Assembly (NCBI RefSeq): GCF_023702125.1
Contig: NZ_CP098415.1
Coordinates: 124,001 to 188,000, forward strand
Source: Halorubrum hochsteinianum
Lineage (GTDB): Archaea; Halobacteriota; Halobacteria; Halobacteriales; Haloferacaceae
Direction: 5' to 3'
Length of the DNA stretch: 64,000 nt
The position numbers were made by a program, and so were the translations under genes. Below are positions 1 through 64,000 of this stretch, one piece after another. Under the pieces are notes generated by a model. The model did not search any database, was not told where the DNA came from, and saw only the letters and a list, made by a program, of their open reading frames with translations. Position 1 is the first letter of the stretch; each line of letters begins with the position of its first letter.

Positions 1-2
1 GG

Positions 3-1781
3 TCGATGGCGTGGTACGTCCCCTCGCACGACGGCGACCGCGTCGCGGTCGGCGTCACCGAGGGCGGCGACGAGAACTACGACGTGCGGGTGCTCTCGGT
101 GCCCGATCCGAGCGAAACGGCTCCGAACGCCGACGCGACCGACGGCTACGGCGCTGGCGTCGAGGAGGTCGCGGTCTTCCCAGAGCGAGGCCGCGTCAAC
201 GCGAACAGCCTCGCGTGGGAGGCCGACGGCGAGGGTCTCGTCTACGTCGCCACCGGCGGCGCGGCAGACGGCGCGCAGATGGACAAGGAGATCCGCCGAT
301 TCCGGTTCGCGGACGGGCCCGAATCGGAGGAGGTGCTGCTCGAACACGACGATCAGCACGTCTGGCCGAGAGTGACCGTCGACCCCGACTCCGGCCTGCT
401 CGCGGTCGCCTTCTCCGAGATGGTGGGGGGCACCGAGTGGTACGTCCGCGTCGACGGCGACCTCCGCCCCGTCCTGACCGACACCGACGCCGAGACGTCG
501 GTCCGGTTCCACGACGGGACCGCGTTCGTCTCCACCGACCACGAGGCTCCCCGGCGGCGACTGCTCACCTGCTCGGTCGAGCGGTTCCGCGAGGGCGACC
601 TCTCCTTCGACGAGTGCCGCGAGGTGCTCCCCGAGGGCGAGGGGATCCTCCGGTCGGCCGTGCCGACCCCCGACCGCCTGCTCGTCCACCGCCAGCGCGA
701 CGCGCACTCGCGGCTCTCGGTCCACGACCGCGACGGGGCGCACCTGCGCGACGTGTCGCTGCCGGACTACTGCTCCGTGACGTGGGTCTCCGCGGCCCGC
801 GACGCGCCGGAGGCGTTCTTCGGCGTGACGGGGTTCGACCGACCGCCCGCGGTCCGCGGACTCGACCTGGCGGACCGTGCGGGAGGTGACCCGGACGAGG
901 ACGATTCCGGGGAGGCCGCCCCCGCCGAGTCGACCGCGATCGACTCGGTGGACCTGTCGGTTCCCGACGACCTCGTCGTCGAACAGCGGTTCGTCGACTC
1001 GACGGACGGCGCGTCGGTCCCGGTGTTCGTCTGCTACCGCGAGGGCGTCGAGGTCGACGGGCCGCGTCCGACCCTGCTGTACGGCTACGGCGGGTTCCGC
1101 AACAGCGTCACGCCCTCGTTCGGGCGGTTCCGGCTCCCGTTCCTCGCGGACGGCGGCGCGTTCGCGGCGGTGTGCGCTCGCGGCGGTTACGAGTACGGCG
1201 AGCCGTGGCACGAGGCGGGGATGCTGGCCGAGAAGCAGCACACGTTCGACGACTTCATTACGGCCGGCGAGGCGCTCTGCGAGTCGGGGCTCACCGACTC
1301 GGACCGCTTGGCGGTCGCGGGCGGGTCGAACGGCGGTCTCTCCGTCGGCGCGGTGGTCACGCAGCGCCCGGACCTGTGGGCGGCCGCGCAGTGCGCGGTC
1401 CCGCTGCTGGACATGCTCCGGTTCCACCGGTTCCTGCTCGGCGAGTCGTGGACGACGGAGTACGGCCACCCCGAGGACCCAGAGGCGTTCGAGTACCTCC
1501 GCGCGTACTCGCCGTACCACAACGTCGACCCCGACGAGACTTATCCGCCCGTCTACTTCACCACGGCCGCGAGCGACACGCGCGTCCACCCCTCGCACGC
1601 CCGGAAGATGACCGCGAGCCTCCAGCACGAGGCCGAGGGCGGTCCCTTCCTGCTGCGCACCAAGTCCGAGACCGGCCACGGGGTCGGCAAGCCGACCTCG
1701 ATGATCGTCGACGAGCAGACGGACTCGTGGGCGTTCCTCTACGAGCGGTTGGACGTGGAGCCGTCCGGCGGTAACGAGTGA
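3..1781 (+). CDS. Prolyl oligopeptidase family serine peptidase (5' end missing)
   Basis: Serine peptidase of clan S9A, which cleaves short peptides after proline in the cytoplasm. The visible part has an N-terminal beta-propeller region (about residues 1-300) and a C-terminal alpha/beta-hydrolase domain. The nucleophile motif GGSNGG has its Ser codon at 1326-1328. The acid lies in SDTRVHPSHA and the catalytic His in the TGHG motif near the C-terminus. The frame is open to the first base, and about 590 residues are visible against roughly 690-720 for the family, so the true start lies upstream of the window and the ATG at 6 is probably internal. It converges on the phosphoesterase gene with one base between the two stops. 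The family call is firm; substrate specificity is not visible. Confidence 0.93.
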   Translation, partial: SMAWYVPSHDGDRVAVGVTEGGDENYDVRVLSVPDPSETAPNADATDGYGAGVEEVAVFPERGRVNANSLAWEADGEGLVYVATGGAADGAQMDKEIRRFRFADGPESEEVLLEHDDQHVWPRVTVDPDSGLLAVAFSEMVGGTEWYVRVDGDLRPVLTDTDAETSVRFHDGTAFVSTDHEAPRRRLLTCSVERFREGDLSFDECREVLPEGEGILRSAVPTPDRLLVHRQRDAHSRLSVHDRDGAHLRDVSLPDYCSVTWVSAARDAPEAFFGVTGFDRPPAVRGLDLADRAGGDPDEDDSGEAAPAESTAIDSVDLSVPDDLVVEQRFVDSTDGASVPVFVCYREGVEVDGPRPTLLYGYGGFRNSVTPSFGRFRLPFLADGGAFAAVCARGGYEYGEPWHEAGMLAEKQHTFDDFITAGEALCESGLTDSDRLAVAGGSNGGLSVGAVVTQRPDLWAAAQCAVPLLDMLRFHRFLLGESWTTEYGHPEDPEAFEYLRAYSPYHNVDPDETYPPVYFTTAASDTRVHPSHARKMTASLQHEAEGGPFLLRTKSETGHGVGKPTSMIVDEQTDSWAFLYERLDVEPSGGNE

Positions 1782-1782
1782 A

Positions 1783-2463
1783 CTACTCGCCCTCGTAGAG
1801 GCGCTCGGCGGTGAGCTCCGGGAGGTCGGCCTCGCGGACCGCCTCGGCGACGCGGTCGATGTCGTACTCCACCCGGTGCGTCTCCACCGCGTCGACTCCC
1901 TCGTCGGTCGCGTCGAGGACCGCGTAGCCGGCGCGCGGGTCGCCGTCGCGCGGCTGGCCGACGCTGCCGGGGTTACAGACGAACCCACCCGCCACCCCGC
2001 GGACGCCCTGAACGTGGGTGTGGCCGAGGACGATGCCGTCGTACTCGCCCATGTGGCGGTCGAGGGTCGGGAACTCCTCCGGGTAGACGTAGGCGTCCTC
2101 GCGCTCGGCGGCGGGGTGGGAGTGGACGAGCAGGTAGCGGTCGCCCGCGAACGTCTCGGTGCGGGGGAGCCCGCCGAGCCACTCGCGCTGCTCGTCGGAC
2201 AGCGACGCCTTCGCGCGTTCGAGGCCGGCCTCGGCCATCCGGTTCGCGCGGTAGCGCTCGGGCGTCTCGACAGTCCGGTCGTGGTTCCCGCGCACCGTCG
2301 CGGCCGCGACCTCGCGCACGCGCTCGACGCACTCGGCCGGCCACGGGTTGTAGCCGATCACGTCGCCCGCGCAGTAGACCCGGTCGACGGCGGGCATGTC
2401 GTTGAGGACCGCCTCCAGCGCGGGGAGGTTCGCGTGGACGTCCGAGATGAGGCCGATCTTCAT
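1783..2463 (-). CDS. Metallophosphoesterase (YfcE/MJ0936 type)
   Basis: Calcineurin-like phosphodiesterase of 226 residues, the normal size for the archaeal MJ0936/YfcE group. The dimetal motifs appear in order: DVHAN near the N-terminus (residues 8-12), GDVIGYNP, GNHD, then HSHP and GHTH. The group hydrolyses phosphodiesters in vitro; the physiological substrate is unknown. The start MKIGLISDVH places the first metal-binding strand directly at the N-terminus, as in homologues. The gene is transcribed away from the repeat-rich gap at 2464-2980 and no partner gene is adjacent on its strand. Confidence 0.9.
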   Translation of the reverse strand: MKIGLISDVHANLPALEAVLNDMPAVDRVYCAGDVIGYNPWPAECVERVREVAAATVRGNHDRTVETPERYRANRMAEAGLERAKASLSDEQREWLGGLPRTETFAGDRYLLVHSHPAAEREDAYVYPEEFPTLDRHMGEYDGIVLGHTHVQGVRGVAGGFVCNPGSVGQPRDGDPRAGYAVLDATDEGVDAVETHRVEYDIDRVAEAVREADLPELTAERLYEGE

Positions 2464-2980
2464 CGAGCGACGGTTCGATCGGCGGGAGGGAATAGGTTGT
2501 GCCGAGGGGCGGCATGGAAGGAGTAGTACGCGAACTTCGTGTCCGGGGTATCGACCGAAATTAGAAACACCTCACCCGCGGTGCGGTGGCGCGTGCCTGC
2601 GAGCGCCCGAAGGGCGCGAGACAGCACGCGCGAGGTCGCCGGCGCGTAGCGCCGGCTGCCAGAGAATCTTCGATTCTCGCTGGAGTCGGTCGCCGAGCGA
2701 AGCGACGGCGACCGACGAGGCTGGGGAGGCGTGAGGTGCGGTGCTGTGCGGGGTGGGACTCGAAGGGGCAGTCGCGAGGGAGTCAGACGCTTGCTGCGCT
2801 CCTCGTCACTCGCTCCGCTCGTTCCTGCGGTGCTTGCGTCGCCTCTGACTCCCTCGCGACTGGGGCTTCGGTTGTCGTGTGATCGGTGAGAAGCGGGCAG
2901 CGGCGAGTTGCCGAAGCCCTGACGATCCTCGCCGTGTCAGCACGGAGCCAATTCGCGCAGCCGATACCGGAGGAAACTGA
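2464..2980. other. Gene-free gap holding a structured repeat
   Basis: This 517-base gap separates the divergent phosphoesterase start from the 3' end of msrA. I see no credible gene in it. Most of it, 2583-2880, is copy A of the dispersed structured repeat. The short proteins that can be translated here are Arg-rich and have palindromic coding DNA, so they are artefacts of the repeat. Confidence 0.8.
2583..2880 (+). repeat. Dispersed structured repeat, copy A
   Basis: Non-coding element also present at 4014-4312 (reversed) and 35866-36027. It begins with an outer stem GCGCGTGC/GCACGCGC (2589-2596 with 2624-2631) around GCGCCC-gaa-GGGCGC (2603-2617). Hairpins follow at 2638-2656, 2662-2678 and 2685-2716, the last with an 11-bp stem. 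Next is a 25-base box at 2717-2741, identical to the one in copy C. The right half is a large foldback with perfect 19-base arms, 2769-2787 and 2844-2862, followed by CTGGGGCTTCGG. Relation to mobile elements or RNA genes is unknown. Confidence 0.85.
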
Positions 2981-3520
2981 TTACGCCGTCACCTTCTCCC
3001 GGAAGCGCTCGCGGACCTTCTCGATCTTCGGCTGTGCGTGCATCGAGCAGTAGGCGTCCTCCGGGTTCTTCTCGAAGTAGTCCTGATGCTTCTCCTCGGC
3101 GCGGTAGAACGTCTCCAGCGGCTCGACCTCGGTGACCACGTCGTCGTCGTAGCCGCCCTCCTCGTCGAGCGCCTCGACGTACCGCGTCGCGGCCTCGTGC
3201 TGGTCGTCGTCGTGCGTCAGGATGATCGAGCGGTACTGGCTCCCCACGTCCGGGCCCTGCCGGTTGAGCTGCGTGGGGTCGTGGACGGTGAAGAAGATCT
3301 CCAGAACGTCCCCGTAGGAGAGCGCGTCCGGGTCGTACTCGACCTGAATGACCTCGGCGTGGCCGGTGTTGCCGGTACACACCTCGCGGTACGTGGGGTC
3401 CTCGGCGTGGCCGCCCGCGTAGCCGGAAGTGACGCTCTCGACGCCGTCGAGTTCCTTGAACGCCGCTTCGGTGCACCAGAAGCAGCCGCCGCCGACCGTC
3501 GCCGTCTCGGTGTCTGTCAT
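2981..3520 (-). CDS. msrA: Peptide-methionine (S)-S-oxide reductase MsrA
   Basis: Reduces methionine-S-sulfoxide in proteins and free methionine as part of oxidative-damage repair in the cytoplasm. The catalytic motif GCFWC is at residues 12-16 with the nucleophile Cys13. The family patterns YAGGHAEDPTYREVCTG, GHAEV and FFTVHDPTQ follow in order. The length is 179 residues, normal for the family. The start at 3520 (MTDTET) was chosen because upstream in-frame codons add about 70 residues unlike any MsrA, and homologues begin just before the GCFWC strand. It is divergent from the small membrane gene at 3636. Confidence 0.96.
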   Translation of the reverse strand: MTDTETATVGGGCFWCTEAAFKELDGVESVTSGYAGGHAEDPTYREVCTGNTGHAEVIQVEYDPDALSYGDVLEIFFTVHDPTQLNRQGPDVGSQYRSIILTHDDDQHEAATRYVEALDEEGGYDDDVVTEVEPLETFYRAEEKHQDYFEKNPEDAYCSMHAQPKIEKVRERFREKVTA

Positions 3521-3635
3521 ACTCCTTCGTTGGCGTCGCAGACGTATTAATGGCGCGCGGAACGAGGCGGAGAAACCGTTTCCGACGGGACGCCGACCCG
3601 AAGACATATCTCCGTGGCGCAGCGATCCCCGCTCG

Positions 3636-3950
3636 ATGATAGCGTGGCTCGGCGGCGAGGGGAACGTGATCTCGCTGTTGATTCCGCTGTTCGGGATCTG
3701 TCTTGTCTTGATTGCCGACAGAGTGACCGAAACCAACCGCGCGAAGCGGTACTTCCTCTCCGGGTTCGTCCTCTGGTTCGGGTTCCGAGTCGTGATCGGG
3801 CTCGAACAGGGTACCCTCGTCTCTTTCCCCCGTCCGGTCGGAATCCTCGTCGCTCTCTCGCTGTTGGTCGGGTTTCTCTCCCTGACGTGCTACGGGTACT
3901 ACGTCGTGTGGAGGGGACGCGACCCGATCGCGTCTCGGCTGGCATCTTGA
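3636..3950 (+). CDS. Small membrane protein, unknown
   Basis: A 104-residue protein that I do not recognise. It shows three hydrophobic segments, roughly residues 10-27, 43-60 and 72-95, joined by short charged loops, so it is probably a small integral membrane protein. The ATG at 3636 was chosen because an AT-rich, TATA-like stretch (acatatc, about 3603-3609) lies about 27 nt upstream, which fits the leaderless promoters common in haloarchaea; a longer frame runs upstream but overlaps msrA on the other strand. It is followed by the repeat-bearing gap and has no evident operon partner. Confidence 0.6.
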   Translation: MIAWLGGEGNVISLLIPLFGICLVLIADRVTETNRAKRYFLSGFVLWFGFRVVIGLEQGTLVSFPRPVGILVALSLLVGFLSLTCYGYYVVWRGRDPIASRLAS

Positions 3951-4426
3951 CCGCGACCCGTGAAGTTCCGGGCGCTCGGTTATACGCGACTGCTCTCGTC
4001 ACGACCGGGACCGCCGAAGCCCCAGCCGCGAGGGCGACGCACGCTCCCTGTGCTCCTCGCTCAGTCGCTACCGCTCCTTCGCTGCGGTGCTTGCGTCGTC
4101 ATCAGAACGCGAAGCGTTCTGATTGGCTCACGAGAGCTCCGCTCTCGTGAACGCCTGCGTCGCCCTCGCGCATGCCCTTTCGAGTCCCGCCCCGCACCGC
4201 AACCGCAGCCTCATACCTCCCCACCCTCGCGGCTCCCTTCGCTTCGCTCCGGTCGCCGCGTCCCTCGCGCGTGCGACTCGCGCCCTCCGGGCGCTCGTCG
4301 GCACGCGCCATCGCAGTTCGGTTCCCGAACACTCGTTGTCGGACTCCGGCCCCGTCCCGAACCAGTTCGCCCGGCAACCCCGCGGTCGAACGGTAGACCT
4401 TTGCCGTCGCCCGCACCAGTTCCGGT
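3951..4426. other. Gene-free gap holding a structured repeat
   Basis: This 476-base gap contains the reversed copy B of the structured repeat (4014-4312). The rest, about 4313-4426, is the upstream region of ribH. No credible coding sequence was found; translated frames here are low-complexity Arg/Pro/Ser strings caused by the palindromes. Confidence 0.75.
4014..4312 (-). repeat. Dispersed structured repeat, copy B (reversed)
   Basis: Reversed copy of the element at 2583-2880. Read on the minus strand it starts with the same GGCGCGTGCC stem and a GCGCCC/GGGCGC hairpin, then the conserved box (4203-4228 on the plus strand, diverged at a few bases). Its long foldback has arms CGCGAGGGCGACGCA (4027-4041) and the exact complement at 4156-4170, a sequence different from the arms in copy A. 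Inside are two further perfect hairpins, 4101-4110 with 4114-4123 and 4129-4137 with 4141-4149. It ends in CTGGGGCTTCGG (4014-4025 reversed). Confidence 0.85.
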
Positions 4427-4831
4427 ATGGTCTCGCTGGGACTGGTGGTGGCGCGGTTCAACGACTCCGTCACGGAGCCGATGGCCGAGGCCGCCCGGGA
4501 GGCGGCGGCCGACCGCGACGCCGTCGTCGTCGACGAACTGAGCGTGCCGGGCGCGTACGACAGCCCGCTGGCCGCCGACCGACTCGCGCGCCGCGACGAC
4601 GTCGACGCGGTCGCGGTCGTCGGAGCCATCGTCACCGGCGACACCGACCACGACCGCGTCATCGCGGACGCGACCGCCGAGAAGCTCACCGACGTGAGCC
4701 TCGACCGGGACACCCCGGTCGCGTTCGGCGTGAGCGGCCCGGGGATGTCCGGCGCGGAGGCGCGCGAGCGGATCGACAAGGGGGCCGACGCCGCGAACGC
4801 GGCCATCGACCTCGCCGAGGAACTGGACTGA
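4427..4831 (+). CDS. ribH: 6,7-dimethyl-8-ribityllumazine synthase
   Basis: Condenses 5-amino-6-ribitylamino-uracil with 3,4-dihydroxy-2-butanone 4-phosphate to lumazine, the penultimate step of riboflavin synthesis. The protein has 134 residues, typical of short archaeal RibH. It shows VARFND near the N-terminus, the substrate-site segment VPGAYDSPLAA, and VGAIVTGDTDHDRVI with the family's catalytic His at the H of DHD. The start at the ATG before SLGLVVARFN leaves only a few residues before the first strand, as expected. It lies 28 bases before the aminotransferase on the same strand, so co-transcription is possible. Confidence 0.92.
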   Translation: MVSLGLVVARFNDSVTEPMAEAAREAAADRDAVVVDELSVPGAYDSPLAADRLARRDDVDAVAVVGAIVTGDTDHDRVIADATAEKLTDVSLDRDTPVAFGVSGPGMSGAEARERIDKGADAANAAIDLAEELD

Positions 4832-4859
4832 CAGACACGAAGCCGACCACACACGACAC

Positions 4860-6014
4860 ATGAGCGACGCATACGACTTCTCGGAGCGGATCGGGCGCGT
4901 AGAACCCAGCGCGACGCTGGCGATATCGAACCTCGCGGCGGAGAAGGAGGCCGAGGGGGCCGACATCGTCGACCTCTCGGTCGGCGAGCCGGACTTCGAC
5001 ACCCCGTCGAACGTCGTCGAGGCCGGCAAGGAGGCCCTCGACGCGGGGCACACGGGATACACCTCCTCGAACGGGATCCCCAAACTCAAGGAGGCGATCG
5101 CGGACAAGCTCGGCGAGACCGGGATCGACGCCGACGCCGACGAGGTCATCGTCACGCCCGGCGGCAAGCAGGCGCTGTACGAGACGTTCCAGACGCTGAT
5201 CGACGGGGGCGACGAGGTCGTCCTCCTCGATCCGGCGTGGGTCTCCTACGAGGCGATGGCGAAGCTCGCGGGCGCGGAGCTCTCGCGGGTCGACCTCGCG
5301 CCGCACGGGTTCCAGCTCGAACCCGCCCTCGACGACCTCGCGGAGACGGTCTCGGACGACACCGAACTGCTCGTCGTCAACTCCCCGTCGAACCCCACCG
5401 GCGCGGTGTTCTCGGAGGCCGCGCTGGAGGGCGTCCGCGACCTCGCGGTCGAACACGACGTCGCGGTCATCTCCGACGAGATCTACGAGCGCATCATCTA
5501 CGACGCCGAGCACGTCTCGCTCGCGAGCCTCGACGGCATGGCCGACCGCACGGTGACGATCAACGGCTTCTCGAAGGCGTACTCGATGACCGGCTGGCGG
5601 CTGGGCTATCTCCACGCCACCGACGAGTTCGTCGGCGAGGCGGGGAAGCTCCACTCCCACTCCGTCTCCTGTGCGACGAACTTCGTCCAGCGCGCGGGGA
5701 TCGAGGCGCTGGAGAACACCGACGAGTCCGTCGAGGAGATGCGGGACGCCTTCGCCGACCGCCGCGACCTGCTCGTCGACCTGTTCGACGAGCACGGCGT
5801 CGACGTCGACGTGGGCGACGGGGCGTTCTACATGATGATCCCCGTCGACGACGACGACCAGGCGTGGTGTGAGCGCGCCATCGAGGAGGCCGCGGTCGCC
5901 TGCGTCCCCGGCAGCGCCTTTAACGCCGACGGCCACGCCCGTATCTCCTACGCCGCGAGCGAGGAGCGCTTGCGCGAGGCGGTCGACCGGCTCGTCGCGA
6001 ACGACCTGCTGTAG
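4860..6014 (+). CDS. aspC: Pyridoxal-phosphate aminotransferase (aspartate type)
   Basis: Fold-type I aminotransferase of 384 residues, class I/II, probably aspartate or related amino acid:2-oxoglutarate transaminase in the cytoplasm. Visible motifs: VGEPDFDTP near residue 40, the VTPGGKQALYE helix that holds the cofactor phosphate, SNPTG, SDEIYE, and the Schiff-base lysine in GFSKAYSMTGWRLGY (Lys239). The C-terminal PGSAFN and ARISYA are also present. Length and motif order match archaeal AspC-like enzymes. Exact substrate preference cannot be told from sequence, since aspartate, aromatic and alanine enzymes share this architecture. Confidence 0.9.
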   Translation: MSDAYDFSERIGRVEPSATLAISNLAAEKEAEGADIVDLSVGEPDFDTPSNVVEAGKEALDAGHTGYTSSNGIPKLKEAIADKLGETGIDADADEVIVTPGGKQALYETFQTLIDGGDEVVLLDPAWVSYEAMAKLAGAELSRVDLAPHGFQLEPALDDLAETVSDDTELLVVNSPSNPTGAVFSEAALEGVRDLAVEHDVAVISDEIYERIIYDAEHVSLASLDGMADRTVTINGFSKAYSMTGWRLGYLHATDEFVGEAGKLHSHSVSCATNFVQRAGIEALENTDESVEEMRDAFADRRDLLVDLFDEHGVDVDVGDGAFYMMIPVDDDDQAWCERAIEEAAVACVPGSAFNADGHARISYAASEERLREAVDRLVANDLL

Positions 6015-6062
6015 GCCCACCGGACGCGGCTTCCGGGCCCTCGCGCCCGGCCTCACGCCAAC

Positions 6063-6098
6063 GCTTTTTACCCGACTCTTCGAACTTTAGCGGGGTGA
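6063..6098 (+). promoter_or_regulatory. Promoter and Shine-Dalgarno site of the usp gene
   Basis: A T-rich TATA-like element (gctttttac, 6063-6071) lies about 32-40 nt before the start codon. A GGGGTGA at 6092-6098, four bases from the ATG at 6103, matches the archaeal anti-Shine-Dalgarno sequence. A short leader with a ribosome site is less common here than leaderless starts. Confidence 0.5.
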
Positions 6099-6102
6099 TG
6101 TC

Positions 6103-6618
6103 ATGTACGAGCGTATTCTCTACCCGACGGACGGGAGCGAGGGAGCGGCGACCGCCGTCGATCACGTCCGGGAGATGGCCGGGGCGTTCGACGCGACCGT
6201 TCACGTGCTGTACGTCGTCGACGCCCGGCACGCCGACTACGGACTGAGCGGCGCGTTCCTCGCCGACGAGGGGTCCGGCGTGCGTGCCGATCCCGTCCCC
6301 GACGACAGCGGTATGCTCGGCGAGGGGGGCGACGCGGCGGAGACGCGCGCGGCGCTCACCGAGCGCGGCGAGGAAATCGTCGAGCGGGCGGCGGCGAAGG
6401 TCGGGGACGGCGGGGTGGCGACCGAGACCGCCGTCGCGACCGGCACGCCGCACGAGGCGATCTTGGAGTACGCCGACGCGAACGACGTTGACCTCGTGGT
6501 GATGGGCACTCGCGGCCGGACGGGGATCGAGCGGTACCTCCTCGGCAGCGTCACGGAGAAGGTGGTGCGCCTGTCGGACGCGCCCGTCGTGACGGTTCGC
6601 GCGGACGAGCCGGAGTGA
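6103..6618 (+). CDS. Universal stress protein (UspA family)
   Basis: Cytoplasmic UspA-domain protein of 171 residues. It starts MYERILYPTDGSEGA, the first strand of the fold, and carries the ATP-binding pattern G-x2-G-x9-G-S/T near the end (MGTRGRTGIERYLLGSVTEKVV). A roughly 40-residue insertion after the second strand (about residues 48-95) is longer than in minimal Usp proteins. It probably binds ATP; no effector can be assigned. It is preceded by its own promoter and a Shine-Dalgarno site and is likely monocistronic. Confidence 0.9.
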   Translation: MYERILYPTDGSEGAATAVDHVREMAGAFDATVHVLYVVDARHADYGLSGAFLADEGSGVRADPVPDDSGMLGEGGDAAETRAALTERGEEIVERAAAKVGDGGVATETAVATGTPHEAILEYADANDVDLVVMGTRGRTGIERYLLGSVTEKVVRLSDAPVVTVRADEPE

Positions 6619-6714
6619 GGCCGCGGGGCCGCCGACCGCGGGGTCGCCGGGCCGCGAGACCGACCGCGTCGCCCGCACCGACGATTTTTGTCTCCGGATC
6701 GAGTACTCGCTTCC

Positions 6715-7143
6715 GTGAGCGACGCCGACGCACCCTCCATCCCCGATTCGGAGCGCGAGGCCCTCCTCGACCGCGTGAACAGCCAGAGCGCCACGGTCGG
6801 CGCGAGCGTCCCCGACGAGATCGAGATCGACGGGAATCCCGTCGACCTCTCCGCGTTCATCGTCGAGACCCGGAAGGTCGACGCCGTGCCGCCGGCGACG
6901 GACCGGAAGGTCACGGCGGCGAGGGAGCGGCTCCGCACCGAGCGAGAGCGGCGCGTCGAGCGGCTGGAGACGGCGGCCCTCGACCGCGAGACGGCCGAGT
7001 CGATCGCCGAGGAGGTGATCGGGATCGACCGCGCGCTGAACGCCTTAGAAGGGATCCGCCGCCCCGGCTTCGCCGACGAACACCACGCAGACACGCTGGA
7101 GAGCCACGAGCGCTGGCTCGCGTTCGTCGACCAGGTGCGGTGA
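6715..7143 (+). CDS. Haloarchaeal uncharacterised protein (DUF5788-like)
   Basis: A 142-residue, acidic, mostly helical cytoplasmic protein. It resembles a haloarchaeal family that I recall as DUF5788; the number is from memory. Conserved-looking features are NSQSATVGASVPDEI, VETRKVD and a charged helix rich in Arg and Glu (about residues 65-95). I chose the GTG at 6715 because a T-rich TATA-like element (gattttt, near 6682-6688) lies about 28 nt upstream, typical of leaderless transcripts; an in-frame TTG at 6688 overlaps that element. It sits just upstream of gatC, 51 bases away, on the same strand. No function is known. Confidence 0.7.
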   Translation: MSDADAPSIPDSEREALLDRVNSQSATVGASVPDEIEIDGNPVDLSAFIVETRKVDAVPPATDRKVTAARERLRTERERRVERLETAALDRETAESIAEEVIGIDRALNALEGIRRPGFADEHHADTLESHERWLAFVDQVR

Positions 7144-7194
7144 CGGCGCGCCCTTCCGAAACCCTTACTCGCCGCCCGCGTGGTACGTTCGGGT

Positions 7195-7497
7195 ATGAGC
7201 GACACCGCAGCGTCCGACGACGGCGCGGCCGCCGTCGACGCCGAAGAGGTCAGACACGTCGCCGATCTCGCGCGGGTGCGGCTCGCCGACGACGAGGTCG
7301 ACGAGTTCGCGGCGCAGTTCGGCGACATCCTGGAGTACTTCGAGGCGCTCGACGAGGTCCCCGAGACGGAGCGGGAGGAGGAGCTGGTCAACGTGATGCG
7401 CCCCGACGAGATCGAGGAGGGGCTCTCGCAGGAGGAGGCGCTCGCGAACGCCGAGGAGACGGAGGACGGCTTCTTCGTCGGGCCGAAGGTGTCGTAG
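7195..7497 (+). CDS. gatC: Asp/Glu-tRNA amidotransferase subunit C
   Basis: Small stabilising subunit of the GatCAB amidotransferase, which converts Glu-tRNA(Gln) or Asp-tRNA(Asn) to the amidated form. It has 100 residues with the family pattern VRHVADLARVRLADDEV near residues 18-35, FGDILEYFEALDEV, and a C-terminal DGFFVGPKV that threads between the other subunits. The start ATG at 7195 was preferred over an in-frame GTG at 7180. The gatA start codon follows the stop codon directly, so the two are co-translated. GatB is not in this window. Confidence 0.95.
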   Translation: MSDTAASDDGAAAVDAEEVRHVADLARVRLADDEVDEFAAQFGDILEYFEALDEVPETEREEELVNVMRPDEIEEGLSQEEALANAEETEDGFFVGPKVS

Positions 7498-8799
7498 ATG
7501 GCGGCCGACATCAACGCCTTCGTGACGGAGGAGACGATCGAGGGCGCGGACGTCGACGGCCCCCTCGCGGACGCGACCGTCGCGGTGAAGGACAACATCT
7601 CCACCGCGGGGATCCGGACGACCTGCGGCTCGGAGATGCTGGCCGACTACGTGCCGCCCTACTCCGCGACCGTGGTCGACCGCCTCACCGAGGCGGGCGC
7701 GACGGTCGTCGGCAAGACGAACATGGACGAGTTCGGGATGGGGACGACGACGGAGACCTCCGCGTTCGGTCCCACGCGGAACCCCGTCGACACCGACCGC
7801 GTGCCGGGCGGCTCCTCCGGCGGCTCCGCGGCCGCGGTCGCCGCTGGCGAGGCGGACGTGGCGCTCGGCTCCGACACGGGCGGGTCGGTGCGGTGTCCGG
7901 CCGCGTTCTGCGGCGTCGTCGGGATCAAGCCCACCTACGGGCTGGTCTCGCGGTACGGGCTCATCGCGTACGCGAACTCGCTCGAACAGATCGGCCCGAT
8001 CGCGGGCACCGTCGAGGAGGCGGCTGCCGCGCTCGACGTCATCGCCGGCGACGACCCCCACGACGGGACCACGCGCGACCTGAGCGAAATCGAGGGCGCG
8101 GACCCGTCGGCGAGCTACGCCGCGGCCGCCGACGGCGACGTGGACGGGATGACGATCGGCGTCCCCACCGAACTGTTCGAGGGGGCCGACGAGCGCGTCG
8201 TCGAGACGGTCGAGGCGGCGATCGCCGACCTCGAGGCGCGGGGCGCGGAGACGACCGAGATCTCGCTTCCCTCCGTCGAACACGCGGTCCAGGCGTACTA
8301 CGTGATCGCGATGGCGGAGGCCTCCTCGAACCTCGCGCGCTTCGACGGCGTGCGGTACGGCCACCGGGGCGACTCGGACGGCAACTGGAACGAGTCGTTC
8401 GCGGAGACGCGCGAGGAGGGCTTCGGCGCTGAGGTCAAACGCCGGATCCTGCTCGGCACGTACGCGCTCTCGGCGGGCTACCACGACAAGTACTACGAGA
8501 AGGCGCAGGACGCCCGCGCGTGGGTCCGGCAGGACTTCGAGGCGGCGTTCGAGGACGTGGACGTGATCGCCTCGCCGACGATGCCGGTCCTCCCGTTCGA
8601 GCTCGGCGAGAGCCTCGACGACCCGCTCCGGATGTACCTCGCCGACGCGAACACGACCCCGGCCAACCTCGCGAACCTCCCCGCGATATCGGTGCCCGCG
8701 GGCGAGGCCGACGGCCTCCCCGTCGGGCTGCAGCTCGTCGGCCCGAAGTTCGGCGAGGAGACGATCGTTCGCGCCGCGAGCGCGGTCGAGGAGCGATGA
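7498..8799 (+). CDS. gatA: Asp/Glu-tRNA amidotransferase subunit A
   Basis: Glutaminase subunit of GatCAB; it releases ammonia from glutamine for amidation of misacylated tRNA. The amidase-signature Ser-cisSer-Lys triad is visible: Lys31 in VAVKDNIS, the cis-Ser in PGGSSGGSA, and the nucleophile in GSDTGGSVRCPAAFCG. The length is 433 residues, slightly short of bacterial GatA (about 480) but usual for haloarchaea. Its ATG abuts the gatC stop, and its own stop overlaps the next gene's start (ATGA at 8796), so gatC, gatA and the downstream unknown form one operon. Confidence 0.96.
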   Translation: MAADINAFVTEETIEGADVDGPLADATVAVKDNISTAGIRTTCGSEMLADYVPPYSATVVDRLTEAGATVVGKTNMDEFGMGTTTETSAFGPTRNPVDTDRVPGGSSGGSAAAVAAGEADVALGSDTGGSVRCPAAFCGVVGIKPTYGLVSRYGLIAYANSLEQIGPIAGTVEEAAAALDVIAGDDPHDGTTRDLSEIEGADPSASYAAAADGDVDGMTIGVPTELFEGADERVVETVEAAIADLEARGAETTEISLPSVEHAVQAYYVIAMAEASSNLARFDGVRYGHRGDSDGNWNESFAETREEGFGAEVKRRILLGTYALSAGYHDKYYEKAQDARAWVRQDFEAAFEDVDVIASPTMPVLPFELGESLDDPLRMYLADANTTPANLANLPAISVPAGEADGLPVGLQLVGPKFGEETIVRAASAVEER

Positions 8800-9302
8800 G
8801 CCTCACGGACGAGGAGCGCGAGCGGCTCGCCGACGTGGTCCGCCTCCAGCCGACGAAGAACGGCGAGCTACAGGACGCGTGGGAGATGGAGAGCGGCAGC
8901 GAGGTCCACGGCTACCTCGAAGACCACCTGAAGGAGTACTACTACCGCGACGACGACAGCCTGATCCGCACGACCGCGGAGGCGAACGACCTCGTCGACG
9001 TCGAGCCGGGCGTCGAACCCGACGCGGTCGCGAAGGGCGGCGTGCCGGAGCGGATCAGCGTCCCGGAACTGGAGGCGCGGGTCGTCGAGGTGCTCGCCGG
9101 CCCGGACGAGCGCTCGCAGTCGGTCGTCAGCGTGCTCAACGCGCTCCGGGAGGCGTACGACGACGACCCCGGGGTCGACGCGGTGCGGCGCGCGCTCCGC
9201 AGCCTCGAACGCAAGAACGTCGTCGAGGTCGTCTACCGGACCGTCCCGACGTTCCGGCTGGCGGTCGCGCGCGACGAGATCACGGTCGAGATCAGCGAGT
9301 AG
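8796..9302 (+). CDS. Haloarchaeal uncharacterised protein (DUF5797-like)
   Basis: A 168-residue cytoplasmic protein resembling a haloarchaeal family that I recall as DUF5797 (number from memory). The N-terminal third (LADVVRLQPTKNGELQDAWEM, then YYYRDDDSLIRTT) looks like a winged-helix domain, and the C-terminal part (VVSVLNALREAYDDDPGV... ALRSLERKNVVEVV) also has a helix-turn-helix pattern. It may be a DNA- or RNA-binding protein, which is inference from secondary structure. The ATG overlaps the gatA stop, so it belongs to the gatCA operon. Confidence 0.72.
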   Translation: MSLTDEERERLADVVRLQPTKNGELQDAWEMESGSEVHGYLEDHLKEYYYRDDDSLIRTTAEANDLVDVEPGVEPDAVAKGGVPERISVPELEARVVEVLAGPDERSQSVVSVLNALREAYDDDPGVDAVRRALRSLERKNVVEVVYRTVPTFRLAVARDEITVEISE

Positions 9303-9365
9303 GAGGCCGTTGGCGGTGAGCGGCCGCCGACACGACTTTGTACCACGCCGGAGACGGTTCGGCCG

Positions 9366-9830
9366 ATGGCCGACGACGCGACCCTCAGCGAGCGGTTCCG
9401 CGAGAACGCGAGCGGCATCGCCGCGACGACCGTGACCGGGGTCTGGCTCGCCGCGCTCCTCGCCGACTTCGGCTGGTGGCTCCCGTTCATGCTGTTCGGG
9501 TACATCGTGATCGTCCCCGTCGTCTCGATGCTATTCGACGAGGAGTCCGAGTTGATCCACGTCGAGTCGGAGTCCGGCTCGGTCCGGGTCGAACGCGGGG
9601 AGGGGGCGGGGCGCGACGAACGACGCAGCGAGGACACCGCCGACGCGCTGGAGCGGCTGCGGACGCGGTACGCCGAGGGCGACCTCACCGACGAGCAGTT
9701 CGAGCGGAAGCTCGATCGGCTTCTGGCGACCGAAACGCCCGAGGACGCGGCCGAGTGGACCGAGCGGAATCGGGAGGCGAAACGCGACCGCGAAGCGGTC
9801 CGAGACCCCGAAGTCGAACGCGAACGATGA
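9366..9830 (+). CDS. SHOCT-domain membrane protein
   Basis: A 154-residue protein with two adjacent hydrophobic segments (about residues 20-37 and 40-58), a charged linker, and a C-terminal SHOCT domain (about residues 90-118) with the pattern ALERLRTRYAEGDLTDEQFERKLDRLL. SHOCT is a short helical module often found at the ends of membrane proteins; its role is uncertain, possibly oligomerisation. The tail after residue 120 is a very charged Glu/Arg helix. It has no obvious operon partners. Confidence 0.78.
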   Translation: MADDATLSERFRENASGIAATTVTGVWLAALLADFGWWLPFMLFGYIVIVPVVSMLFDEESELIHVESESGSVRVERGEGAGRDERRSEDTADALERLRTRYAEGDLTDEQFERKLDRLLATETPEDAAEWTERNREAKRDREAVRDPEVERER

Positions 9831-9927
9831 TCGCGGAGCGGCGACGCGCCGAGTCGCCGGCCCGACGCCCGGGACCGCGGCGCGGCCGAACCTCAAGCTT
9901 CAATGCGCGCGGCCGATTCCACCGCGT

Positions 9928-10173
9928 ATGAGCGATCAGGAGCTCCGGAAAGAGGCGCACGACCTCGACGTCACCGTCTGGGTCGGCAAGAAGGGCATCG
10001 ACTCGGTCGTCGACGAGCTGGGCGACCAGCTCGACGACCGCAAGCTGGTGAAGGTGAAGTTCCTGCGGGCGGCCCGCGGCGGAACCACGACCGACGAGCT
10101 GGCCGACGAACTGGTCGACGCCGTCGACGCCGAGCTGATCGAGACGCGCGGGAACACGGCGGTGCTCCACTAA
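9928..10173 (+). CDS. YhbY family RNA-binding protein
   Basis: An 81-residue single CRM (CRS1-YhbY) domain protein. Seen are the opening helix ELRKEAHDL, the GKKG loop (WVGKKGIDS) and the strand RKLVKVKFLRAARGG. Bacterial YhbY associates with pre-50S ribosomes, and archaeal homologues are assumed to act in ribosome assembly or RNA handling. Its TAA stop overlaps the ATG of the following mscS-like gene (TAATG), so the two were probably co-translated. Confidence 0.9.
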   Translation: MSDQELRKEAHDLDVTVWVGKKGIDSVVDELGDQLDDRKLVKVKFLRAARGGTTTDELADELVDAVDAELIETRGNTAVLH

Positions 10174-11099
10174 TGGCGACCTCGGCGGTCGCGCCCGGAA
10201 CCGCACCCACGGCACCGGTCACCGACGCGTTGGAGCCGTTCCTCGGGCCGTTCGCCGGGCTCGTCGTCTCGGCGTCGATATTCCTCGCGGTGTTCGTCGC
10301 CGTCTTCCTGCTCAACCGCGCCCTCGTCGCGCCGCTCGTCGGCCGCGTCTTCGACAGGCAGGGGCTCGACGAGCACGCGCGCCGCCCGCTGCGGAAGATT
10401 GTCACCTTCCTCGTGCTGTTCGCCGGCGTGACCGTCGCGTTCGGGGCGACCGGCTACAGCGGGTTCCTCCGCTCGCTGGCGACGGTCGCGGCTGCCGCGA
10501 CGCTCGCGGTCGGGTTCGCCCTGTAGGACGTGATCAAGAACTTCGTCGCCGGCGTGTTCATCTACACGGACAGGCCGTTCCGCATCGGCGACTGGATCGA
10601 GTGGCAGGGGAACTCCGGCGTCGTCGAGGACATCTCCTTCCGCGTCACGCGCGTCCGGACGTTCGACAACGAACTGCTCACGGTGCCGAACAACGTGCTC
10701 ACCGGCGACGTGATCAAGAACCCGGTCGCGAAGAAGACGCTGCGATTAAAGTTCGTCTTCGGAATCGACTACGGCGACGACGTCGAGCGCGCGACGGAGA
10801 TCATCGTCGAGGAGGCCGAGAAGAACGAGGCGATACTGGACGACCCCGCGCCGTCGGTCCGACTGACCGAACTCGCGGACTCGTACGTCGGCCTCCAGTC
10901 GCGGATCTGGATCGACGACCCCTCCCGGGCGGACTTCGTGAAGACCCGCGCCGACTACGTGAAGGCGGTCAAGGCGCGGTTCGACGAGGAGGGGATCTCG
11001 ATCCCCTTCCCGCAGCGGACCGTCTCCGGGCGCGACGCGTGGTCCGAGCCGTCGTCGTTCGGCGGGCCGGGCGAGCCCGGACCCGGCACAGATTCGTAG
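10173..11099 (+). pseudogene. mscS: MscS-family mechanosensitive channel with in-frame amber codon
   Basis: The 309-codon frame encodes a small-conductance mechanosensitive channel: N-terminal TM helices (about residues 30-55 and 72-115), the pore-lining Gly/Ala-rich helix (LATVAAAATLAVGFAL), and the MscS beta and C-terminal domains (IKNFVAGVFIYTDRPFRIGDWIE onward). At codon 118 (10524-10526) the frame reads TAG between VGFAL and DVIKNFVAG. Haloarchaeal MscS proteins have glutamine here (FALQDVIKNF), so one C-to-T change of CAG explains it. Both halves otherwise remain open and well conserved, so the event is recent, or a sequencing error. Termination would leave only the TM part. The start overlaps the YhbY stop. 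Confidence 0.88.
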
Positions 11100-11159
11100 C
11101 GGGCCCCCTGCGACCCGGGCGGCGGCTCGTAGCGAGCCCCCCTGCGACCCCGGCGGCGC
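11094..11159 (+). repeat. 33-bp imperfect tandem duplication over the mscS stop
   Basis: Two copies of a 33-base unit starting TCGTAGCG and continuing with a C-rich run and CCTGCGACCC, at 11094-11126 and 11127-11159. The first copy contains the TAG stop of the mscS frame, so the gene's tail was duplicated downstream. A few substitutions separate the units. Confidence 0.75.
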
Positions 11160-11199
11160 GATAGTAACGAACTTGAGGGTCGGGTAACTCGTTGTGCCC

Positions 11200-12537
11200 A
11201 TGCATGTGGTCGTCATCGGGGCCGGCGAGGTCGGCACGAGCATCGCCGCGAGCCTCGCGTCGGACCACGAGGTCGTCGTCGTCGACGTCGACCCCGACCG
11301 GGCGGAACAGCTCAAGTACGAACTCGACGTGCTGACCATCGCCGGGGACGGGACCACCTCCGAGATCCAGACGGCGGCCGACGTCGGCCGCGCCGACATG
11401 GTCATCGCCTGTACCGACGACGATCAGACGAACCTCGTCGCCTGCGGCACCGCGAAGACCCTCGGCGACGGGTTCACGATCGCCCGGGTGAAAAGCACCG
11501 ACTTCCTCCGCACGTGGGAGGGCAACGAGGGCGCGTTCGGCGTCGACTTCATGGTGTGTACCGACCTCCTGACCGCGGAGAACATCGTGCGAGTCATCGG
11601 CCTGCCGGCCGCGATCGACGTCGACCCGTTCGCGAGCGGACTCGTCCAGATGGCCGAGTTCGAGATCGCCGAGGGGAGCCCGGTGGCCGGACAGACCGTC
11701 TCCGAGGCCGACCGCTTCGAGTCGCTCACGTTCGTCGGCCTGTTCCGCGACGGCGAGATGACGATCCCGCGCGGCGACACCGGCATCGCCGTCGGGGACC
11801 GCGCGGTCGTGATCGGGAGCCCGGAGAGCGTCCAGTCGTTCGCGACCGACGTGGCCCCGGAGACGACGCCGGACCGGGCCGACGAGATCGTCGTCGTCGG
11901 GGGCAGCGAGATCGGGTATCAGACGGCCAGACTGCTCGAAGAGCGCGAGTTCAAGCCGCGGCTGATAGAACAGGACGCGGACCGCGCCCGGTGGCTCGCG
12001 GAGAACCTCCCGAACACCGTCGTGATGGAACACGACGCCACCGACACCGAGTTCCTCACCCGCGAGCACGTCGACGAGGCCGACATCCTCGTCACCGCGC
12101 TCCGCTCCGACGAGAAGAACCTCCTCGTCTCCGTGCTCGCCAAGCGGCTGGGCGTCAACCGGGTGATCGCCGTCGTCGACAGTCCGGACTACGTCACCGT
12201 CTTCGAGGAGATCGGCATCGACATCGCGATCAACCCCCGCACCGTCACCGCCGAGGAGATCACGCGGTTCACCTACGAGAGCGTCGCCGAGAACATCGCC
12301 GTGCTGGAGAACGACCAGGCCGAGGTCCTCGAACTCGAACTCACCGAGGGGTGCGGACTCGTCGGGCGGCCGATCTCGGAGATCGTCGCGGAGAGCGACG
12401 TGCGGTTCGTCATCGGCGCGATCACGCGCAACCACGAACTGGTCACTCCCCGCGGAGACACCGTGCTTCAGGCCGGAGACCACGTGATACTGCTCGTGGA
12501 GTCCGACTCCGTGAGCGACATCGCCTCGATGGCGTGA
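11200..12537 (+). CDS. trkA: Trk potassium uptake regulatory subunit TrkA
   Basis: Cytoplasmic NAD-binding subunit that gates TrkH potassium channels. It contains two tandem RCK units: the first Rossmann motif is GAGEVG (residues 7-12) with the acidic nucleotide-binding tip VVVDVD, and the second is VVVGGSEIG near residue 230. Each is followed by a TrkA_C domain (about 135-215 and 365-445). It has 445 residues, the classical double-unit TrkA size. I chose the ATG at 11200 (MHVVVIGAG) over a GTG two codons upstream. The trkH gene starts 7 bases after the stop, so the two are an operon. Confidence 0.95.
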   Translation: MHVVVIGAGEVGTSIAASLASDHEVVVVDVDPDRAEQLKYELDVLTIAGDGTTSEIQTAADVGRADMVIACTDDDQTNLVACGTAKTLGDGFTIARVKSTDFLRTWEGNEGAFGVDFMVCTDLLTAENIVRVIGLPAAIDVDPFASGLVQMAEFEIAEGSPVAGQTVSEADRFESLTFVGLFRDGEMTIPRGDTGIAVGDRAVVIGSPESVQSFATDVAPETTPDRADEIVVVGGSEIGYQTARLLEEREFKPRLIEQDADRARWLAENLPNTVVMEHDATDTEFLTREHVDEADILVTALRSDEKNLLVSVLAKRLGVNRVIAVVDSPDYVTVFEEIGIDIAINPRTVTAEEITRFTYESVAENIAVLENDQAEVLELELTEGCGLVGRPISEIVAESDVRFVIGAITRNHELVTPRGDTVLQAGDHVILLVESDSVSDIASMA

Positions 12538-12544
12538 GAAACCC

Positions 12545-14047
12545 GTGAACGCCAAGATCCGCGTCGGGTGGCAGGCGAGCGTGGGGCTCACCGGAGACGT
12601 CCTCGCGGCCCTGTCCGTTCCTCTGGCCTTTCCGCTGCTCGTCGCCTTCTACTACGGCGAGTCGCCCATCCCCTTCCTCGCGGCGATCGCAGTCACGCTC
12701 GCGCTCGGCGCGGCGTTCCGGACGGTTCAGGACCCTTCGGTCGACCTCGGGCCCCGCGAAGCGTTCCTCGCGGTGGCGCTGATATGGTTCCTCGTCGCCG
12801 CGGTGGGGGCGATCCCGTTCGTGATCGCGGGCGTCGGGACGATAGCGCACCCCGTCAACGCCATGTTCGAGTCGATGAGCGGACTGACGACGACGGGCGC
12901 AACCGTCCTCCGGGACTTCTCGCTACACTCCCGGTCCGTGCTGATGTGGCGGCAGGTGATCCAGTGGCTCGGCGGCCTCGGCATCCTGATCTTAGCGACC
13001 GCGGTGCTCTCCGAGCTCGGCGTCGGGGGCGCGCAGCTGATGGAGTCGGAGTCGCAGACGCAGGACGTCAACAAGCTCACGCCGAAGATCTCGCGGACCG
13101 CACAGCTCATCTGGGGGATCTACGTCGGGCTCACGGCGCTCGCGGTCGTCGTGTACTTCGGGCTCGGGCTCGCCGTCGACCCGCAGATGGACCTGTACAA
13201 CGCGGTCGCCCACGCGTTCACGTCGGTCGCGACCGCCGGCTTCTCTCCCGAACCGCTGTCGGTCGGGGCGTTTCACCCGCTGATCCAGTGGGCCGTCGTC
13301 CCGTTCATGGTGATCGGGTCGACCAGTTTCGTCCTGATCTACTTCGCGATCAACGGCGAGCCGATGCGGCTCCTCCGCAACGAGGAGTTCCACTTCTACC
13401 TCGGCGCGATGGGGACGCTGTCGTCGGTCGTCGCGCTCGGACTCTTCTTCGACCCCGCCACCACGTTCGGCGTCGAAGGGACGATACGCCACGCCGTGTT
13501 CAACGTCGCGTCGATCGTGACGACGACCGGGTACGCCAGCACCGACTACGTGCTGTGGGCACCCGCGGCGAAGCACATGCTGTTCATGGGGATGTTCATC
13601 GGCGGGATGGTCGGGTCGACGACCTGTTCGATCAAGTCGCTGCGGTGGCTGGTGGCGTTGAAGTCGTTCAAGCGGAACCTCTACACCGCGATCCACCCCG
13701 AATCCGTGCGGCCGGTCCGGATCTCCGGGAAGTCGATCGATGAGGGCGCGATCCGCGACATCTACGCGTACCTCCTGTTGAGTATCGTGATCTTCTTCCT
13801 GCTCGCCGTGGTCATCGTCGTCGACGCCGAGCGGGCGGACCTCCGCGTGGACGAGTTCGAGGCGCTCGGGGCGGCGGCGACGACGTTCCTCAACATCGGT
13901 CCCGGCTTCGGCGACGCGGGACCGTACGGCACGTTCGCGACGTTCCCGCTCAGCACCCGCGCCGTGATGGTCGTGCTCATGTGGATCGGCCGGATCGAGA
14001 TCATTCCAGTGCTCGTGCTGTTCACGAAGGCGTTCTGGACGTCGTGA
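12545..14047 (+). CDS. trkH: Trk potassium transporter membrane subunit TrkH (first copy)
   Basis: Potassium-translocating integral membrane subunit of 500 residues in the SKT superfamily, with four M1-P-M2 repeats. Selectivity-filter loops are visible: SGLTTTGAT (about residue 115), TSVATAGFSP, IVTTTGYAST and LNIGPGFGDAG. It starts with GTG seven bases after trkA. The companion gene at 14151 encodes a second, clearly related TrkH, so one TrkA may serve two channels. The third-filter helix region has GMVGSTTCSIKSLRW where the second copy has SAGSTGGGVKVVRW, so the two differ at a site where the usual motif is GGSAGSTGGG. Confidence 0.94.
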   Translation: MNAKIRVGWQASVGLTGDVLAALSVPLAFPLLVAFYYGESPIPFLAAIAVTLALGAAFRTVQDPSVDLGPREAFLAVALIWFLVAAVGAIPFVIAGVGTIAHPVNAMFESMSGLTTTGATVLRDFSLHSRSVLMWRQVIQWLGGLGILILATAVLSELGVGGAQLMESESQTQDVNKLTPKISRTAQLIWGIYVGLTALAVVVYFGLGLAVDPQMDLYNAVAHAFTSVATAGFSPEPLSVGAFHPLIQWAVVPFMVIGSTSFVLIYFAINGEPMRLLRNEEFHFYLGAMGTLSSVVALGLFFDPATTFGVEGTIRHAVFNVASIVTTTGYASTDYVLWAPAAKHMLFMGMFIGGMVGSTTCSIKSLRWLVALKSFKRNLYTAIHPESVRPVRISGKSIDEGAIRDIYAYLLLSIVIFFLLAVVIVVDAERADLRVDEFEALGAAATTFLNIGPGFGDAGPYGTFATFPLSTRAVMVVLMWIGRIEIIPVLVLFTKAFWTS

Positions 14048-14150
14048 CCGACCGCGGACTGACGCCGGCGCGCCGCCGAGACGCCGGTTCCGTGTCCCCT
14101 TCGACAGTTTAATACAGCGAACGGGCGACTGCCGGATCGATCGAGTAACT

Positions 14151-15719
14151 ATGTCGTGGGGCGTCAACTGGAAGGCGAGCGTGGGGCTTCTCGGCGTCGG
14201 GATCAAGTATCTCGCGCTCACGATGCTGGTTCCGCTGACCGTCGCGGTCGCGTACGGCGAGGACATCTGGGTGTTTCTCGTCTCGCTGGCGCTCGTGGCG
14301 GCGCTCGGACTGGCGGTCGAGCGGGTCGATCCGGACCCGGATCTCGGGCCCCGCGAGGCGCTGCTTTTCGTCTCGCTCGCGTGGCTCGCGGCCGCGGTGA
14401 TCGGGACGATCCCGTACCTCCTCGCCGGCTACGGCACGGCCTCGACGGTCGGCCTTCAGGTCGGGTCCGTCGGCGCGTTCACGGAGTCGGTCGTCAACGC
14501 CCTGTTCGAGTCGATGAGCGGGTTCACCACCACGGGCGCGACGGTCCTCGGCGAGATCAGCGTCGACCGGCACTCCCACGCGCTGCTGATGTGGCGGCAG
14601 CTCACCCAGTGGCTCGGCGGGATGGGGATCATCGTCCTGATGATCGCCATCCTTCCCGAGGTCGCGGTCAACGGCGCACAGCTGATGGAGTCGGAAGCGC
14701 CCGGACCGGAGCTCCAGAAGCTCACGCCGAAGATCGCCGAGACGGCGCGCGCGCTCTGGCTGATTTACTTCGGCTTCACCGTCCTCCTCGTGGTCCTGTT
14801 GTACGGGCTTCACCTGCTCGGAATGGCGGACAACATGAATCTCTACAACGCGGTCGCGCACGGCTTCTCGACGCTTCCGACGGGCGGGTTCTCGCCGCAG
14901 GCCGACAGCATCGGTGCGTTCTCGGCGGTCGTCCAGTGGGTGTTCATCCCGTTCATGGTCGTCGCCGGCGTCAACTTCGCGCTGTTCTGGCACGTCTTGC
15001 GCGGCGAGGTCGAAGTCATGCTGGAGAACGCCGAATTTCGCGCGTACGCCGGCGCGCTCGCCGTCGTCACCGCGCTGCTCGCCGTGCTCCTCTTTCGCGG
15101 TGCCGCCCCACCGATCGAACTCGGCGGGACGACGCAGGGCGTCGCCGGGAACTCTCTTCGGCAGGCCGCGTTCCAGATCGGATCGCTTCTGAACTCCACC
15201 GGCTTCGCCACCGCCGACTTCGCACAGTGGGACACGCACGCGCAGGTGCTGCTCCTGTTTACGATGTTCATCGGTGGCTCCGCCGGATCGACCGGTGGCG
15301 GCGTCAAGGTCGTCCGCTGGATCATCGCCGTGAAGGCGATCCGGCGCGAGCTGTTCACCACCGCACACCCGGACGTCGTCCAGCCCGTTCGTCTCGGCGG
15401 GAACGTCGTCGACGAGGACGCGATCCGAGGGATCATGGCGTTCACCCTGCTGTACATCGTGCTGTTCGCGCTCTCGGCGGTGTTCATCGCGCTCGACACC
15501 ACGCGGGTGGGGATCCAGCTGTCGGTGTTGGAGTCGATCAGCGCTTCGCTCGCGACCATCGGGAACATCGGGCCTGGGTTCGGACGGCTCGGACCCTTCG
15601 GGAGCTACCTCTTTTTCCCGGACACGTCGAAGCTGCTGATGATATTCCTGATGTGGATCGGGCGGCTGGAGATCGTCCCGGTGCTCGCGGTGTTCATCTC
15701 CGCGGTCGACGGTCGGTGA
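14151..15719 (+). CDS. trkH: Trk potassium transporter membrane subunit TrkH (second copy)
   Basis: Second TrkH of 522 residues with the four filter loops SGFTTTGAT, STLPTGGFSP, LNSTGFATAD and GNIGPGFGRLG. It keeps the canonical GGSAGSTGGGVKVVRW before the last helices. It lies 103 bases after the first copy, with an AT-rich TATA-like element (TTTAATA, 14108-14114), so it may have its own promoter. The similar N-termini (WQASVGL and WKASVGL) and collinear filters point to an old tandem duplication. Confidence 0.94.
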   Translation: MSWGVNWKASVGLLGVGIKYLALTMLVPLTVAVAYGEDIWVFLVSLALVAALGLAVERVDPDPDLGPREALLFVSLAWLAAAVIGTIPYLLAGYGTASTVGLQVGSVGAFTESVVNALFESMSGFTTTGATVLGEISVDRHSHALLMWRQLTQWLGGMGIIVLMIAILPEVAVNGAQLMESEAPGPELQKLTPKIAETARALWLIYFGFTVLLVVLLYGLHLLGMADNMNLYNAVAHGFSTLPTGGFSPQADSIGAFSAVVQWVFIPFMVVAGVNFALFWHVLRGEVEVMLENAEFRAYAGALAVVTALLAVLLFRGAAPPIELGGTTQGVAGNSLRQAAFQIGSLLNSTGFATADFAQWDTHAQVLLLFTMFIGGSAGSTGGGVKVVRWIIAVKAIRRELFTTAHPDVVQPVRLGGNVVDEDAIRGIMAFTLLYIVLFALSAVFIALDTTRVGIQLSVLESISASLATIGNIGPGFGRLGPFGSYLFFPDTSKLLMIFLMWIGRLEIVPVLAVFISAVDGR

Positions 15720-15762
15720 GTCGGCGGCCACCTTCTTAACCCGCGGCACCGAACGTCGCCGT

Positions 15763-16200
15763 ATGAGTTCACCCGACGGCGGACCCACGGAGCTGCTCGG
15801 CCACGCCCTCTTGCCGGTCGCAAACGAGGACGACGCGCTGGCGACCGCACGGGCGCTCGAACCGTACGACCCGGAGCGCGTGACCGCGCTCCACGTGGTC
15901 GAGAAAGGTGAGGGCGTCCCGGACAAGACGCCCGTCGAACAGTCCGAGGAGCTGGCGGCCGAGTCGTACGCCGCGGTGCGGACGGTGTTCCCGGACGCCG
16001 AGGAACACACGGCGTACGGCCGGCACGTCGCCGAGGAGATATTCGACGCGGTCGACGCCGTCGGCGCGACGGCCATCGTCTACCGGGCCCGCGGCGGGAA
16101 CCGACTCATGCGGTTCCTCTCCGGGGGCATCTCCGTGAAGCTCGTGACCCACGCGCCCGTCCCCGTCGTGGCGCTTCCCCGCGAGGAGTCGGACGACTGA
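15763..16200 (+). CDS. Universal stress protein next to trkH
   Basis: A 145-residue UspA-like protein with the fold's first strand (GHALLPVAN) and a last-strand segment LSGGISVKLVTHAPVPVVALP. The nucleotide-binding motif is weaker than in the Usp at 6103: it reads ARGGNRLMRFLSGGIS instead of G-x2-G-x9-GS, so it may not bind ATP. A TATA-like cttcttaacc (15731-15740) lies about 25 nt before the ATG, which suggests a leaderless transcript. Usp proteins bind and regulate ion channels in some prokaryotes; a role in tuning Trk is inference from position. Confidence 0.85.
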   Translation: MSSPDGGPTELLGHALLPVANEDDALATARALEPYDPERVTALHVVEKGEGVPDKTPVEQSEELAAESYAAVRTVFPDAEEHTAYGRHVAEEIFDAVDAVGATAIVYRARGGNRLMRFLSGGISVKLVTHAPVPVVALPREESDD

Positions 16201-16292
16201 TCGGACGGTCTCCTCCCGCGGTCTCCGCGATCTCGACCGCGACGTAACGGAAATCGCGCGTCTCAGCCCGAGACGGCGGGTCGCGCAATCTT

Positions 16293-16328
16293 CGTTGCGA
16301 CCGCAACGTTCATAATCAATCTTTATAG
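16293..16328 (+). promoter_or_regulatory. mcmA1 promoter with operator-like palindrome
   Basis: A palindrome CGTTGCG-ac-CGCAACG (16293-16308) stands just upstream of a TATA box (ctttatag, 16321-16328), which is 24-31 nt before the ATG at 16352. The palindrome overlaps the expected site for upstream regulators; no binding protein is known. Confidence 0.55.
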
Positions 16329-16351
16329 ATCGCGGGCGGCTACCGTGACCC

Positions 16352-18052
16352 ATGTACGACGACGACGATCTCGCCGCGATCCGCGAGGCCAAGGAGTCGT
16401 GGGAGGCGGAGACGCTCGATCCGACGCTCGACCGCCACGGGGAGCGGAAGGAGCGCTTCGCGACCGTCTCGAACCGCGAGGTCGACCGGATCTACACGCC
16501 CGCGGACGTGGCCGACCTCGACTACGACGACGACCTCGGCTTCCCCGGCGAGGAGCCGTACACCCGGGGCGTCTACCCGACGATGTACCGCGGGCGGACG
16601 TGGACGATGCGGCAGTTCGCGGGGTTCGGCACCGCCGAGGAGACCAACGAGCGGTTCCGCTACCTGATCGACGAGGGACAGACCGGCCTGTCGACCGCCT
16701 TCGACATGCCCTCGCTGATGGGGATCGACTCCGACGACGAGATGGCGCTGGGCGAGGTCGGCAAGGAGGGCGTCGCGGTCGACACCCTTCGCGACATGGA
16801 GGTGCTGTTCGACGGCATCGACCTCGCCGAGGTGTCGACTTCCTTCACGATCAACCCGAGCGCCCCGGTGATCTACGCGATGTACGTCGCGCTCGCCGAC
16901 GAGCGCGGGATTCCCCGCGAGGAGCTCCGGGGCACCCTTCAAAACGACATGCTCAAGGAGTTCATCGCACAGAAGGAGTGGGTGATCCCGCCGGAGCCCT
17001 CCCTCGAGTTGGTGACGGACACGATCGAGTTCGCGGTCGCGGAGACCCCCAAGTTCAAGCCCATCTCGGTGTCGGGCTACCACATCCGCGAGGCGGGGTC
17101 GACCGCGGTCCAGGAGCTCGCGTTCACCCTCGCCGACGGGTTCGCCTACGTCGAGGACTGCCTCGACCGCGGACTGGACGTCGACGAGTTCGCCCCGCAG
17201 CTCTCCTTTTTCTTCAACTCCCACAACTCGCTGTTCGAGGAGGTGGCGAAGTTCCGCGCCGCCCGCCGGATCTACGCCCGGGTCATGGACGAGTGGTACG
17301 ACGCGGAGGCCGAGGCGTCGAAGCAACTGAAGTTCCACACACAGACCGCCGGCCAGTCGCTGACGGCCCAGCAGCCGCTCAACAACGTCGCGCGCGTCAC
17401 GATTCAGGCGCTGGCGGGCGTGCTGGGCGGGACCCAGAGCCTCCACACCAACTCCTTCGACGAGGCGCTCGCGCTCCCCTCGGAGCAGGCGGTCCGGGTC
17501 GCGCTGCGGACCCAGCAGATCATCGCCGAGGAGTCGGGCGCGGCCGACATCGTCGACCCGCTCGGCGGCTCCTTCGCGGTCGAGAGCCTCACCGACGAGA
17601 CGGAGGCGGAGGCGATGGCGTACATCGAGGAGATCCGCGAGATGGGCGACGGCTCCGTGCGCGACGGGGTCCTTCACGGCATCGAGCAGGGGTACTTCCA
17701 CCGCGAGATCCAGGAGTCGGCCTACGAGTACCAGGAGCGCGTCGACGAGGGCGAGGAGACGGTCGTCGGCGTCAACGCCTACGAGATCGACGAGGACACC
17801 CGCCCGGACCTCCTGAAGATCGACGAGACCACTCGGGAGCGACAGCTCGACCGGCTGGAGTCGGTGAAGGCCGACCGCGACGACGACGCGGTCGCGGCCG
17901 CCCTGGACGACCTCCGCGACGCGGTCGACGCGGGCGAGAACGTGATGCCCGCCGTCGTCGCGGCCGTGAAGGCGTACGCGACGATGGGGGAGATCATGGC
18001 GGTGTTCGAGGCGGCGTACGGCACCTACCGCGAGCGGATCGGCGTCGCGTGA
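16352..18052 (+). CDS. mcmA1: Methylmalonyl-CoA mutase large (catalytic) subunit
   Basis: Coenzyme-B12-dependent mutase that interconverts (R)-methylmalonyl-CoA and succinyl-CoA, used in propionate, odd-chain fatty acid and branched amino acid breakdown. The 566-residue protein is the TIM-barrel catalytic domain alone. Visible: RPWTMRQFAGFG-like motif (TWTMRQFAGFG), TGLSTAFDMPSLMG, SISVSGYHIREAG-like segment (ISVSGYHIREAG), and the Gln/His-rich TAGQSLTAQQPLNNVAR. The cobalamin-binding domain (about 140 residues with DxHxxG) is absent and must be a separate gene elsewhere, as is usual in archaea. TATA is about 28 nt from the ATG, so the transcript is leaderless. Confidence 0.95.
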   Translation: MYDDDDLAAIREAKESWEAETLDPTLDRHGERKERFATVSNREVDRIYTPADVADLDYDDDLGFPGEEPYTRGVYPTMYRGRTWTMRQFAGFGTAEETNERFRYLIDEGQTGLSTAFDMPSLMGIDSDDEMALGEVGKEGVAVDTLRDMEVLFDGIDLAEVSTSFTINPSAPVIYAMYVALADERGIPREELRGTLQNDMLKEFIAQKEWVIPPEPSLELVTDTIEFAVAETPKFKPISVSGYHIREAGSTAVQELAFTLADGFAYVEDCLDRGLDVDEFAPQLSFFFNSHNSLFEEVAKFRAARRIYARVMDEWYDAEAEASKQLKFHTQTAGQSLTAQQPLNNVARVTIQALAGVLGGTQSLHTNSFDEALALPSEQAVRVALRTQQIIAEESGAADIVDPLGGSFAVESLTDETEAEAMAYIEEIREMGDGSVRDGVLHGIEQGYFHREIQESAYEYQERVDEGEETVVGVNAYEIDEDTRPDLLKIDETTRERQLDRLESVKADRDDDAVAAALDDLRDAVDAGENVMPAVVAAVKAYATMGEIMAVFEAAYGTYRERIGVA

Positions 18053-18145
18053 CGGCCGGGAGGAGGCGTCGCGTGACGGTCGGGCGAGAGAGAGGCGTCG
18101 AGCGACGGCCGGGCGAGAGAGGTCGCGTGAGGGTCGGGCGGACGG
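18041..18145 (+). repeat. Tandem repeat spanning the mcmA1 stop codon
   Basis: Four imperfect units start at 18041, 18065, 18094 and 18121, each 24-29 bases, with the core GGCGTCGCGTGACGG(C/T)CGGG (the last unit is more diverged). The first unit contains the final mcmA1 codons and its TGA stop, so the gene's end appears to have been copied downstream three times. Confidence 0.8.
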
Positions 18146-18162
18146 CGACGGCGGGCGGGGGC

Positions 18163-18399
18163 TCAGGCCACTTCGACCGGCTGCGCGGACTCGGCACGCC
18201 ACGCGTTCCCCCGCCGACCGGCCCGTCGGAGTTCGACCCGGACCACCGACCCGGTGTCGAGTTCGCTGAGCACGTCCTCGACCTCCGGGCCGTCGTACTC
18301 GACGACGTGAACGGTCCCGTTGCGCGGGTGTTCGCGGAGGGTCGTCGTTCCGTGGTCCTTACACGGTTTCACGACGGTGTACGTGCTTGTACGGTCCAT
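18163..18399 (-). CDS. Small haloarchaeal protein, unknown
   Basis: A 78-residue protein I do not recognise. It begins MDRTSTYTVVKPC and is predicted to be mostly beta strands, with a central VVEYDGPEVEDVLSELDTGSVVRVEL. There are no membrane segments and only one Cys. It lies convergent to mcmA1 and divergent from the ligase gene at 18534. The ATG at 18399 is the only sensible start in frame. Coding is supported by the acidic composition and haloarchaeal codon pattern, but a shadow frame cannot be excluded. Confidence 0.55.
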   Translation of the reverse strand: MDRTSTYTVVKPCKDHGTTTLREHPRNGTVHVVEYDGPEVEDVLSELDTGSVVRVELRRAGRRGNAWRAESAQPVEVA

Positions 18400-18500
18400 G
18401 AATCGACCGAGAATACGTGTCGGCGAAAGTTAACCATTATGTCGATACCTTTCCGGCTGGACTCGGCGCTGACCGCTCGGGGTCGCGCGCCCGGGAACGC

Positions 18501-18510
18501 GCCCTTTTAC
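18501..18510 (+). promoter_or_regulatory. TATA-like element of the phosphopantothenate synthetase gene
   Basis: The T-rich block cccttttac in this stretch is 24-33 nt before the ATG at 18534, the spacing of a leaderless haloarchaeal promoter. Confidence 0.45.
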
Positions 18511-18533
18511 TCGGCCCGTCGAGTACCGCGGGC

Positions 18534-19298
18534 ATGGACGAGACGGAGATCCCCGAGGACCACCCGCGCTACGCGTCGCTCGTGACGCGTCACCGGATCG
18601 AGGCGGGCGTCGAGCGGGGGATCACCTCGAAGCAGGGGCTGATCGCGCAGGGTCGCGGCGAGGCGTTCGACTACCTCCTCGGCGAGCGCACGCTCCCGAG
18701 CGCCGACGGGGCCGCCCGCGCCGCGGCGGCCACGCTGCTCCTCGCGGAACGCCCCGTGATCTCAGTGAACGGCAACGTCGCGGCGCTCGCGCCGGGCGAG
18801 ACGGTCGAACTCGCCGACGCGGTCGACGCCGACCTCGAGGTGAACCTGTTCAACCACACGGACGAGCGCGTCCGGCGGATCGCCGACCACCTCCGCGACC
18901 ACGGCGCGGGCGAGGTGAAGGGACTCGCCGGCGACGGCGAAATCCCGGGGCTCGACCACGCGCGCGGCGTCGTCGACGCCGACGGGATCGAGGCGGCCGA
19001 CGTCGTCGTGGTCCCCTTAGAGGACGGCGACCGCGCGGCCGCGCTCGACGCGATGGGGAAGACGGAGGTCGTGATCGACCTCAACCCCGGGAGCCGCTCG
19101 CCGCGGACGGCCGACGTGCCGATCATCGACAACCTGCTCCGCGCGGTGCCGAACGTGACGGCCCACGCGCGGGACCTCGCGGACGCGACGCCGGCCGAAC
19201 TCGAAGCGATCGTCGACGGGTTCGACGCCGACGCCGCGCTTGACGCGGCCGAGGCGACCATCCGCGACGGGTCGTTCGCGGACGCGGACGACGCGTAG
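18534..19298 (+). CDS. 4-phosphopantoate--beta-alanine ligase
   Basis: Archaeal phosphopantothenate synthetase (COG1701, formerly DUF137), which joins 4-phosphopantoate and beta-alanine with ATP in the archaeal CoA pathway. It has 254 residues, the usual size. Family patterns seen are HPRYASLVTRHRIEAGVERGITSKQGLIAQGRGEAFDYLLGE in the first 60 residues, ISVNGNVAAL, EVNLFNHTDER and VVIDLNPGSRSPRTADVPIIDNLLRAVPN. The ATG at 18534 was chosen because longer in-frame extensions overlap the promoter. CoaBC, a later step of the same pathway, is 2.4 kb downstream. Confidence 0.93.
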   Translation: MDETEIPEDHPRYASLVTRHRIEAGVERGITSKQGLIAQGRGEAFDYLLGERTLPSADGAARAAAATLLLAERPVISVNGNVAALAPGETVELADAVDADLEVNLFNHTDERVRRIADHLRDHGAGEVKGLAGDGEIPGLDHARGVVDADGIEAADVVVVPLEDGDRAAALDAMGKTEVVIDLNPGSRSPRTADVPIIDNLLRAVPNVTAHARDLADATPAELEAIVDGFDADAALDAAEATIRDGSFADADDA

Positions 19299-19345
19299 TC
19301 CGCCTCGCCGGAAGGCAAAAGCCCGCGCCGCCCGTACCGGTCGAT

Positions 19346-19795
19346 ATGGAACTCGACGAGACGGACCGGGCGATCCTGCGGATCCTCCAAGAGGACGCGC
19401 GGACCCCGTTCTCGGAGGTCGCGCGCCGGATCGACATGTCCAGCGCCACCGTTCACGACCGGGTCAGCCGCCTCGAAGAGGCGGGCGTCATCCGGGGGTA
19501 TCACGCCGACATCGACCCGAAGGCGGTCGGGTATGGGGTCGGCGCGTTCGTCGGCCTGCGCGTCGAACAGGGCCGCGAGGAGGACGCGCTCGAACGGCTC
19601 CGCGGCATCGACGGGGTCCGCGAGATCCACCTCACCACCGGCGAGTGGGACGTGATCCTCCGGGTCGTCGCCGCCGACACCGACCGGCTGCGAGAGCTGA
19701 TGTTCGAGCGGATCGCGGAGACGGACGGGTTCTCGCGCTCGCAGACGATGGTAATCCTCGGCACCGACTACGAGCAGCCCGGACCGCCGCTGTAG
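19346..19795 (+). CDS. Lrp/AsnC family transcriptional regulator
   Basis: A 149-residue DNA-binding protein. Residues 1-60 are the Lrp winged-helix domain (DETDRAILRILQEDARTPF, then SEVARRIDMSSATVHDRVSRLEEAGVI). The rest is the RAM ligand-binding domain (about 68-140) with GAFVGLRV, VREIHLTTGEWDVILRV and the usual C-terminal QTMVILG. Such proteins regulate amino acid metabolism or respond to small molecules; the target is not evident. It stands 47 bases after the phosphopantothenate synthetase gene on the same strand. Confidence 0.93.
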   Translation: MELDETDRAILRILQEDARTPFSEVARRIDMSSATVHDRVSRLEEAGVIRGYHADIDPKAVGYGVGAFVGLRVEQGREEDALERLRGIDGVREIHLTTGEWDVILRVVAADTDRLRELMFERIAETDGFSRSQTMVILGTDYEQPGPPL

Positions 19796-19855
19796 GGGGG
19801 TCGGCGCTCGCCCGCGACCGGAACGCTCAACTCGGGACCTCCCCGAACGGTGACC

Positions 19856-21013
19856 ATGAGCACAGCGGTCGCGGACCGGTTCGACCTCTCGCCGGAGCGG
19901 GCCTGGGCCGCCGTCGTCGGCGGGGTGACGGCGCTCCTGGCCGTCGGTTCGGTCGTCTTCACGCGCGTCGTCTACGACCGGTTCCTCTGGCGCTACTTCT
20001 GGGGCCCGGTCGTCGCGGACGGCGAGGGGGCGCAGTGCGCGGTCCGCAACCCGGACGGTACCACGGACCTGCTCGGCGGCGAGGCGGCGTGTCAGTCGGC
20101 GAGAGCCGCCGGCGAGGTGGTCGCCTCGCCGGGGTACACCACCCTCTCGACGGTGAGCTACGTGGTGATCCTGCTTGCGATGCTGATCGGCGTCGTCTTC
20201 CTCCTCCGCCGGCTCGACATCGCGACCGAACTGCGGTTCTTCTACGCGCTGTTCCCGTTCATGCTGTTCGGCGGGGCGATGCGGACGGTCGAGGACGCGG
20301 GCGTCGCGGCGACCGCCGCCGGCGTCGACCCTCTCGTCCCGTTCCCGGCGAGCGCGGTGCTGATCAGCCCGTTCATCTACTTCACGGTGTTCCTCTTCAC
20401 GCTCGCCTGCGTGATCGCGGCGTACGCGCTCGAACGGCGCGGCGTCGTCGACGACTACGCGCGGCCGCTGTTCGCGTCGGGCGCGGCCGGGCTCGCGCTC
20501 GCGGTGGGCTACCTCGCCGTGCTCGCCGCGACGACCGGCTACGTCACCTTCTACCCGCAGGTGCTCGTGCCGACGCTCGTCATCGCGACGGCCGCGACCG
20601 CGGGCACGTGGGCGCTGGCGACCCGACGGATCCCGACGATCCGGCAGGGGACGGGGGCCGCCGGGATCGTGATCATCTGGGGCCACGCGGTCGACGGCGT
20701 CGCGAACGTGATCGGGCTCGACTGGATGCCCGCGCTGACCGGGACCGCGAACCTCGTCCCGAAACACGTCGTCAACGCCCTCATCGTCGACTGGACCGGT
20801 CGGCTCCTCCCGGCGTCCGTCTCCGCCGTCACCGGCGACGCGTGGCCGTTCCTCCTCGTGAAGCTCGCGGCCGCGACGTTCGTCGTCTGGGTGTTCAACG
20901 GCGAGATGTACGACGAGTCGCCGCGGTACTCCCTGCTGCTGTTGATCACCGTCCTCGCCGTCGGTCTCGGTCCGGGGACCCGCGACATGCTCCGCGCGAC
21001 GTTCGGCGTCTGA
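19856..21013 (+). CDS. DUF63 family multi-span membrane protein
   Basis: A 385-residue integral membrane protein with about nine or ten hydrophobic segments, resembling the archaeal DUF63 family. Conserved-looking features are [52 protein letters not shown] and [13 protein letters not shown]. The function is unknown; the charged residues inside membrane segments (Asp, His, Arg) suggest transport or catalysis in the membrane, which is inference. The ATG at 19856 ([11 protein letters not shown]) was chosen over a GTG two codons earlier. It is followed on the same strand by the lipoprotein gene. Confidence 0.85.
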
Positions 21014-21122
21014 GCGGGTCGGGGCCGGGCCCGCGGCGCTCGACTGAGGGACGTTCGACCGGGTGCCTCCCTCCAGGGCGCTCGTACGGAACCGACAAGT
21101 GGGCCGAGCGCCGAGCGCGGAC

Positions 21123-21638
21123 GTGACAGACACACCGCGACGGCGCGTGCTGGCGGCAGCGGCGACGGGATCGACGCTCGGTCTCGCCGGTTGCGGCGAC
21201 CTCGGCGGGTCGGACGGCGACGCGGCGGGACAGACCGACAACGGGACCGACGGGAGCGACGCGGGCGGCGACGGAAGCGGGTCCGGCGAGGACGCCAGCG
21301 CGACGGTCGCGCTCGACGTCCAGTCGGAGATCCAAGCCGCACGAGAGGAGGTCCGGACGCGCGTTCAGGAGGGGAACCTCTCGCAGGAGGACGCGCAGGC
21401 GGAACTGGCCGACGCGCAGCGCGAGATCGTCGCGGCCGCCGTCGACGACCTGGAGTCGTACGCGGCCGGCGTCGACGGCCTCGGGATCGACGAGGCGAAC
21501 GAGCGGGCCGGTGCCGTGCTTGTCAGCGGGCCGGCCGCGGCGATCCTCGACGCGCTGGGGGCCAAGCCGGTGAGCGCGCTGCTGTCCGCGGACGACTTCC
21601 CCGCGCCGCAGGAGGGCGGACAGGCGAACGGCTCCTGA
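21123..21638 (+). CDS. Tat-type lipoprotein, unknown
   Basis: A 171-residue secreted protein with a twin-arginine signal (PRRRVLAAA), a lipobox LAGC with lipid-attachment Cys24, a Gly/Asp/Ser linker (residues 25-60), and an acidic helical domain (about 65-150). Its DVQSEIQAAREEVRTRVQEGNLSQ segment is probably a coiled coil. It would sit on the outer face of the membrane. I chose the GTG at 21123 because it places the RRR signal at residues 6-8; an earlier in-frame ATG at 21063 adds 20 unlikely residues. No family was recognised. Confidence 0.75.
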   Translation: MTDTPRRRVLAAAATGSTLGLAGCGDLGGSDGDAAGQTDNGTDGSDAGGDGSGSGEDASATVALDVQSEIQAAREEVRTRVQEGNLSQEDAQAELADAQREIVAAAVDDLESYAAGVDGLGIDEANERAGAVLVSGPAAAILDALGAKPVSALLSADDFPAPQEGGQANGS

Positions 21639-21657
21639 ACGCGACCGCAACGACACC

Positions 21658-21663
21658 TTATAA
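21658..21663 (+). promoter_or_regulatory. TATA box of coaBC
   Basis: TTATAA 28-33 nt before the coaBC ATG at 21691. It is the clearest TATA box in the region and fits a leaderless transcript. Confidence 0.65.
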
Positions 21664-21690
21664 GCCGTCGGGGGCGGAACGGTCTCGGTA

Positions 21691-22866
21691 ATGCTGGATG
21701 GGGTCAACGTCGCGCTGGGCGTCTCCGGGAGCATCGCGGCGGTGAAGGTCGTCGAACTCGCCCACGAACTGCGCCGGCAGGGCGCTCGCGTCCGCGCCGT
21801 CATGTCCCCGGCGGCGACGAACATCGTCCACCCGTGGGCGGTCGACTTCGCGACGGACGAGCCGGTCGTCACCGAGATCACGGGCGACGTCGAACACGTC
21901 GAACTGTGCGGCCGCGACGGGTGGGCCGACGTGCTCCTCCTCGCGCCGGCGACCGCGAACACCGCCGGAAAGGTCGCCGCCGCCGTCGACGACACCCCCG
22001 TCACCACCTGCGCGACGACCGCGCTCGGCGCAGACGTGCCGGTCGTGATGGCCCCCGCGATGCACGAGCCGATGTACGACCACCCGGGCGTCCTCGACGC
22101 GCTCGACCGCCTCGAATCGTGGGGCGTCCGCTTCGCGGACCCGCGGATCGAGGAGGGGAAAGCGAAGGTCGCGGCCGAGGAGGACATCGTCGTCGAGGTC
22201 GCGCGGGCGACGACGCCGCAGCGCCTCGCCGGGACGCACGTCGTCGTCACCGCCGGCGCGACGAAAGAGCGGATCGACCCGATCCGAATCCTGACGAACC
22301 GGGCGTCGGGAAAGACCGGCCGGGCGGTCGCCAGAGCGCTCTACGCCCGCGGCGCGCGGGTGACGCTCGTTCAGGACGGCCCCGAGGTCCCGTACGCCGA
22401 CGTGGTCTCGGTCGAGACCGCCGACGGGATGATGGCGGCGTGTCGCCGGTCGGCTGCGACCGCGGACGCGCTGATATCCGCGGCCGCCATCTCCGATTTC
22501 ACCGCCGACGCGGTCGACCAGAAGATCCGGTCCGGCTCGCCGCTGTCGGTCGAACTGGAGCCGACGCCGAAGCTGATCGACTCGGTCCGGGAGGCGTACC
22601 CCGACCTCCCGATCGTCGGGTTCAAGGCCGAGACCTCCGGCGACGACGCGGCGATGGTCGCCGAGGCCGAGCGGATCCGCGACCGCGTCGGACTGTCGTT
22701 CGTCGTCGCCAACGACGCGAGCGTGATGGGCGGCGACGAGACGCGCGTCCTGTTGGTCGGCGAGTCGGGGACCGATCCGGAGGAGGTCGCCGGCTCGAAG
22801 GACGCCGTCGCGGGCCGGATCGCGGACCGGCTCGCGGCGACGCTCGACGCGCCGGCGTCCGTCTGA
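21691..22866 (+). CDS. coaBC: Phosphopantothenoylcysteine decarboxylase / phosphopantothenate--cysteine ligase
   Basis: Bifunctional CoA enzyme. The N-terminal flavoprotein (CoaC, about residues 1-180) has GVSGSIAAVK, the FMN-contacting APATANTAGKVAAAVDD, and PAMHEPMYDHP. The C-terminal ligase (CoaB, about 185-390) has VTAGATKERIDPIRILTNRASGKTGRAVA and KPTPKLID-like PTPKLIDSV. It ligates cysteine to 4'-phosphopantothenate and decarboxylates the product. At 391 residues it is a normal fused enzyme. A TATA box lies 28 nt before the ATG. The upstream phosphopantothenate synthetase gene supplies its substrate. Confidence 0.95.
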   Translation: MLDGVNVALGVSGSIAAVKVVELAHELRRQGARVRAVMSPAATNIVHPWAVDFATDEPVVTEITGDVEHVELCGRDGWADVLLLAPATANTAGKVAAAVDDTPVTTCATTALGADVPVVMAPAMHEPMYDHPGVLDALDRLESWGVRFADPRIEEGKAKVAAEEDIVVEVARATTPQRLAGTHVVVTAGATKERIDPIRILTNRASGKTGRAVARALYARGARVTLVQDGPEVPYADVVSVETADGMMAACRRSAATADALISAAAISDFTADAVDQKIRSGSPLSVELEPTPKLIDSVREAYPDLPIVGFKAETSGDDAAMVAEAERIRDRVGLSFVVANDASVMGGDETRVLLVGESGTDPEEVAGSKDAVAGRIADRLAATLDAPASV

Positions 22867-22998
22867 CGGGGGCGCTCCCGGGAGTCGCATCGCCCGCCCC
22901 CGGCAGGCTCCCCGCGGATACAAACTGTTTTGAGGCGGTGGAGTAACCACACGGATAGAGATATCCATGTGTAACGAGACGGTCACGCACGGCTCCGT

Positions 22999-23006
22999 GG
23001 GAGGTG
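22999..23006 (+). promoter_or_regulatory. Shine-Dalgarno site deciding the mnhE start
   Basis: A strong GGGAGGTG lies six bases before the GTG at 23013. An in-frame GTG at 23004 falls inside the site, so 23013 is the better start for the first Mrp gene. Confidence 0.6.
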
Positions 23007-23012
23007 TGGTGG

Positions 23013-24257
23013 GTGGCTGACGCCGACTCCCCGTCCGACGCCGGCGATCCCGGCGACGGCTCGACCGACTCGCTCGGTTCGACCGCGGCGGCGGACGCCG
23101 ACGCCGCGGGCGGACCGGCGGCGGCCGGTTCGGTCATCGTTCCGGTCGAGCCGACCTCCACGCTTCGCTCGACGATCGCGCACGTCGCGGAGGCCGCGGC
23201 GACCGGCGGCGCGCCGGCGATCCACCTCGTCGAGATCGCCTCGTGGCGGAACGGCGACCCCGAGAGCGACGAGCGCGCCGCCGCGGCCGAGCGCGTGCTC
23301 GAACGCGCCGCGGCGTGGACGGCGGCGGACCTCGACGACTCTGAGGCCCCCGGTGCCGCGGACGTCGAGGTCGTCACGGCGGTGATCGGCGCGGACGACT
23401 ACCTGTTCGGTGCCGACGACTACGTCCGCGTCCTCGCGGAGTACGCCGAGGCCAACCGGGCCGACCGCGTCGTGCTCGACCCCGAGTACACGCCGGTCGG
23501 GAACACGACGCTGCTCCAGCCGCTGGAGTTCGCGCTCTCGAACACGTCGCTGTCGGTCGAGACCGCGCCGGTCGACCGCCCGACCCGTCGCGAGCGCTTC
23601 CGGACCGAGGCGACCACCGGCCGGTTCCTGGCGCTGTTCGGGCTCTCGCTCGCCTTCTACCTCCTGTTGGGCGACCCGACCTACTGGTTCGACGCGGTGA
23701 CGGGGGTCGCGACGGCCGCGATCGTGTCGGTCACCCTCTCGCGGGTGAGCCTCGACTCGAACCCGGCGATCCCGCGGACGCCGATGCGCATCCTCCGCGG
23801 GCTGGTGTACGTCCCCGTGCTGCTCTTCGAGATCCTGAAGGCGAACCTCGTCGTCGCGCGGGTCATCCTCGACCCGCGGCTCCCGATCGAGCCGACGATG
23901 AACCGGATGCGCGTGATCGTCGGGAGCGGCCTCCCGCTGATGACGCTCGCGAACTCGATCACGCTGACCCCCGGGACGCTGACGGTCCGCGCCCGCGACA
24001 GCGACCTCTACGTCCACTCGCTCCTCCCGTGGGCCCGCGAGGGCCTGTTCGACGGCTCGCTGGAGCGGTGGACGCGGTTCGTCTACTACGGCCGCCGCTC
24101 GGCGCGCCTGCCGACGCCCCGCGAGCGCGACGACGTCGCCATCCTCCAAGGGGACGACGCGACCGAGGAGCTTCCGATCGCCGCCGCCGACGGCGGTGAC
24201 GTGACGGCCGAAGGGGAGGATCCGACGGCCGACGCGGAGGAGGTGACGGACCGATGA
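23013..24257 (+). CDS. mnhE: Mrp antiporter subunit E with N-terminal Usp-like domain
   Basis: A two-domain protein of about 414 residues. Residues about 40-190 resemble a UspA fold (SVIVPVEPTSTLRSTIAHVAEAA... ADRVVLDPEYTPVGNTTLL). Residues about 205-370 are the MrpE domain with hydrophobic segments (FLALFGLSLAFYLLLG, then the ILRGLVYVPVLLFEILKANLVVARVI signature) and the SITLTPGTLTV motif. Stand-alone MrpE is about 160 residues, so the N-terminus is an extension. As part of the Mrp complex it supports Na+/H+ exchange. It is first in an eight-gene operon and overlaps the next start (ATGA). The Usp-like assignment is from pattern and needs structure comparison. Confidence 0.85.
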   Translation: MADADSPSDAGDPGDGSTDSLGSTAAADADAAGGPAAAGSVIVPVEPTSTLRSTIAHVAEAAATGGAPAIHLVEIASWRNGDPESDERAAAAERVLERAAAWTAADLDDSEAPGAADVEVVTAVIGADDYLFGADDYVRVLAEYAEANRADRVVLDPEYTPVGNTTLLQPLEFALSNTSLSVETAPVDRPTRRERFRTEATTGRFLALFGLSLAFYLLLGDPTYWFDAVTGVATAAIVSVTLSRVSLDSNPAIPRTPMRILRGLVYVPVLLFEILKANLVVARVILDPRLPIEPTMNRMRVIVGSGLPLMTLANSITLTPGTLTVRARDSDLYVHSLLPWAREGLFDGSLERWTRFVYYGRRSARLPTPRERDDVAILQGDDATEELPIAAADGGDVTAEGEDPTADAEEVTDR

Positions 24258-24559
24258 GCCTCGCGGACGCCACGCTCGCGGCCGGCTACACCCTCGGCGA
24301 CTTCCTCCTCGTCGCGGCCGCCGGCTTCGCCGTCCTCGCGGTGGGGATGCTCTACCGCGCGGTCGTCGGCCCGACGATGCAAGACCGCGTGCTGGCGGTG
24401 AACGTCCTCGGGACGAACACCGTCGTCATCCTCGCGATACTGGGCGCGGCGCTCGACGAGCCGACGTTCCTCGACATCGCCTTAGTGTACGCGCTGTTGA
24501 ACTTCCTGATGGCCATCGCCATCTCGAAGTTCACCGTCGAGCGGGGTGGTGTGCTGTGA
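24254..24559 (+). CDS. mnhF: Mrp antiporter subunit F
   Basis: A 101-residue membrane protein with three TM helices, matching MrpF/PhaF. The signature LYRAVVGPTMQDRVLAVNVLGTNTVVIL is clear, with a conserved Asp in the loop between helices 1 and 2. Its start overlaps the mnhE stop by four bases and its stop overlaps mnhG (GTGA). It is a small accessory subunit of the multi-subunit Na+/H+ antiporter. Confidence 0.93.
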   Translation: MSLADATLAAGYTLGDFLLVAAAGFAVLAVGMLYRAVVGPTMQDRVLAVNVLGTNTVVILAILGAALDEPTFLDIALVYALLNFLMAIAISKFTVERGGVL

Positions 24560-24888
24560 GCGCCGCCGCGCTGGAGACGGCCCGGGTCTGGCTCGTCGTC
24601 GCGGTCACGCTGCTCGGGCTGTTCTTCACGCTCGTCTCGATGACGGGCGTCCTCCGGCTGCCGGACGTCTACTCGCGGGCGCACACCGCCTCGCAGGCCG
24701 ACACGCTGGGGGCCGGCTTCGGCCTCGCGGCCGTCGCGCTCACCGTCGGGCTGGCGGGGGCCGGGTTCAAGTCCGTCCTCCTGCTGTTCTTCATCTTCCT
24801 GACGAACCCGACCGCGGCCCACGCGATCGCTCGGGCCGCCTTCGAGGAGGGAATCGTGCCGTGGACGGAGGGGGACGACCGCCGATGA
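24556..24888 (+). CDS. mnhG: Mrp antiporter subunit G
   Basis: A 110-residue membrane protein with three TM helices, the normal MrpG/PhaG size. The family signature is visible: GVLRLPDVYSRAHTASQADTLG, then GFKSVLLLFFIFLTNPTAAHAIARAA. It starts with GTG overlapping the mnhF stop by four bases, and its stop overlaps the next ATG. Confidence 0.93.
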   Translation: MSAAALETARVWLVVAVTLLGLFFTLVSMTGVLRLPDVYSRAHTASQADTLGAGFGLAAVALTVGLAGAGFKSVLLLFFIFLTNPTAAHAIARAAFEEGIVPWTEGDDRR

Positions 24889-25508
24889 CGGGGACGCTCG
24901 CGGCCGGCGCGACGGCGCTCGCGTCGGTCGGTTCGTCCGCCGCGGGGCTCCCGGCTCCGCCCGTCGCGCAGGTGACCGCCATCGAGGCGAGCCTGTTCGT
25001 CTTCGTGGTGCTGACCGCGCTGTTCACCGCTTTGGCGCGCGACGTGCTCGCCGCGGTGATCATCTTCGGGGCGTACAGCCTCGGGATGGCCGCGCTGTAC
25101 ACGTTCTACCGCGCGCCGGACGTGGCGATGACCGAGGCCGCCATCTCCGCCGGGGTGACCACGGTGCTGCTGCTGCTCACGCTCGCGAAGACGACCCGAC
25201 GCCAGCACGAGGCCGCCTTCGAGTCGGTGAACCTCCCCGCGGCGGGAGCGGTCGGGCTCCTGTTCGGCGGACTGCTGCTCACGATGGGCGACATCCCGGC
25301 GGTCGGCTCCCGGGACGCGCCGATCTGGTCGAACCCGGACGTGAGCCAGTGGTACATCGCGGAGACGTACGCCGAGACCCACGTCGAGAACGCGGTGATG
25401 GCCGTGCTGGCGGCGTTCCGCGGGTTCGACACCTTCGGCGAGGCGGTCGTCGTCTTCGCGGCGGGGATCGCCGCCCTCATCGTCCTCCGTCGGGAGGTGT
25501 TCGCATGA
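24885..25508 (+). CDS. Mrp antiporter MrpA C-terminal/MbhD-type subunit (DUF4040)
   Basis: A 207-residue membrane protein with about six TM helices. It corresponds to the MbhD-like domain (DUF4040) and the linked MrpB-N segment found at the C-terminus of bacterial MrpA. The key pattern is AAVIIFGAYSLGMAALYTFYRAPDVAMTEAAISAGVTTVLLL. A lumenal loop (about 128-165) includes HVENAVMAVLAAFRGFDTFGEAVV, the MbhE-like part. In haloarchaea this part of MrpA is a separate gene. It overlaps both neighbours by four bases. Confidence 0.85.
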   Translation: MTGTLAAGATALASVGSSAAGLPAPPVAQVTAIEASLFVFVVLTALFTALARDVLAAVIIFGAYSLGMAALYTFYRAPDVAMTEAAISAGVTTVLLLLTLAKTTRRQHEAAFESVNLPAAGAVGLLFGGLLLTMGDIPAVGSRDAPIWSNPDVSQWYIAETYAETHVENAVMAVLAAFRGFDTFGEAVVVFAAGIAALIVLRREVFA

Positions 25509-26188
25509 GCGGTTCCGACGCCGACGACGGGTTCGACCGCGACCGGCCGCCGCGAACCGGCGGTCGCCTCGACTCGGACCGCCGGCAGGGCACGCCGTAC
25601 ACGGAGAGCCAGGTCATCATGCCGACGGTGAAGATCGTCGCGCCGTTCGCGTTCACCTACGGGCTGTTCGTCACCTTCCACGGCGGTAGCTCGCCGGGCG
25701 GCGGGTTCCAGGGCGGCGCGATCGTCGCCGCGGTCGTGTTCATGATCGCGTTCGCGTTCGGCATCGAGGCCACCCGCCAGTGGCTCGCGAACACGGTGGT
25801 CGTCGGACTGGCGGTCGGCGGCGCGCTCGTGTTCGCCGGGATCGGACTGGTCCCGGTGGCGCTCGGCGGCGCGTTCCTCCAGTACGAACGGCTCCCGATC
25901 CCCGACCCGGTCAAGTACGGGATGGAGGGCGTCGAGATCCTCGGGATCGGGACCATCGTCGCCGGCGTCCTCATGGGGCTGTTCTTCGTCCTCGCGAACG
26001 GCTTCAGCGACGCCGGGGGATTCGCCGACGCCGACGCGTTCGCCGACGAGACCGGCGGCCCCGGCACCGACGACCCGGGCGACGGCCCGACCGCCGGCCC
26101 GACCGACGGGGCCGGATCGGCTGACGAGGCCGGCTCTGCCGACGCCGGCGCGCAGGGACCGGCCGCGACCGACGGGGGTGAGCGGTGA
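25505..26188 (+). CDS. mnhB: Mrp antiporter subunit B
   Basis: A 227-residue membrane protein with an MnhB domain (residues about 35-165, four TM helices). Seen are the start of the domain SQVIMPTVKIVAPFAFTYGLFVTFHGGSSPGGGFQGGAIVAA and the later EGVEILGIGTIVAGVLMGL. The 30-residue N-terminal and 55-residue C-terminal extensions are hydrophilic and Asp/Gly/Ala-rich, probably lying outside the membrane. The four-base overlap (ATGA) with the preceding gene places it in the Mrp operon. Confidence 0.93.
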   Translation: MSGSDADDGFDRDRPPRTGGRLDSDRRQGTPYTESQVIMPTVKIVAPFAFTYGLFVTFHGGSSPGGGFQGGAIVAAVVFMIAFAFGIEATRQWLANTVVVGLAVGGALVFAGIGLVPVALGGAFLQYERLPIPDPVKYGMEGVEILGIGTIVAGVLMGLFFVLANGFSDAGGFADADAFADETGGPGTDDPGDGPTAGPTDGAGSADEAGSADAGAQGPAATDGGER

Positions 26189-26697
26189 TGATCGCGCTCG
26201 CCGCGGCCGGCGGTGCCGTCGAGATACTCGCGACGAGACACGCGTACGTCGCGTTCGCGCTGCTGCTCTGTATCGGACTCTACATGATGATTGCCAACCC
26301 CAACCTCGTGAAGAAGATCATCGGACTCAACCTGTTCCAGACGGCGATCTTCCTGCTGTTCATCGCCTCGGCGTACGTTGACGGCGGGGCGATCCCGATC
26401 GTTCCGACCGGCGGCCCCGACGGCGGCCTGTACGTCAGCCCGCTCCCGCACGTCCTCGTGCTCACCGCCATCGTCGTGGGCGTGAGCCTCACGGCGGTCG
26501 CGCTCGCGCTGTGTATCCGGATATACGACGAGTACGGCACGCTACGGACCGACACCCTCCGGGAGCTGCTCCGCGACGAGGGATCGATCCCCTCGGCGGG
26601 GTCGGGCGACGCCGGCTCCGAGACGCCGAGCGCGTCGGCGGCGGCGCTCGGCCCCGGCGAGACGGGCGACGCGACCGGGGGTGACGGCGATGACTGA
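26188..26697 (+). CDS. mnhC: Mrp antiporter subunit C (NuoK-like)
   Basis: A 169-residue NuoK/MrpC protein with three TM helices in residues about 8-110 and a hydrophilic tail. The family signature GLYMMIANPNLVKKIIGLNLFQTAIFLLFI and the conserved PHVLVLTAIVVGVSLTAVALALCIRIYDEYG are clear. The ATG at 26188 shares its A with the previous stop (TGATG); a GTG one codon earlier would serve equally. The next gene starts 8 bases before this stop. Confidence 0.92.
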   Translation: MIALAAAGGAVEILATRHAYVAFALLLCIGLYMMIANPNLVKKIIGLNLFQTAIFLLFIASAYVDGGAIPIVPTGGPDGGLYVSPLPHVLVLTAIVVGVSLTAVALALCIRIYDEYGTLRTDTLRELLRDEGSIPSAGSGDAGSETPSASAAALGPGETGDATGGDGDD

Positions 26698-28297
26698 CGT
26701 GCTCCTGCCGCTCGCGGTCGTCGCCCCCATCGTCGCGGCGACGCTGCCGCTGGCGCTCGGACTGCGGTACGACCGGATCGGGTGGCCGGTCGCGGCGGTC
26801 GGAGCGACGGTCACGGCCGGTATCGCAGCCGCGATCGCCGCGGAGACGGTGATAAACGGCCCGTTCAGCCACGCGCTGGGGGGCTTCCTCCCCCCGATCG
26901 GGATCGAACTCGTCGCAGACCGGCTGTCGGTGGCGGTGCTGCTGCTCGTGGCCGCGGTGTCGGTCGCGACGCTCGCGTTCGCGCGAGTCGCCGGCCCGCA
27001 CGAGAACCCGTTCTACAGCGCGTACCTCCTGCTGGTCGGCGGGCTGGTCGGCATGGTCCTCACCGGCGACCTGTTCAACCTGTTCGTCTTCCTGGAGATC
27101 ACCGGGCTGACGACGTACGCGCTCATCGCCTCGGACCGCTCCGGCGCGAGCGCGTACGCCTCACTGAAGTACCTCGTCGTCGGGACCGTCGGCGCGTCGC
27201 TGTACCTGCTCGGCGTCGGCTACGTCTTCCTCGCGACGGGGACGCTGAACATGCTCGACGTTCAGGCGCAGATCGTCGCGCAGGCCGGCTACGGCGACCC
27301 GCTGGTCCGCGCGGGCTACGCGTTCATCGCGACCGGACTCGCGCTGAAGATCGCTCTGTTCCCCGTCCACTCCTGGCAGCCGGACGCCTACCAGCGCGCG
27401 CCCGACTCGGTCACGACGGTCGTCGCGGCGCTGGTCTCGACGGCGAGCGCATACGCGCTGATCCGCGTGACCTACACCGTGTTCACGGTCGACTTCTTCG
27501 CGGCCAACGAGGGGATCGCGACGGCGCTGCTCGTCGTCTCGACCGTCTCGATCGTCGCCGGCTCCGCGCTCGCCGCGATGCAGTCGAACCTCAAACGGAT
27601 GTTCGCGTACTCCTCGGTCGCGCAGTTCGGCATGATCGGCGCGGCGGTCGCGCTCGCGAACGAGACGGCGCTGCTCGGCGGGATCGTCCACCTGATCGGC
27701 CACGGGCTGGTGAAGTTCGGCCTCTTTTTGGGGATCGGGCTGCTCGCGCTCGGCTACGGGACCCGGCGGATCGAGAACCTCGCGAGCGCTGCGCGCGCGG
27801 CCCCGTACACGTCGGGCGCGCTCGCGGTCCTCGGGCTCGTCCTCGTCGGGATCCCGCCCTCGATCGGCTTCCTCGGCAAGTGGTACATCGGCGTCGGGGC
27901 GGTCGACGCCGGCCTCGCCGGCGGCGGCGCGGTCGGGATCGCGGTCGCGGCGGCGATATTCGTCAGCACGCTGTTCACGCTGTCGTACGTCGCGCGGATG
28001 ATAGAGCGGTTCTACTTCGCCGGTGCCGGGCTCCCCGGCGACCACGGCGACGCGGACGACGCCGACGGCCACGGGGACGCGGCCGCGACCGACGGCGGGG
28101 AGTCGCCCGCCCGGACCGCGAGCGGCCTCCCCGCGCCCGTCGCCGGCGCGCCGCGCTCGTCGCTCGTCCCCGACCGGGTGCCGACGGCGTCGCTGGTCGC
28201 GCTCGTCCTCGCGGCGTTCGCGGCGGTCGCGCTCGGCTTCGGCGGCTTCGCGCTCGCTGAGTGGTTCGACCCCTTCCTCACGGAGGCCTTCGCATGA
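26690..28297 (+). CDS. mnhD: Mrp antiporter subunit D (NuoN-like proton channel)
   Basis: A 535-residue proton-translocating subunit of the NuoL/M/N superfamily with about 14 TM helices. Visible are FLEITGLTTYALIASD with the conserved Glu of TM5, ALKIALFPVHSWQPDAYQRAPDSVT with the channel Lys and His, and SNLKRMFAYSSVAQFG. Before the last helix is a hydrophilic loop (about residues 446-495) rich in Asp, Gly and Ala. The start was set at ATG 26690, overlapping mnhC by 8 bases. Together with the next two genes it makes three NuoN-type channels in the operon. Confidence 0.93.
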   Translation: MTDVLLPLAVVAPIVAATLPLALGLRYDRIGWPVAAVGATVTAGIAAAIAAETVINGPFSHALGGFLPPIGIELVADRLSVAVLLLVAAVSVATLAFARVAGPHENPFYSAYLLLVGGLVGMVLTGDLFNLFVFLEITGLTTYALIASDRSGASAYASLKYLVVGTVGASLYLLGVGYVFLATGTLNMLDVQAQIVAQAGYGDPLVRAGYAFIATGLALKIALFPVHSWQPDAYQRAPDSVTTVVAALVSTASAYALIRVTYTVFTVDFFAANEGIATALLVVSTVSIVAGSALAAMQSNLKRMFAYSSVAQFGMIGAAVALANETALLGGIVHLIGHGLVKFGLFLGIGLLALGYGTRRIENLASAARAAPYTSGALAVLGLVLVGIPPSIGFLGKWYIGVGAVDAGLAGGGAVGIAVAAAIFVSTLFTLSYVARMIERFYFAGAGLPGDHGDADDADGHGDAAATDGGESPARTASGLPAPVAGAPRSSLVPDRVPTASLVALVLAAFAAVALGFGGFALAEWFDPFLTEAFA

Positions 28298-30486
28298 CTG
28301 ACGTCGTACTACAGGACCCACGACCCCTACTGGCGGTTCTCGTCTCGTTCGTCGCGGCGATCCTCATCGTCGCGTCGTACCGCTCTCCGAACGTCCGCGA
28401 GGGGTGGACGCTCGTCGCGTCGCTCGCGAAGTTCGGGATCGTCGCGTCGATGCTCCCGGCGGTCCTCGACGGGGCCGTCTTCGAGTACTCGCACGGGGCG
28501 TTCCTGCCCGGGATCGGGACGCCGATCGAGTTCGTCCTGCGGGCGGACGCGCTCGGGATGCTGTTCGCGTTCCTCGCGAGCGGGCTGTGGATCGTCACCT
28601 CCTTCTACAGCATCGGCTACATGCGCGGGCTGGACGAGCCGAACCAGACCCGCTACTTCGCCGCGTTCGCGGTGTCGCTGTCGACGACGATGGGGATCGC
28701 GTTCGCGGGCAACCTCGTGACGATCTTCGTCTTCTACGAGCTGCTGTCGATCGCGACGTACCCGCTCGTCGCGCACGACGAGACGGCGGAGGCGCGCTCC
28801 GCGGGCCGCAAGTACCTCGCGTACACGATGTTCGGCGGCGGCGTCCTCGTCTTGGCGGGGACCGCCCTCGTCTACCTGCTCGCGGGATCGGTCGCGTTCA
28901 CGCCCGGCGGCATCGCCGAACTCGCGAACGCCGACCCCGGGCTGGCGATGCTCGCGTTCCTCCTGCTCGCCGTCGGCTTCGGCGTCAAGGCGGGGATCAT
29001 GCCGCTCCACCAGTGGCTCCCGGAGGCGATGGTCGCGCCGACGCCGGTCTCCGGCCTGCTCCACGCGGTCGCGGTCGTCAAGTCCGGCGCGTTCGGCGTC
29101 TCGCGGGTCGTCCTCGACGTGTTCGGCCCGGAGCTCGTCTTCGACCTCTCGCTGCCGTTCGGCTTCACCGCCGGGCTCGTGCTCTCGACGATCGGGGCGG
29201 TCACGCTCACCGCGGCCTCCCTCATCGCCCTGCGGAAGGACCACCTGAAGCGACGGCTGGCCTACTCGACGATCAGCCAGCTGAGCTACATCATCCTCGG
29301 GCTCGGCCTGTTCGGCTGGTACGGGCTGGTCGGGGCGCTCTTACACATCCCGGCGCACGCGTTCATGAAGCTCACCCTGTTCTTCTGTGCGGGCAACATC
29401 CACGCCGAGACCCACACCGACTACATCTCGCAGATGGCGGGGATCGGCAAGCGGATGCCGCTCACAATGGGGGCGTTCACCGTCGCCTCGCTGGGGATGG
29501 CGGGGATCCCGCTGCTCGCCGGCTTCGTCAGCAAGTACTACATGCTGATCGGCGGGGTTCGGATGGGCGCACAGCTCACCCCGGTCGCGTACTACCTCGT
29601 CGGCGCGCTGCTACTCTCCGGCGTGCTCAACATCGCGTACTTCTGGCCGGTGATCTACACCGCGTTCTTCGAGGCCGAGGACGCCCACGACGCGAAGCCG
29701 CTCGTCGACTTCCCGCTCGGCGGCGAGTCGCGGTCGATCGTCGCGGCGACGGACGGTCGCGGCGCACCCGACGACGTCGCGACGGACGGTCGCGGCGCAC
29801 CCGACGACGCCGCGACCGACGGCGGCCGGGCGGGTGACGAGGACGACGAGAGCGCCGGCGACGCCGACGACCTCGACGACGTCATCGACGACGCGGACGC
29901 GGGCGACGGGGGCGACTCCTCGCCCGACGCCGCGGACGGAGTCGACGAGTCCGAGGTCCCGGACGCCGACCTCGACGACCTGCCGACCGACGAGGACGGT
30001 GTCGTCCGGCCGGACTTCGACACGAGCGAGCGCGACTTCTCGGAGCCGGCCGAACGGGTCGACACGGGCGACTACGCCGTCGACCAGAAGCCCTCCGACG
30101 CCGACGTGCCGTTCGGTCCCGGGCGCGCCGACGCGCCCGACGAGCCCTCGGACGACATCGCCGGAGCCGACCGCGCGGCCGACGAGACTGCCGCCGACGA
30201 GACCGCCGCCGACCGCGGCGACGCTGACGCTCACGTCGACGACGCGCACGGCGACGATGCCCACGACGACCATCACCACGGCGGGCCGCCGGCGGGCGGG
30301 TGGGAGCACATCGCCAGTCTCGACGCCCTCCGCGGGCGCGAGTCGACGTGGTTCACGCTCGGCCCGATCCTCACCGTGATGAGCCTCGCGGTGCTGCTCG
30401 GCGTGGTCCCCCACGACATGGGCTTCCTGGAGCTGATCGAGCTCATCGTCGACACGCGGCTCCCCGAGGAGGTGATGCGGCCATGA
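28294..30486 (+). CDS. Second NuoL/N-type proton channel of the Mrp operon, with acidic insert
   Basis: A 730-residue membrane protein of the MrpA/MrpD family. The core carries VFYELLSIATYPLVAHDET, GVKAGIMPLHQWLPEAMVAPTPVSGLLHAVAVVKSG and KDHLKRRLAYSTISQLSYI. Between the penultimate helix (YFWPVIYTAFFEAE, ending near residue 465) and the last helix (near residue 690-715) is an insert of about 210 residues that is very Asp-rich and ends in a His-rich patch (HDDHHHGG). This is far longer than the matching loop of bacterial subunits. The insert begins with a tandemly duplicated 30-base unit (about 29752-29811). It overlaps both neighbours by four bases. Confidence 0.88.
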   Translation: MTDVVLQDPRPLLAVLVSFVAAILIVASYRSPNVREGWTLVASLAKFGIVASMLPAVLDGAVFEYSHGAFLPGIGTPIEFVLRADALGMLFAFLASGLWIVTSFYSIGYMRGLDEPNQTRYFAAFAVSLSTTMGIAFAGNLVTIFVFYELLSIATYPLVAHDETAEARSAGRKYLAYTMFGGGVLVLAGTALVYLLAGSVAFTPGGIAELANADPGLAMLAFLLLAVGFGVKAGIMPLHQWLPEAMVAPTPVSGLLHAVAVVKSGAFGVSRVVLDVFGPELVFDLSLPFGFTAGLVLSTIGAVTLTAASLIALRKDHLKRRLAYSTISQLSYIILGLGLFGWYGLVGALLHIPAHAFMKLTLFFCAGNIHAETHTDYISQMAGIGKRMPLTMGAFTVASLGMAGIPLLAGFVSKYYMLIGGVRMGAQLTPVAYYLVGALLLSGVLNIAYFWPVIYTAFFEAEDAHDAKPLVDFPLGGESRSIVAATDGRGAPDDVATDGRGAPDDAATDGGRAGDEDDESAGDADDLDDVIDDADAGDGGDSSPDAADGVDESEVPDADLDDLPTDEDGVVRPDFDTSERDFSEPAERVDTGDYAVDQKPSDADVPFGPGRADAPDEPSDDIAGADRAADETAADETAADRGDADAHVDDAHGDDAHDDHHHGGPPAGGWEHIASLDALRGRESTWFTLGPILTVMSLAVLLGVVPHDMGFLELIELIVDTRLPEEVMRP
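29752..29811 (+). repeat. 30-bp tandem duplication inside the Mrp subunit insert
   Basis: Two nearly identical 30-base units with the core GACGGTCGCGGCGCACCCGA (each codes for ATDGRGAPDD). A third, partial unit (ATDGGRAGDE) follows. The duplication keeps the frame. Confidence 0.75.
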
Positions 30487-32282
30487 GCGCGTCGGCCGGC
30501 CTCCTCGCCTCGATTCCGCCCTACGTCCTGATCGCGTTCGCGGCGCTCGCGGTGCTGGCGCTGCCGCTGCGGTCGGGGCACGCGGTCGCCGCGCTGGCGA
30601 CGGCGTTCACCTTCGCGCAGGCGGTGCTGCTCGGCGACGGCGGGACGGGCGCGCACCTCGCGACGCAGTTCCTCGGGTTCGACGTGGTGTTCTTCAACGT
30701 CGACCAGTTCTCCCTGCTGATGGGCGTCGTCGTCGGGTTCCTCGCGACGGCCGCGGTGCTGTACGCCTACGGCAGCGAGGCCCCGACGTGGATGACCGCG
30801 TTCGCATTGCTGTACGTCGCCACGACGCTGGGGACCATCTACGCCGGCGACTGGCTCACCCTGGTCTTCTTCTGGGAGCTGACGGCCGTCACCTCGACGC
30901 TGCTCGTCTGGCAGCACGGCGGGGCGGCGGTGCGGGCCGGCTACCGGTACGCGCTGTTCCACGGCACCGGCGGGACGGTCCTGCTCGCGGCGGTCGTCGT
31001 CCATGGCGCGTCGATGCTCGGTAGTGTGCCCGCGGGCGAGATATTCCTGTTCTCGTCGACGACCGGGATCCACGCGTCCGCGACGGTCCTCGCGGCGGTC
31101 GGCATCGGGGTCAACTGCGGATTCATCTTCCTCCACAGCTGGCTGCCGGACACCTACCCGCGCCCGCACGTCGCGGCGTCGGTGTTCCTCTCCGTGTTCA
31201 CGACGAAGACCGCCGCCTACGTGATGTACCGCGCGTTCCCGGAGGGGGGCATGTGGCTCGCGTACCTCGGCGGGTTCATGGCCGTCTACGGCGCGTTCTT
31301 CGCGCTGCTCCAGTACGACCCGCGGCGGCTGCTGTCGTACCACATTCAGGCCCAGCTCGGCTACATGCTCGCCGGGTTCGGGCTGGCGACGTACGTGGGC
31401 GAGTTCGCCGTGGTCGGCGGGTTCGCGCACCTGTTCAACAACGTCCTCTACAAGAGCCTGCTGTTCATGGCCGTCGGGGTCGTGATCTACCGGACCGGCG
31501 TCGAGGACATCCGCGACATGGGCGGGCTCTGGCGGGTGATGCCCGTCACGTTCCTCGTGTACCTCGTCGGCGCGGCCTCCATTACCGCGGTGCCCGGGTT
31601 CAACGGGTTCATCTCGAAGGGGATGGTGATCGACTCCGCCCACGAGGTCCACAACTTCGAACTGCTGTTCGGCGAGGGGCTGCTCTGGTGGCTGCTCATC
31701 CTCGGCGGCGTGGGCACGTTCATGTCGTTCATCAAGCTCGGCTACTACGTGTTCTTCCACGGGTCCGCGACGCTGTCACCGGACGACGCCACCCCGTTCC
31801 AGACCGGCGGGATGGTGCTGGCGGCGGGGGCGTGCGTCTTCTTCGGCGTGTTCTACACCCAGCTCATCGAGCTGATGCCGTTCACCGACCTGATCCTCAG
31901 CAAGGAAGTCTACTTCAAGCCGTACAGCCAGAGCCACCTGACCGAGAGCGCCGCGCTGCTCGTCGCCGGCTTCGTCGGCTTCTTCTCGCTGAAGCGGCCG
32001 CTCGGCTGGCTCGCCCACCGGATGCCCGACGTCGACGCCGTCCTCTTCCCGGCGGCGTTCTACCTCGGCCGCGGCTCGGTGTGGGGCGTCACGGAGCTGT
32101 GGGCCGCCGTCGACCGTGCGACGATGGCGGTCGCCGGCGCGGCCATGCGGACCGCCTCCGACCCGCGTGAGGTGCTCTCCCGAGCCGGCGTCGACGTCGA
32201 GATTCGGGCCGGGATCGGCCGGAGCGTCCTGTTCCTCACGCTGGCGGCCGGGATCGCGCTGTTCGCGTTCCTGCTGGCCTGA
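30483..32282 (+). CDS. Third NuoL/N-type proton channel of the Mrp operon
   Basis: A 599-residue membrane protein with about 14 TM helices. Family elements: FFWELTAVTSTLLVWQ with the TM5 Glu, VGIGVNCGFIFLHSWLPDTYPRPHVAASVFLSVFTTKTAAY with the channel Lys in TTKTA, and DPRRLLSYHIQAQLGYM. The C-terminal domain (about 520-599) is an extra amphipathic stretch with a final TM helix. It overlaps the previous gene by four bases and is the last gene of the operon. The Mrp complex exports Na+ in exchange for protons, important in brines. Confidence 0.9.
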   Translation: MSASAGLLASIPPYVLIAFAALAVLALPLRSGHAVAALATAFTFAQAVLLGDGGTGAHLATQFLGFDVVFFNVDQFSLLMGVVVGFLATAAVLYAYGSEAPTWMTAFALLYVATTLGTIYAGDWLTLVFFWELTAVTSTLLVWQHGGAAVRAGYRYALFHGTGGTVLLAAVVVHGASMLGSVPAGEIFLFSSTTGIHASATVLAAVGIGVNCGFIFLHSWLPDTYPRPHVAASVFLSVFTTKTAAYVMYRAFPEGGMWLAYLGGFMAVYGAFFALLQYDPRRLLSYHIQAQLGYMLAGFGLATYVGEFAVVGGFAHLFNNVLYKSLLFMAVGVVIYRTGVEDIRDMGGLWRVMPVTFLVYLVGAASITAVPGFNGFISKGMVIDSAHEVHNFELLFGEGLLWWLLILGGVGTFMSFIKLGYYVFFHGSATLSPDDATPFQTGGMVLAAGACVFFGVFYTQLIELMPFTDLILSKEVYFKPYSQSHLTESAALLVAGFVGFFSLKRPLGWLAHRMPDVDAVLFPAAFYLGRGSVWGVTELWAAVDRATMAVAGAAMRTASDPREVLSRAGVDVEIRAGIGRSVLFLTLAAGIALFAFLLA

Positions 32283-32322
32283 CGCGGGGCGGCGGGTCCA
32301 GTCGCGGGCGGCCCGCTCGTTT

Positions 32323-32676
32323 TCAGTCGTCGTCGACGCGTCTGGCCCGCTCGCTGAGCGTGAGGAACGCCACGGTCCCGACGAACGCGACCGTAAATCC
32401 GAGGACCGAGCCGTCGCCGGCCCCGGTGTAGTGCGCGAACAGCAGCGGACTCGTGGACACGCCGAACAGGCCGACCCCGTACCCCAATCGGTCGACTCGG
32501 TCGTCGAACCGCGGCGCTTCCGCGAGCAGCGAGAGGTCGAACGCGACGTGGAAGTACGTCACTCCGGCGTAGATTGCGGCCGTGCCGGCCGACACGGGAA
32601 CGGACGAGACGAGGCGGTGAACGCCGAGACCGACGAGGAGGCCGACGCCGGCCGCGACGAGGAGGGCGCGTTTCAC
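32323..32676 (-). CDS. Small membrane protein, unknown
   Basis: A 117-residue membrane protein that I do not recognise. It has about four hydrophobic segments (near residues 3-20, 25-42, 58-78 and 85-105) and a charged tail ERARRVDDD. The frame is open further upstream to 32817, overlapping the next gene. I chose the GTG at 32676 (VKRALLVAAGVG) because a TATA-like gtttttcc (32699-32707, minus strand) lies about 25-30 nt before it. It converges on the end of the Mrp operon. Confidence 0.6.
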   Translation of the reverse strand: MKRALLVAAGVGLLVGLGVHRLVSSVPVSAGTAAIYAGVTYFHVAFDLSLLAEAPRFDDRVDRLGYGVGLFGVSTSPLLFAHYTGAGDGSVLGFTVAFVGTVAFLTLSERARRVDDD

Positions 32677-32783
32677 GGCCGTCCGGTTCGACGCCGGTCG
32701 GAAAAACCCGGCGTCGGCGAGGGAACGTTCGCGGAGGGGTTCCGTGCGGTGAGGGAGCGCTCGGAGGGTGGACGCCCGCGGCG

Positions 32784-33136
32784 TCAGTGCTCCTCGTACG
32801 CGAGGTTCATCATCCACTGGGAGAAGGCGTCGGCCTGCGCGTCGACCTCCTCCTCGCCGATGAACGGCGAGAGCATGTCTCCGGCCATCAGAAGCGAGAA
32901 GTCGAGATCGCGCGGGGCCGGCTCCAGGTAGTAGGTGTTGTGCCCCTCGTAGACTGTGTCCTCGCGCCGGATGACGCCGGCCTCCTCTAAGCTCTCCGCG
33001 ATGCGGCTCCCCTTCCGCGAGGAGACGTCCAACTCCTTCCAGAAGTCGCTTTGGTGGATCCCGCCGGTCTCGCGGATGAGTTCGAGGCCGGCGCGCTCGT
33101 CCGCCGACAGGTCGGACTCGATTTCGGACCGCTCAT
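32784..33136 (-). pseudogene. Winged-helix transcriptional regulator with disrupted start
   Basis: The minus-strand frame codes for a helix-turn-helix regulator: SADERAGLELIRETGGIHQSDFWKEL, then SSRKGSRIAESLEEAGVIRRE (recognition helix and wing) and a C-terminal FSLLMAGDMLSPFIGEEEVD. The upstream part of the domain is open in this frame back to a TGA near 33141, with no ATG, GTG or TTG until the TTG at 33032, which would remove half of the wHTH. An ATG at 33136 lies about 25 nt after a TATA-like gttttaag (33158-33166), but in another frame. Loss of one GAGC from a GAGCGAGC would explain this. Either a frameshift, a sequencing error or an unusual start. Confidence 0.65.
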
Positions 33137-33228
33137 AGTTTCACACGCCTCCCGAATCGCTTAAAACTGGCTTTCCGCACGGAGACTTCGATCCCGCCGC
33201 GCCGGCTCGCTCCGGTTCGCGCCCCGCC

Positions 33229-33999
33229 TCACTCGCCGGCGAGCGCGAAGTCGGCCGGCAGCGACACCGGCTCGGTCGGCGTCTCGCAGGGCGGGCCGTC
33301 GGCGTACGCGACCTCGGAATCGTCGCCCGTTCGGACGCTGGTGAACGACCGCGTGCCGAAGTCGTCGCCGTGGAGGCAGGCGTCGTACTCGTGGTCCGCG
33401 AGGATCTCGCTCGCGCGGTCGAGCCACGACGCCCCGGACTCGCCGGGCTCGGGGACGAGGGCGGCCGCGACCCGTCTGGCGCTGTCGGCGCGCTCCTCGC
33501 CGAACTCCCGCCGCCGCTCGGGAATCGCGAACCGCTCCGCGCCGTTCACCACGCCGCCGACGTTGCCCACGACGTGGACGCCGGGATCGAGCCGGGTGAC
33601 GACGAGGCGGCCGTCGTACGTCAGCAGGAACGCCGCCCGGTCGTCCGCGAGGACGAGGTTGAACCCGTCGTACGCGCGCTCGTTGAGGTCGTCCTCGACC
33701 GTTCGCACCGCCTCCTCGGCGGAGTCGGCCGTCAGGCAGTCGCGGACGAGCAGCCCGCGGGAGCGGTCGCCCTCGCCGTCGGCATCGAGCCACCGGTTCG
33801 TGACGGCGACGACGAGTCCGCCCTCGGCGACGCCGATCCACGTACCGCCGGCCTCGGCGTCGCGCGGTGCCAGGTACCGGGCGTTCTCGCCCCGGAGGGC
33901 GGGCGGTTCGCTCGGGCGGTCGAGCGCCTCGTCGCGGGTCGCCGCGAGCGCGACGGGCGCGTCACCGAACGTCCGCCACGCGAGGGTCAGGGTACACAC
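33229..33999 (-). CDS. NRDE family protein (TANGO2-like)
   Basis: A 256-residue protein of the NRDE/TANGO2 family, named after the Asn-Arg-Asp-Glu motif; here the corresponding residues are ATRDEALDRPSEPP. Also seen are GTWIGVAEGG, VAVTNR, SRGLLVRDCL, DGFNLVLADDRAAFLLTYDGR and HVVGN. The function is uncertain; eukaryotic TANGO2 acts in lipid or heme handling. The start was placed at the GTG 33999 because the family begins Met-Cys and this gives MCTLTLAW; the longer frame from 34035 adds 12 residues unlike relatives. It is divergent from gdh. Confidence 0.88.
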   Translation of the reverse strand: MCTLTLAWRTFGDAPVALAATRDEALDRPSEPPALRGENARYLAPRDAEAGGTWIGVAEGGLVVAVTNRWLDADGEGDRSRGLLVRDCLTADSAEEAVRTVEDDLNERAYDGFNLVLADDRAAFLLTYDGRLVVTRLDPGVHVVGNVGGVVNGAERFAIPERRREFGEERADSARRVAAALVPEPGESGASWLDRASEILADHEYDACLHGDDFGTRSFTSVRTGDDSEVAYADGPPCETPTEPVSLPADFALAGE

Positions 34000-34066
34000 G
34001 GCGTCCGATACGCGCGACCGGCATGAAAACGCCACGGAGGATCGGGCGCTACCGTTTACTCACAAT

Positions 34067-34080
34067 AAAAGAAATCTTTT
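34067..34080 (+). promoter_or_regulatory. AT-rich palindrome upstream of gdh
   Basis: A perfect palindrome AAAAGA-aa-TCTTTT in an AT-rich island (about 34050-34082), ending 25 nt before the gdh start. It could be the core promoter or an operator in the gap between the divergent NRDE gene and gdh. Nothing here shows which regulator, if any, binds. Confidence 0.5.
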
Positions 34081-34105
34081 GTCGGCTGACCTCCTGAGTC
34101 GATTC

Positions 34106-35176
34106 ATGAACGCGATTGCCGTCTACGAGGGAGCCGACGAACCGGTCGTGACCGAGAAGCCGCGACCGGCCCCCGCGCCCGGCGAGGCGCTGGTTCGGAC
34201 CCTCCGAGTCGGCGTCGACGGGACCGACCACGAGGTCATCGCCGGCGGACACGGGGGCACCCCCGCGGGCGAGGACCACCTCGTCTTGGGCCACGAGGCC
34301 GTCGGCGTGATCGAGGACCCGAACGACACGCCGTTTGAGGTCGGCGACGTCGTCGTCCCGACGGTGCGGCGGCCGCCCAACGGTGCCAACGAGTACTTCG
34401 CGCGCGGCGAGCCGGACATGGCCCCCGACGGCGAGTACCACGAGCGCGGCATCGTCGGCGCGCACGGCTTCATGGCGGAGTACTTCACCAGCCCGGCCGA
34501 GTTCCTCGTCGAGATCCCGCCGGAACTCGCGGAGTGGGGCTTCCTCGTCGAGCCGATATCGATCGCCGAGAAGGCACTCGAACACGCCTACGCCTCCCGG
34601 TCGGCGTTCCACTGGGACCCCGAGTCGGCGCTCGTCCTCGGGAACGGGTCGCTCGGGCTGTTGACGGTCGCGGCCCTCGACGAGTCGTTCGACCGGAGAT
34701 ACTGCCTCGGGCGGCGCGAGCGCCCCGACCCGACGATCGACATCATCGAGTCGCTCGGGGCGACGTACGTGAACTCCAACGAGACGCCGATCCCCGAGGT
34801 GCCCGACTCGCACGAACCGATGGACCTCGTCTTCGAAGCGACCGGCTACGCGCCCCACGCCTTCGAGACGATCGAGGCGCTCGCGCCGAACGGCGTCGGC
34901 GCGCTCCTCGGCGTCCCGGGCGACTGGGAGTTCGAGATCGACGGCGGCCGGCTCCACCGCGAGTTCGTCCTCCACAACAAGGCGCTCGTCGGCAGCGTCA
35001 ACTCGGGCTACGGGCACTTCGAGTCGGCGATCGAGTCGCTCTCGGGGTTCTCGGAGTCGTTCTTGAACGATCTGGTCACGGGCGTCCACGGGCTCGACGA
35101 CTTCGAGGCCGCGTTCGCGGATGACGACACGACTATTAAAACGGCGGTCGAATTCGGGTCATATGAAGAACGTTGA
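34106..35176 (+). CDS. gdh: Glucose 1-dehydrogenase (NAD(P)+)
   Basis: Oxidises glucose to gluconolactone, the first step of the haloarchaeal semi-phosphorylative Entner-Doudoroff route. The 356-residue medium-chain dehydrogenase matches the Haloferax enzyme in length. The zinc ligands known there, Asp38 (GVDGTDHE) and His63 (LVLGHEAVG), occur at exactly the same numbers, and the third, a Glu near 150, fits FLVEPISIAEKALE. The nucleotide-binding fold has LVLGNGSLGLLTV. The frame is entered at the ATG 34106. Its 3' end overlaps gfcR by 14 bases, as expected for paired genes. Confidence 0.95.
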   Translation: MNAIAVYEGADEPVVTEKPRPAPAPGEALVRTLRVGVDGTDHEVIAGGHGGTPAGEDHLVLGHEAVGVIEDPNDTPFEVGDVVVPTVRRPPNGANEYFARGEPDMAPDGEYHERGIVGAHGFMAEYFTSPAEFLVEIPPELAEWGFLVEPISIAEKALEHAYASRSAFHWDPESALVLGNGSLGLLTVAALDESFDRRYCLGRRERPDPTIDIIESLGATYVNSNETPIPEVPDSHEPMDLVFEATGYAPHAFETIEALAPNGVGALLGVPGDWEFEIDGGRLHREFVLHNKALVGSVNSGYGHFESAIESLSGFSESFLNDLVTGVHGLDDFEAAFADDDTTIKTAVEFGSYEER

Positions 35177-35798
35177 CGACCTGATAGACAGCGCCGCCGA
35201 GCTGGCGGAACACGGTCTCTCGAAGGGCGAAATCGCGGACGAACTGAACGTCTCCCGGGAGACGGCCAGCTGGCTGGTCGAGCGCGGCGGCGGGGCCGAC
35301 GCCGCCGAGTCGGTGGGCGAGACGACCGCGTCCGCCGACATCCACGTCGACTGGTCGGCGCTCGGTCGCGACTCCACGCGGCTCGGCTACGCGGCGAGCG
35401 CGATGGCCGACCTCCTGGCAAAGCAGGGGGAGGCGGTCGACCTCACCGTCGGGATCGAGAAGGCCGGCGCGCCGCTCGCGACCGCGGTCGCGGACCGGCT
35501 CGACACCGACCTCGGCACGTACGCGCCCGCGAAACACCAGTGGGACGAGGGCGACATCGACGAGCAGGGGGGCGGCTTCTCGCGGAACTTCGCGGCCATC
35601 CGCGACCGCGACTGCTACGTCGTCGACGACATCATCACGTCGGGGACGACGATGCGGGAGTCGATCGACGCGATCCGCGAGCAGGGAGGCGAACCCGTCG
35701 CCTGCGTCGTGCTGGTCGACAAGAGGGGGTACGACGAGATCGACGGCGTGCCCGTCTACTCGCTCGTCGACGTGGTCCGCGTCGACCGCGAAGAGTAA
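35163..35798 (+). CDS. gfcR: Sugar-catabolism transcriptional regulator GfcR
   Basis: A 211-residue regulator combining an N-terminal helix-turn-helix (residues about 15-40, LSKGEIADELNVSRETASWLV) with a phosphoribosyltransferase-like domain (about 60-205). The PRPP-binding loop is seen as VVDDIITSGTTMRES, and GIEKAGAPLATAVAD is the first loop. In Haloferax volcanii GfcR activates glucose and fructose degradation genes and sits beside gdh, the same arrangement as here. The ATG at 35163 overlaps the gdh 3' end by 14 bases, so the regulator is made with its target enzyme. Confidence 0.95.
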   Translation: MKNVDDLIDSAAELAEHGLSKGEIADELNVSRETASWLVERGGGADAAESVGETTASADIHVDWSALGRDSTRLGYAASAMADLLAKQGEAVDLTVGIEKAGAPLATAVADRLDTDLGTYAPAKHQWDEGDIDEQGGGFSRNFAAIRDRDCYVVDDIITSGTTMRESIDAIREQGGEPVACVVLVDKRGYDEIDGVPVYSLVDVVRVDREE

Positions 35799-36100
35799 CG
35801 GGACGAGCGACCCCACGAAGCGCGCGCATTCCCGTTCTCTCCGCTTCCGGCCTCTCTCTCCTTCCGGTGGCGCGTGCTCGCGAGCGGCGCGGAGCGCCGC
35901 GAGACGGCACCCGCGAGGGAGTCGGCGGTCCGAAGCGAAGCGGAGGACCGCCGACGAGGCTGGGGAGGCGTGAGGTGCGGTTGCTGTGCGGGGCGGGCGG
36001 GGCTCGAGGGGCCAGTCGCCGCGTGAGATCCGACCGTCGCCTTCGAACCGAACACGTTCGGTGCGGAACCCATTTGCCTCGGTAGCGCGTACACGTCTGT
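35799..36100. other. Gene-free gap with repeat copy C and the grx promoter region
   Basis: A 302-base gap between gfcR and the glutaredoxin gene, both on the plus strand. About half of it (35866-36027) is the third copy of the structured repeat. The remaining 70 bases before 36101 hold the upstream region of grx. No credible ORF was seen. Confidence 0.75.
35866..36027 (+). repeat. Dispersed structured repeat, copy C (short)
   Basis: Third copy, covering the left half only. It starts GGTGGCGCGTGC, with an imperfect outer stem and the inner hairpin GCGGCGC-gga-GCGCCGC (35883-35899), which differs from copy A's GCGCCC/GGGCGC but keeps full pairing. Then comes GTCGGCGGTCC/GGACCGCCGAC (35920-35930 with 35945-35955) around the loop gaagcgaagc, and the 25-base box (35956-35980), identical to copy A. 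The large right-hand foldback is missing, so the copy appears truncated near 36027. Confidence 0.82.
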
Positions 36101-36445
36101 ATGACGTTCAGTCCCGAAACAGACGCCGACCCCGAGGAGATCGACGAGCGCGTCGAGACGGTCATCGCCGACAACGACGTGGTGCTGTTCATGAAGGGGA
36201 ACCGCCTGATGCCCCAGTGCGGCTACTCGAAACGCGCCGTCGAACTGATCGGCCAGCACGTCGAGGAGTTCGAGACGGTCGACGTGCTGCCCGCGCTGCC
36301 GCAGTACCGCGAGGCGCTGGAGTCGCACAGCGGCTGGGAGACGATCCCGCAGACGTTCGTCGACGGCGAGTTCGTCGGGGGGAGCGACGTGCTCGCGGAA
36401 CTCGACGAGCGCGGCGAGCTCGCCGCCGAGCTGGGTGCCGACTGA
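36101..36445 (+). CDS. Monothiol glutaredoxin
   Basis: A 114-residue glutaredoxin-related protein of the monothiol CGFS class; here the motif is CGYS with the active Cys at residue 40. The family patterns VVLFMKGNRLMPQCGYSKRA, WETIPQTFVDGEFVGGSDVL fit, and the TIPQ segment is the usual cis-Pro loop. CGFS glutaredoxins bind [2Fe-2S] clusters and glutathione; haloarchaea use gamma-glutamylcysteine instead, so this protein probably acts in Fe-S handling, which is inference. It is preceded by copy C of the repeat. Confidence 0.88.
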   Translation: MTFSPETDADPEEIDERVETVIADNDVVLFMKGNRLMPQCGYSKRAVELIGQHVEEFETVDVLPALPQYREALESHSGWETIPQTFVDGEFVGGSDVLAELDERGELAAELGAD

Positions 36446-36520
36446 GGCTCCGATCCGGCGTCCGGACCACACGCCACCGAGCCGAATCCGCTCCCGATCC
36501 TTGCTATTGGAAGGGCAGGC

Positions 36521-36530
36521 CATATAAACC
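36521..36530 (+). promoter_or_regulatory. TATA box of the gene at 36612
   Basis: The sequence catataaacc is a strong TATA box, 82-91 nt before the ATG at 36612. This implies a leader of about 55-60 nt, longer than usual in this window. Confidence 0.6.
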
Positions 36531-36611
36531 CACGGTGCCTACATAGGGTAGAAGCAGCCGTTGCCGCTGCCGCCCCGACCACCGGTTCGACCCCACCGCA
36601 TTCCACAAACA

Positions 36612-37181
36612 ATGACAGGCCGCGTGTTCCGACTTCATTCGACGCTCGAACTGCCACTCGAAGACGTAGAGACGTACTTCGACGAAGATCCCGACCTGCC
36701 GCCGGAGATCGACGACATCGACATCACGCGTCGAAACAACACACTCATCATCAAGGCCCTGTCCGACGACGAGTCGATCAGCAAGTACACCCCGACCGCA
36801 CAGCTGAAGGCGTCCGTCACGGAGACGCGCGTGTGGGAGGAGGAGCCGCCCCGCGCCGGCGGCCCGCAGTGGATGGACGACGAGGAGGAGGAGATCCCCT
36901 CCGAGCTGGTCGAGTTCGCCTGCTTCAAGGGCGACCGCGAGACCGTCCTCCAGAACTCCGCGCTCCAGTACCCGATGTTCCTCGTGCTCCGCGAGATCGC
37001 GACCCTCTCCGAGAAGGGCACGCTGACGGCGATCACCGAGGAGGACGACGAGCTCGAAGCGACCCGGATCGTCGAGGGCGAGCGGCGTCCCGCGAGCATC
37101 GAGGTCGTCGAGAGCCCGCAGGGCTCGGGCGAGGGCGACGGCGGCGTCAACTGGCGCGACAACGAGTTCATCTCGGACTGA
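36612..37181 (+). CDS. Haloarchaeal uncharacterised protein (DUF7110-like)
   Basis: A 189-residue acidic cytoplasmic protein, resembling a haloarchaeal family that I recall as DUF7110 (number from memory). It opens TGRVFRLHSTLELPLEDV, then has DIDITRRNNTLIIKALSDD and SISKYTPTAQLKASVTETRV. A Cys at VEFACFKGDRETVLQNSALQYPMFLVLREIA is the only one. The tail (about 165-189) is hydrophilic and disordered. It has a clear upstream TATA box and a moderately long leader, suggesting regulated or strong expression. No function is known. Confidence 0.75.
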   Translation: MTGRVFRLHSTLELPLEDVETYFDEDPDLPPEIDDIDITRRNNTLIIKALSDDESISKYTPTAQLKASVTETRVWEEEPPRAGGPQWMDDEEEEIPSELVEFACFKGDRETVLQNSALQYPMFLVLREIATLSEKGTLTAITEEDDELEATRIVEGERRPASIEVVESPQGSGEGDGGVNWRDNEFISD

Positions 37182-37291
37182 AACGGCGCGCTCGGCGCGC
37201 ATCGGGACGTCCGCCCCGCCGTCCCGCTCCACCGACGCTCAAACGGCGTCCGACCGTCGACCCTTTATGGGTGCGTCTCCCCCCCACAGTC

Positions 37292-38005
37292 ATGACCGAC
37301 TGGGTGAGCCTCTTTTCCGGCGGCAAGGACTCCTCGTGGGCGCTGTACCGCGCCCTAGAGGAGGGACTCGACGTCTCGCGACTGCTGACCGTCCGCCCCG
37401 CCGGCGACTCGTACATGTACCACACGCCGGCGACGGAGCTCGCCGCGCTCGCCGCCGAGAGCGTCGGGATCGACCTCGTCGAGGTGTCGCCGGACGACTT
37501 CGGCGCGGGCGACGTCGACGACGCGGGCGCGCAGGGGGACGCCGAACTGGAGCCGATGGAGGCGGCGCTCCGGGAGATCGCCGCCGAGAGCGACGTCGAC
37601 CTCGCGGGCGTCACCGCCGGCGCGGTCGAGAGCGAGTTCCAGACGAGCCGCATTCGGGCGATGTGCGACCGCCTCGGGATCGACCTGTTCGCGCCCCTGT
37701 GGCAGCGGGACCCGGTCGAACTCGCCGAGGCGATGTTCGACGCCGGCTTCGAGATCCGGATCGTTCAGGTGGCGGCGTACGGCCTCGACGAGTCGTGGCT
37801 CGGGCGGCGGTACGACGCCGACGCGCTCGACGACCTGCTCGCGCTCCGCGAGGAGTACGGCGTCCACCCGCTCGGCGAGGGCGGCGAGTTCGAGACGTAC
37901 GTCGTCGACGGCCCGCACATGGAGCGCCGCATCGACCTCACCTACGACGCGGTCTGGGAGGGCGACCGCGGGCACGTCGAGATCCGAGACGCGCGGTTAG
38001 AATAG
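37292..38005 (+). CDS. dph6: Diphthine--ammonia ligase (Dph6)
   Basis: ATP-dependent amidation of diphthine on elongation factor 2, the last step of diphthamide synthesis. The 237-residue protein has the PP-loop motif SLFSGGKDSSWALY near the N-terminus, typical of the ATP-pyrophosphatase superfamily, and the family patterns LLTVRPAGDSYMYHTPA, LAGVTAGAVESEFQTSRIRAMCDRLGIDLFAPLWQRDP and GEGGEFETYVVDGP. The ATG at 37292 is about 25 nt from a TATA-like ctttatgg (37262-37269). The dph2 gene, an earlier step of the same pathway, lies 8 kb away in this window. Confidence 0.93.
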   Translation: MTDWVSLFSGGKDSSWALYRALEEGLDVSRLLTVRPAGDSYMYHTPATELAALAAESVGIDLVEVSPDDFGAGDVDDAGAQGDAELEPMEAALREIAAESDVDLAGVTAGAVESEFQTSRIRAMCDRLGIDLFAPLWQRDPVELAEAMFDAGFEIRIVQVAAYGLDESWLGRRYDADALDDLLALREEYGVHPLGEGGEFETYVVDGPHMERRIDLTYDAVWEGDRGHVEIRDARLE

Positions 38006-38030
38006 TCCCTGTCCGCCGTCGAACCCCCCG

Positions 38031-39284
38031 TTACGGCCAGTTTCCGGCCTGATCGTAGGCGTTCACGATACGGCCGATGCCGACGACGTACGCCGCGGTG
38101 CGGAGGTTCGGGACCTCGTTTGACTCGTAGGTGTCGACGAGCGTGTCGAATGCGTCCGTGATGACGCGTTCCAGCTCCTCGTTGACGCGCTCCTCGGTCC
38201 AGCCGAACCGCTGTCGGTTCTGGACCCACTCGAAGTAGGAGACGGTGACGCCGCCCGCGTTCGCGAGGATGTCGGGGACGACGTGGACGCCGCGGTCGGC
38301 CAGCACGTCGTCGGCGTCGGGCGTGAGCGGCCCGTTGGCCGCCTCGACGATCAGGTCCGCGCGCACGTCGGCCGCGAGGTCGCCGTCGACGGCGTTCTCC
38401 AGCGCGGCCGGGACGAGGCAGTCGACGTCGAGCGTGAGCAGTTCGTCGTTCGTGATCGCGTCGGTGCCGTGGTAGCCGGTCACCGATCCGGTCTCGGACT
38501 TGTGCGCCTTCACCTCGCGCGGGTCGAACCCGTCGGGGTCGTGGATTCCGCCCGAGGAGTCGGAGACCGCGACCACGTCAGCGCCGAGGTCGTCGAGCAG
38601 CGCCGCGGCGACGGAGCCGGCGTTGCCGTACCCCTGAACCGCCACCGTCGCGCCCGAAAGGTCGCGGCCGAGCCAGTCGAACGCCTCGCGCGCGGACAGC
38701 GCCACCGAGCGACCGGTCGCCTCGACGCGCCCCTCGCTGCCGCCGGAGTCGATCGCCTTCCCCGTGATGACCCCGGGCGCGGTGGTGTTCTCCAGCGTCT
38801 CGTAGGTGTCTTTGATCCAGTTCATCTCCCGTTGACCGGTGTTGACGTCCGGCGCGGGGATGTCGCGGTCCTCGCCGATCATCGGGCGCAGCTCGGTCGC
38901 GAACGCGCGGGTGATCCGCTCTAACTCGTCGGCGGAGTAGTCGGCCGGATCGATCGCGATCCCCCCCTTGCCGCCGCCGTACGGAACGTCGACGACGGCG
39001 CACTTGTACGCCATCCAGCCGGACAGCGCCTTCACCTCGTCGCGGGTGACCCCCGGGTGGTAGCGGATCCCGCCCTTGTACGGGCCGCGGTCGCCGTTGA
39101 ACTGCGAGCGGTACGCGCGGACGGTCTCCAGCGAGCCGTCGTCGCGCTCGAACGTCAGATTCGTCTCCAACACCCGCTCCGGGTTCTTCAGGCGCTCGAT
39201 GACGCCCGGGTCGGTCTCGAGGACCGCAGCCGCGTCGTCCACCTGCTCTCGCAGACTCTCGAACGGGTTCGCCTCCGAACTCAT
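38031..39284 (-). CDS. gdhB: Glutamate dehydrogenase (Glu/Leu/Phe/Val family)
   Basis: Interconverts glutamate and 2-oxoglutarate plus ammonia in the cytoplasm. The 417-residue protein shows [43 protein letters not shown] with the catalytic and substrate Lys residues, PAPDVNTG, the [13 protein letters not shown] loop and the Rossmann [15 protein letters not shown]-x-A-G at [17 protein letters not shown]. Cofactor choice (NAD or NADP) is not decided by sequence alone. It is convergent with dph6, and its start at 39284 faces the citE-like gene's 3' end with a gap of 77 bases. The paralogue symbol is a best guess. Confidence 0.94.
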
Positions 39285-39361
39285 ACGTTTACGTCTCCGC
39301 GCCGGTGGTTAATTGTGACGACCGCGGGGGTCGGCGGGCCGCGCCGGCACGACGCCCGGCG

Positions 39362-40258
39362 TCAGTAACCGCCGTCCGGACGACGGTCGCCCTCCGGCGC
39401 TCGGTCGAGGATCCGCTCCGCCTGCGCGATCAGCGGCGCGTCGATCATCTCGCCGTCGACCTCGAAGACGGCCTTCCCCTCCGACTCCGCCTCGTCGCGG
39501 GCATCGAGGACGGCCGTCGCCCACTCGACGTCCTCGGGGTCCGGGGTGAACGCCTCCGTGATCGGTCCCACCTGCGCCGGGTGGATCGCGAGCTTCCCGT
39601 CGTAGCCCAGCCGCCGCGCGAACGACGCGTCCTCGCGGAGCCCCCCGTCGTCCGAGAAGTCCGTGTACACCGTATCGAGGGCGTCGACGTCGGCCGCGCT
39701 CGCCGCGAGGACGACGTGTTCCCTCGCGTACAGCACCTCCGTCCCCTCGTCGGTCCGGGTCGCGCCCACGTCGGCCGCGAGGTCCTCGGCCCCGAACGCG
39801 AGCGCGTCGGTCGCGTCCGCGGCCGCGATCGACTGCGCCGAGAGGACCCCGGCCGCCGTCTCGACGAGCGCGAACACCGCGGGGTCGCGCCCCCGCTCGG
39901 CGCAGCGGTCCGCGACGGCCGCGACGCGGTCGGCGGACTCGACTTTCGGGAGCATCACCGCGTCGAGCCTGACCTCGGCCGTTTCGGCCGCAGCAGCTCT
40001 GTCTCCCGCGCAGCCCCCCAACACGCCGTCGAGGTCGGCCGCGGGCGACTCGGCGGTCAGCCGGACGCACACCTCCGCGTCCGGGTCGAACGAGGGGTCG
40101 GCGAGCACGTCGGCGACCGCCGCCCTCGCCTCGTCCTTCCGGGCGGGCGCGACGGCGTCTTCGAGGTCGAAACAGATCACGTCGGCCCCGGCCCCGGGGG
40201 CCTTCCGCATGAGGTCCGGGCTGTCGCCGGGGGAGAACAGGAGGCTTCGGCGTGGCAT
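39362..40258 (-). CDS. CitE-like / HpcH-HpaI family CoA-ester lyase
   Basis: A 298-residue TIM-barrel protein of the citrate lyase beta-subunit family, which includes malyl-CoA and beta-methylmalyl-CoA lyases. Family elements: RRSLLFSPGDSPDLMRKAPGAGADVICFDLEDAVAP (Asp-Glu-Asp CoA site), VRLTAES, VMLPKVESADRV with the metal-site Glu, FALVETAAGVL and KLAIHPAQVGPITEAF. It is divergent from the MaoC gene with 156 bases between starts. This pair could handle mesaconyl- and beta-methylmalyl-type CoA esters; that is inference, since the substrate cannot be read from sequence. Confidence 0.88.
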   Translation of the reverse strand: MPRRSLLFSPGDSPDLMRKAPGAGADVICFDLEDAVAPARKDEARAAVADVLADPSFDPDAEVCVRLTAESPAADLDGVLGGCAGDRAAAAETAEVRLDAVMLPKVESADRVAAVADRCAERGRDPAVFALVETAAGVLSAQSIAAADATDALAFGAEDLAADVGATRTDEGTEVLYAREHVVLAASAADVDALDTVYTDFSDDGGLREDASFARRLGYDGKLAIHPAQVGPITEAFTPDPEDVEWATAVLDARDEAESEGKAVFEVDGEMIDAPLIAQAERILDRAPEGDRRPDGGY

Positions 40259-40414
40259 GTCCCGTGGTCCGCGGGCAGACGGCTAAAAACCGCCGGCCGG
40301 GTTCCAATCGGGGCGCGATTCGTTGCGCTCACCTCCGGCCACGTCGTCGCGCTCGCGTCACCCGCCTCGGAAGAGAGCGGTACCGATTTTACGCGGCCGG
40401 TCGACCGCGGGAGC

Positions 40415-40906
40415 ATGACCGGACGCTACTACGAGGAGTTCGCGGTCGGCGAGACCATAGAACACGCGAAGCGACGGACGATAAGCGAGGCCGACAACCA
40501 GCGCTTCTGCGACATGACGATGAACCAGCAGCCGCTCCACCTCGACGCCGATTTCGCCGCGGAGACGCAGTTCGGCGAACGGCTCGTGAACGGGCTGTAC
40601 ACCATGTCGCTCGCGGTCGGGATCTCCATCCCGGAGACGACCGACGGGACCATCGTCGCGAATCTCTCGTACGACGGCGTCGAACACCCGAACCCGGTGT
40701 ACCACGGCGACACGATCCGCGCGCGGTCGACCGTCGTCGACAAGCGGGAGACGAGCGACGGCGAGCGCGGCGTCGTCACCATGCGCGTCGAGGCGTTCAA
40801 GATCGTCGACGGCGACGACGACGTCCTCGTCTGCGAGTTCGAGCGGACGGTCCTCTCGGAGAAGCGACCGGAAGGAGACGACGAGGGAGACGAGTCGGCC
40901 GACTGA
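40415..40906 (+). CDS. MaoC family dehydratase
   Basis: A 163-residue single hot-dog-fold protein. It has YYEEFAVGETIEH at the N-terminus, the hydratase motif region QRFCDMTMNQQPLHLDADFA (catalytic Asp and His) and FGERLVNGLYTMSLAVG. Family members hydrate enoyl- or mesaconyl-CoA esters. A TATA-like gattttacg (40385-40393) is about 25-30 nt from the ATG at 40415. Its divergence from the CitE-like lyase suggests a common substrate pathway; the reaction is not established. Confidence 0.88.
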   Translation: MTGRYYEEFAVGETIEHAKRRTISEADNQRFCDMTMNQQPLHLDADFAAETQFGERLVNGLYTMSLAVGISIPETTDGTIVANLSYDGVEHPNPVYHGDTIRARSTVVDKRETSDGERGVVTMRVEAFKIVDGDDDVLVCEFERTVLSEKRPEGDDEGDESAD

Positions 40907-40918
40907 CCGGCGCGCCGG

Positions 40919-41497
40919 TCAGTCCCCGTCCGCGGCCAGCAGCAGTCCGAGGTAGGAGGTGCGCACCTGTTCTTCCGCGTCGAGGCCCAGTCGGTCGAGC
41001 GCCTCGACCGCCGCCTCGCGCGCCGCGTCGACCTCGCGCTCCTCGTCGACGGCGCGCTCGATCTCGACGTACTCGTCGAGTCCGGTGACGGCGTCGAGCG
41101 TCACCGTGAACCCGTCGTGCGACCAGAACTCGCGGCGCTTCTCCACCGTCGCGGCCGGCTCGAATCCGAGGCCGGAGAGGACCGCGTCGAGCGCCTCGCT
41201 GTCGTCGACGCCGGTCTCGTGTTCGGCGCGCGTCTTCGAGGCGTCCTCGATGAGGGGTCCTTTATAAGTAACCGTCGCCGTCGCGTCGCGGTCCCGCGCC
41301 GCCAACGATACTCCGCCTTCCAGCGGCGTCTCGCGTCGGATGCGGAGCGCCTCGTCGGTCTCGGCGAACTCGCGGTGGGGCGCGTCGTAGTAGGTGTCGC
41401 GCTGGAACCGGGCGTCGACGCGCTCGGCACCGGCCGCGCGGAGCCGCTCCCGGGTCGCGTCGAGGTCGGCCGGGACTTTGATCTCGACTTCGTACAC
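40919..41497 (-). CDS. cyaB: CYTH-domain protein (CyaB-like)
   Basis: A 192-residue protein of the CYTH family (class IV adenylyl cyclase/thiamine triphosphatase). It opens MYEVEIKVPADL, giving the EXEXK signature of the triphosphate tunnel as EVEIK; other strands are LRIRRETPLE, VTYKGP and REFWSHDGFTVTLDAVTGLDEYVEIE. The reaction, cAMP synthesis or triphosphate hydrolysis, is unknown for archaeal members. I chose the GTG at 41497 because the fold starts there and a T-rich TATA-like element (41521-41530, minus strand) lies about 25-28 nt upstream; nine further in-frame residues to 41524 look like leader. Confidence 0.88.
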   Translation of the reverse strand: MYEVEIKVPADLDATRERLRAAGAERVDARFQRDTYYDAPHREFAETDEALRIRRETPLEGGVSLAARDRDATATVTYKGPLIEDASKTRAEHETGVDDSEALDAVLSGLGFEPAATVEKRREFWSHDGFTVTLDAVTGLDEYVEIERAVDEEREVDAAREAAVEALDRLGLDAEEQVRTSYLGLLLAADGD

Positions 41498-41544
41498 GGT
41501 AGTGCGTGCGGCCGGCGCGTTCAAAAGGGACCCGGGACTCTGCG

Positions 41545-41585
41545 GAGCCGCCCTCGGGTCGCGCAGAGCCGCCCTCGGGTCGCGC
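41545..41585 (+). repeat. Short tandem repeat upstream of the FKBP gene
   Basis: Two copies of GAGCCGCCCTCGGGTCGCG with a 21-base period. It lies in the gap between the CYTH gene and the FKBP gene. No function is apparent. Confidence 0.55.
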
Positions 41586-41708
41586 GGAGGACGACCGGCG
41601 GGTCCCGCGCGCCGGCGCGTGAGCGCCCGAACCGCCGCCGTTTCCCGGTCGTCGGCCGCCCTCGCGCCGAACCGTGCTTCTTAAGGGTGTAACAGGTGAC
41701 CTTCAGGT

Positions 41709-42638
41709 ATGAGCGATCAGGAGCAAGCGGACGCGGCCGACGAGGCCGAGGAGACCGAGACCGAGACCGACGCCGGACTCGAAGACGGCGACTTCGTCCG
41801 CGTCGCGTACACGATCCGAACGGCCGACGACGGTCGCGTCATCGACACGACCGACAAGGAGACGGCCGAGGACGCCGAAATCGACGTCGACGAGTACGAG
41901 TTCGAGCCGCGCATCATCGCGCTCGGTGCCGGCCACGTGTTCCCCTCCGTCGAGGAGGCGTTCGTCGGCGGCGCGGTCGGCGACGAGGGCACCGTCGACG
42001 TGCCCGCCGAGGACGCCTTCGGCGAGTACGACCCCGACGAGGTCGAGACGGTCAAGGCCGACAAGATCCCCGAGGACGACCGCTTCCCCGGGGCGCAGGT
42101 CCAGATCGACAACCGGCAGGGCCACCTCGAGACGATCATCGGCGGCCGCGCCCGCGTCGACTTCAACCACCCGCTGGCCGGCGAGGATCTCGAGTACGAG
42201 TACGAGATCCTCGAAGCCATCGACGACCGCGAGGAGCAGGCGTCGGGGATGCTCGGCATGTACCTCCAGGAGGCCCCCGAGGTCCGCATCGAGACGGTCA
42301 CCGAGGAGGAGGAGACCGTCACCGAGGACGACGACGGCGAGGAGACCGTCGAGACCGAGGAGGTAGAGAAGGACGTCCTCTACGTCACCGCGACGCAGGC
42401 GATGCAGATGAACCAGCAGTGGATGTTCCAGAAACAGCAGATCGCGCAGGACCTGATGGACCGCCTCGGCCTCGACCGCGTCGTGATCGAGGAGGTCATC
42501 GAGGGCGGCGGCATGGGCGGTCTCGGCGGCATGATGGGCGGCATGGGCGGCGGTGCCGGTGACGTCGACATCGAGGAGGCGCTCGAGGACGTCGACGTCG
42601 ACGCCGACGAGATCGTCGACGAGATCGACGAGGAGTAG
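41709..42638 (+). CDS. FKBP-type peptidyl-prolyl isomerase
   Basis: A 309-residue protein folding factor. An acidic Glu/Asp/Thr leader (residues 1-25) precedes an FKBP domain with an IF insert (about 26-175): DGRVIDTTDKE, ALGAGHVFPSVEEAFVGGAVGDEG, DAFGEYDPDEVETV, IIGGRARVDFNHPLAGEDLEYEYEI. This is the SlyD-like, long-type archaeal arrangement. A C-terminal part (about 175-309) has acidic runs, a Met/Gln-rich helix (TQAMQMNQQWMFQKQQ) and a Gly/Met-rich linker (GGGMGGLGGMMGG). It probably acts as a chaperone in the cytoplasm. The unusual tail is described further under findings. Confidence 0.9.
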   Translation: MSDQEQADAADEAEETETETDAGLEDGDFVRVAYTIRTADDGRVIDTTDKETAEDAEIDVDEYEFEPRIIALGAGHVFPSVEEAFVGGAVGDEGTVDVPAEDAFGEYDPDEVETVKADKIPEDDRFPGAQVQIDNRQGHLETIIGGRARVDFNHPLAGEDLEYEYEILEAIDDREEQASGMLGMYLQEAPEVRIETVTEEEETVTEDDDGEETVETEEVEKDVLYVTATQAMQMNQQWMFQKQQIAQDLMDRLGLDRVVIEEVIEGGGMGGLGGMMGGMGGGAGDVDIEEALEDVDVDADEIVDEIDEE

Positions 42639-42802
42639 TCGACCCCGACCCGCTCGGTCCGTCCGAGCCACTCGATTCTTTCGCGGCGTATCCCCTCCCG
42701 AGGAGCCGCCGCAGTCGTGCGGTTTCGCGTCCCCGACCGAGCCGCGGAGCGGCGCGACCGGCGAACAGATCCCTTTTGCCCGCCCGCCCGCCCACACCGC
42801 AC

Positions 42803-43063
42803 ATGGAGATCGAACGGGCGCGCGAGGACGCGCTGGTCGCCGCGAGCGCCGCGGCGGCGACGGTCGCGGTCGCGCTGCTGTCGAGTTTCACCGACCTCGT
42901 CGCGGTCGGGCGGCTCCCGACGCTGGCACCGATCGCCGTGTACGCGCTGTACCTCTTCTCGCGGAAGGGCGGCCCGTACGGCGCGCTCGACACCGCGCGG
43001 AACTGGGCGGTCGCCGCGGTTGCCACGGGCGTCGCCGTCCTCGCCGCTTCCGCGGTGATCTGA
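42803..43063 (+). CDS. Small membrane protein, unknown
   Basis: An 86-residue protein with three hydrophobic segments (about residues 11-28, 40-53 and 66-83) and an N-terminal charged leader MEIERARED. I do not recognise the family. The ATG at 42803 follows a TATA-like ccttttg (near 42771-42777) by about 25 nt. The middle loop FSRKGGPYGALDTARNW is charged and probably cytoplasmic. It is convergent with the RecA-like gene. Confidence 0.65.
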   Translation: MEIERAREDALVAASAAAATVAVALLSSFTDLVAVGRLPTLAPIAVYALYLFSRKGGPYGALDTARNWAVAAVATGVAVLAASAVI

Positions 43064-43125
43064 GTCGAAAACCGAACCGGACCGATCTGCGGCCGCGTCG
43101 CGCCCCCGCCCCGCTTCGCCCCGGC

Positions 43126-43746
43126 TCAGGCGATGTCGCGGCTCGTGTCGACGGCGACCTCGTCGGTGAGCTTCAGCTTCAGGGGCTCTTCGAGGGCCGC
43201 GCCGCCGCGGAACTTGGAGACGACGAGGCGGTTCGCGATCTCGGTCCCGGTGACCGTGGTGCGGAGGTCGAACACGACGTCGGCGATCTGCTCCGTGACC
43301 CGCCTCGTTCGAGGGTCCTCGCCGCCGCGGAGCGCGTGGAGCAGCGCCACGCCGTCGGCGTCGTCGACTCGGGACCGCACCCCGTCGAGGAACTCGGCGT
43401 ACGCCGACGGGGCGGTCTCCGCCTCCAGCGGCTCCACGGAGTCGACGATCAGCGTCCCGTTCTCGGGGAGGTCCTCGGTCAGCGACGCCGCCTCGTCGAG
43501 GTCCCGGGCGTCGTTCGGGGCCTCGACGGTCGTCTCCTCGACCCCGTCGGGGCTGAGCGCCGCCTCCACCGCGCCGGCCGACCGGACGGTCGTCAGGTAC
43601 CGACACCGTCGGATCCTCGCGAACCGGTTCAGGATGAGCTCCGACTGGCTGTCGGGGTTCGCCTTCAACACGACGACGCTACCGCTCGGGAGCCCCCCGC
43701 CGAACTGCCGGTCCAGCACCGAGATCCCGGTCGGTAGCGTCACCAT
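43126..43746 (-). CDS. RecA/RAD55-like ATPase family protein with altered Walker A
   Basis: A 206-residue protein with the RecA-superfamily layout: TGISVLDRQFGGGLPSGSVVVLKANPDSQSELIL at the N-terminus and a Walker-B-like NGTLIVDSVEPLE near residue 100. The Walker A loop, normally GxxGxGK[S/T], reads KANPDSQSE and lacks the P-loop Lys. Related archaeal proteins share this altered loop (SQSE), so it may not hydrolyse ATP; a sensory or regulatory role is inference. It is downstream of the MinD-like gene on the same strand, 104 bases apart. Confidence 0.78.
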   Translation of the reverse strand: MVTLPTGISVLDRQFGGGLPSGSVVVLKANPDSQSELILNRFARIRRCRYLTTVRSAGAVEAALSPDGVEETTVEAPNDARDLDEAASLTEDLPENGTLIVDSVEPLEAETAPSAYAEFLDGVRSRVDDADGVALLHALRGGEDPRTRRVTEQIADVVFDLRTTVTGTEIANRLVVSKFRGGAALEEPLKLKLTDEVAVDTSRDIA

Positions 43747-43850
43747 ACGATCGCTGCCGCCCGTGGACGTTTGGGTCTGTCGATGGCGGCTCTCTCGGCC
43801 GCCGACGGCCCCGTCGTCCCCCGTTCCGACGCCGCTCGTTCCCGCGACCC

Positions 43851-44549
43851 TCACGCGATCCGCCACCCCGTCCCCGCCGCGGTCCCGGCGAGCCGACGAG
43901 CGAGGTCGTCGTACGCGCTCCGGACGCTCGGGTCGGTGAGCGGGGCGGCCCCGCCGTCCGGTATCGCCCCAAGGACGGGACAGCCGAGCAGCGACGCCAC
44001 CTCGTCCGGGACGTCCGTCTCGCCGATCACGACCGCGCCGAGCGGCGGGCAGTCGAGGCGCTCCGCTATCGCCGCCGTCTTCGCTGCGTCCCGGAGCGCG
44101 GCACGCCGGAGCGGCGTCGCGATCAGCGCGCGGTCCGCCGCCCGCAGCGGCGCGGCCACGTCGGGTGACGCCCCGGCCGGACAGTCGAGCAACACCGGCG
44201 CTGGATCCGGCGTCGCGCCGTCCAACGCGTCGAACGTCGCGTTCGCGTCGACCGACTGCGGGGCCTCCGGGGCCGCGAGGACCGTCGGCTCGGCGCGGTC
44301 GGGCCGCACCGGGTCGCCGCCGCGAGCCGCGTCGAGGACGGTCCGCGCGTCCCCCCCGACGGCTCCCGATCCCGGTCCGACGGTCGCCGAATCGGCCCCG
44401 GTCTCCGCGGCCAGTCGCGCGAGGTTCGGGAGGTCCCAGTCGGCGTCGGCCGCGACCACCGGAGCGCCGCGCCGCGAGAGCGCGCGGGCGAGCCCGAGGG
44501 TAGTCGTCGTCTTTCCGCTTCCGCCCTTGCCGCCGGCGACGGCTATCAC
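43851..44549 (-). CDS. MinD/ParA-like ATPase
   Basis: A 232-residue P-loop ATPase of the SIMIBI class with the deviant Walker A KGGSGKTTTTLGLA at residues 8-21, then ADADWDLPNL (switch I) and LLDCPAG (Walker B). The C-terminal amphipathic helix of membrane-binding MinD is not obvious. Archaeal MinD-like proteins often regulate the position of surface or envelope machinery; the partner here may be the RecA-like protein downstream. The GTG start at 44549 is about 25 nt from a TATA-like tatttatc (minus strand, about 44572-44579). Confidence 0.88.
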   Translation of the reverse strand: MIAVAGGKGGSGKTTTTLGLARALSRRGAPVVAADADWDLPNLARLAAETGADSATVGPGSGAVGGDARTVLDAARGGDPVRPDRAEPTVLAAPEAPQSVDANATFDALDGATPDPAPVLLDCPAGASPDVAAPLRAADRALIATPLRRAALRDAAKTAAIAERLDCPPLGAVVIGETDVPDEVASLLGCPVLGAIPDGGAAPLTDPSVRSAYDDLARRLAGTAAGTGWRIA

Positions 44550-44654
44550 GGGCGGTGTGCGTCGCTATCCGGGATAAATAGTCGGGAGAATCGCCCCGCG
44601 CGACGGCCGGTCGGTCACGAACGCGACCGCTCGTGACTTCCGCCCCGCCGCCGG

Positions 44655-45029
44655 TCAGTCCTGACAGCAGCCGCCGGCCTCGCCGCCGAAGTCGACTGCG
44701 AGCGGTTCCGAGATGGCCTCGTTGACGGCTTCGAGCGTGTCCTCCAGCTCGTCTTGCGCGTCGAGGTACTCGCTCATCACGGGCATCGCGTGGAGTTCGT
44801 CCTGCGCCTCTTGGACGCGCTGGAGCCCCTCGTTCGTCGCCTGTCCGGACTGCCGCGCCTGCATGAACTCCGCGCGAAGCTGCTCGAACTCGTCGATCCG
44901 GCTCTGGACTTCCTCGTCGCGCTGGACCGCCGCTCTCGCCTCTTCGAACCGCTCGTACTCCGGGGTTTCGGCGATCCGCTCGCCGAGCTCTCGGCCGAGG
45001 TCCTCGATTGAGACCTGTTCGACGCTCAT
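44655..45029 (-). CDS. YlbF/YmcA family protein
   Basis: A 124-residue, all-helical acidic protein of the Com_YlbF family: LGERIAETPEYERFEEARAAVQRDEEVQSRIDEFEQLRAEFMQARQSG, then a second helical half. Bacterial YlbF, YmcA and YaaT form an Fe-S-containing complex that stimulates RNase Y. The C-terminus ends GGEAGGCCQD; the Cys pair may ligate a metal. Its archaeal role is unknown. It lies 105 bases upstream of the MinD-like gene on the same strand. Confidence 0.87.
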   Translation of the reverse strand: MSVEQVSIEDLGRELGERIAETPEYERFEEARAAVQRDEEVQSRIDEFEQLRAEFMQARQSGQATNEGLQRVQEAQDELHAMPVMSEYLDAQDELEDTLEAVNEAISEPLAVDFGGEAGGCCQD

Positions 45030-45098
45030 ACCCGAACGTCGTGACCGAGCGGTTTGAACCTGCCGGAGCCGGGGGTCGGGGTCCGATTTCGGCGTCTC

Positions 45099-45755
45099 TT
45101 ACGCCCGCGACGCGACGAACTCGACGACCGCTTCCAGCTCTTGGAGACCGATCCCGTGTCCGCCCGGGAAGCTCCCGTGAGTGACGGCGGCGTCGACCTC
45201 CTCCAGCCGGTCGACGGCGGCGTTCGTCCGCTCGTCGGGGATCACGCGGTCGCCCGCGCCCGCCCCGACGAAGACGGGCTTGCCCTCGATCCCGTCCGGA
45301 TCCAGGTCGCCGTGCGACTCCGGCAGGTAGCCGTGGAGCGCGACGACCCACGCGTAGCGGTCCGGGTCCTCCAAGAGGAGCGAGAGGCTCGTGATCGCGC
45401 CCTGGCTGAACCCGAGCAGGCCGATCCGGTCGGCGTCGAGCCCGTAGGCGTCGACCGCGGCCTCGACGCTCTCGACGATCCGGTCGAGGCTGCGCCGGAA
45501 GTCGGCGGCGTCGGGCTGGCTCGATTCCAGCCCGCCGGCCGAGAGGTCGAGTTCGTACCACGTGTACCCGCCCTGGAGCGGGTCGGGCGCGCGGAGGCTG
45601 ATCACGTGGAGTTCGTCCGGGAGCTCGGCGGCGACCGGGAGCAGGTCCTCCTCGTCGGCACCGCGGCCGTGGAGGACGAACACGGCGGGTGCCGGCTCGC
45701 CGTCCGCGCCCTCGTCGGGCGCGAGGTGAACGTGTTCGAGCGGAACGTCTGTCAT
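45099..45755 (-). CDS. Alpha/beta-hydrolase carboxylesterase (YpfH type)
   Basis: A 218-residue phospholipase/carboxylesterase family enzyme. Seen are the oxyanion-hole region VFVLHGRGADEEDLLP, the nucleophile elbow GLLGFSQGAITS (Ser in GFSQG), the acid loop AGAGDRVIP and the His in FPGGHGIGLQEL. Substrate is probably a short-chain ester or phospholipid. The start MTDVPLEHVHLAP fits the family. It is divergent from dph2 with 175 bases between starts. Confidence 0.9.
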   Translation of the reverse strand: MTDVPLEHVHLAPDEGADGEPAPAVFVLHGRGADEEDLLPVAAELPDELHVISLRAPDPLQGGYTWYELDLSAGGLESSQPDAADFRRSLDRIVESVEAAVDAYGLDADRIGLLGFSQGAITSLSLLLEDPDRYAWVVALHGYLPESHGDLDPDGIEGKPVFVGAGAGDRVIPDERTNAAVDRLEEVDAAVTHGSFPGGHGIGLQELEAVVEFVASRA

Positions 45756-45930
45756 CGTCCGGGGGTTGACGGGGGCAGCCGTTAGGTCCGTCGGCCGCGG
45801 CAGGGACGGAAGCGGTGTCGCGAGTGGGATCGGGCGACGGCGCCCGACGCTTCCACCAGTAACCGGGACCGGTTACGCCACCCGTCCCCGAACGCGCCGT
45901 TTAACCGTCCTGCCGCACAATTCGCTCAGT

Positions 45931-46974
45931 ATGAGCGGCTCCACGGAGGGCGACCTGACGAAGACGGGGATGGCCCTGAAACACGACCGCGAGTGGGACT
46001 ACGAACTCGACCGGATCCTAGAGGCCATCGAGGAGCGGGACGCGACGAAGGTCGGCCTCCAGTTCCCCGAGGGACTCAAGCGGCGCGGCCCGAAGGTCGC
46101 CGACGACCTCCGCGAGGTCGCCCCCGACGACGTGACGTTCATGCTGTCGGGACAGCCGTGTTACGGTGCCTGCGACCTCGACACGTACCTGATGCGCCGG
46201 ACGGACGTGTTCGTCCACTTCGGCCACACGCCGATGAAGGAGTCCGACAGCATCGTCTACGTCCCTCTGTTCTCGAACGTCGACCCCTTCCCGATCATGG
46301 AGGACGCGCTGGCGGAGGAGCTGTCCCCGCCGGAGGAGGACGCCGACGTGGGCCTCGTCACGACGGCCCAGCACATGAACCGGTTCGAGGAGATGACCGA
46401 CTGGCTGGAGGAGCGCGGCTACGAGGTCCACACCCGCCGGGGCGACGACCGCCTCACCAAGGAGGGGCAGGTGCTCGGTTGTAACTACGCCTCCGCGGAC
46501 ATCGACGCCGACCAGGTGCTGTACGTCGGCGGCGGGAAGTTCCACCCGGTGGGCCTCGCGATGGAACACCCCGACAAGCGCGTCGTCATCGCCGACCCCG
46601 TCAACAACGCGGTGTCGGTCGCGGAGCACGACCAGTTCCTCAAGCAGCGCTACGCCGCGGTCCACAAGGCGATGGACGCCGAGAAGTGGGGCGTCATCTT
46701 CTGTACGAAGATCGGACAGGGCCGGTGGGAGACGGCCCAAGAGATCGTCGACAACAACGAGAACGCCTACCTGATCACGATGGACGAGGTGACGCCGGAC
46801 CGCCTGCGGAACTTCGACATGGACGCGTTCGTCAACACGGGCTGTCCCCGGATCACGACCGACGACGGCCCGCGGTTCCACAAGCCCATGCTGACGCCGG
46901 GCGAGTACGAGGCCGCCATCGGCGAGAAGCCGCTCGACTCGATCGAGTTCGACACGTTCCACGACACCTGGTAA
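45931..46974 (+). CDS. dph2: Diphthamide biosynthesis enzyme Dph2
   Basis: Non-canonical radical SAM enzyme that adds the 3-amino-3-carboxypropyl group to the histidine of elongation factor 2. The 347-residue protein carries the family Cys positions in GQPCYGACD (Cys77, Cys81), GCNYA (Cys184) and NTGCPRI (Cys305), which hold the [4Fe-4S] cluster. Other patterns are LQFPEGLKRRGPKVADDL and FHPVGLAM. The ATG at 45931 was chosen over a longer in-frame extension because a TATA-like gtttaac (near 45899-45905) is 26-32 nt upstream. Dph6 is also in this window. Confidence 0.95.
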   Translation: MSGSTEGDLTKTGMALKHDREWDYELDRILEAIEERDATKVGLQFPEGLKRRGPKVADDLREVAPDDVTFMLSGQPCYGACDLDTYLMRRTDVFVHFGHTPMKESDSIVYVPLFSNVDPFPIMEDALAEELSPPEEDADVGLVTTAQHMNRFEEMTDWLEERGYEVHTRRGDDRLTKEGQVLGCNYASADIDADQVLYVGGGKFHPVGLAMEHPDKRVVIADPVNNAVSVAEHDQFLKQRYAAVHKAMDAEKWGVIFCTKIGQGRWETAQEIVDNNENAYLITMDEVTPDRLRNFDMDAFVNTGCPRITTDDGPRFHKPMLTPGEYEAAIGEKPLDSIEFDTFHDTW

Positions 46975-47055
46975 CGGCTCCGGCGTACCCTTCGTCATCG
47001 GCCGCTTCTGCCAGATCCTCGGCGCTTTAGTTCCCCCGATGAGACGTGTGCCGTA

Positions 47056-48207
47056 ATGGCGAACGACGGACACATCGGGACGACGCACATCGGAAGCCTG
47101 CCGCGACCGCCGGCGCTGCTCGACCTGCTCACGAGACGGCAGGACGGCGAGGACGTGGACGACGAGGAGTGGCAGGCGTCGGTCGAGGAGGCGACGCGCG
47201 ACGTCGTCGACCGACAGGTCGAGACGGGGCTGGATTCGATCAACAACGGCGAGCAGTCGCGCGTCTCGTTCAACTGGTACGTCGCCGACCGCCTCAGCGG
47301 TATCGATGGGACGCAGGAGACGGAGCTGTGGGCCGACCTCCAGGAGTTCCCCTCCTACGCCGAGGAGACGTTCAAGACCGACGTGATCGACCTCTCCGAA
47401 CACCCGGTCGTGGACGGGCCGATCGAGTACACGGGCCGCGAGGAGGCAGAGGCCGAGATCGACGGACTCACCGACGCGCTGGCGGCCGCCGACCGCGATG
47501 TCGACGACGCGTTCATGACCGCGGCGTCGCCGAGCGTCGTCACCGCGACGCACGTCGACGAGCACTACGGCGACTACGAGGAGTACCTCTTCGCGGTGGC
47601 GGAGGCGATGAAGACCGAGTACGAACTCGTCGCCGACGCCGGCGTCACCCTCCAGATCGACGCGCCCGAACTGCTGACGGTCGGCCACACCGCGGCGTAC
47701 GCGGACGAGCCGCTGGAGGCGGCCAAGGACGCGACCCGGCTCCACGTTGAGGCGCTCAACGAGGCGCTCGCGAACGTGCCCGCCGAGCAGGTCCGGCTCC
47801 ACACCTGTTGGGGGAGCTACGAGGGGCCCCACCACCTCGACACCGACCTCGCCGAGATGCTGCCGCTGATCTACGAGGCCGACATCACCGGACTCAGCGT
47901 CGAACAGGCGAACCCCCGCCACCAACACGAGTACCGCGCGTTCGCGGAACACCCGGTCCCCGACGGCTGGACGCTGATCCCGGGCGTCGTGGACGTGAAG
48001 ACGAACATCATTGACCACCCGGAGACGATCGCCGACCGCCTGGAGCGCGTCGCCGACGCGGCCGCGGAGGGGACCCCGCTCGTCGCCGCGCCCGACTGCG
48101 GGTTCGGCACGCAGGCCGGGATCGGCATGGTCGACCCCGAGATCGCGTGGGCGAAGCTCGACGCGCTCGTCGAGGGCGCTGAGATCGCGAGCGAGCGGCT
48201 CGCTTGA
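47056..48207 (+). CDS. Cobalamin-independent methionine synthase family protein
   Basis: A 383-residue protein corresponding to the C-terminal catalytic barrel of MetE, without the N-terminal barrel. It opens with GTTHIGSLPRPPALL and carries the zinc-site residues in HTCWGSYEGP (His and Cys) and PDCGFGTQA (Cys), with a Glu/Asp in IDAPELL. Archaeal members are likely methyltransferases using a methylcobamide or methyltetrahydrofolate-like donor, and the epoxyalkane:CoM transferases are close relatives. The exact donor is not evident. It lies 81 bases after dph2 on the same strand. Confidence 0.88.
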   Translation: MANDGHIGTTHIGSLPRPPALLDLLTRRQDGEDVDDEEWQASVEEATRDVVDRQVETGLDSINNGEQSRVSFNWYVADRLSGIDGTQETELWADLQEFPSYAEETFKTDVIDLSEHPVVDGPIEYTGREEAEAEIDGLTDALAAADRDVDDAFMTAASPSVVTATHVDEHYGDYEEYLFAVAEAMKTEYELVADAGVTLQIDAPELLTVGHTAAYADEPLEAAKDATRLHVEALNEALANVPAEQVRLHTCWGSYEGPHHLDTDLAEMLPLIYEADITGLSVEQANPRHQHEYRAFAEHPVPDGWTLIPGVVDVKTNIIDHPETIADRLERVADAAAEGTPLVAAPDCGFGTQAGIGMVDPEIAWAKLDALVEGAEIASERLA

Positions 48208-48224
48208 GGGGACCGCGGCCGAAG

Positions 48225-48677
48225 TTACCGGTCAGACCCGACCGCATCCTCGACGTACGCGACCGCCGCCGCGGGCGAGTCGACGGCCGCGACGCCGTCG
48301 ATGTCGTGGGTGTCGATCCCCGCCACCGGACGCCCCTGCGCGAGCGCGAGTCCGATCTCCGAGAGCGTCCCGCTCGCCCCGTCGACCGCGATCGCGGCGT
48401 CGCCGTTCATCACGACCAGGGCGTTGCGCGCGTGGCCGAGTCCCGTCGCGATCGGCGTCGTGACGTGCGGGTTCGCGTCCCCGCGGTCGTCCGTCGGAAG
48501 GATCCCGATCGTCTCGCCGCCCGCCTCGCGAGCGCCGCGACAGACCGCCTCCATGACACCGCCGAGGCCGCCGCAGACGACGGTGTGACCGCGCTCGCCA
48601 AGGCGCTCGCCGAGGGTCTCCGCGACCGCGGCCGTCCCCGGACCGATCGAACTGCCGCCGATGACGCTGACGCGCAT
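48225..48677 (-). CDS. LOG/TIGR00725 family nucleotide-binding protein
   Basis: A 150-residue Rossmann-like protein resembling the TIGR00725/LOG group. Seen are VIGGSSIGPG near the N-terminus, VVCGGLGGVMEAVCRGAREAGGETIGILP (PGGxGTxxE-like variant) and GASGTLSEIGLALAQGRPV. Some relatives are cytokinin-type nucleoside 5'-monophosphate phosphoribohydrolases; others have unknown activity. It converges on the MetE-like gene with 17 bases between stops. Confidence 0.85.
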   Translation of the reverse strand: MRVSVIGGSSIGPGTAAVAETLGERLGERGHTVVCGGLGGVMEAVCRGAREAGGETIGILPTDDRGDANPHVTTPIATGLGHARNALVVMNGDAAIAVDGASGTLSEIGLALAQGRPVAGIDTHDIDGVAAVDSPAAAVAYVEDAVGSDR

Positions 48678-48813
48678 GGGTCGACGAGCGTTCCGACGGG
48701 TGGTAAAACCGACTGCTGGCCGCTACTGTCGGTGCGAGCCGCGGGATCGCGGCGATTCTCGTCGCCGAGACGGGCACTGAAACCCTTATCCCTGCTCGCC
48801 GTGAACGGAGGCT

Positions 48814-49470
48814 ATGACGTACGATACCGTCGTGTTCGACAACGACGGTGTCCTCGTGGGCCGCACGCGCTTCGACGTGCTCCGGGACGCGACCCGGAAC
48901 GCGTTCGAAGAGTGCGGCGTCGAGGAGCCCGATCCGGACGACGTAGAGCAGATGACCATCGGTGCGACCCCCGGCAGCGTCGGTACCGTCTGTCAGACGT
49001 ACGACCTCGATCCGGGGTCGTTCTGGCGGACGCGCGACGACGTGGTGTCGCGAGCGCAACAGCAGGAGGCCCGCGAGGGACGCAAGACCCCGTACGACGA
49101 CCTCGACGAACTTCAGGACCTCGACGTCGAGATGGGGATCGTCTCCTCGAACCAGCAGGCCACCGTCGACTTCCTCGTCGACCACTTCGACGGGTTCGAT
49201 CGCATGGGAGCCGCGTACGGCCGCGAGCCGACGATCCACTCGCTCCAGCTCCGCAAGCCGAACCCGCACTACATCGAGCAGGCGCTCGGCGACCTCGACG
49301 CGGGCAACGCGCTGTTCGTCGGCGACAACGAGTCCGACGTGCGCGCGGCCGAGAACGCAGGGATTGACTCCGCGTTCATCCGCCGCCCCCACCGCCGCGA
49401 CTGGGAGCTGAACGTCTGGCCGACCTGGGAGATCGAGGACCTCTCCGACCTCCACGACATCGTGGAGTGA
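48814..49470 (+). CDS. HAD family hydrolase (phosphatase type)
   Basis: A 218-residue haloacid dehalogenase-type phosphatase. The nucleophile motif is FDNDGVLV (Asp9, Asp11). A helical cap follows (about 15-90), then motif II MGIVSSNQ, motif III LRKPNPHYIEQAL (Lys) and motif IV FVGDNESDVRAA. The phosphoglycolate phosphatase-like (PGPase) layout fits, but the substrate is not evident. It is divergent from the LOG-like gene. Confidence 0.9.
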   Translation: MTYDTVVFDNDGVLVGRTRFDVLRDATRNAFEECGVEEPDPDDVEQMTIGATPGSVGTVCQTYDLDPGSFWRTRDDVVSRAQQQEAREGRKTPYDDLDELQDLDVEMGIVSSNQQATVDFLVDHFDGFDRMGAAYGREPTIHSLQLRKPNPHYIEQALGDLDAGNALFVGDNESDVRAAENAGIDSAFIRRPHRRDWELNVWPTWEIEDLSDLHDIVE

Positions 49471-49579
49471 GCGGCGCGGTCCGCCCGTCAGCGCCGCGGT
49501 CGCACAGCCGCGCGGTTCCGCGGCGTTCGGCCGCCGCGCCGATGAAGCGTTTAAATTCGATGCCGCGTAACTCGCTCTC

Positions 49580-51937
49580 GTGACCGACTCGCCCCCGTGG
49601 GCCGACCTCTTCGGCCACCCCGAACCCTACCCCGAGCAGGCCGACGGCATCGACGCCGCCGTCGACGCGGCCGAGGACGGCGGCTTCCTCGCGCTGGAGG
49701 GTGCCTGCGGGACGGGCAAGACGATGCTCGCGCTCACCGCCGGGCTCGACCGCGTCCGGGACCCGGCGTCCGACTTCGAGCGCGTCTTCGTCCTCACCAG
49801 TGTCAAACAGCAGCTGCGCCAGTTCGAGACGGACCTGCGGGCGATAAACGACGACCTCCCGAGCGACTACGACCCCGTCTCCGGGCTCACGCTCGTCGGC
49901 AAGGCCGACGTCTGTCCGTACGCTCGGGAGAACCGCGGCGGGATCGACCGCGAGAACGTGTACGAGCGCTGCGAGGGGCTCCGCGAGCGCACCCGGAACC
50001 TCGTCGGCGACGGCGGCGCGACGACGACCTCGAACCTCGTGAGCGAGGCGCGGAGCCAGCAGGTCGGGCTGATGGACTCGGGCGCGTCGGACGAGGCGTC
50101 CGGCTCCGGCGAGTACCTCTCGGTCGACGGGGAGCCGACACCGTACCGGCCGGACACCGAGGAGTACGACGGGACCGAATTCTGCCCCTTCTACGCCGGC
50201 TTCCTCGACGACCTCCCGGAGGACGGCGACCCGGCCGAGGCGGTCCCGTTCGACGTGACCGAACTGGGCCACGTCGACGCCGACGAGCTCGTCCGGCTCG
50301 CGGCGGGGCACGGCTCCTGTCCCCACTCGATCATGGGCGCGCTCGTCCCCGAAGTGGAGGTCGTCATCGGCAACTACTACCACGCGTTCGACCCCGTGAC
50401 GACCGGGACGTTCACCGGCGCGCTGCTCGACGACTCGACGTTCGTCGTCTGCGACGAGGCGCACATGCTCGAACCGCGCGTCCGCGACCTGGTGAGCGAC
50501 GCAGTCGCGGACGCGAGCCTCCGCGACGCCGAGAACGAACTCACGCGCGTCGTCCAGCCGCTCTCGTTCGAGTCCGCGGGCGCGAAGTCGGACGACGCCG
50601 CCTTGGTCCGCGGCGAGTTAGAGGACGCCGACGTGACGGTCGAGGAGATCGAGGCGGTGCGCGAGTTCTACGCCGACCTCCGCGGCGAACTCGACCGCCG
50701 CGTGACCGCGCACCTCGACCGCGAACGCCCCGACTGGCGGGCGTCGATGCGCGACCTCGACGACGACGACATCCCGCTCCGCGACCCCGAGGAGCCGGCC
50801 GAAGACGAGATCACGGCGTGGGCGGACCGCGAGGGCCACGGCGAGCGCGTCTGGGCGCGCGCCGAACAGGTCGGCGCGGTCGTCAAGCGCGTCCTCGACT
50901 CGCTCGAAGACGAGGACAAGCAGCGCGCCGCGCCGGGCGTCGGTCGCACCCTCAACGCCTGGTACCGCGAGGGACACACCGACTTCTTCCGGGCGATCGA
51001 GCTCGAACGCACGTTCGACGAGACGGAGCCCCCGGACTCGTGGCGACGGGCGTACAACGCGCGCCTCGCGCTCCACAACTGCCTGCCGAGCGAACCGATC
51101 GGCGACCGGCTCGCCTCCTTCGGCGGCGGCGTCCTCATGAGCGCGACGCTGGAGCCGATGGACCTGTTCCGGGAGGTGACCGGACTCGATCATCTGGCGG
51201 AGCGCGGGCGACCGGTGGTCGAGCGGACGTACGGCCTCTCGTTCCCGGAGGAGAACCGCGCCAGCCTCGCGGTCGACGCGCCGAAGTTCACCCACCAGAA
51301 CCGCGGCGCGCCCGGCGAGGAGAACCCGACGCGGCTCGCGCACGTCGACGCGACGGCCGCGGTCGCGCGCCGCGAGGGCAACGTGCTTGTCGGGACGCCG
51401 AACTACGCGGAGGCGACGTGGATGGCGGAGGCGCTCGCCGACCGGCTCGACAAGCCGGTCCTCTTAGACGAGTCCTCCGACGACCGCGAGACGGAGTCGC
51501 TGAAGGACGACTTCTTCGCCGGCGACGGGAAGGTGTTGGTGACGAGCCTCCGCGGGACGCTCACCGAGGGCGTCGACTACCGCGGCGACCGGCTCGCCGC
51601 GGCCGTGATCTGCGGCGTCCCGATAATCAACACGGCACAGCCGCGGACGCGGGCGGTGATCGCGGCCTACGACCGCCGGTTCGAGTCGGGTTTCGAGACG
51701 GCGCTCACCGTCCCCGCGGTGCGGAAGGCCCGGCAGGCGGTCGGTCGGGTCATCCGCGGCCCGGACGAGCGCGGGGTGCGCGTGCTGCTCGACGCCCGCT
51801 ACGCCCGCGACTCGTGGAACGGCGTCCGGGAGTACCTGCCCGACCACGAGCGCGAGGAGTTCCAGCCGGTGAGCCCCGACATGGTCGACATCGCGCTCGA
51901 CCGGTTCGAGTCGCGCCGCCCGGCGGCGAGCGAGTGA
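49580..51937 (+). CDS. XPD/Rad3-type ATP-dependent DNA helicase
   Basis: A 785-residue superfamily-2 helicase of the XPD/DinG group. Walker A is GACGTGKT (residues 41-48), the DEAH box is VVCDEAHML (near residue 290), and motif VI is QAVGRVIRGP (near 718). Four Cys that could hold the [4Fe-4S] cluster of XPD occur between Walker A and DEAH: ADVCPYAR, YERCEGL, EFCPFY and GSCPHS. It probably unwinds 5'-3' DNA in repair or recombination. It starts at GTG 49580, and no other start is better. It has no close operon partner. Confidence 0.93.
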   Translation: MTDSPPWADLFGHPEPYPEQADGIDAAVDAAEDGGFLALEGACGTGKTMLALTAGLDRVRDPASDFERVFVLTSVKQQLRQFETDLRAINDDLPSDYDPVSGLTLVGKADVCPYARENRGGIDRENVYERCEGLRERTRNLVGDGGATTTSNLVSEARSQQVGLMDSGASDEASGSGEYLSVDGEPTPYRPDTEEYDGTEFCPFYAGFLDDLPEDGDPAEAVPFDVTELGHVDADELVRLAAGHGSCPHSIMGALVPEVEVVIGNYYHAFDPVTTGTFTGALLDDSTFVVCDEAHMLEPRVRDLVSDAVADASLRDAENELTRVVQPLSFESAGAKSDDAALVRGELEDADVTVEEIEAVREFYADLRGELDRRVTAHLDRERPDWRASMRDLDDDDIPLRDPEEPAEDEITAWADREGHGERVWARAEQVGAVVKRVLDSLEDEDKQRAAPGVGRTLNAWYREGHTDFFRAIELERTFDETEPPDSWRRAYNARLALHNCLPSEPIGDRLASFGGGVLMSATLEPMDLFREVTGLDHLAERGRPVVERTYGLSFPEENRASLAVDAPKFTHQNRGAPGEENPTRLAHVDATAAVARREGNVLVGTPNYAEATWMAEALADRLDKPVLLDESSDDRETESLKDDFFAGDGKVLVTSLRGTLTEGVDYRGDRLAAAVICGVPIINTAQPRTRAVIAAYDRRFESGFETALTVPAVRKARQAVGRVIRGPDERGVRVLLDARYARDSWNGVREYLPDHEREEFQPVSPDMVDIALDRFESRRPAASE

Positions 51938-52021
51938 GTCGGTCGCGTCTCACCGGATAAACGGTCCCCTACCGTCGGTAGACGGGTCGTAACTATGCGG
52001 CTACGTGATCCTCCTACGGTC

Positions 52022-52174
52022 ATGGACGCCGTCTCTCGGAACGAACGGTATCACCTCGTCTGTCGCGAGTGCCGGCTGGAACGCCTGTGTGACGCCGCGG
52101 TCGACGCGAACGGGCTCCGGCGCGAACACGTCGACGAAACCGGTCACCGCGTCGCCGTCGAGCGGGTGGAGTAA
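52022..52174 (+). CDS. Small Cys-containing protein (50 residues)
   Basis: Too short for most gene finders. It begins MDAVSRNERYHLVCRECRLERLCDAAVDANG and has CRECRLERLC, three Cys, with two His later (EHVDETGH), a likely zinc-binding mini-domain (CxxC plus Cys and His). The frame also allows an upstream ATG at 51995, giving nine more residues. I see similar CxxC-(x)n-ETGH proteins in haloarchaea by memory only. It sits between the helicase and the convergent peptidase gene. Probable function: unknown, perhaps nucleic acid or protein binding. Confidence 0.6.
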   Translation: MDAVSRNERYHLVCRECRLERLCDAAVDANGLRREHVDETGHRVAVERVE

Positions 52175-52229
52175 CGGACCGAATCGGGCGGCCGGACGGA
52201 CGCCGGCGGGGGACCCGGCGGCGACCCCC

Positions 52230-53405
52230 TCAGACGACGTTCGAGTCGATGTCCCGCGGGAAGGTGGTGAGCGTCTCGGTCCCCGACTCGGTGATCGCCA
52301 CCGTGTCGGAGTGGCGGTAGCCGCACTCGTCCGTGTACAGGCCGGGCTCGATCGTGTAGACGTGGCCGGGCCGCATCACGGCGTCGTCGCCGTCGTAACG
52401 CTCGCCCCAGCCGCGGTCGATGTACGGCGGTTCGTGGCCGCCGAGACCGATGTTGTGACCGACGTGGTGTTGCGCCAGGTCGGTCACGCCCTGTTCCTCG
52501 AAGTAGTCCCAGACGACCTGATCGACCTCGGCGACCGGCACGCCCGGTCCCAAGGCGTCGATGGCGAGCGTCTGCGCCTCCAGCATGAGTTCGAAGTAGT
52601 GCTCCTGTTCGTCGGAGTAGTCGCCGACGAACATCGTCCGCTCCAGCTCCGAGCGGTAACCGTCGACGTTCGCGGTCGCGCCCGTGACAAGCACGTCGCC
52701 CTCGGAGAGCCGCTCGTTCGGCGTGTGACCGTGGGGGAGCGCGGTCTCCTCGCCGGAGATGTAGCCGGCGTGGACCGGGCCGTCGCCGCGGACGCGGACG
52801 CTGTAGTCGTCGCCGAGCGTGTCGAGCATGGCTCTGGACGCGTCGGTCGACGCGCGCTGCGAGACGGTCGCCGGGTGCGCGCCCGGCTCGGAGTAGTCGG
52901 CGAGGTAGCGGTGGCCGAGGTTCGCCCACTTCGCGGACTCGCGGATCAGGTCGACCTCGTCGTCGGACTTCGCCCAGCGCATCCGGTCGACCCACGACTG
53001 GGTCTCGACGTCGAGGAACTCGGAGAACGCGGGCCCCTCGTACCCCATCACGCCCGGCGGGCCGTCGGCGTCGGCGGCGACCGAGTCGACGCCGAGCCCG
53101 TTCAGCATCTCGACGGCGGCGGCGACCGGCTCGCCGCCGGGGTAGTCGAAGTAGTCGTGGACCGCGTCGATCCGCGGGTTCGGCGAGACGCGCTCGACCT
53201 CCAGCCGCGGGACGGTGATCTCGACGCGGTCGTCGGTGACCGCAAGGACGACCGGGCGCTCCGTCTGGATGTGGTGGAAGCCGGTGAGGTACTCGATGGA
53301 CGTCGCGCCGACCCACGTCGCGGCGTCGGCGTCGGTCGCTGCGAGGCGGTCTCGGACGGCTGCGAGCCGGTCCGCGAAGGCCGACTCGGGAAGTCGCGTG
53401 GCCAT
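52230..53405 (-). CDS. M24 family aminopeptidase (Xaa-Pro type)
   Basis: A 391-residue creatinase/prolidase-like protein with the N-terminal creatinase_N domain (about 1-150) and the pita-bread catalytic domain (about 155-391). Metal-ligand motifs seen are NVDGYRSELERTM, HHVGHNIGL, YTIEPGLYTDECGY and the C-terminal Glu region near TVAITESG. In typical prolidases the first motif has two Asp; here the second is Glu (SELERT), so activity may be changed or the protein may be a relative such as creatinase-like hydrolases. It starts at 53405 near a divergent gene-free stretch. Confidence 0.85.
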   Translation of the reverse strand: MATRLPESAFADRLAAVRDRLAATDADAATWVGATSIEYLTGFHHIQTERPVVLAVTDDRVEITVPRLEVERVSPNPRIDAVHDYFDYPGGEPVAAAVEMLNGLGVDSVAADADGPPGVMGYEGPAFSEFLDVETQSWVDRMRWAKSDDEVDLIRESAKWANLGHRYLADYSEPGAHPATVSQRASTDASRAMLDTLGDDYSVRVRGDGPVHAGYISGEETALPHGHTPNERLSEGDVLVTGATANVDGYRSELERTMFVGDYSDEQEHYFELMLEAQTLAIDALGPGVPVAEVDQVVWDYFEEQGVTDLAQHHVGHNIGLGGHEPPYIDRGWGERYDGDDAVMRPGHVYTIEPGLYTDECGYRHSDTVAITESGTETLTTFPRDIDSNVV

Positions 53406-53546
53406 ACCTCACGATGAACGAACGGGCCGATAAACGGTCGGGTAGCGGAACGGTAGCGGCGTCGGCGTCGACGCCGGTGCCGGGGTCGAGGCCGCGCCGG
53501 TGCCGACGTCAGGAACGGAAGCGGTGCCGCGGTCGTTCCGGGCGGA

Positions 53547-54158
53547 TCAGTTCTCGCGGCGGGCGAACGCGAGGTTGCCGGAGACGTTCTTGATGTAGGC
53601 GGTCACGGTCTCGCCCTCCTGTGCGCCGGGGACGAAGATCGTGTACTCGCCGCGCTCGGCGACGCCGTCGCCCTTGCGCCCGGTGCCGACGATCTCGAGT
53701 TCGTACGTGTTGCCCGACTCGACGGCGTCCTCCTGCCGCTGGGTGTTCTGCGTGTTCTGCTTCGCGACCGGACGGAACGCCCCGCAGGCCTCACAGCGGA
53801 GCATCGGCGTCCGGTTCTCCGTCTCCAGCCGGGTGTCCGGGAGGCCGCACTCCGAGCAGGTGACGAACGACTCGATGTACGAGTCGATCGCGGCCTGGAA
53901 GTCGCGCTCGCGGAAGTTCCCGCTGTAGCGGGCGCGGCCGTCCTCGTACTGCCCGGCCGTGCCGAGCTCCTGCTGGATCTTCGAGTGGACGTGTTCGGGG
54001 TCGCGGCTCAGCGCGTCTGCGATTCCGGAGAGGTTCGTCAGGCGGGTGAACGCCCCGTCCTTCTGGGCTTCGGGGTCCGGAACGGAGAGCCGCTCGTCGG
54101 AGCCGCCCAGGTCCGGGACCTCGTCCATCGCGCGGTCGAGGCTCGATTCGTAATCCAT
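53547..54158 (-). CDS. eif2b: Translation initiation factor aIF2 subunit beta with TRAM domain
   Basis: A 203-residue protein with the aIF2-beta fold: a helical N-terminal part, a central alpha/beta domain (SKIQQELGTAG... FQAAIDSYIESFVTCSECGLPDTRL), and a C4 zinc ribbon with Cys in CSECG and MLRCEACGA. The C-terminal 65 residues form a TRAM domain (ELEIVGTGRKGDGVAERGEYTIFVPGAQEGE), an RNA-binding fusion. It binds initiator tRNA with aIF2-gamma and -alpha. The ATG at 54158 follows a TATA at 54226-54234 by about 68 nt. Notably, the initiator tRNA gene lies 400 bases upstream. Confidence 0.92.
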   Translation of the reverse strand: MDYESSLDRAMDEVPDLGGSDERLSVPDPEAQKDGAFTRLTNLSGIADALSRDPEHVHSKIQQELGTAGQYEDGRARYSGNFRERDFQAAIDSYIESFVTCSECGLPDTRLETENRTPMLRCEACGAFRPVAKQNTQNTQRQEDAVESGNTYELEIVGTGRKGDGVAERGEYTIFVPGAQEGETVTAYIKNVSGNLAFARREN

Positions 54159-54434
54159 ACGAGAGCGAACGACAGCGCGACGGAAATCGCTTCCGGGTTC
54201 GGGGTCGATCGATGACGACGATCGCTTATAAAGAACGACGCGGTCGACGCGTGCCTCCGAGGGCGACGACTCGGCGGCCCTCGCCGCCGTACCGCGGATC
54301 GGTCGTCGTTTCTCCTGTATCGACCGCAAGTTGGACAGGGCCAACCACTCTTTGAGGATTTCAACGGAGCCCAACGGAGCCGAACGAGAGGGAGAAACGG
54401 ACGCCGGACTCGGCGTGTGGCGTCCGTCCAGAAG
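54159..54434. other. Gene-free region upstream of aIF2-beta
   Basis: No credible gene in 276 bases. A TATA box for aIF2-beta lies at 54226-54234. The stretch 54330-54410 contains a short direct repeat, CGGAGCCCAACGGAGCC. The minus-strand translation LKEWLALSNLRSIQEK (about 54300-54356) has a protein-like look and could be a transposase or integrase remnant; that is weak. Confidence 0.45.
54226..54234 (-). promoter_or_regulatory. TATA box of the aIF2-beta gene
   Basis: CTTTATAAG on the minus strand, 68-76 nt before the ATG at 54158, implying a leader of roughly 45 nt. The same bases can be read as a TATA on the plus strand. Confidence 0.6.
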
Positions 54435-54455
54435 TAGCGGGAGGTAGATTTGAAC
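54435..54455 (-). repeat. Direct copy of the initiator tRNA 3' end
   Basis: The 21 bases match exactly those at 54571-54591, the 3' end of the tRNA gene (discriminator base, acceptor arm and part of the T-arm). A 136-base offset separates the copies. Such a duplicate is what an integrated element leaves behind as an attachment site. Confidence 0.75.
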
Positions 54456-54483
54456 CACGGTCACTCCGCTTCCTCCGTTCCCT

Positions 54484-54591
54484 GATTCAAATCTGCTCCG
54501 GGGCTATCTCGTCGACGACGCCGTTCACGCCTCGCTGCGCTCGCCGTTCACGGTTGTCGTCGACAGAAGATAGCGGGAGGTAGATTTGAAC
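54484..54591. repeat. Imperfect inverted repeat reaching into the tRNA gene
   Basis: Left arm 54484-54519 and right arm 54556-54591 are imperfect complements, with the perfect parts GCTATC/GATAGC (54503-54508 with 54569-54574) and GTCGACGAC/GTCGTCGAC (54511-54519 with 54556-54564). The right arm holds the tRNA 3' end. Between them is GCCGTTCACG twice, around CTCGCTGCGCTCG. Thus there is an inverted copy of the tRNA's T-arm and acceptor as well as a direct one. Confidence 0.72.
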
Positions 54592-54645
54592 TACCGATCT
54601 CCGGGTTATGAGCCCGGCGGAATCTCCTGGCTATCCCATCCCGCT
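54571..54645 (-). tRNA. Initiator tRNA-Met (CAT)
   Basis: The minus-strand sequence folds into a 75-nt cloverleaf beginning AGCGGGA and ending TCCCGCTA. The anticodon loop is CTCATAA with the CAT anticodon. The A1:U72 pair at the end of the acceptor stem and three G:C pairs at the base of the anticodon stem (GGG/CCC) are initiator features. The T-loop is GTTCAAATC. No intron was seen and no CCA is encoded. It lies upstream of aIF2-beta on the same strand and next to duplicated copies of its 3' end. Confidence 0.95.
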
Positions 54646-54761
54646 ATCGTAGCAAAACCGCGTGCGAGTGTTAAGGGTTCTGATCCCGCCGCCCGTGTGC
54701 GATTCGTCCACGCGTCTGCCACGGGTTTCAGTCCCGTCACGCGGGCCGGCCGCCGGTCGGG

Positions 54762-55004
54762 TCACTCTCCGTTCGCGTCGTCGGCCACCTCTCCTCCCCT
54801 CGCCGCCACGGCCTTGATCCGGATCCGGAGCGCGAGCACGGCGACGGCGGCGAACCCCACCGTCACGGCGACGTCGGCCGGGTCGCCGGAGAGCGCGCGC
54901 TGCGCGGTGAGCCCCGCCATCAGCGCGAACATCAGCGCCAACAGCCCCGCGATCGGGACCACGTACCCCTCGGTGAACGCCGACCCGCCGGATTCGTCGC
55001 TCAT
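54762..55004 (-). CDS. Small membrane protein, unknown
   Basis: An 80-residue protein with two hydrophobic segments (about residues 14-33 and 43-62) and charged ends. I do not recognise it. It opens MSDESGGSAFTEGYVVPIAG and has an Arg/Lys-rich loop at LRIRIKAVAARGGE. It is divergent from the acyl-CoA synthetase gene. Confidence 0.6.
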   Translation of the reverse strand: MSDESGGSAFTEGYVVPIAGLLALMFALMAGLTAQRALSGDPADVAVTVGFAAVAVLALRIRIKAVAARGGEVADDANGE

Positions 55005-55102
55005 TTCCTCTCCGTCCGCGGGCTACCCTGAAAAGCCTCCCGCGGCGACCGTTCGTTGCGCCGGCCGCAAACGATTTTACTCATCATCGATAGTGATAGA
55101 CG

Positions 55103-56719
55103 ATGCATAAGCCGCTGCTGACGACGGACTTCCTGGACCGGGCGCGTCGACACTACGCCGACGAGGAGGCGGTCCTCGCGGTCGACGGGACGCGATACAC
55201 GTACGCGGAGCTAGGAGAGCGCGCCGACCGGTTCTCCGCCGCGTTACAGGACCGCGGGATCGAGAAGGGTGACCGCGTCGCGGTGTTGGACCCGAACACG
55301 CACTACCACCTGGAGGCCGCCTACGGCGCGATGCAGGTCGGCGCGGTCCACACGCCGCTGAACTACCGGCTCACGCCCGACGACTTCTCGTACATGCTCT
55401 CGGACGCCGGGGTCGACGCCATCTACGCCGACGCCGAGTACGCCGCGAACGTCGAGGCGGTCCGCGACGAGGTGCCGACCGAGACGTTCCTCACGAACGA
55501 CGCCGACGCGGTCGAGGGCGACTGGGAGTCGTTCGACGCCGCGCTCGACGAGGCGGACCCCGACGCCTACGAGCGCCCGGAGATGGACGAGGACGAGGTG
55601 ATCACGATCAACTACACCTCGGGGACGACCGGCGACCCGAAGGGCGTCTGCCGCACCCACCGCGCCGAGACGCTCCACGCGTACCTCATCTCGATCCACC
55701 AGGAGATCACCGACGACGACGTGTACCTCTGGACGCTGCCGATGTTCCACGTCAACGGGTGGGGCCACATCTACGCGATCACCGGCATGGGGGCGCGCCA
55801 CGTCTGTACCCGCGGGGTCGACGTGGCGGAGACGTTCGACCGGATCCGCGGCGAGGACGTGTCGTACTTCTGTGCGGCACCGACCGTGCTCAACATGCTC
55901 GGCGACCACCACGCCGAACACGGCGGCGCGACGACCGGCGACGCCGACGTGCGGGTCGCGACCGCGGGCGCGGCCCCGCCGGAGGCGACGATCCGCACCG
56001 TCGAGGAGGAGTTCGGCTGGGACCTCAAACACGTGTACGGCGCGACCGAGACGGGACCGCTCGTGACGACCTCGGACGCGAAGCGCCACTTCGACGCCGA
56101 CGCCGACGACCGCTTCGGGGTGAAGAAGACGCAGGGGATCGGCTACCTCGGCACCGACGTGCGCGTCGTCGACGAGGACGGCGAGGACGTGGCCGCCGAC
56201 GGCGAGACGATCGGCGAGATCGTCGTCCGCGGCAACCAGGTGATGGACCGCTACTGGAACAAGCCCGAGGCCACCGAGGCGGCGTTCTCGGAGCGGCTGG
56301 AGGGGTACTACCACATGGGCGACCTCGCCGTCGTTGACGAGGACGGGTTCGTCTCGATCCAGGACCGCAAGAAGGACATCATCATCTCCGGCGGCGAGAA
56401 CATCTCCTCGATCGAACTGGAGGACACCCTCTTCGAGCACGACGCCGTCTCCGACGTCGCCGTCATCCCCGCCCCCGACGAGCGCTGGGGCGAGACGCCG
56501 AAGGCGTTCGTCGTCCCCGAGAGCGGCGACTCCGACGACGCGGGCGCGACGACGGAGGAGCTCAAGGCGTTCGTCCGGGAGCGCGTCGCCGACTACAAGA
56601 CGCCCGGCGAGGTGGAGTTCGTCGAGGCGCTCCCGACGACCGCCACCGGGAAGATCCAGAAGTACGAACTGCGCGAACGCGAGTGGGACGAGGAGGATCG
56701 GATGGTCGGGGAGGGGTAG
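55103..56719 (+). CDS. Acyl-CoA synthetase (AMP-forming)
   Basis: Adenylate-forming ligase of 538 residues that activates a carboxylic acid to its CoA ester. Motifs: INYTSGTTGDPKGVCRTHR (near residue 168, phosphate loop), LPMFHVNGWGHIY, YGATETGP, GYLGTDVRV, the hinge GYYHMGDLAVVDEDGFVSIQDRKKD, ISGGENISSIELE, and the Lys in TATGKIQKYELR near the end. The chain-length preference cannot be told; medium or long chain is likely from the family. A TATA-like gattttac (55073-55080) is about 25 nt from the ATG. Confidence 0.92.
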   Translation: MHKPLLTTDFLDRARRHYADEEAVLAVDGTRYTYAELGERADRFSAALQDRGIEKGDRVAVLDPNTHYHLEAAYGAMQVGAVHTPLNYRLTPDDFSYMLSDAGVDAIYADAEYAANVEAVRDEVPTETFLTNDADAVEGDWESFDAALDEADPDAYERPEMDEDEVITINYTSGTTGDPKGVCRTHRAETLHAYLISIHQEITDDDVYLWTLPMFHVNGWGHIYAITGMGARHVCTRGVDVAETFDRIRGEDVSYFCAAPTVLNMLGDHHAEHGGATTGDADVRVATAGAAPPEATIRTVEEEFGWDLKHVYGATETGPLVTTSDAKRHFDADADDRFGVKKTQGIGYLGTDVRVVDEDGEDVAADGETIGEIVVRGNQVMDRYWNKPEATEAAFSERLEGYYHMGDLAVVDEDGFVSIQDRKKDIIISGGENISSIELEDTLFEHDAVSDVAVIPAPDERWGETPKAFVVPESGDSDDAGATTEELKAFVRERVADYKTPGEVEFVEALPTTATGKIQKYELREREWDEEDRMVGEG

Positions 56720-56752
56720 TCGCTCGGCGGGATCGGGAGGCGGTCGGACCGA

Positions 56753-57154
56753 TCAGGCCTCTCCGTCGTCGGTTTCGTCGCCGGCGTCGTCGACCGCCCC
56801 GGAGCCGCCGTTCTCGCCCGGGTCGCCCGACTCGATGCGTTCCTCGGCGTCGCCGCCGGAGTCGCTCAGTCGGTCGGTGTCGATGCTCACGCCGGGCGGC
56901 GTCACGACGAGGAACCCCCGGAAGTGTATCAGCTCGCCGTCCATGTCCTTCACGTCGCGCGCGAAGGGGGCGGCCAGCTCGTTGAGGTCGCCGTCTATCG
57001 ACAGCACCAGCGTGTTCCCGTAGTCGACGCTGCGGACCCACTCCTCCGGGTCGGTCGTGCCGTCCAAGACGCCCAGGACGACGTCGCCGGCGGCCGCGAA
57101 CGCCTCGTCCATCTTCGCCTCGGCGTCCCGCAGGTCGAGGTCCCAGTCGCTCAT
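56753..57154 (-). CDS. Haloarchaeal uncharacterised protein (DUF5779-like)
   Basis: A 133-residue cytoplasmic protein. Residues about 1-95 resemble a haloarchaeal family that I recall as DUF5779 (number from memory): DLDLRDAEAKMDEA, VVLGVLDGTTDPEEWVRSV, LVLSIDGDLNELAAPFARDVKDMDGELIHFRGFLVVTPPGVSIDTDRL. The last 35 residues are acidic and disordered, probably not conserved. The ATG at 57154 (MSDWDLDLRD) was chosen; the long upstream frame is low-complexity. It is divergent from the DsbA-like gene. Confidence 0.75.
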   Translation of the reverse strand: MSDWDLDLRDAEAKMDEAFAAAGDVVLGVLDGTTDPEEWVRSVDYGNTLVLSIDGDLNELAAPFARDVKDMDGELIHFRGFLVVTPPGVSIDTDRLSDSGGDAEERIESGDPGENGGSGAVDDAGDETDDGEA

Positions 57155-57301
57155 ACGTGGGGGTCGACAGGCGGCGGCAAAAGCGTTCGGGAGCGCCGCC
57201 GTCGCGACGCGATCCGCCACCCCGGTCCGCGGCCGCGGTCCCCCGCAGTCCGCCGGGGACGGTCGCGGTGTGGTTAAGTGCGTTCCCGACCGATCGGCGG
57301 T

Positions 57302-57964
57302 ATGAGACACACGCGGCGGTCCCTGCTCGCGGCGGGAGCGGCGGTCGGCGTCGCCGGCCTCGCCGGTTGTTCGGGCGGCGGCGGAAACGACGGACTCAGC
57401 TTCGACGCCGGGGCGTACGACTGCGACCTGTCGGAGCCGTCCGACCCCGACCTCGACTACCGACCGACGCTCGGCGACCCCGACGCCGACGTGACCGTTC
57501 AGGTCTTCGAGGACTTCACCTGCGGACACTGTGCGACGTATAACCTCGACCACTTCCCGACGATCCGCGAGGAGTACGTCGAACCCGGTGACATCCACTA
57601 CCAGCACCGGGACTTCCCGCTCCCCGTCAACGAGCGGTGGGCGGTCCCGGTTGCGAGCGCGGCCCGGGGCGTCGGCGTTCGCCACGGCGACGAGGCGTTC
57701 TTCGAGTTCGCCTCGGCGGCCTACGAGTCGCAGGGGAGCTACGGACAGGGTAGCGCGACCGAGGAGATGCCGGGCGGCGCGGACCCCTGCGCGGTCCTCG
57801 CCGACATGGAATACACGCCGTACGCGGACGCCATCCAGAGCGACAAGTCGGAGGGTGAGTCGATGGGGGTCGGCGGAACGCCGGCGATCTTCGTGAACGG
57901 GAACCCGGTTCAGGAGGGGTACTCCGCGGAAGCGATCTCGTCGGCGATCGACGCCGAACTCTGA
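57302..57964 (+). CDS. DsbA-like thioredoxin-fold lipoprotein
   Basis: A 220-residue exported thiol-disulfide protein. It has a twin-arginine signal (TRRSLLAAG), a lipobox LAGC with Cys23, then a thioredoxin fold with the active-site CGHC (Cys74, Cys77) after VTVQVFEDFT. A helical insertion and the cis-Pro loop GGTPAIFVNG follow. It probably catalyses disulfide formation or shuffling on the outer surface. The ATG at 57302 places RR at residues 5-6. Confidence 0.9.
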   Translation: MRHTRRSLLAAGAAVGVAGLAGCSGGGGNDGLSFDAGAYDCDLSEPSDPDLDYRPTLGDPDADVTVQVFEDFTCGHCATYNLDHFPTIREEYVEPGDIHYQHRDFPLPVNERWAVPVASAARGVGVRHGDEAFFEFASAAYESQGSYGQGSATEEMPGGADPCAVLADMEYTPYADAIQSDKSEGESMGVGGTPAIFVNGNPVQEGYSAEAISSAIDAEL

Positions 57965-58043
57965 GGCCCGAGCGCCGTCCCCGATACCGAACGCGTTTCC
58001 CGGAGCGTCGATCTTTTGCCCGTTCGTTCCGTTTTATAAACGG

Positions 58044-59342
58044 ATGAGCGACGCCGACCTCTCCCCCGAGGCCGACACCTCCCACGCCCCAGAGGCGGAC
58101 GCCGCGGACCGCCGCCGCCGCCTCGGTGCGGTCGTCCTCGCGGTGCTGATCTCGCAGGTCCTCCTCTACCCCGGCGTGCCGAACCTGGTGGTCGCGCTCG
58201 GCGCGCCGGCCGGCATCGACGCCGGGATGTGGTTCCTCGTCGCAGAGTTCGGCGCGTTCGTGACGTTCGCGGTCGTCTGGGGCGCGCTCTCGGACGCGCT
58301 CGGCAGGCGGATCCCCCTGATCGCCGTCGGCGCGTTCGGCGGCGCGGCCTCGTACGTCGCGCTGGCGTCCCTGCCGGGTCTGGGCCTCGGATTCGGGGCC
58401 GCGCTCCTCGTCCGCGTCGTCGGGGGCGCGCTCACCATCGGCGCGTTCTCGCTGTCGATCACCCTGCTCATGGACCTCCGCGGCGGCAACGGCCGCAACA
58501 TGGGGACCGCCGGACTCGCGATCGGTCTCGGCGCGGCGGTCGGCTCCGTCGTCGGGGGGTCGCTCGCCGACCTCGACGCGCTGTACCCCGTGTACGCCGG
58601 CGCGGTCGTGCTGGCCGGGGCGGGGGCGCTCGCGGCGACCGTCGACGACCGCGCGGCGACGGCTTCGAGCGGCGAGGTCGCCGATGGGGAAGCGGTCGAG
58701 GCGACGGAGTCGGTCGGCTTCCGCGACGTGCTCGCGCGGGCGCGGACGACGCCCGGCCTCCTCGTCCCGCTCGCGTTCGGCTTCGTCGACCGACTGACCG
58801 CGGGCTTCTTCGCCCTCGTCGGCGTGTACTACTTTCAGGACCCGGCAACGTTCGGCCTGTCGGCGGGCGCGGCGGGCGCGACGCTCGCGCTCTTCTTCGT
58901 CCCGTTCGCGCTGCTCCAGTCCCCGTTCGGCGCGCTCTCGGACCGGATCGGTCGCTTCCTGCCCGTGGTCGCCGGATCGGTCGCGTACGGCGTCGTCACG
59001 GTCGGCGTCGGTGTCGCACCGTCGTACCCGATCGCCGCGGCGCTGATGATGCTCGTCGGGGTCTGCGGCGCGCTGATGGCCCCGGCGACGATGGCGCTCG
59101 TCACCGACCTCGTGGAGCCGGAGGTGCGCGGCGCGGCGATGGGCCTGTTCAACGTGTTCGGCTCGCTCGGCTTTCTGACCGGATTCCTCATCGGCGGGGG
59201 CGCGACCGACGCGTTCGGCTACACGCCGGCGTTCCTCGCGGTCGGCGGGCTGGAACTGGCCATCGCGCTCGCGCTGCTGCCGGCGGTCCGCTCGCTGTCG
59301 CCCGGGGCGGGGCTGATCGGCCGACTCGGGGCCGAGGGCTGA
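58044..59342 (+). CDS. Major facilitator superfamily transporter
   Basis: A 432-residue membrane protein with 12 predicted TM helices. The MFS loop signature between helices 2 and 3 reads GALSDALGRRIPL, and the related loop in the second half is GALSDRIGRFLPV. This two-fold symmetry and the Gly/Ala-rich helices fit a drug or small-molecule efflux (DHA1-type) carrier. Substrate unknown. It is followed 75 bases later by the repeat protein gene on the same strand. Confidence 0.9.
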   Translation: MSDADLSPEADTSHAPEADAADRRRRLGAVVLAVLISQVLLYPGVPNLVVALGAPAGIDAGMWFLVAEFGAFVTFAVVWGALSDALGRRIPLIAVGAFGGAASYVALASLPGLGLGFGAALLVRVVGGALTIGAFSLSITLLMDLRGGNGRNMGTAGLAIGLGAAVGSVVGGSLADLDALYPVYAGAVVLAGAGALAATVDDRAATASSGEVADGEAVEATESVGFRDVLARARTTPGLLVPLAFGFVDRLTAGFFALVGVYYFQDPATFGLSAGAAGATLALFFVPFALLQSPFGALSDRIGRFLPVVAGSVAYGVVTVGVGVAPSYPIAAALMMLVGVCGALMAPATMALVTDLVEPEVRGAAMGLFNVFGSLGFLTGFLIGGGATDAFGYTPAFLAVGGLELAIALALLPAVRSLSPGAGLIGRLGAEG

Positions 59343-59417
59343 GGGCCGCGTTCGGAGACTACTGCGGCCCTTTGTGTCACCGGTGTTAATTTAAATACGG
59401 CGGCGCAACGCCGAATC

Positions 59418-62372
59418 ATGGCACGACCCTCCCGTCGGCGCTTCCTCGGTGGTAGCGCCCTGACGCTCGCCGCGCTGACAGGCGTTCTCGACCCCGCGAC
59501 CGACGACAGTTCCCTCGACCGACCGGCCGGCGCGCCGGCCGACCTCGATGTCGACGTCCCCGCGCCGCTCGCCGACGCGTTCCTCCCGGTCCCCGCGGCC
59601 GACGCGCTCTCGGCCACGTACGCGACGGTCATCGCCGACGCCGTCGACGCCGACTCCGACGAGGATCTCAGCTATCGCGTCCGTCCCGCGACCGAACGGC
59701 TCGATGTCGACGCCGACGAGCTCTCGGCGACCGTCGGGATCCGAACGGCCGACCGCGGCATCAGGCTGACGACGGCCGTCGGCGAATTCGACCGGCCCGA
59801 TGACGGCGAGACGGTCGCGGTCGGTCCGGAATCAGATGACCCGAGCGGTTCGGACGACGGCGGGCCGGACGACGACGCGTCCGCGGACGCCGAGACGACG
59901 GACGACCTCCCCGCGGGCTGGCGGCTGGCCGAGACGGACGAGACCGCCTTCGTCGCCGGCGACGGCGTCGCGGCGGTCGCGACCGGTGACGGAACCGTCC
60001 CCGGCCCGCGCGGTCGGTCGAGCGCGTCGCCGGACGACGCCGCCGAAGCGCGTGTCGAGACCGCCCGAACCGCCGGCCGGGCGGCAGCGGACGAGGCCGA
60101 CCGCTTCGCGGAGGGGCCGCTCGGCGCGGCCGCGCTCCCGCGGCTCGGCGGGTTCGAGACGGTGCTGCTCGTCCCGGACGCCGCGGCCGGCCCGTTCCCG
60201 GCCGGGGTCCCGGGCGACGTCGACGCGTTCGCCGCGGGCTTCGAGGTCGCCCCCGGAGCGCTCCGCGACCTGACCGGGACGGCGGAGAACGCCTACGTGA
60301 TCCGCCCGACCGACGACGCGGGCCGCCTCTCCGACGAGAGCGCCGAGCGGCTGGTGCGCGAGATCGACCCGGCGGTCCCGGTCGAAACCGAGATCACCCG
60401 GACCGACGGGGTCGTCTTGGTCGACGCCGTCGTCGAGGCACCGCCGGAGCGGGACCCCGAGGCGTCGCCCGACGCGGAGGTGCGGTCCCGGTTCGACCGC
60501 GACGCCGGAACGGTGACGTTCGAACACGTCGAGGGCGAGCCGGTCCCGGCCGCCGAGCTGGAGCTGTGGCACGACGGCGAGGAGGTGAGCGACGACCACC
60601 TCGACGGCGACGCCTTCGAGGCGGGCGACGAGCTGACCGTCGACACGGGGCTGATCGCGGCTGTCGCGCTGCGGTGGTTCGACCCGGACGCGAACGCCTA
60701 CGACGTGTACGCCCGCGAGCGGGTCGACCGGGAGGCGTTCGCCTTCGACTACGACCTCTCGACCGAGGTGCTGACGCTTACCTACGAGGGCGACGGCGAG
60801 GCCGACGCGAGCAACCTCCGGCTGGTCCGCCGCGGCGACGACGGCGTACGGACGGTCGGTGGCGGGTTCACCGACGGGACGCTCTCCCCGGACGACGCGG
60901 TCACGGTCGAAGATGTGTCGATCGGCGACAGCGTGCGGCTGGAGTTCGACTTCGAGCGGCCGCCGGGCGTCGGCGGCGGGCCGCTCGTCCACTACCGCGC
61001 CCGGCCGCCCCGCGTCTGGATCCACTCGCGCGGAGAAGAGGGGACAGTCGTCAGGTACGACGACGAGGAGTCCCGCCCCGCCGACGCGTTCGTGACGCTG
61101 GTCGACGGGGAGCCGACCGACGCCCAGTTCGCCGACGAGTACGACACCCTCTCCGAGCGCGACGAGCTGGTGCTCGGCGAACTCCCGCTCGGGAGCACGG
61201 TCACGGTCGAGTGGCGGGGGCCGAACGAACCGGCCGTCGTCGCCGAGGAGGAGGTCGTGCCGAACACCCGCGCGTCGATCGAGTACGACCCGGACGCGGG
61301 CGAGGTCACGGTGCGACACCGGAGCGGCCGGGCGCTCCCGGCCTCGGACCTCGAACTACAGGCCGGCCGGACCCCGACCGACGTCCAGCCCGCCGACGAG
61401 CTCGACGAGTTCGGTCCCGACGACTCGTTCTCGGTCCCGGTCCCGCCGCTCTCGCGCGTGCGGCTCGTGTGGACCGGCGGCGAGCGCGAGCACCACATCG
61501 GCGGGACGACCACGGCCCGCGACGCGTTCGCCGCGGCGTACGACGCCGACGACGAGGCGATGACCGTCGAGTACATCGGCGAGCGGCCGGTCGACCCGGA
61601 GCGGCTCCGGGTGAGAGTGGGGGGCGGAACCGGGCCGCGGGGGCGCGAACGCGAGCGGCAGTCGGAGTTCGCGGCCGAGTACGACGAGCTGACGACCGGC
61701 GACGCGGTGACGGTCGCGGACGTCGGCCCCGACGACACCGTGGTCGTCAGCGTCCACACCGAGTTCGAGAACGGCTCCATGACCAGCTCCGTCGCCCACT
61801 TCTCGGCGGCACCGCGCCGCGGGTTCGTCGTCGACGATGGCGGGGAAGGCGAGGAGGGTGGAGGGGCGTCCGAGACGGTCCTCCGCTACGTCGGCGAGGT
61901 CCGCCGCGACGCCGACGCGTTCCGCGTCCTCGTCGACGGCGAGCCGGCGGACGCGCAGCCCGCCGACGAGGCCGACCGGTTGACCGGCGGCGAGACCCTG
62001 TCCCTCGGCGACCTGGCGGCCGGAACGAAGGTCGCCGTCGAGTGGACCGGCGGGGGCGAGACGCGGACGGTGACGGAGCACGTGCTCCCGCCGCAGGCGA
62101 CGTTTGAGGTCACGTACGAGCCGTCCGACGGCGAGGAGTCGGGCGGCGTCGTGACGCTCGTACACGCCGGGGGTGACGCCGTCGACGCTGAACGCCTCGA
62201 CGTGGTCGTGGAGCCGGCGACCGACGGACTGCGCCCGTGGGACCCCGACGCCGACACGGTGACGGCGGGCGACGAGACGACCGTCGCGGTCGACGGCGAG
62301 GCCCGGATGGCCGTCGTCGTCTTCCGCGAGCGCGAGGTGCTCCACCGCGAACCCCTCGGCGACGAGGAGTAG
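59418..62372 (+). CDS. Tat-exported surface protein with seven beta-rich repeats
   Basis: A 984-residue acidic protein of no recognised family. It has a Tat signal (residues about 1-30, SRRRFLGGSALTLAAL) without a lipobox and without a C-terminal anchor. A first region (about 40-350) is unassigned. After it, residues 354-984 consist of seven degenerate repeats of 85-96 residues, starting near 354, 440, 530, 617, 703, 799 and 893. Each runs as a strand (F/Y-x-Y-D), VTLTY-type strand, a D-A-x-x-L strand, FAD-D-x-LT-x-G-D-x-(V)-(T)-V and a closing V-x-V-x-W strand. This pattern resembles the C-terminal beta-sandwich of haloarchaeal type IV pilins (inference). It may be a cell-surface protein. 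Confidence 0.75.
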   Translation: MARPSRRRFLGGSALTLAALTGVLDPATDDSSLDRPAGAPADLDVDVPAPLADAFLPVPAADALSATYATVIADAVDADSDEDLSYRVRPATERLDVDADELSATVGIRTADRGIRLTTAVGEFDRPDDGETVAVGPESDDPSGSDDGGPDDDASADAETTDDLPAGWRLAETDETAFVAGDGVAAVATGDGTVPGPRGRSSASPDDAAEARVETARTAGRAAADEADRFAEGPLGAAALPRLGGFETVLLVPDAAAGPFPAGVPGDVDAFAAGFEVAPGALRDLTGTAENAYVIRPTDDAGRLSDESAERLVREIDPAVPVETEITRTDGVVLVDAVVEAPPERDPEASPDAEVRSRFDRDAGTVTFEHVEGEPVPAAELELWHDGEEVSDDHLDGDAFEAGDELTVDTGLIAAVALRWFDPDANAYDVYARERVDREAFAFDYDLSTEVLTLTYEGDGEADASNLRLVRRGDDGVRTVGGGFTDGTLSPDDAVTVEDVSIGDSVRLEFDFERPPGVGGGPLVHYRARPPRVWIHSRGEEGTVVRYDDEESRPADAFVTLVDGEPTDAQFADEYDTLSERDELVLGELPLGSTVTVEWRGPNEPAVVAEEEVVPNTRASIEYDPDAGEVTVRHRSGRALPASDLELQAGRTPTDVQPADELDEFGPDDSFSVPVPPLSRVRLVWTGGEREHHIGGTTTARDAFAAAYDADDEAMTVEYIGERPVDPERLRVRVGGGTGPRGRERERQSEFAAEYDELTTGDAVTVADVGPDDTVVVSVHTEFENGSMTSSVAHFSAAPRRGFVVDDGGEGEEGGGASETVLRYVGEVRRDADAFRVLVDGEPADAQPADEADRLTGGETLSLGDLAAGTKVAVEWTGGGETRTVTEHVLPPQATFEVTYEPSDGEESGGVVTLVHAGGDAVDAERLDVVVEPATDGLRPWDPDADTVTAGDETTVAVDGEARMAVVVFREREVLHREPLGDEE

Positions 62373-62446
62373 TCGGCCGGAATCCGGCGGAGCCGCAGTC
62401 GAACGCCGTTCGACGGGGTTTTATCCCTCTGTCTCGGCCGACACAC

Positions 62447-63067
62447 GTGGATATCGACACCGTCCGAGAGTCGTGGACGAACCGGACGGGCGAGTACTCT
62501 CCGGCGTACTACGCGCACTACGGTCCGAACGAGACGAGTTCGGTGATCCGCGACGCCCTCGACCGGAACCTCCGCCGCGACGCGAGCGTCCTCGAACTCG
62601 GCTGCGGCTCGGGCCGCCACCTCGCGCACCTCGCGGACCACGGCTTCGAGGACCTCTCCGGCGTCGACATCGACCCCGAGGCGTTCGACACGATGCGGGA
62701 GGCGTATCCCGACCTCGCCGAGGACGGAACGTTCCGCTGCGGCCCCATCGAGGAGGTCGTCACGGAGTTCGACGACGGGCGGTTCGACGCGGTCTACTCC
62801 GTCGAAACGCTCCAGCACCTACACCCCGACGCCGATTGGGTCTTCGGAGAGATCGCCAGGATCACGGACGGGGTCCTCGTCACGGCGGAGATCGAGGCAC
62901 CGACGCGCGACTCGGCCCCGTCCGACCCGGACGTGAACTACGTCGACGAGGAGACGCCGCTGTACTACCGGGACTGGAACCGAGTCTTCACCTCGCTGGG
63001 CCTCGTCGAGGTCGACGTCGTCCGCGGCGACAGAGACACCACGCGGACGTTCCGAGCGTCCGACTGA
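62447..63067 (+). CDS. SAM-dependent methyltransferase (class I)
   Basis: A 206-residue methyltransferase. The SAM motif I is VLELGCGSGRHLAHLADHG, then acidic GVDIDPEAFDTM, and motif IV FDAVYSVETLQHL. Substrate unknown; it could act on a small molecule. The GTG at 62447 was chosen because a TATA-like gttttatcc (62418-62426) lies about 25 nt upstream, giving a leaderless transcript; a longer frame overlaps the previous gene. Confidence 0.85.
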   Translation: MDIDTVRESWTNRTGEYSPAYYAHYGPNETSSVIRDALDRNLRRDASVLELGCGSGRHLAHLADHGFEDLSGVDIDPEAFDTMREAYPDLAEDGTFRCGPIEEVVTEFDDGRFDAVYSVETLQHLHPDADWVFGEIARITDGVLVTAEIEAPTRDSAPSDPDVNYVDEETPLYYRDWNRVFTSLGLVEVDVVRGDRDTTRTFRASD

Positions 63068-63151
63068 CCGCCGGACCCGAGGGGCCCTCCGAACGCCGCC
63101 GCGCCGAGGCGAGTCCTTTTAACCGGCGCGTCGCCTCGTCTCTCCCAACCG

Positions 63152-63925
63152 ATGGACGTACTCGTCGTCGGCGCGGGCGAGATCGGGCGCTGGGTCGCCG
63201 ACACCGTGTCGGCCGACGACGCGCCGGTCGACGCGAGCGTCGCGTTCGCCGACCGCGACCCGGCGGTCGCCGAGGACGCCGCGGCCGAGCGCGACGCGCG
63301 GACGGTCGACGCCGACGGGGATACCGTCCACGACGTCGTCTGCCTCGCGGTCCCGATGTCGGCGGTCCCGGCGGCGGTCGGGGCGTACGCGCCGCGCGCG
63401 GAGCGGGCGATCGTCGACGTCTCCGGCGAGATGACCGACGCGGTCGCGGCGATGCGCGAACACGCCCCGGACCTCGAACGCGCGAGCTACCACCCGCTTT
63501 TCGCGCCGCCGCGGGTCCCGGGCAACGTCGCGGTCGTCGTCGACGAGCCCGGCCCGACGGTCGAGTCGCTCTCGGCCGCCGTCGAGGCCGGCGGCAACGA
63601 CGTGTTCGAGACGACCGCCGCGGAACACGACGCCGCGATGGAGTCCGTTCAGGCGGGCGCGCACGCCGCGGTGCTCGCGTGGCGGCTCGCGGCGGACCCC
63701 GTCCGCGAGGAGTTCCACACCCCGGTGTCGGCCGCCCTCGACGAGATCGCCGACACCGTCACAGAGGGGTCGCCGGCGGTGTACGCCGAGATCCAGCGCG
63801 CGTTCGACGGGGCCGACGACGTGGCCGACGCCGCGGCCGAGATCGCGGCGGCGGACGACGAGGCGTTCGCCGCCCTCTACGAGCGCGCCCGCGGCGACCG
63901 CGAGGGGCGGGACCGGCTGGAGTGA
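63152..63925 (+). CDS. tyrA: Prephenate dehydrogenase family protein
   Basis: A 257-residue NAD(P)-dependent dehydrogenase. Rossmann motif VVGAGEIGRWVADTV at the N-terminus, conserved Ser/Asp region VDVSGEMTDAV and catalytic His in SYHPLFAPP. The C-terminal helical domain (about 150-250) has EFHTPVSAALDEIADTV. TyrA makes 4-hydroxyphenylpyruvate in tyrosine synthesis. The chorismate mutase domain is absent. It lies 84 bases after the methyltransferase on the same strand. Confidence 0.88.
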   Translation: MDVLVVGAGEIGRWVADTVSADDAPVDASVAFADRDPAVAEDAAAERDARTVDADGDTVHDVVCLAVPMSAVPAAVGAYAPRAERAIVDVSGEMTDAVAAMREHAPDLERASYHPLFAPPRVPGNVAVVVDEPGPTVESLSAAVEAGGNDVFETTAAEHDAAMESVQAGAHAAVLAWRLAADPVREEFHTPVSAALDEIADTVTEGSPAVYAEIQRAFDGADDVADAAAEIAAADDEAFAALYERARGDREGRDRLE

Positions 63926-63941
63926 GGAGAGACAGACACCC

Positions 63942-64000
63942 ATGATCGACAGAACCGCGGTTCGGAACAACGCGAACTACCTGCGCAACGTCAGACCGAT
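63942..64000 (+). CDS. Start of an unidentified gene (cut by the window end)
   Basis: ATG at 63942 is 16 bases after the tyrA stop and opens a frame reading MIDRTAVRNNANYLRNVRP to the end of the window. GAGGAGAGACAG just upstream (from 63924) contains a ribosome-site-like GGAG. Nineteen residues are too few to identify the family; it is probably co-transcribed with tyrA. Confidence 0.5.
   Translation, partial: MIDRTAVRNNANYLRNVRP

Follow-up and report, generated by a model that had tools for sequence, protein, structure and literature searches.

Why should the 3' end of a tRNA gene be written out a second time a short distance downstream of the gene, and what is the DNA that lies in between? 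In the window (the whole 64,000-nucleotide stretch analyzed here), the 21 bases TAGCGGGAGGTAGATTTGAAC occur as exact direct copies at 54435-54455 and 54571-54591, which confirms the preliminary description of this locus, as does the 115-base gap between the copies. A longer alignment of the two tRNA-Met 3' ends covers 24 nt at 96% with a spacing of 136. No further match to TAGCGGGAGGTAGATTTGAAC was found in the 64 kb with up to 3 mismatches allowed, nor was there any in 100 dinucleotide shuffles of the window. The tRNA-Met(CAT) gene at this locus, which we take to be the initiator from its GGG/CCC anticodon stem, lies on the minus strand.

Read along the tRNA strand, a unit of 136 bp follows the gene, in the order spacer hairpin (S), inverted tRNA end (IR'), core, and direct tRNA end (Table 1). 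The unit folds into two hairpins (z = -4.1), the first being S and the second being IR' paired with the direct copy around the 30-nt core. The imperfect inverted copy that had been proposed for 54484-54519 turned out to join two different things: positions 54486-54506 are indeed the inverted T-loop/T-stem end of the tRNA (15 nt at 87%) and pair with the direct copy, whereas 54507-54519 form one arm of the separate spacer hairpin, whose partner arm is at about 54556-54567.

Table 1. Parts of the 136-bp unit and its surroundings, in window positions
Feature	Positions	Strand	Evidence
Initiator tRNA-Met gene (anchor)	54569..54646	-	ARAGORN; RF00005, 60.5 bits; 3' discriminator base at 54571
Spacer hairpin S, 64 nt	54507..54570	-	Unit fold z -4.1; conserved among occupied tRNA-Met sites
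IR', inverted tRNA 3' end (T-loop/T-stem region, partly acceptor)	54486..54506	-	Repeat comparison; fold; tracks adjoining tRNA across units
Core A (TCAGGGAACGGAGGAAGCGGAGTGACCGTG)	54456..54485	-	Common to units behind other tRNAs; covariance model R1
Direct copy of tRNA 3' end, T-loop (GTTC) to discriminator base; far end of unit	54435..54455	-	Exact repeat; junction with the empty site of G046
aIF2-beta-like gene, context	53547..54158	-	Next downstream gene on tRNA strand; PF01873, 113 bits, plus TRAM domain

Empty and occupied tRNA-Met sites in the genus

Comparison of the tRNA-Met site in 52 genomes of the same genus found a unit of the 136-bp type in 12 of them (the source genome, G000, together with G006, G019, G021, G024, G025, G036, G038, G039, G042, G047, and G051, that of G019 being at a contig end). 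At empty sites, for example in G046, G018, and G020, the tRNA is joined straight to the flank. G046 is the closest relative of G000 seen, as judged by the aIF2-beta gene, and its site is an exact empty one: the flank ending CCAGAAG abuts TAGCGGGAGG, matching the window sequence outside the direct copy. Conversely, the unit is conserved in G051 and G036 though the outer flanks there are unrelated. All occupied sites that were measured hold 124-137 bp and an identical set of parts. On an aIF2-beta tree of 27 loci, in which G000 and G046 form a well-supported pair with opposite states, presence or absence changes at least 8 times, a count that does not tell gain from loss and is approximate because many inner branches are weak.

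A family of units behind other tRNA genes

The core recurs elsewhere in the source genome and in the genus, where the genuine copies of core A are all 3' of a same-strand tRNA and none is inverted (at L015 the tRNA lies beyond the contig end). Of 292 Halobacteria genomes, a covariance model (R1) built from 26 units matched 279 at E <= 0.001 and 114, representing 45 of 77 genera, at E <= 1e-12. In a phylum sample it matched 21 of 24 Halobacteria genomes, and it had no match in 124 sampled genomes outside Halobacteria. Every one of the R1 loci inspected, comprising the 30 top matches and 20 weaker ones chosen to test whether weak matches are real, adjoins a tRNA and lies 3' of it on the same strand wherever this was checked. 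The tRNA at L132 contains an intron, was missed by ARAGORN, and was read by eye as tRNA-Trp, and the palindromic core at L147 gives an R1 score on both strands. Eleven exact pattern matches in Halorubrum, Salinarchaeum, Halonotius, and Halolamina are likewise all behind tRNAs (at L172 by eye).

Of the 45 tRNAs scanned in the source genome, 20 have a downstream direct copy, with 30 copies altogether, against 6 upstream matches under the same loose test. A broader extraction yielded 103 distinct units, with a median length of 111 bp and a range of 81-240, which lie behind tRNAs of 22 kinds. The Haloferax gibbonsii plasmid pHG2 carries an initiator tRNA-Met followed by a unit with another spacer and another core. 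No description of the haloarchaeal units was found in a search of mainly open-access literature. As a separate observation, initiator-like tRNA-Met genes are present on several large haloarchaeal plasmids (L175, NZ_CP011949.1, among them).

Unit arms follow the adjoining tRNA

For 77 units in which both arms are present, the arms were compared with the adjoining tRNAs. The direct copy agrees with the tail of its own tRNA at 12.8 of 13 positions, compared with 7.0 for shuffled tails (maximum 7.9 in 2000), and its start in the T-loop and its end at the discriminator base are constant among units. The inverted arm tracks T-stem positions 2-4 (z = 6.7, 6.3, and 4.0, scores that overstate the evidence because related units are not independent), the acceptor being mostly untracked. 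At L127, the odd T-loop TTCAACT of a tRNA-Lys(CTT) is present in both arms. There is also a second, short-armed class of units, found with tRNA-Arg, -Ala, and -Gly, whose arms lie on the 3' part of the T-stem and the acceptor.

Modular arrays and hybrid tRNA ends

The tRNA-Lys(TTT) arrays of G042, G051, G003, G030, and G020 are assembled from small sets of spacers and cores in differing orders. The array of G042 has four identical units. Those of G042 and G051 also hold a short-armed module that has a tRNA-Arg tail at its start and a tRNA-Lys tail at its end and is 82% like the unit at the source genome's tRNA-Arg(CCT) (L072). The two Arg/Lys joints have only ATCCC (5 bp) in common with the native sites, and their ends are reciprocal hybrids. 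It is chiefly these hybrid ends that make site-specific exchange the preferred explanation. A transposase or casposase acting by target-site duplication was considered and rejected; it would account for the direct copies but would leave two Lys tails rather than hybrids, which a crossover between two sites produces. It may be, though, that a single ancient event accounts for the Arg-in-Lys chimaera in all the species that have it, and a crossover within 5 bp could also result from illegitimate recombination.

A proposed cassette anchored at the tRNA gene

Given the observed architecture, match to the tRNA, precise presence and absence, tandem arrays, shuffling of S and core, and array members with foreign tRNA ends, the explanation that we favor, albeit tentatively, is that the 136 bp are a member of a family of gene-less, tRNA-anchored hairpin cassettes of roughly 100-135 bases moved by a putative trans-acting recombinase. 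The cassettes would move as units, probably in circular form, by a conservative crossover whose position would be the ATCC region, in the T-loop/T-stem portion of the tRNA end, and the putative enzyme supplied in trans would be of the tyrosine-recombinase type. After such a crossover the tRNA would still be whole and its end would be repeated at the distal side of the cassette, where arrays could therefore grow or shrink. A cassette may come to a new tRNA kind by way of a dispensable copy in an array, like the tRNA-Arg module in the tRNA-Lys arrays. The inverted arm might be kept complementary either as part of a hairpin recombination site or as a shield that protects tRNA folding from the spare end.

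Several points speak against cassette movement. The PF00589 genes of the source genome were located, and none is tied to the units; a unit could be lost through recombination of its 21-bp repeats with no dedicated enzyme; and the fixed orientation of the units and the folding bias toward the tRNA strand also fit a role as RNA. The units are a natural system for studying how a small piece of DNA without genes can come to a new tRNA target and leave the tRNA unbroken.

Folding and a possible role as RNA

The median fold z-score of the units is -4.2, and the tRNA strand folds better than its complement, beyond what is seen in shuffles. This strand bias remains under DNA parameters, and G-U pairs, being no commoner on the tRNA strand, are not its cause. 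The bias is compatible with either an RNA role or a role as single-stranded DNA and does not decide between them. Across the 103 units, the motif GCGNAGC was counted 91 times on the tRNA strand but 4 times on its complement. Sequences of the type d(GCGNAGC) form unusually stable DNA minihairpins. The minihairpin idea remains only a lead, since the longer-stem triloops of the units show no GNA enrichment and the units share ancestry.

It is possible, if rather unlikely, that the units form a structured trailer of the tRNA transcript, as RtT does in E. coli, are perhaps processed at each of the tRNA-end copies, and are kept by selection on this RNA, the copies arising through ordinary recombination. 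Besides the strong folding and its strand bias, the fact that cores are never inverted relative to the tRNA agrees with this proposal, as does the tyrT/tyrV locus of E. coli, where a like architecture goes with an annotated small RNA. However, a trailer of this kind sits poorly with the patchy presence of units among close relatives, and foreign tails and module shuffling point to movement. Nor is selection for arm pairing in RNA by way of G-U supported, since G-U mismatches in the arms, read on the tRNA strand, do not outnumber A-C ones (31 versus 53 cells); the lack of commoner G-U pairs on that strand tells in the same direction.

Copying errors at tRNA ends as a possible origin

The units could also be by-products of replication, in which template switching or slippage at a tRNA end makes quasi-palindromic tandem duplications with no dedicated enzyme, and the inverted arm is held to the sequence of the direct one by quasi-palindrome correction. 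Agreement of the arms with each other and with the local tRNA, tandem arrays of identical units such as that in L034, and the short common sequence at the Arg/Lys joints would all be accommodated. We nevertheless judge this origin improbable. The same core A is found behind different tRNA kinds in many genera, and therefore movement or transfer is needed beyond local copying; the constancy of the two ends of the direct copy also counts against it.

Comparison with known systems

Of the known systems compared, the RtT repeats of E. coli tyrT/tyrV are the closest precedent for the units, the architecture being common to both and the sequence not. At that locus, tandem repeats annotated with RttR, with four RF00391 matches, lie directly 3' of the tRNA gene, and each ends in the tRNA-Tyr 3' end ATCCTTCCCCCACCACCA. 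Each repeat also has an inverted piece of the tRNA, GGGGAAGGAT, before a hairpin-rich core (L163), so that the order of parts is equal. The haloarchaeal unit likewise lies 3' of a tRNA gene and has a copy of that tRNA's 3' end as its last part. In contrast, the E. coli repeats are 178 bp long and adjoin one tRNA locus in the stretch examined, whereas the haloarchaeal units have a median of 111 bp, adjoin at least 22 tRNA kinds, and are spread over an archaeal class. A cmscan search of window positions 54300-54700 gave no RF00391 match, only the tRNA and two unrelated sub-threshold matches. The units offer a comparative handle on the poorly understood repeats of tyrT/tyrV.

In integron arrays, modules accumulate beside a fixed anchor in fixed orientation and have hairpin-forming sites. 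The units are like them in all three respects but are cassettes without genes, have a tRNA gene as anchor, and come with no identified IntI or attI. A more sweeping proposal, which we consider distinctly improbable, is that the units are a class-wide, gene-less, integron-like system in which single-stranded hairpin recombination sites would derive from the host tRNA T-arm, the tRNA gene would be the anchor, and E. coli tyrT/tyrV would be a bacterial instance.

The Small Mobile Repeats and MITEs of Haloquadratum resemble the units in being short, gene-less, hairpin-forming, and haloarchaeal, but they are defined by the element's own terminal inverted repeats (PMC3119063). The units have no such constant, element-owned repeats; their arms vary by locus with the adjoining tRNA, and their target is always a tRNA 3' end.

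Integrase elements at the same tRNA genes

Integrases that target tRNA genes usually leave copied tRNA 3' ends as their mark (PMC8371274). The preliminary description had suggested an excised or decayed element here, or repeated use of the site. Integrative elements of this kind, bounded by attL and attR and including those of archaeal tyrosine recombinase families, e.g., SNJ2 (PMC8371274), are like the units in having flanking tRNA 3'-end copies, an empty site, and a whole tRNA. Indeed, a direct repeat of the tRNA 3' end lies at both sides of the insert, and relatives have the empty site. The units differ in that the insert is about 80-240 bp, has no genes, includes an inverted tRNA-end copy as a constant part of its architecture, and forms modular tandem arrays; the 136-bp insert itself contains neither an integrase gene nor any other.

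Two integrase-bearing elements do occur at tRNA genes of the source genome. At tRNA-Gly(TCC) (G000:C1:113137-121650; L159, L099), an element of ~8.1 kb separates the tRNA from two units; it encodes a tyrosine recombinase (PF00589 at 114012), and its attachment repeat, which is its own, is longer and starts in the anticodon arm. At tRNA-Arg(CCG) (L152:1049-8616; G000:C1:1299549-1307115), a short-armed unit is followed by ~7.4 kb that include a PF00589 gene; tail copies at 1201 and 8605 mark the two ends, and one of them, belonging to a unit, may have served as an attachment site. The larger integrase elements and the cassettes are distinct things that share sites.

That a virus or plasmid integrated at the tRNA-Met gene and, by imperfect excision or decay, left two tRNA-end copies is highly improbable, even with such elements elsewhere in the genome and the integrase-like mark at this locus, and the recurrence of units with constant parts is why a large-element scar was rejected as the principal explanation. 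An identical core and layout is found behind many tRNAs, searches of phages, plasmids, and IMG/VR with the core gave no match at the thresholds applied, and the attachment repeat of the tRNA-Gly element is its own. What survives of the earlier claim is an insertion, or a precise loss, at the tRNA 3' end, with empty sites in relatives and repeated changes of state; excision or decay of a large element is not supported, the occupied sites measured in relatives having only the 124-137 bp noted above between the repeats. A copied tRNA end alone is therefore no proof of a lost provirus.

Other repeats in the source genome

A dispersed repeat unlinked to tRNAs, GCGCGAGGGAGTCG..GGAGCGAAGCGGAG..CGACGAGGCTGGGGAGG.GTGAGG, was seen at L003:2027, L038:4918, L070:1195, and L098:1154. 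A tRNA-Phe gene (L101:2050-2600; G000:C1:1092050-1092600) is followed by two longer direct repeats of about 136-147 bp, which include the tail and part of the anticodon arm (GATCGAGCTGTCCCCC) and have a layout that differs from that of the units.
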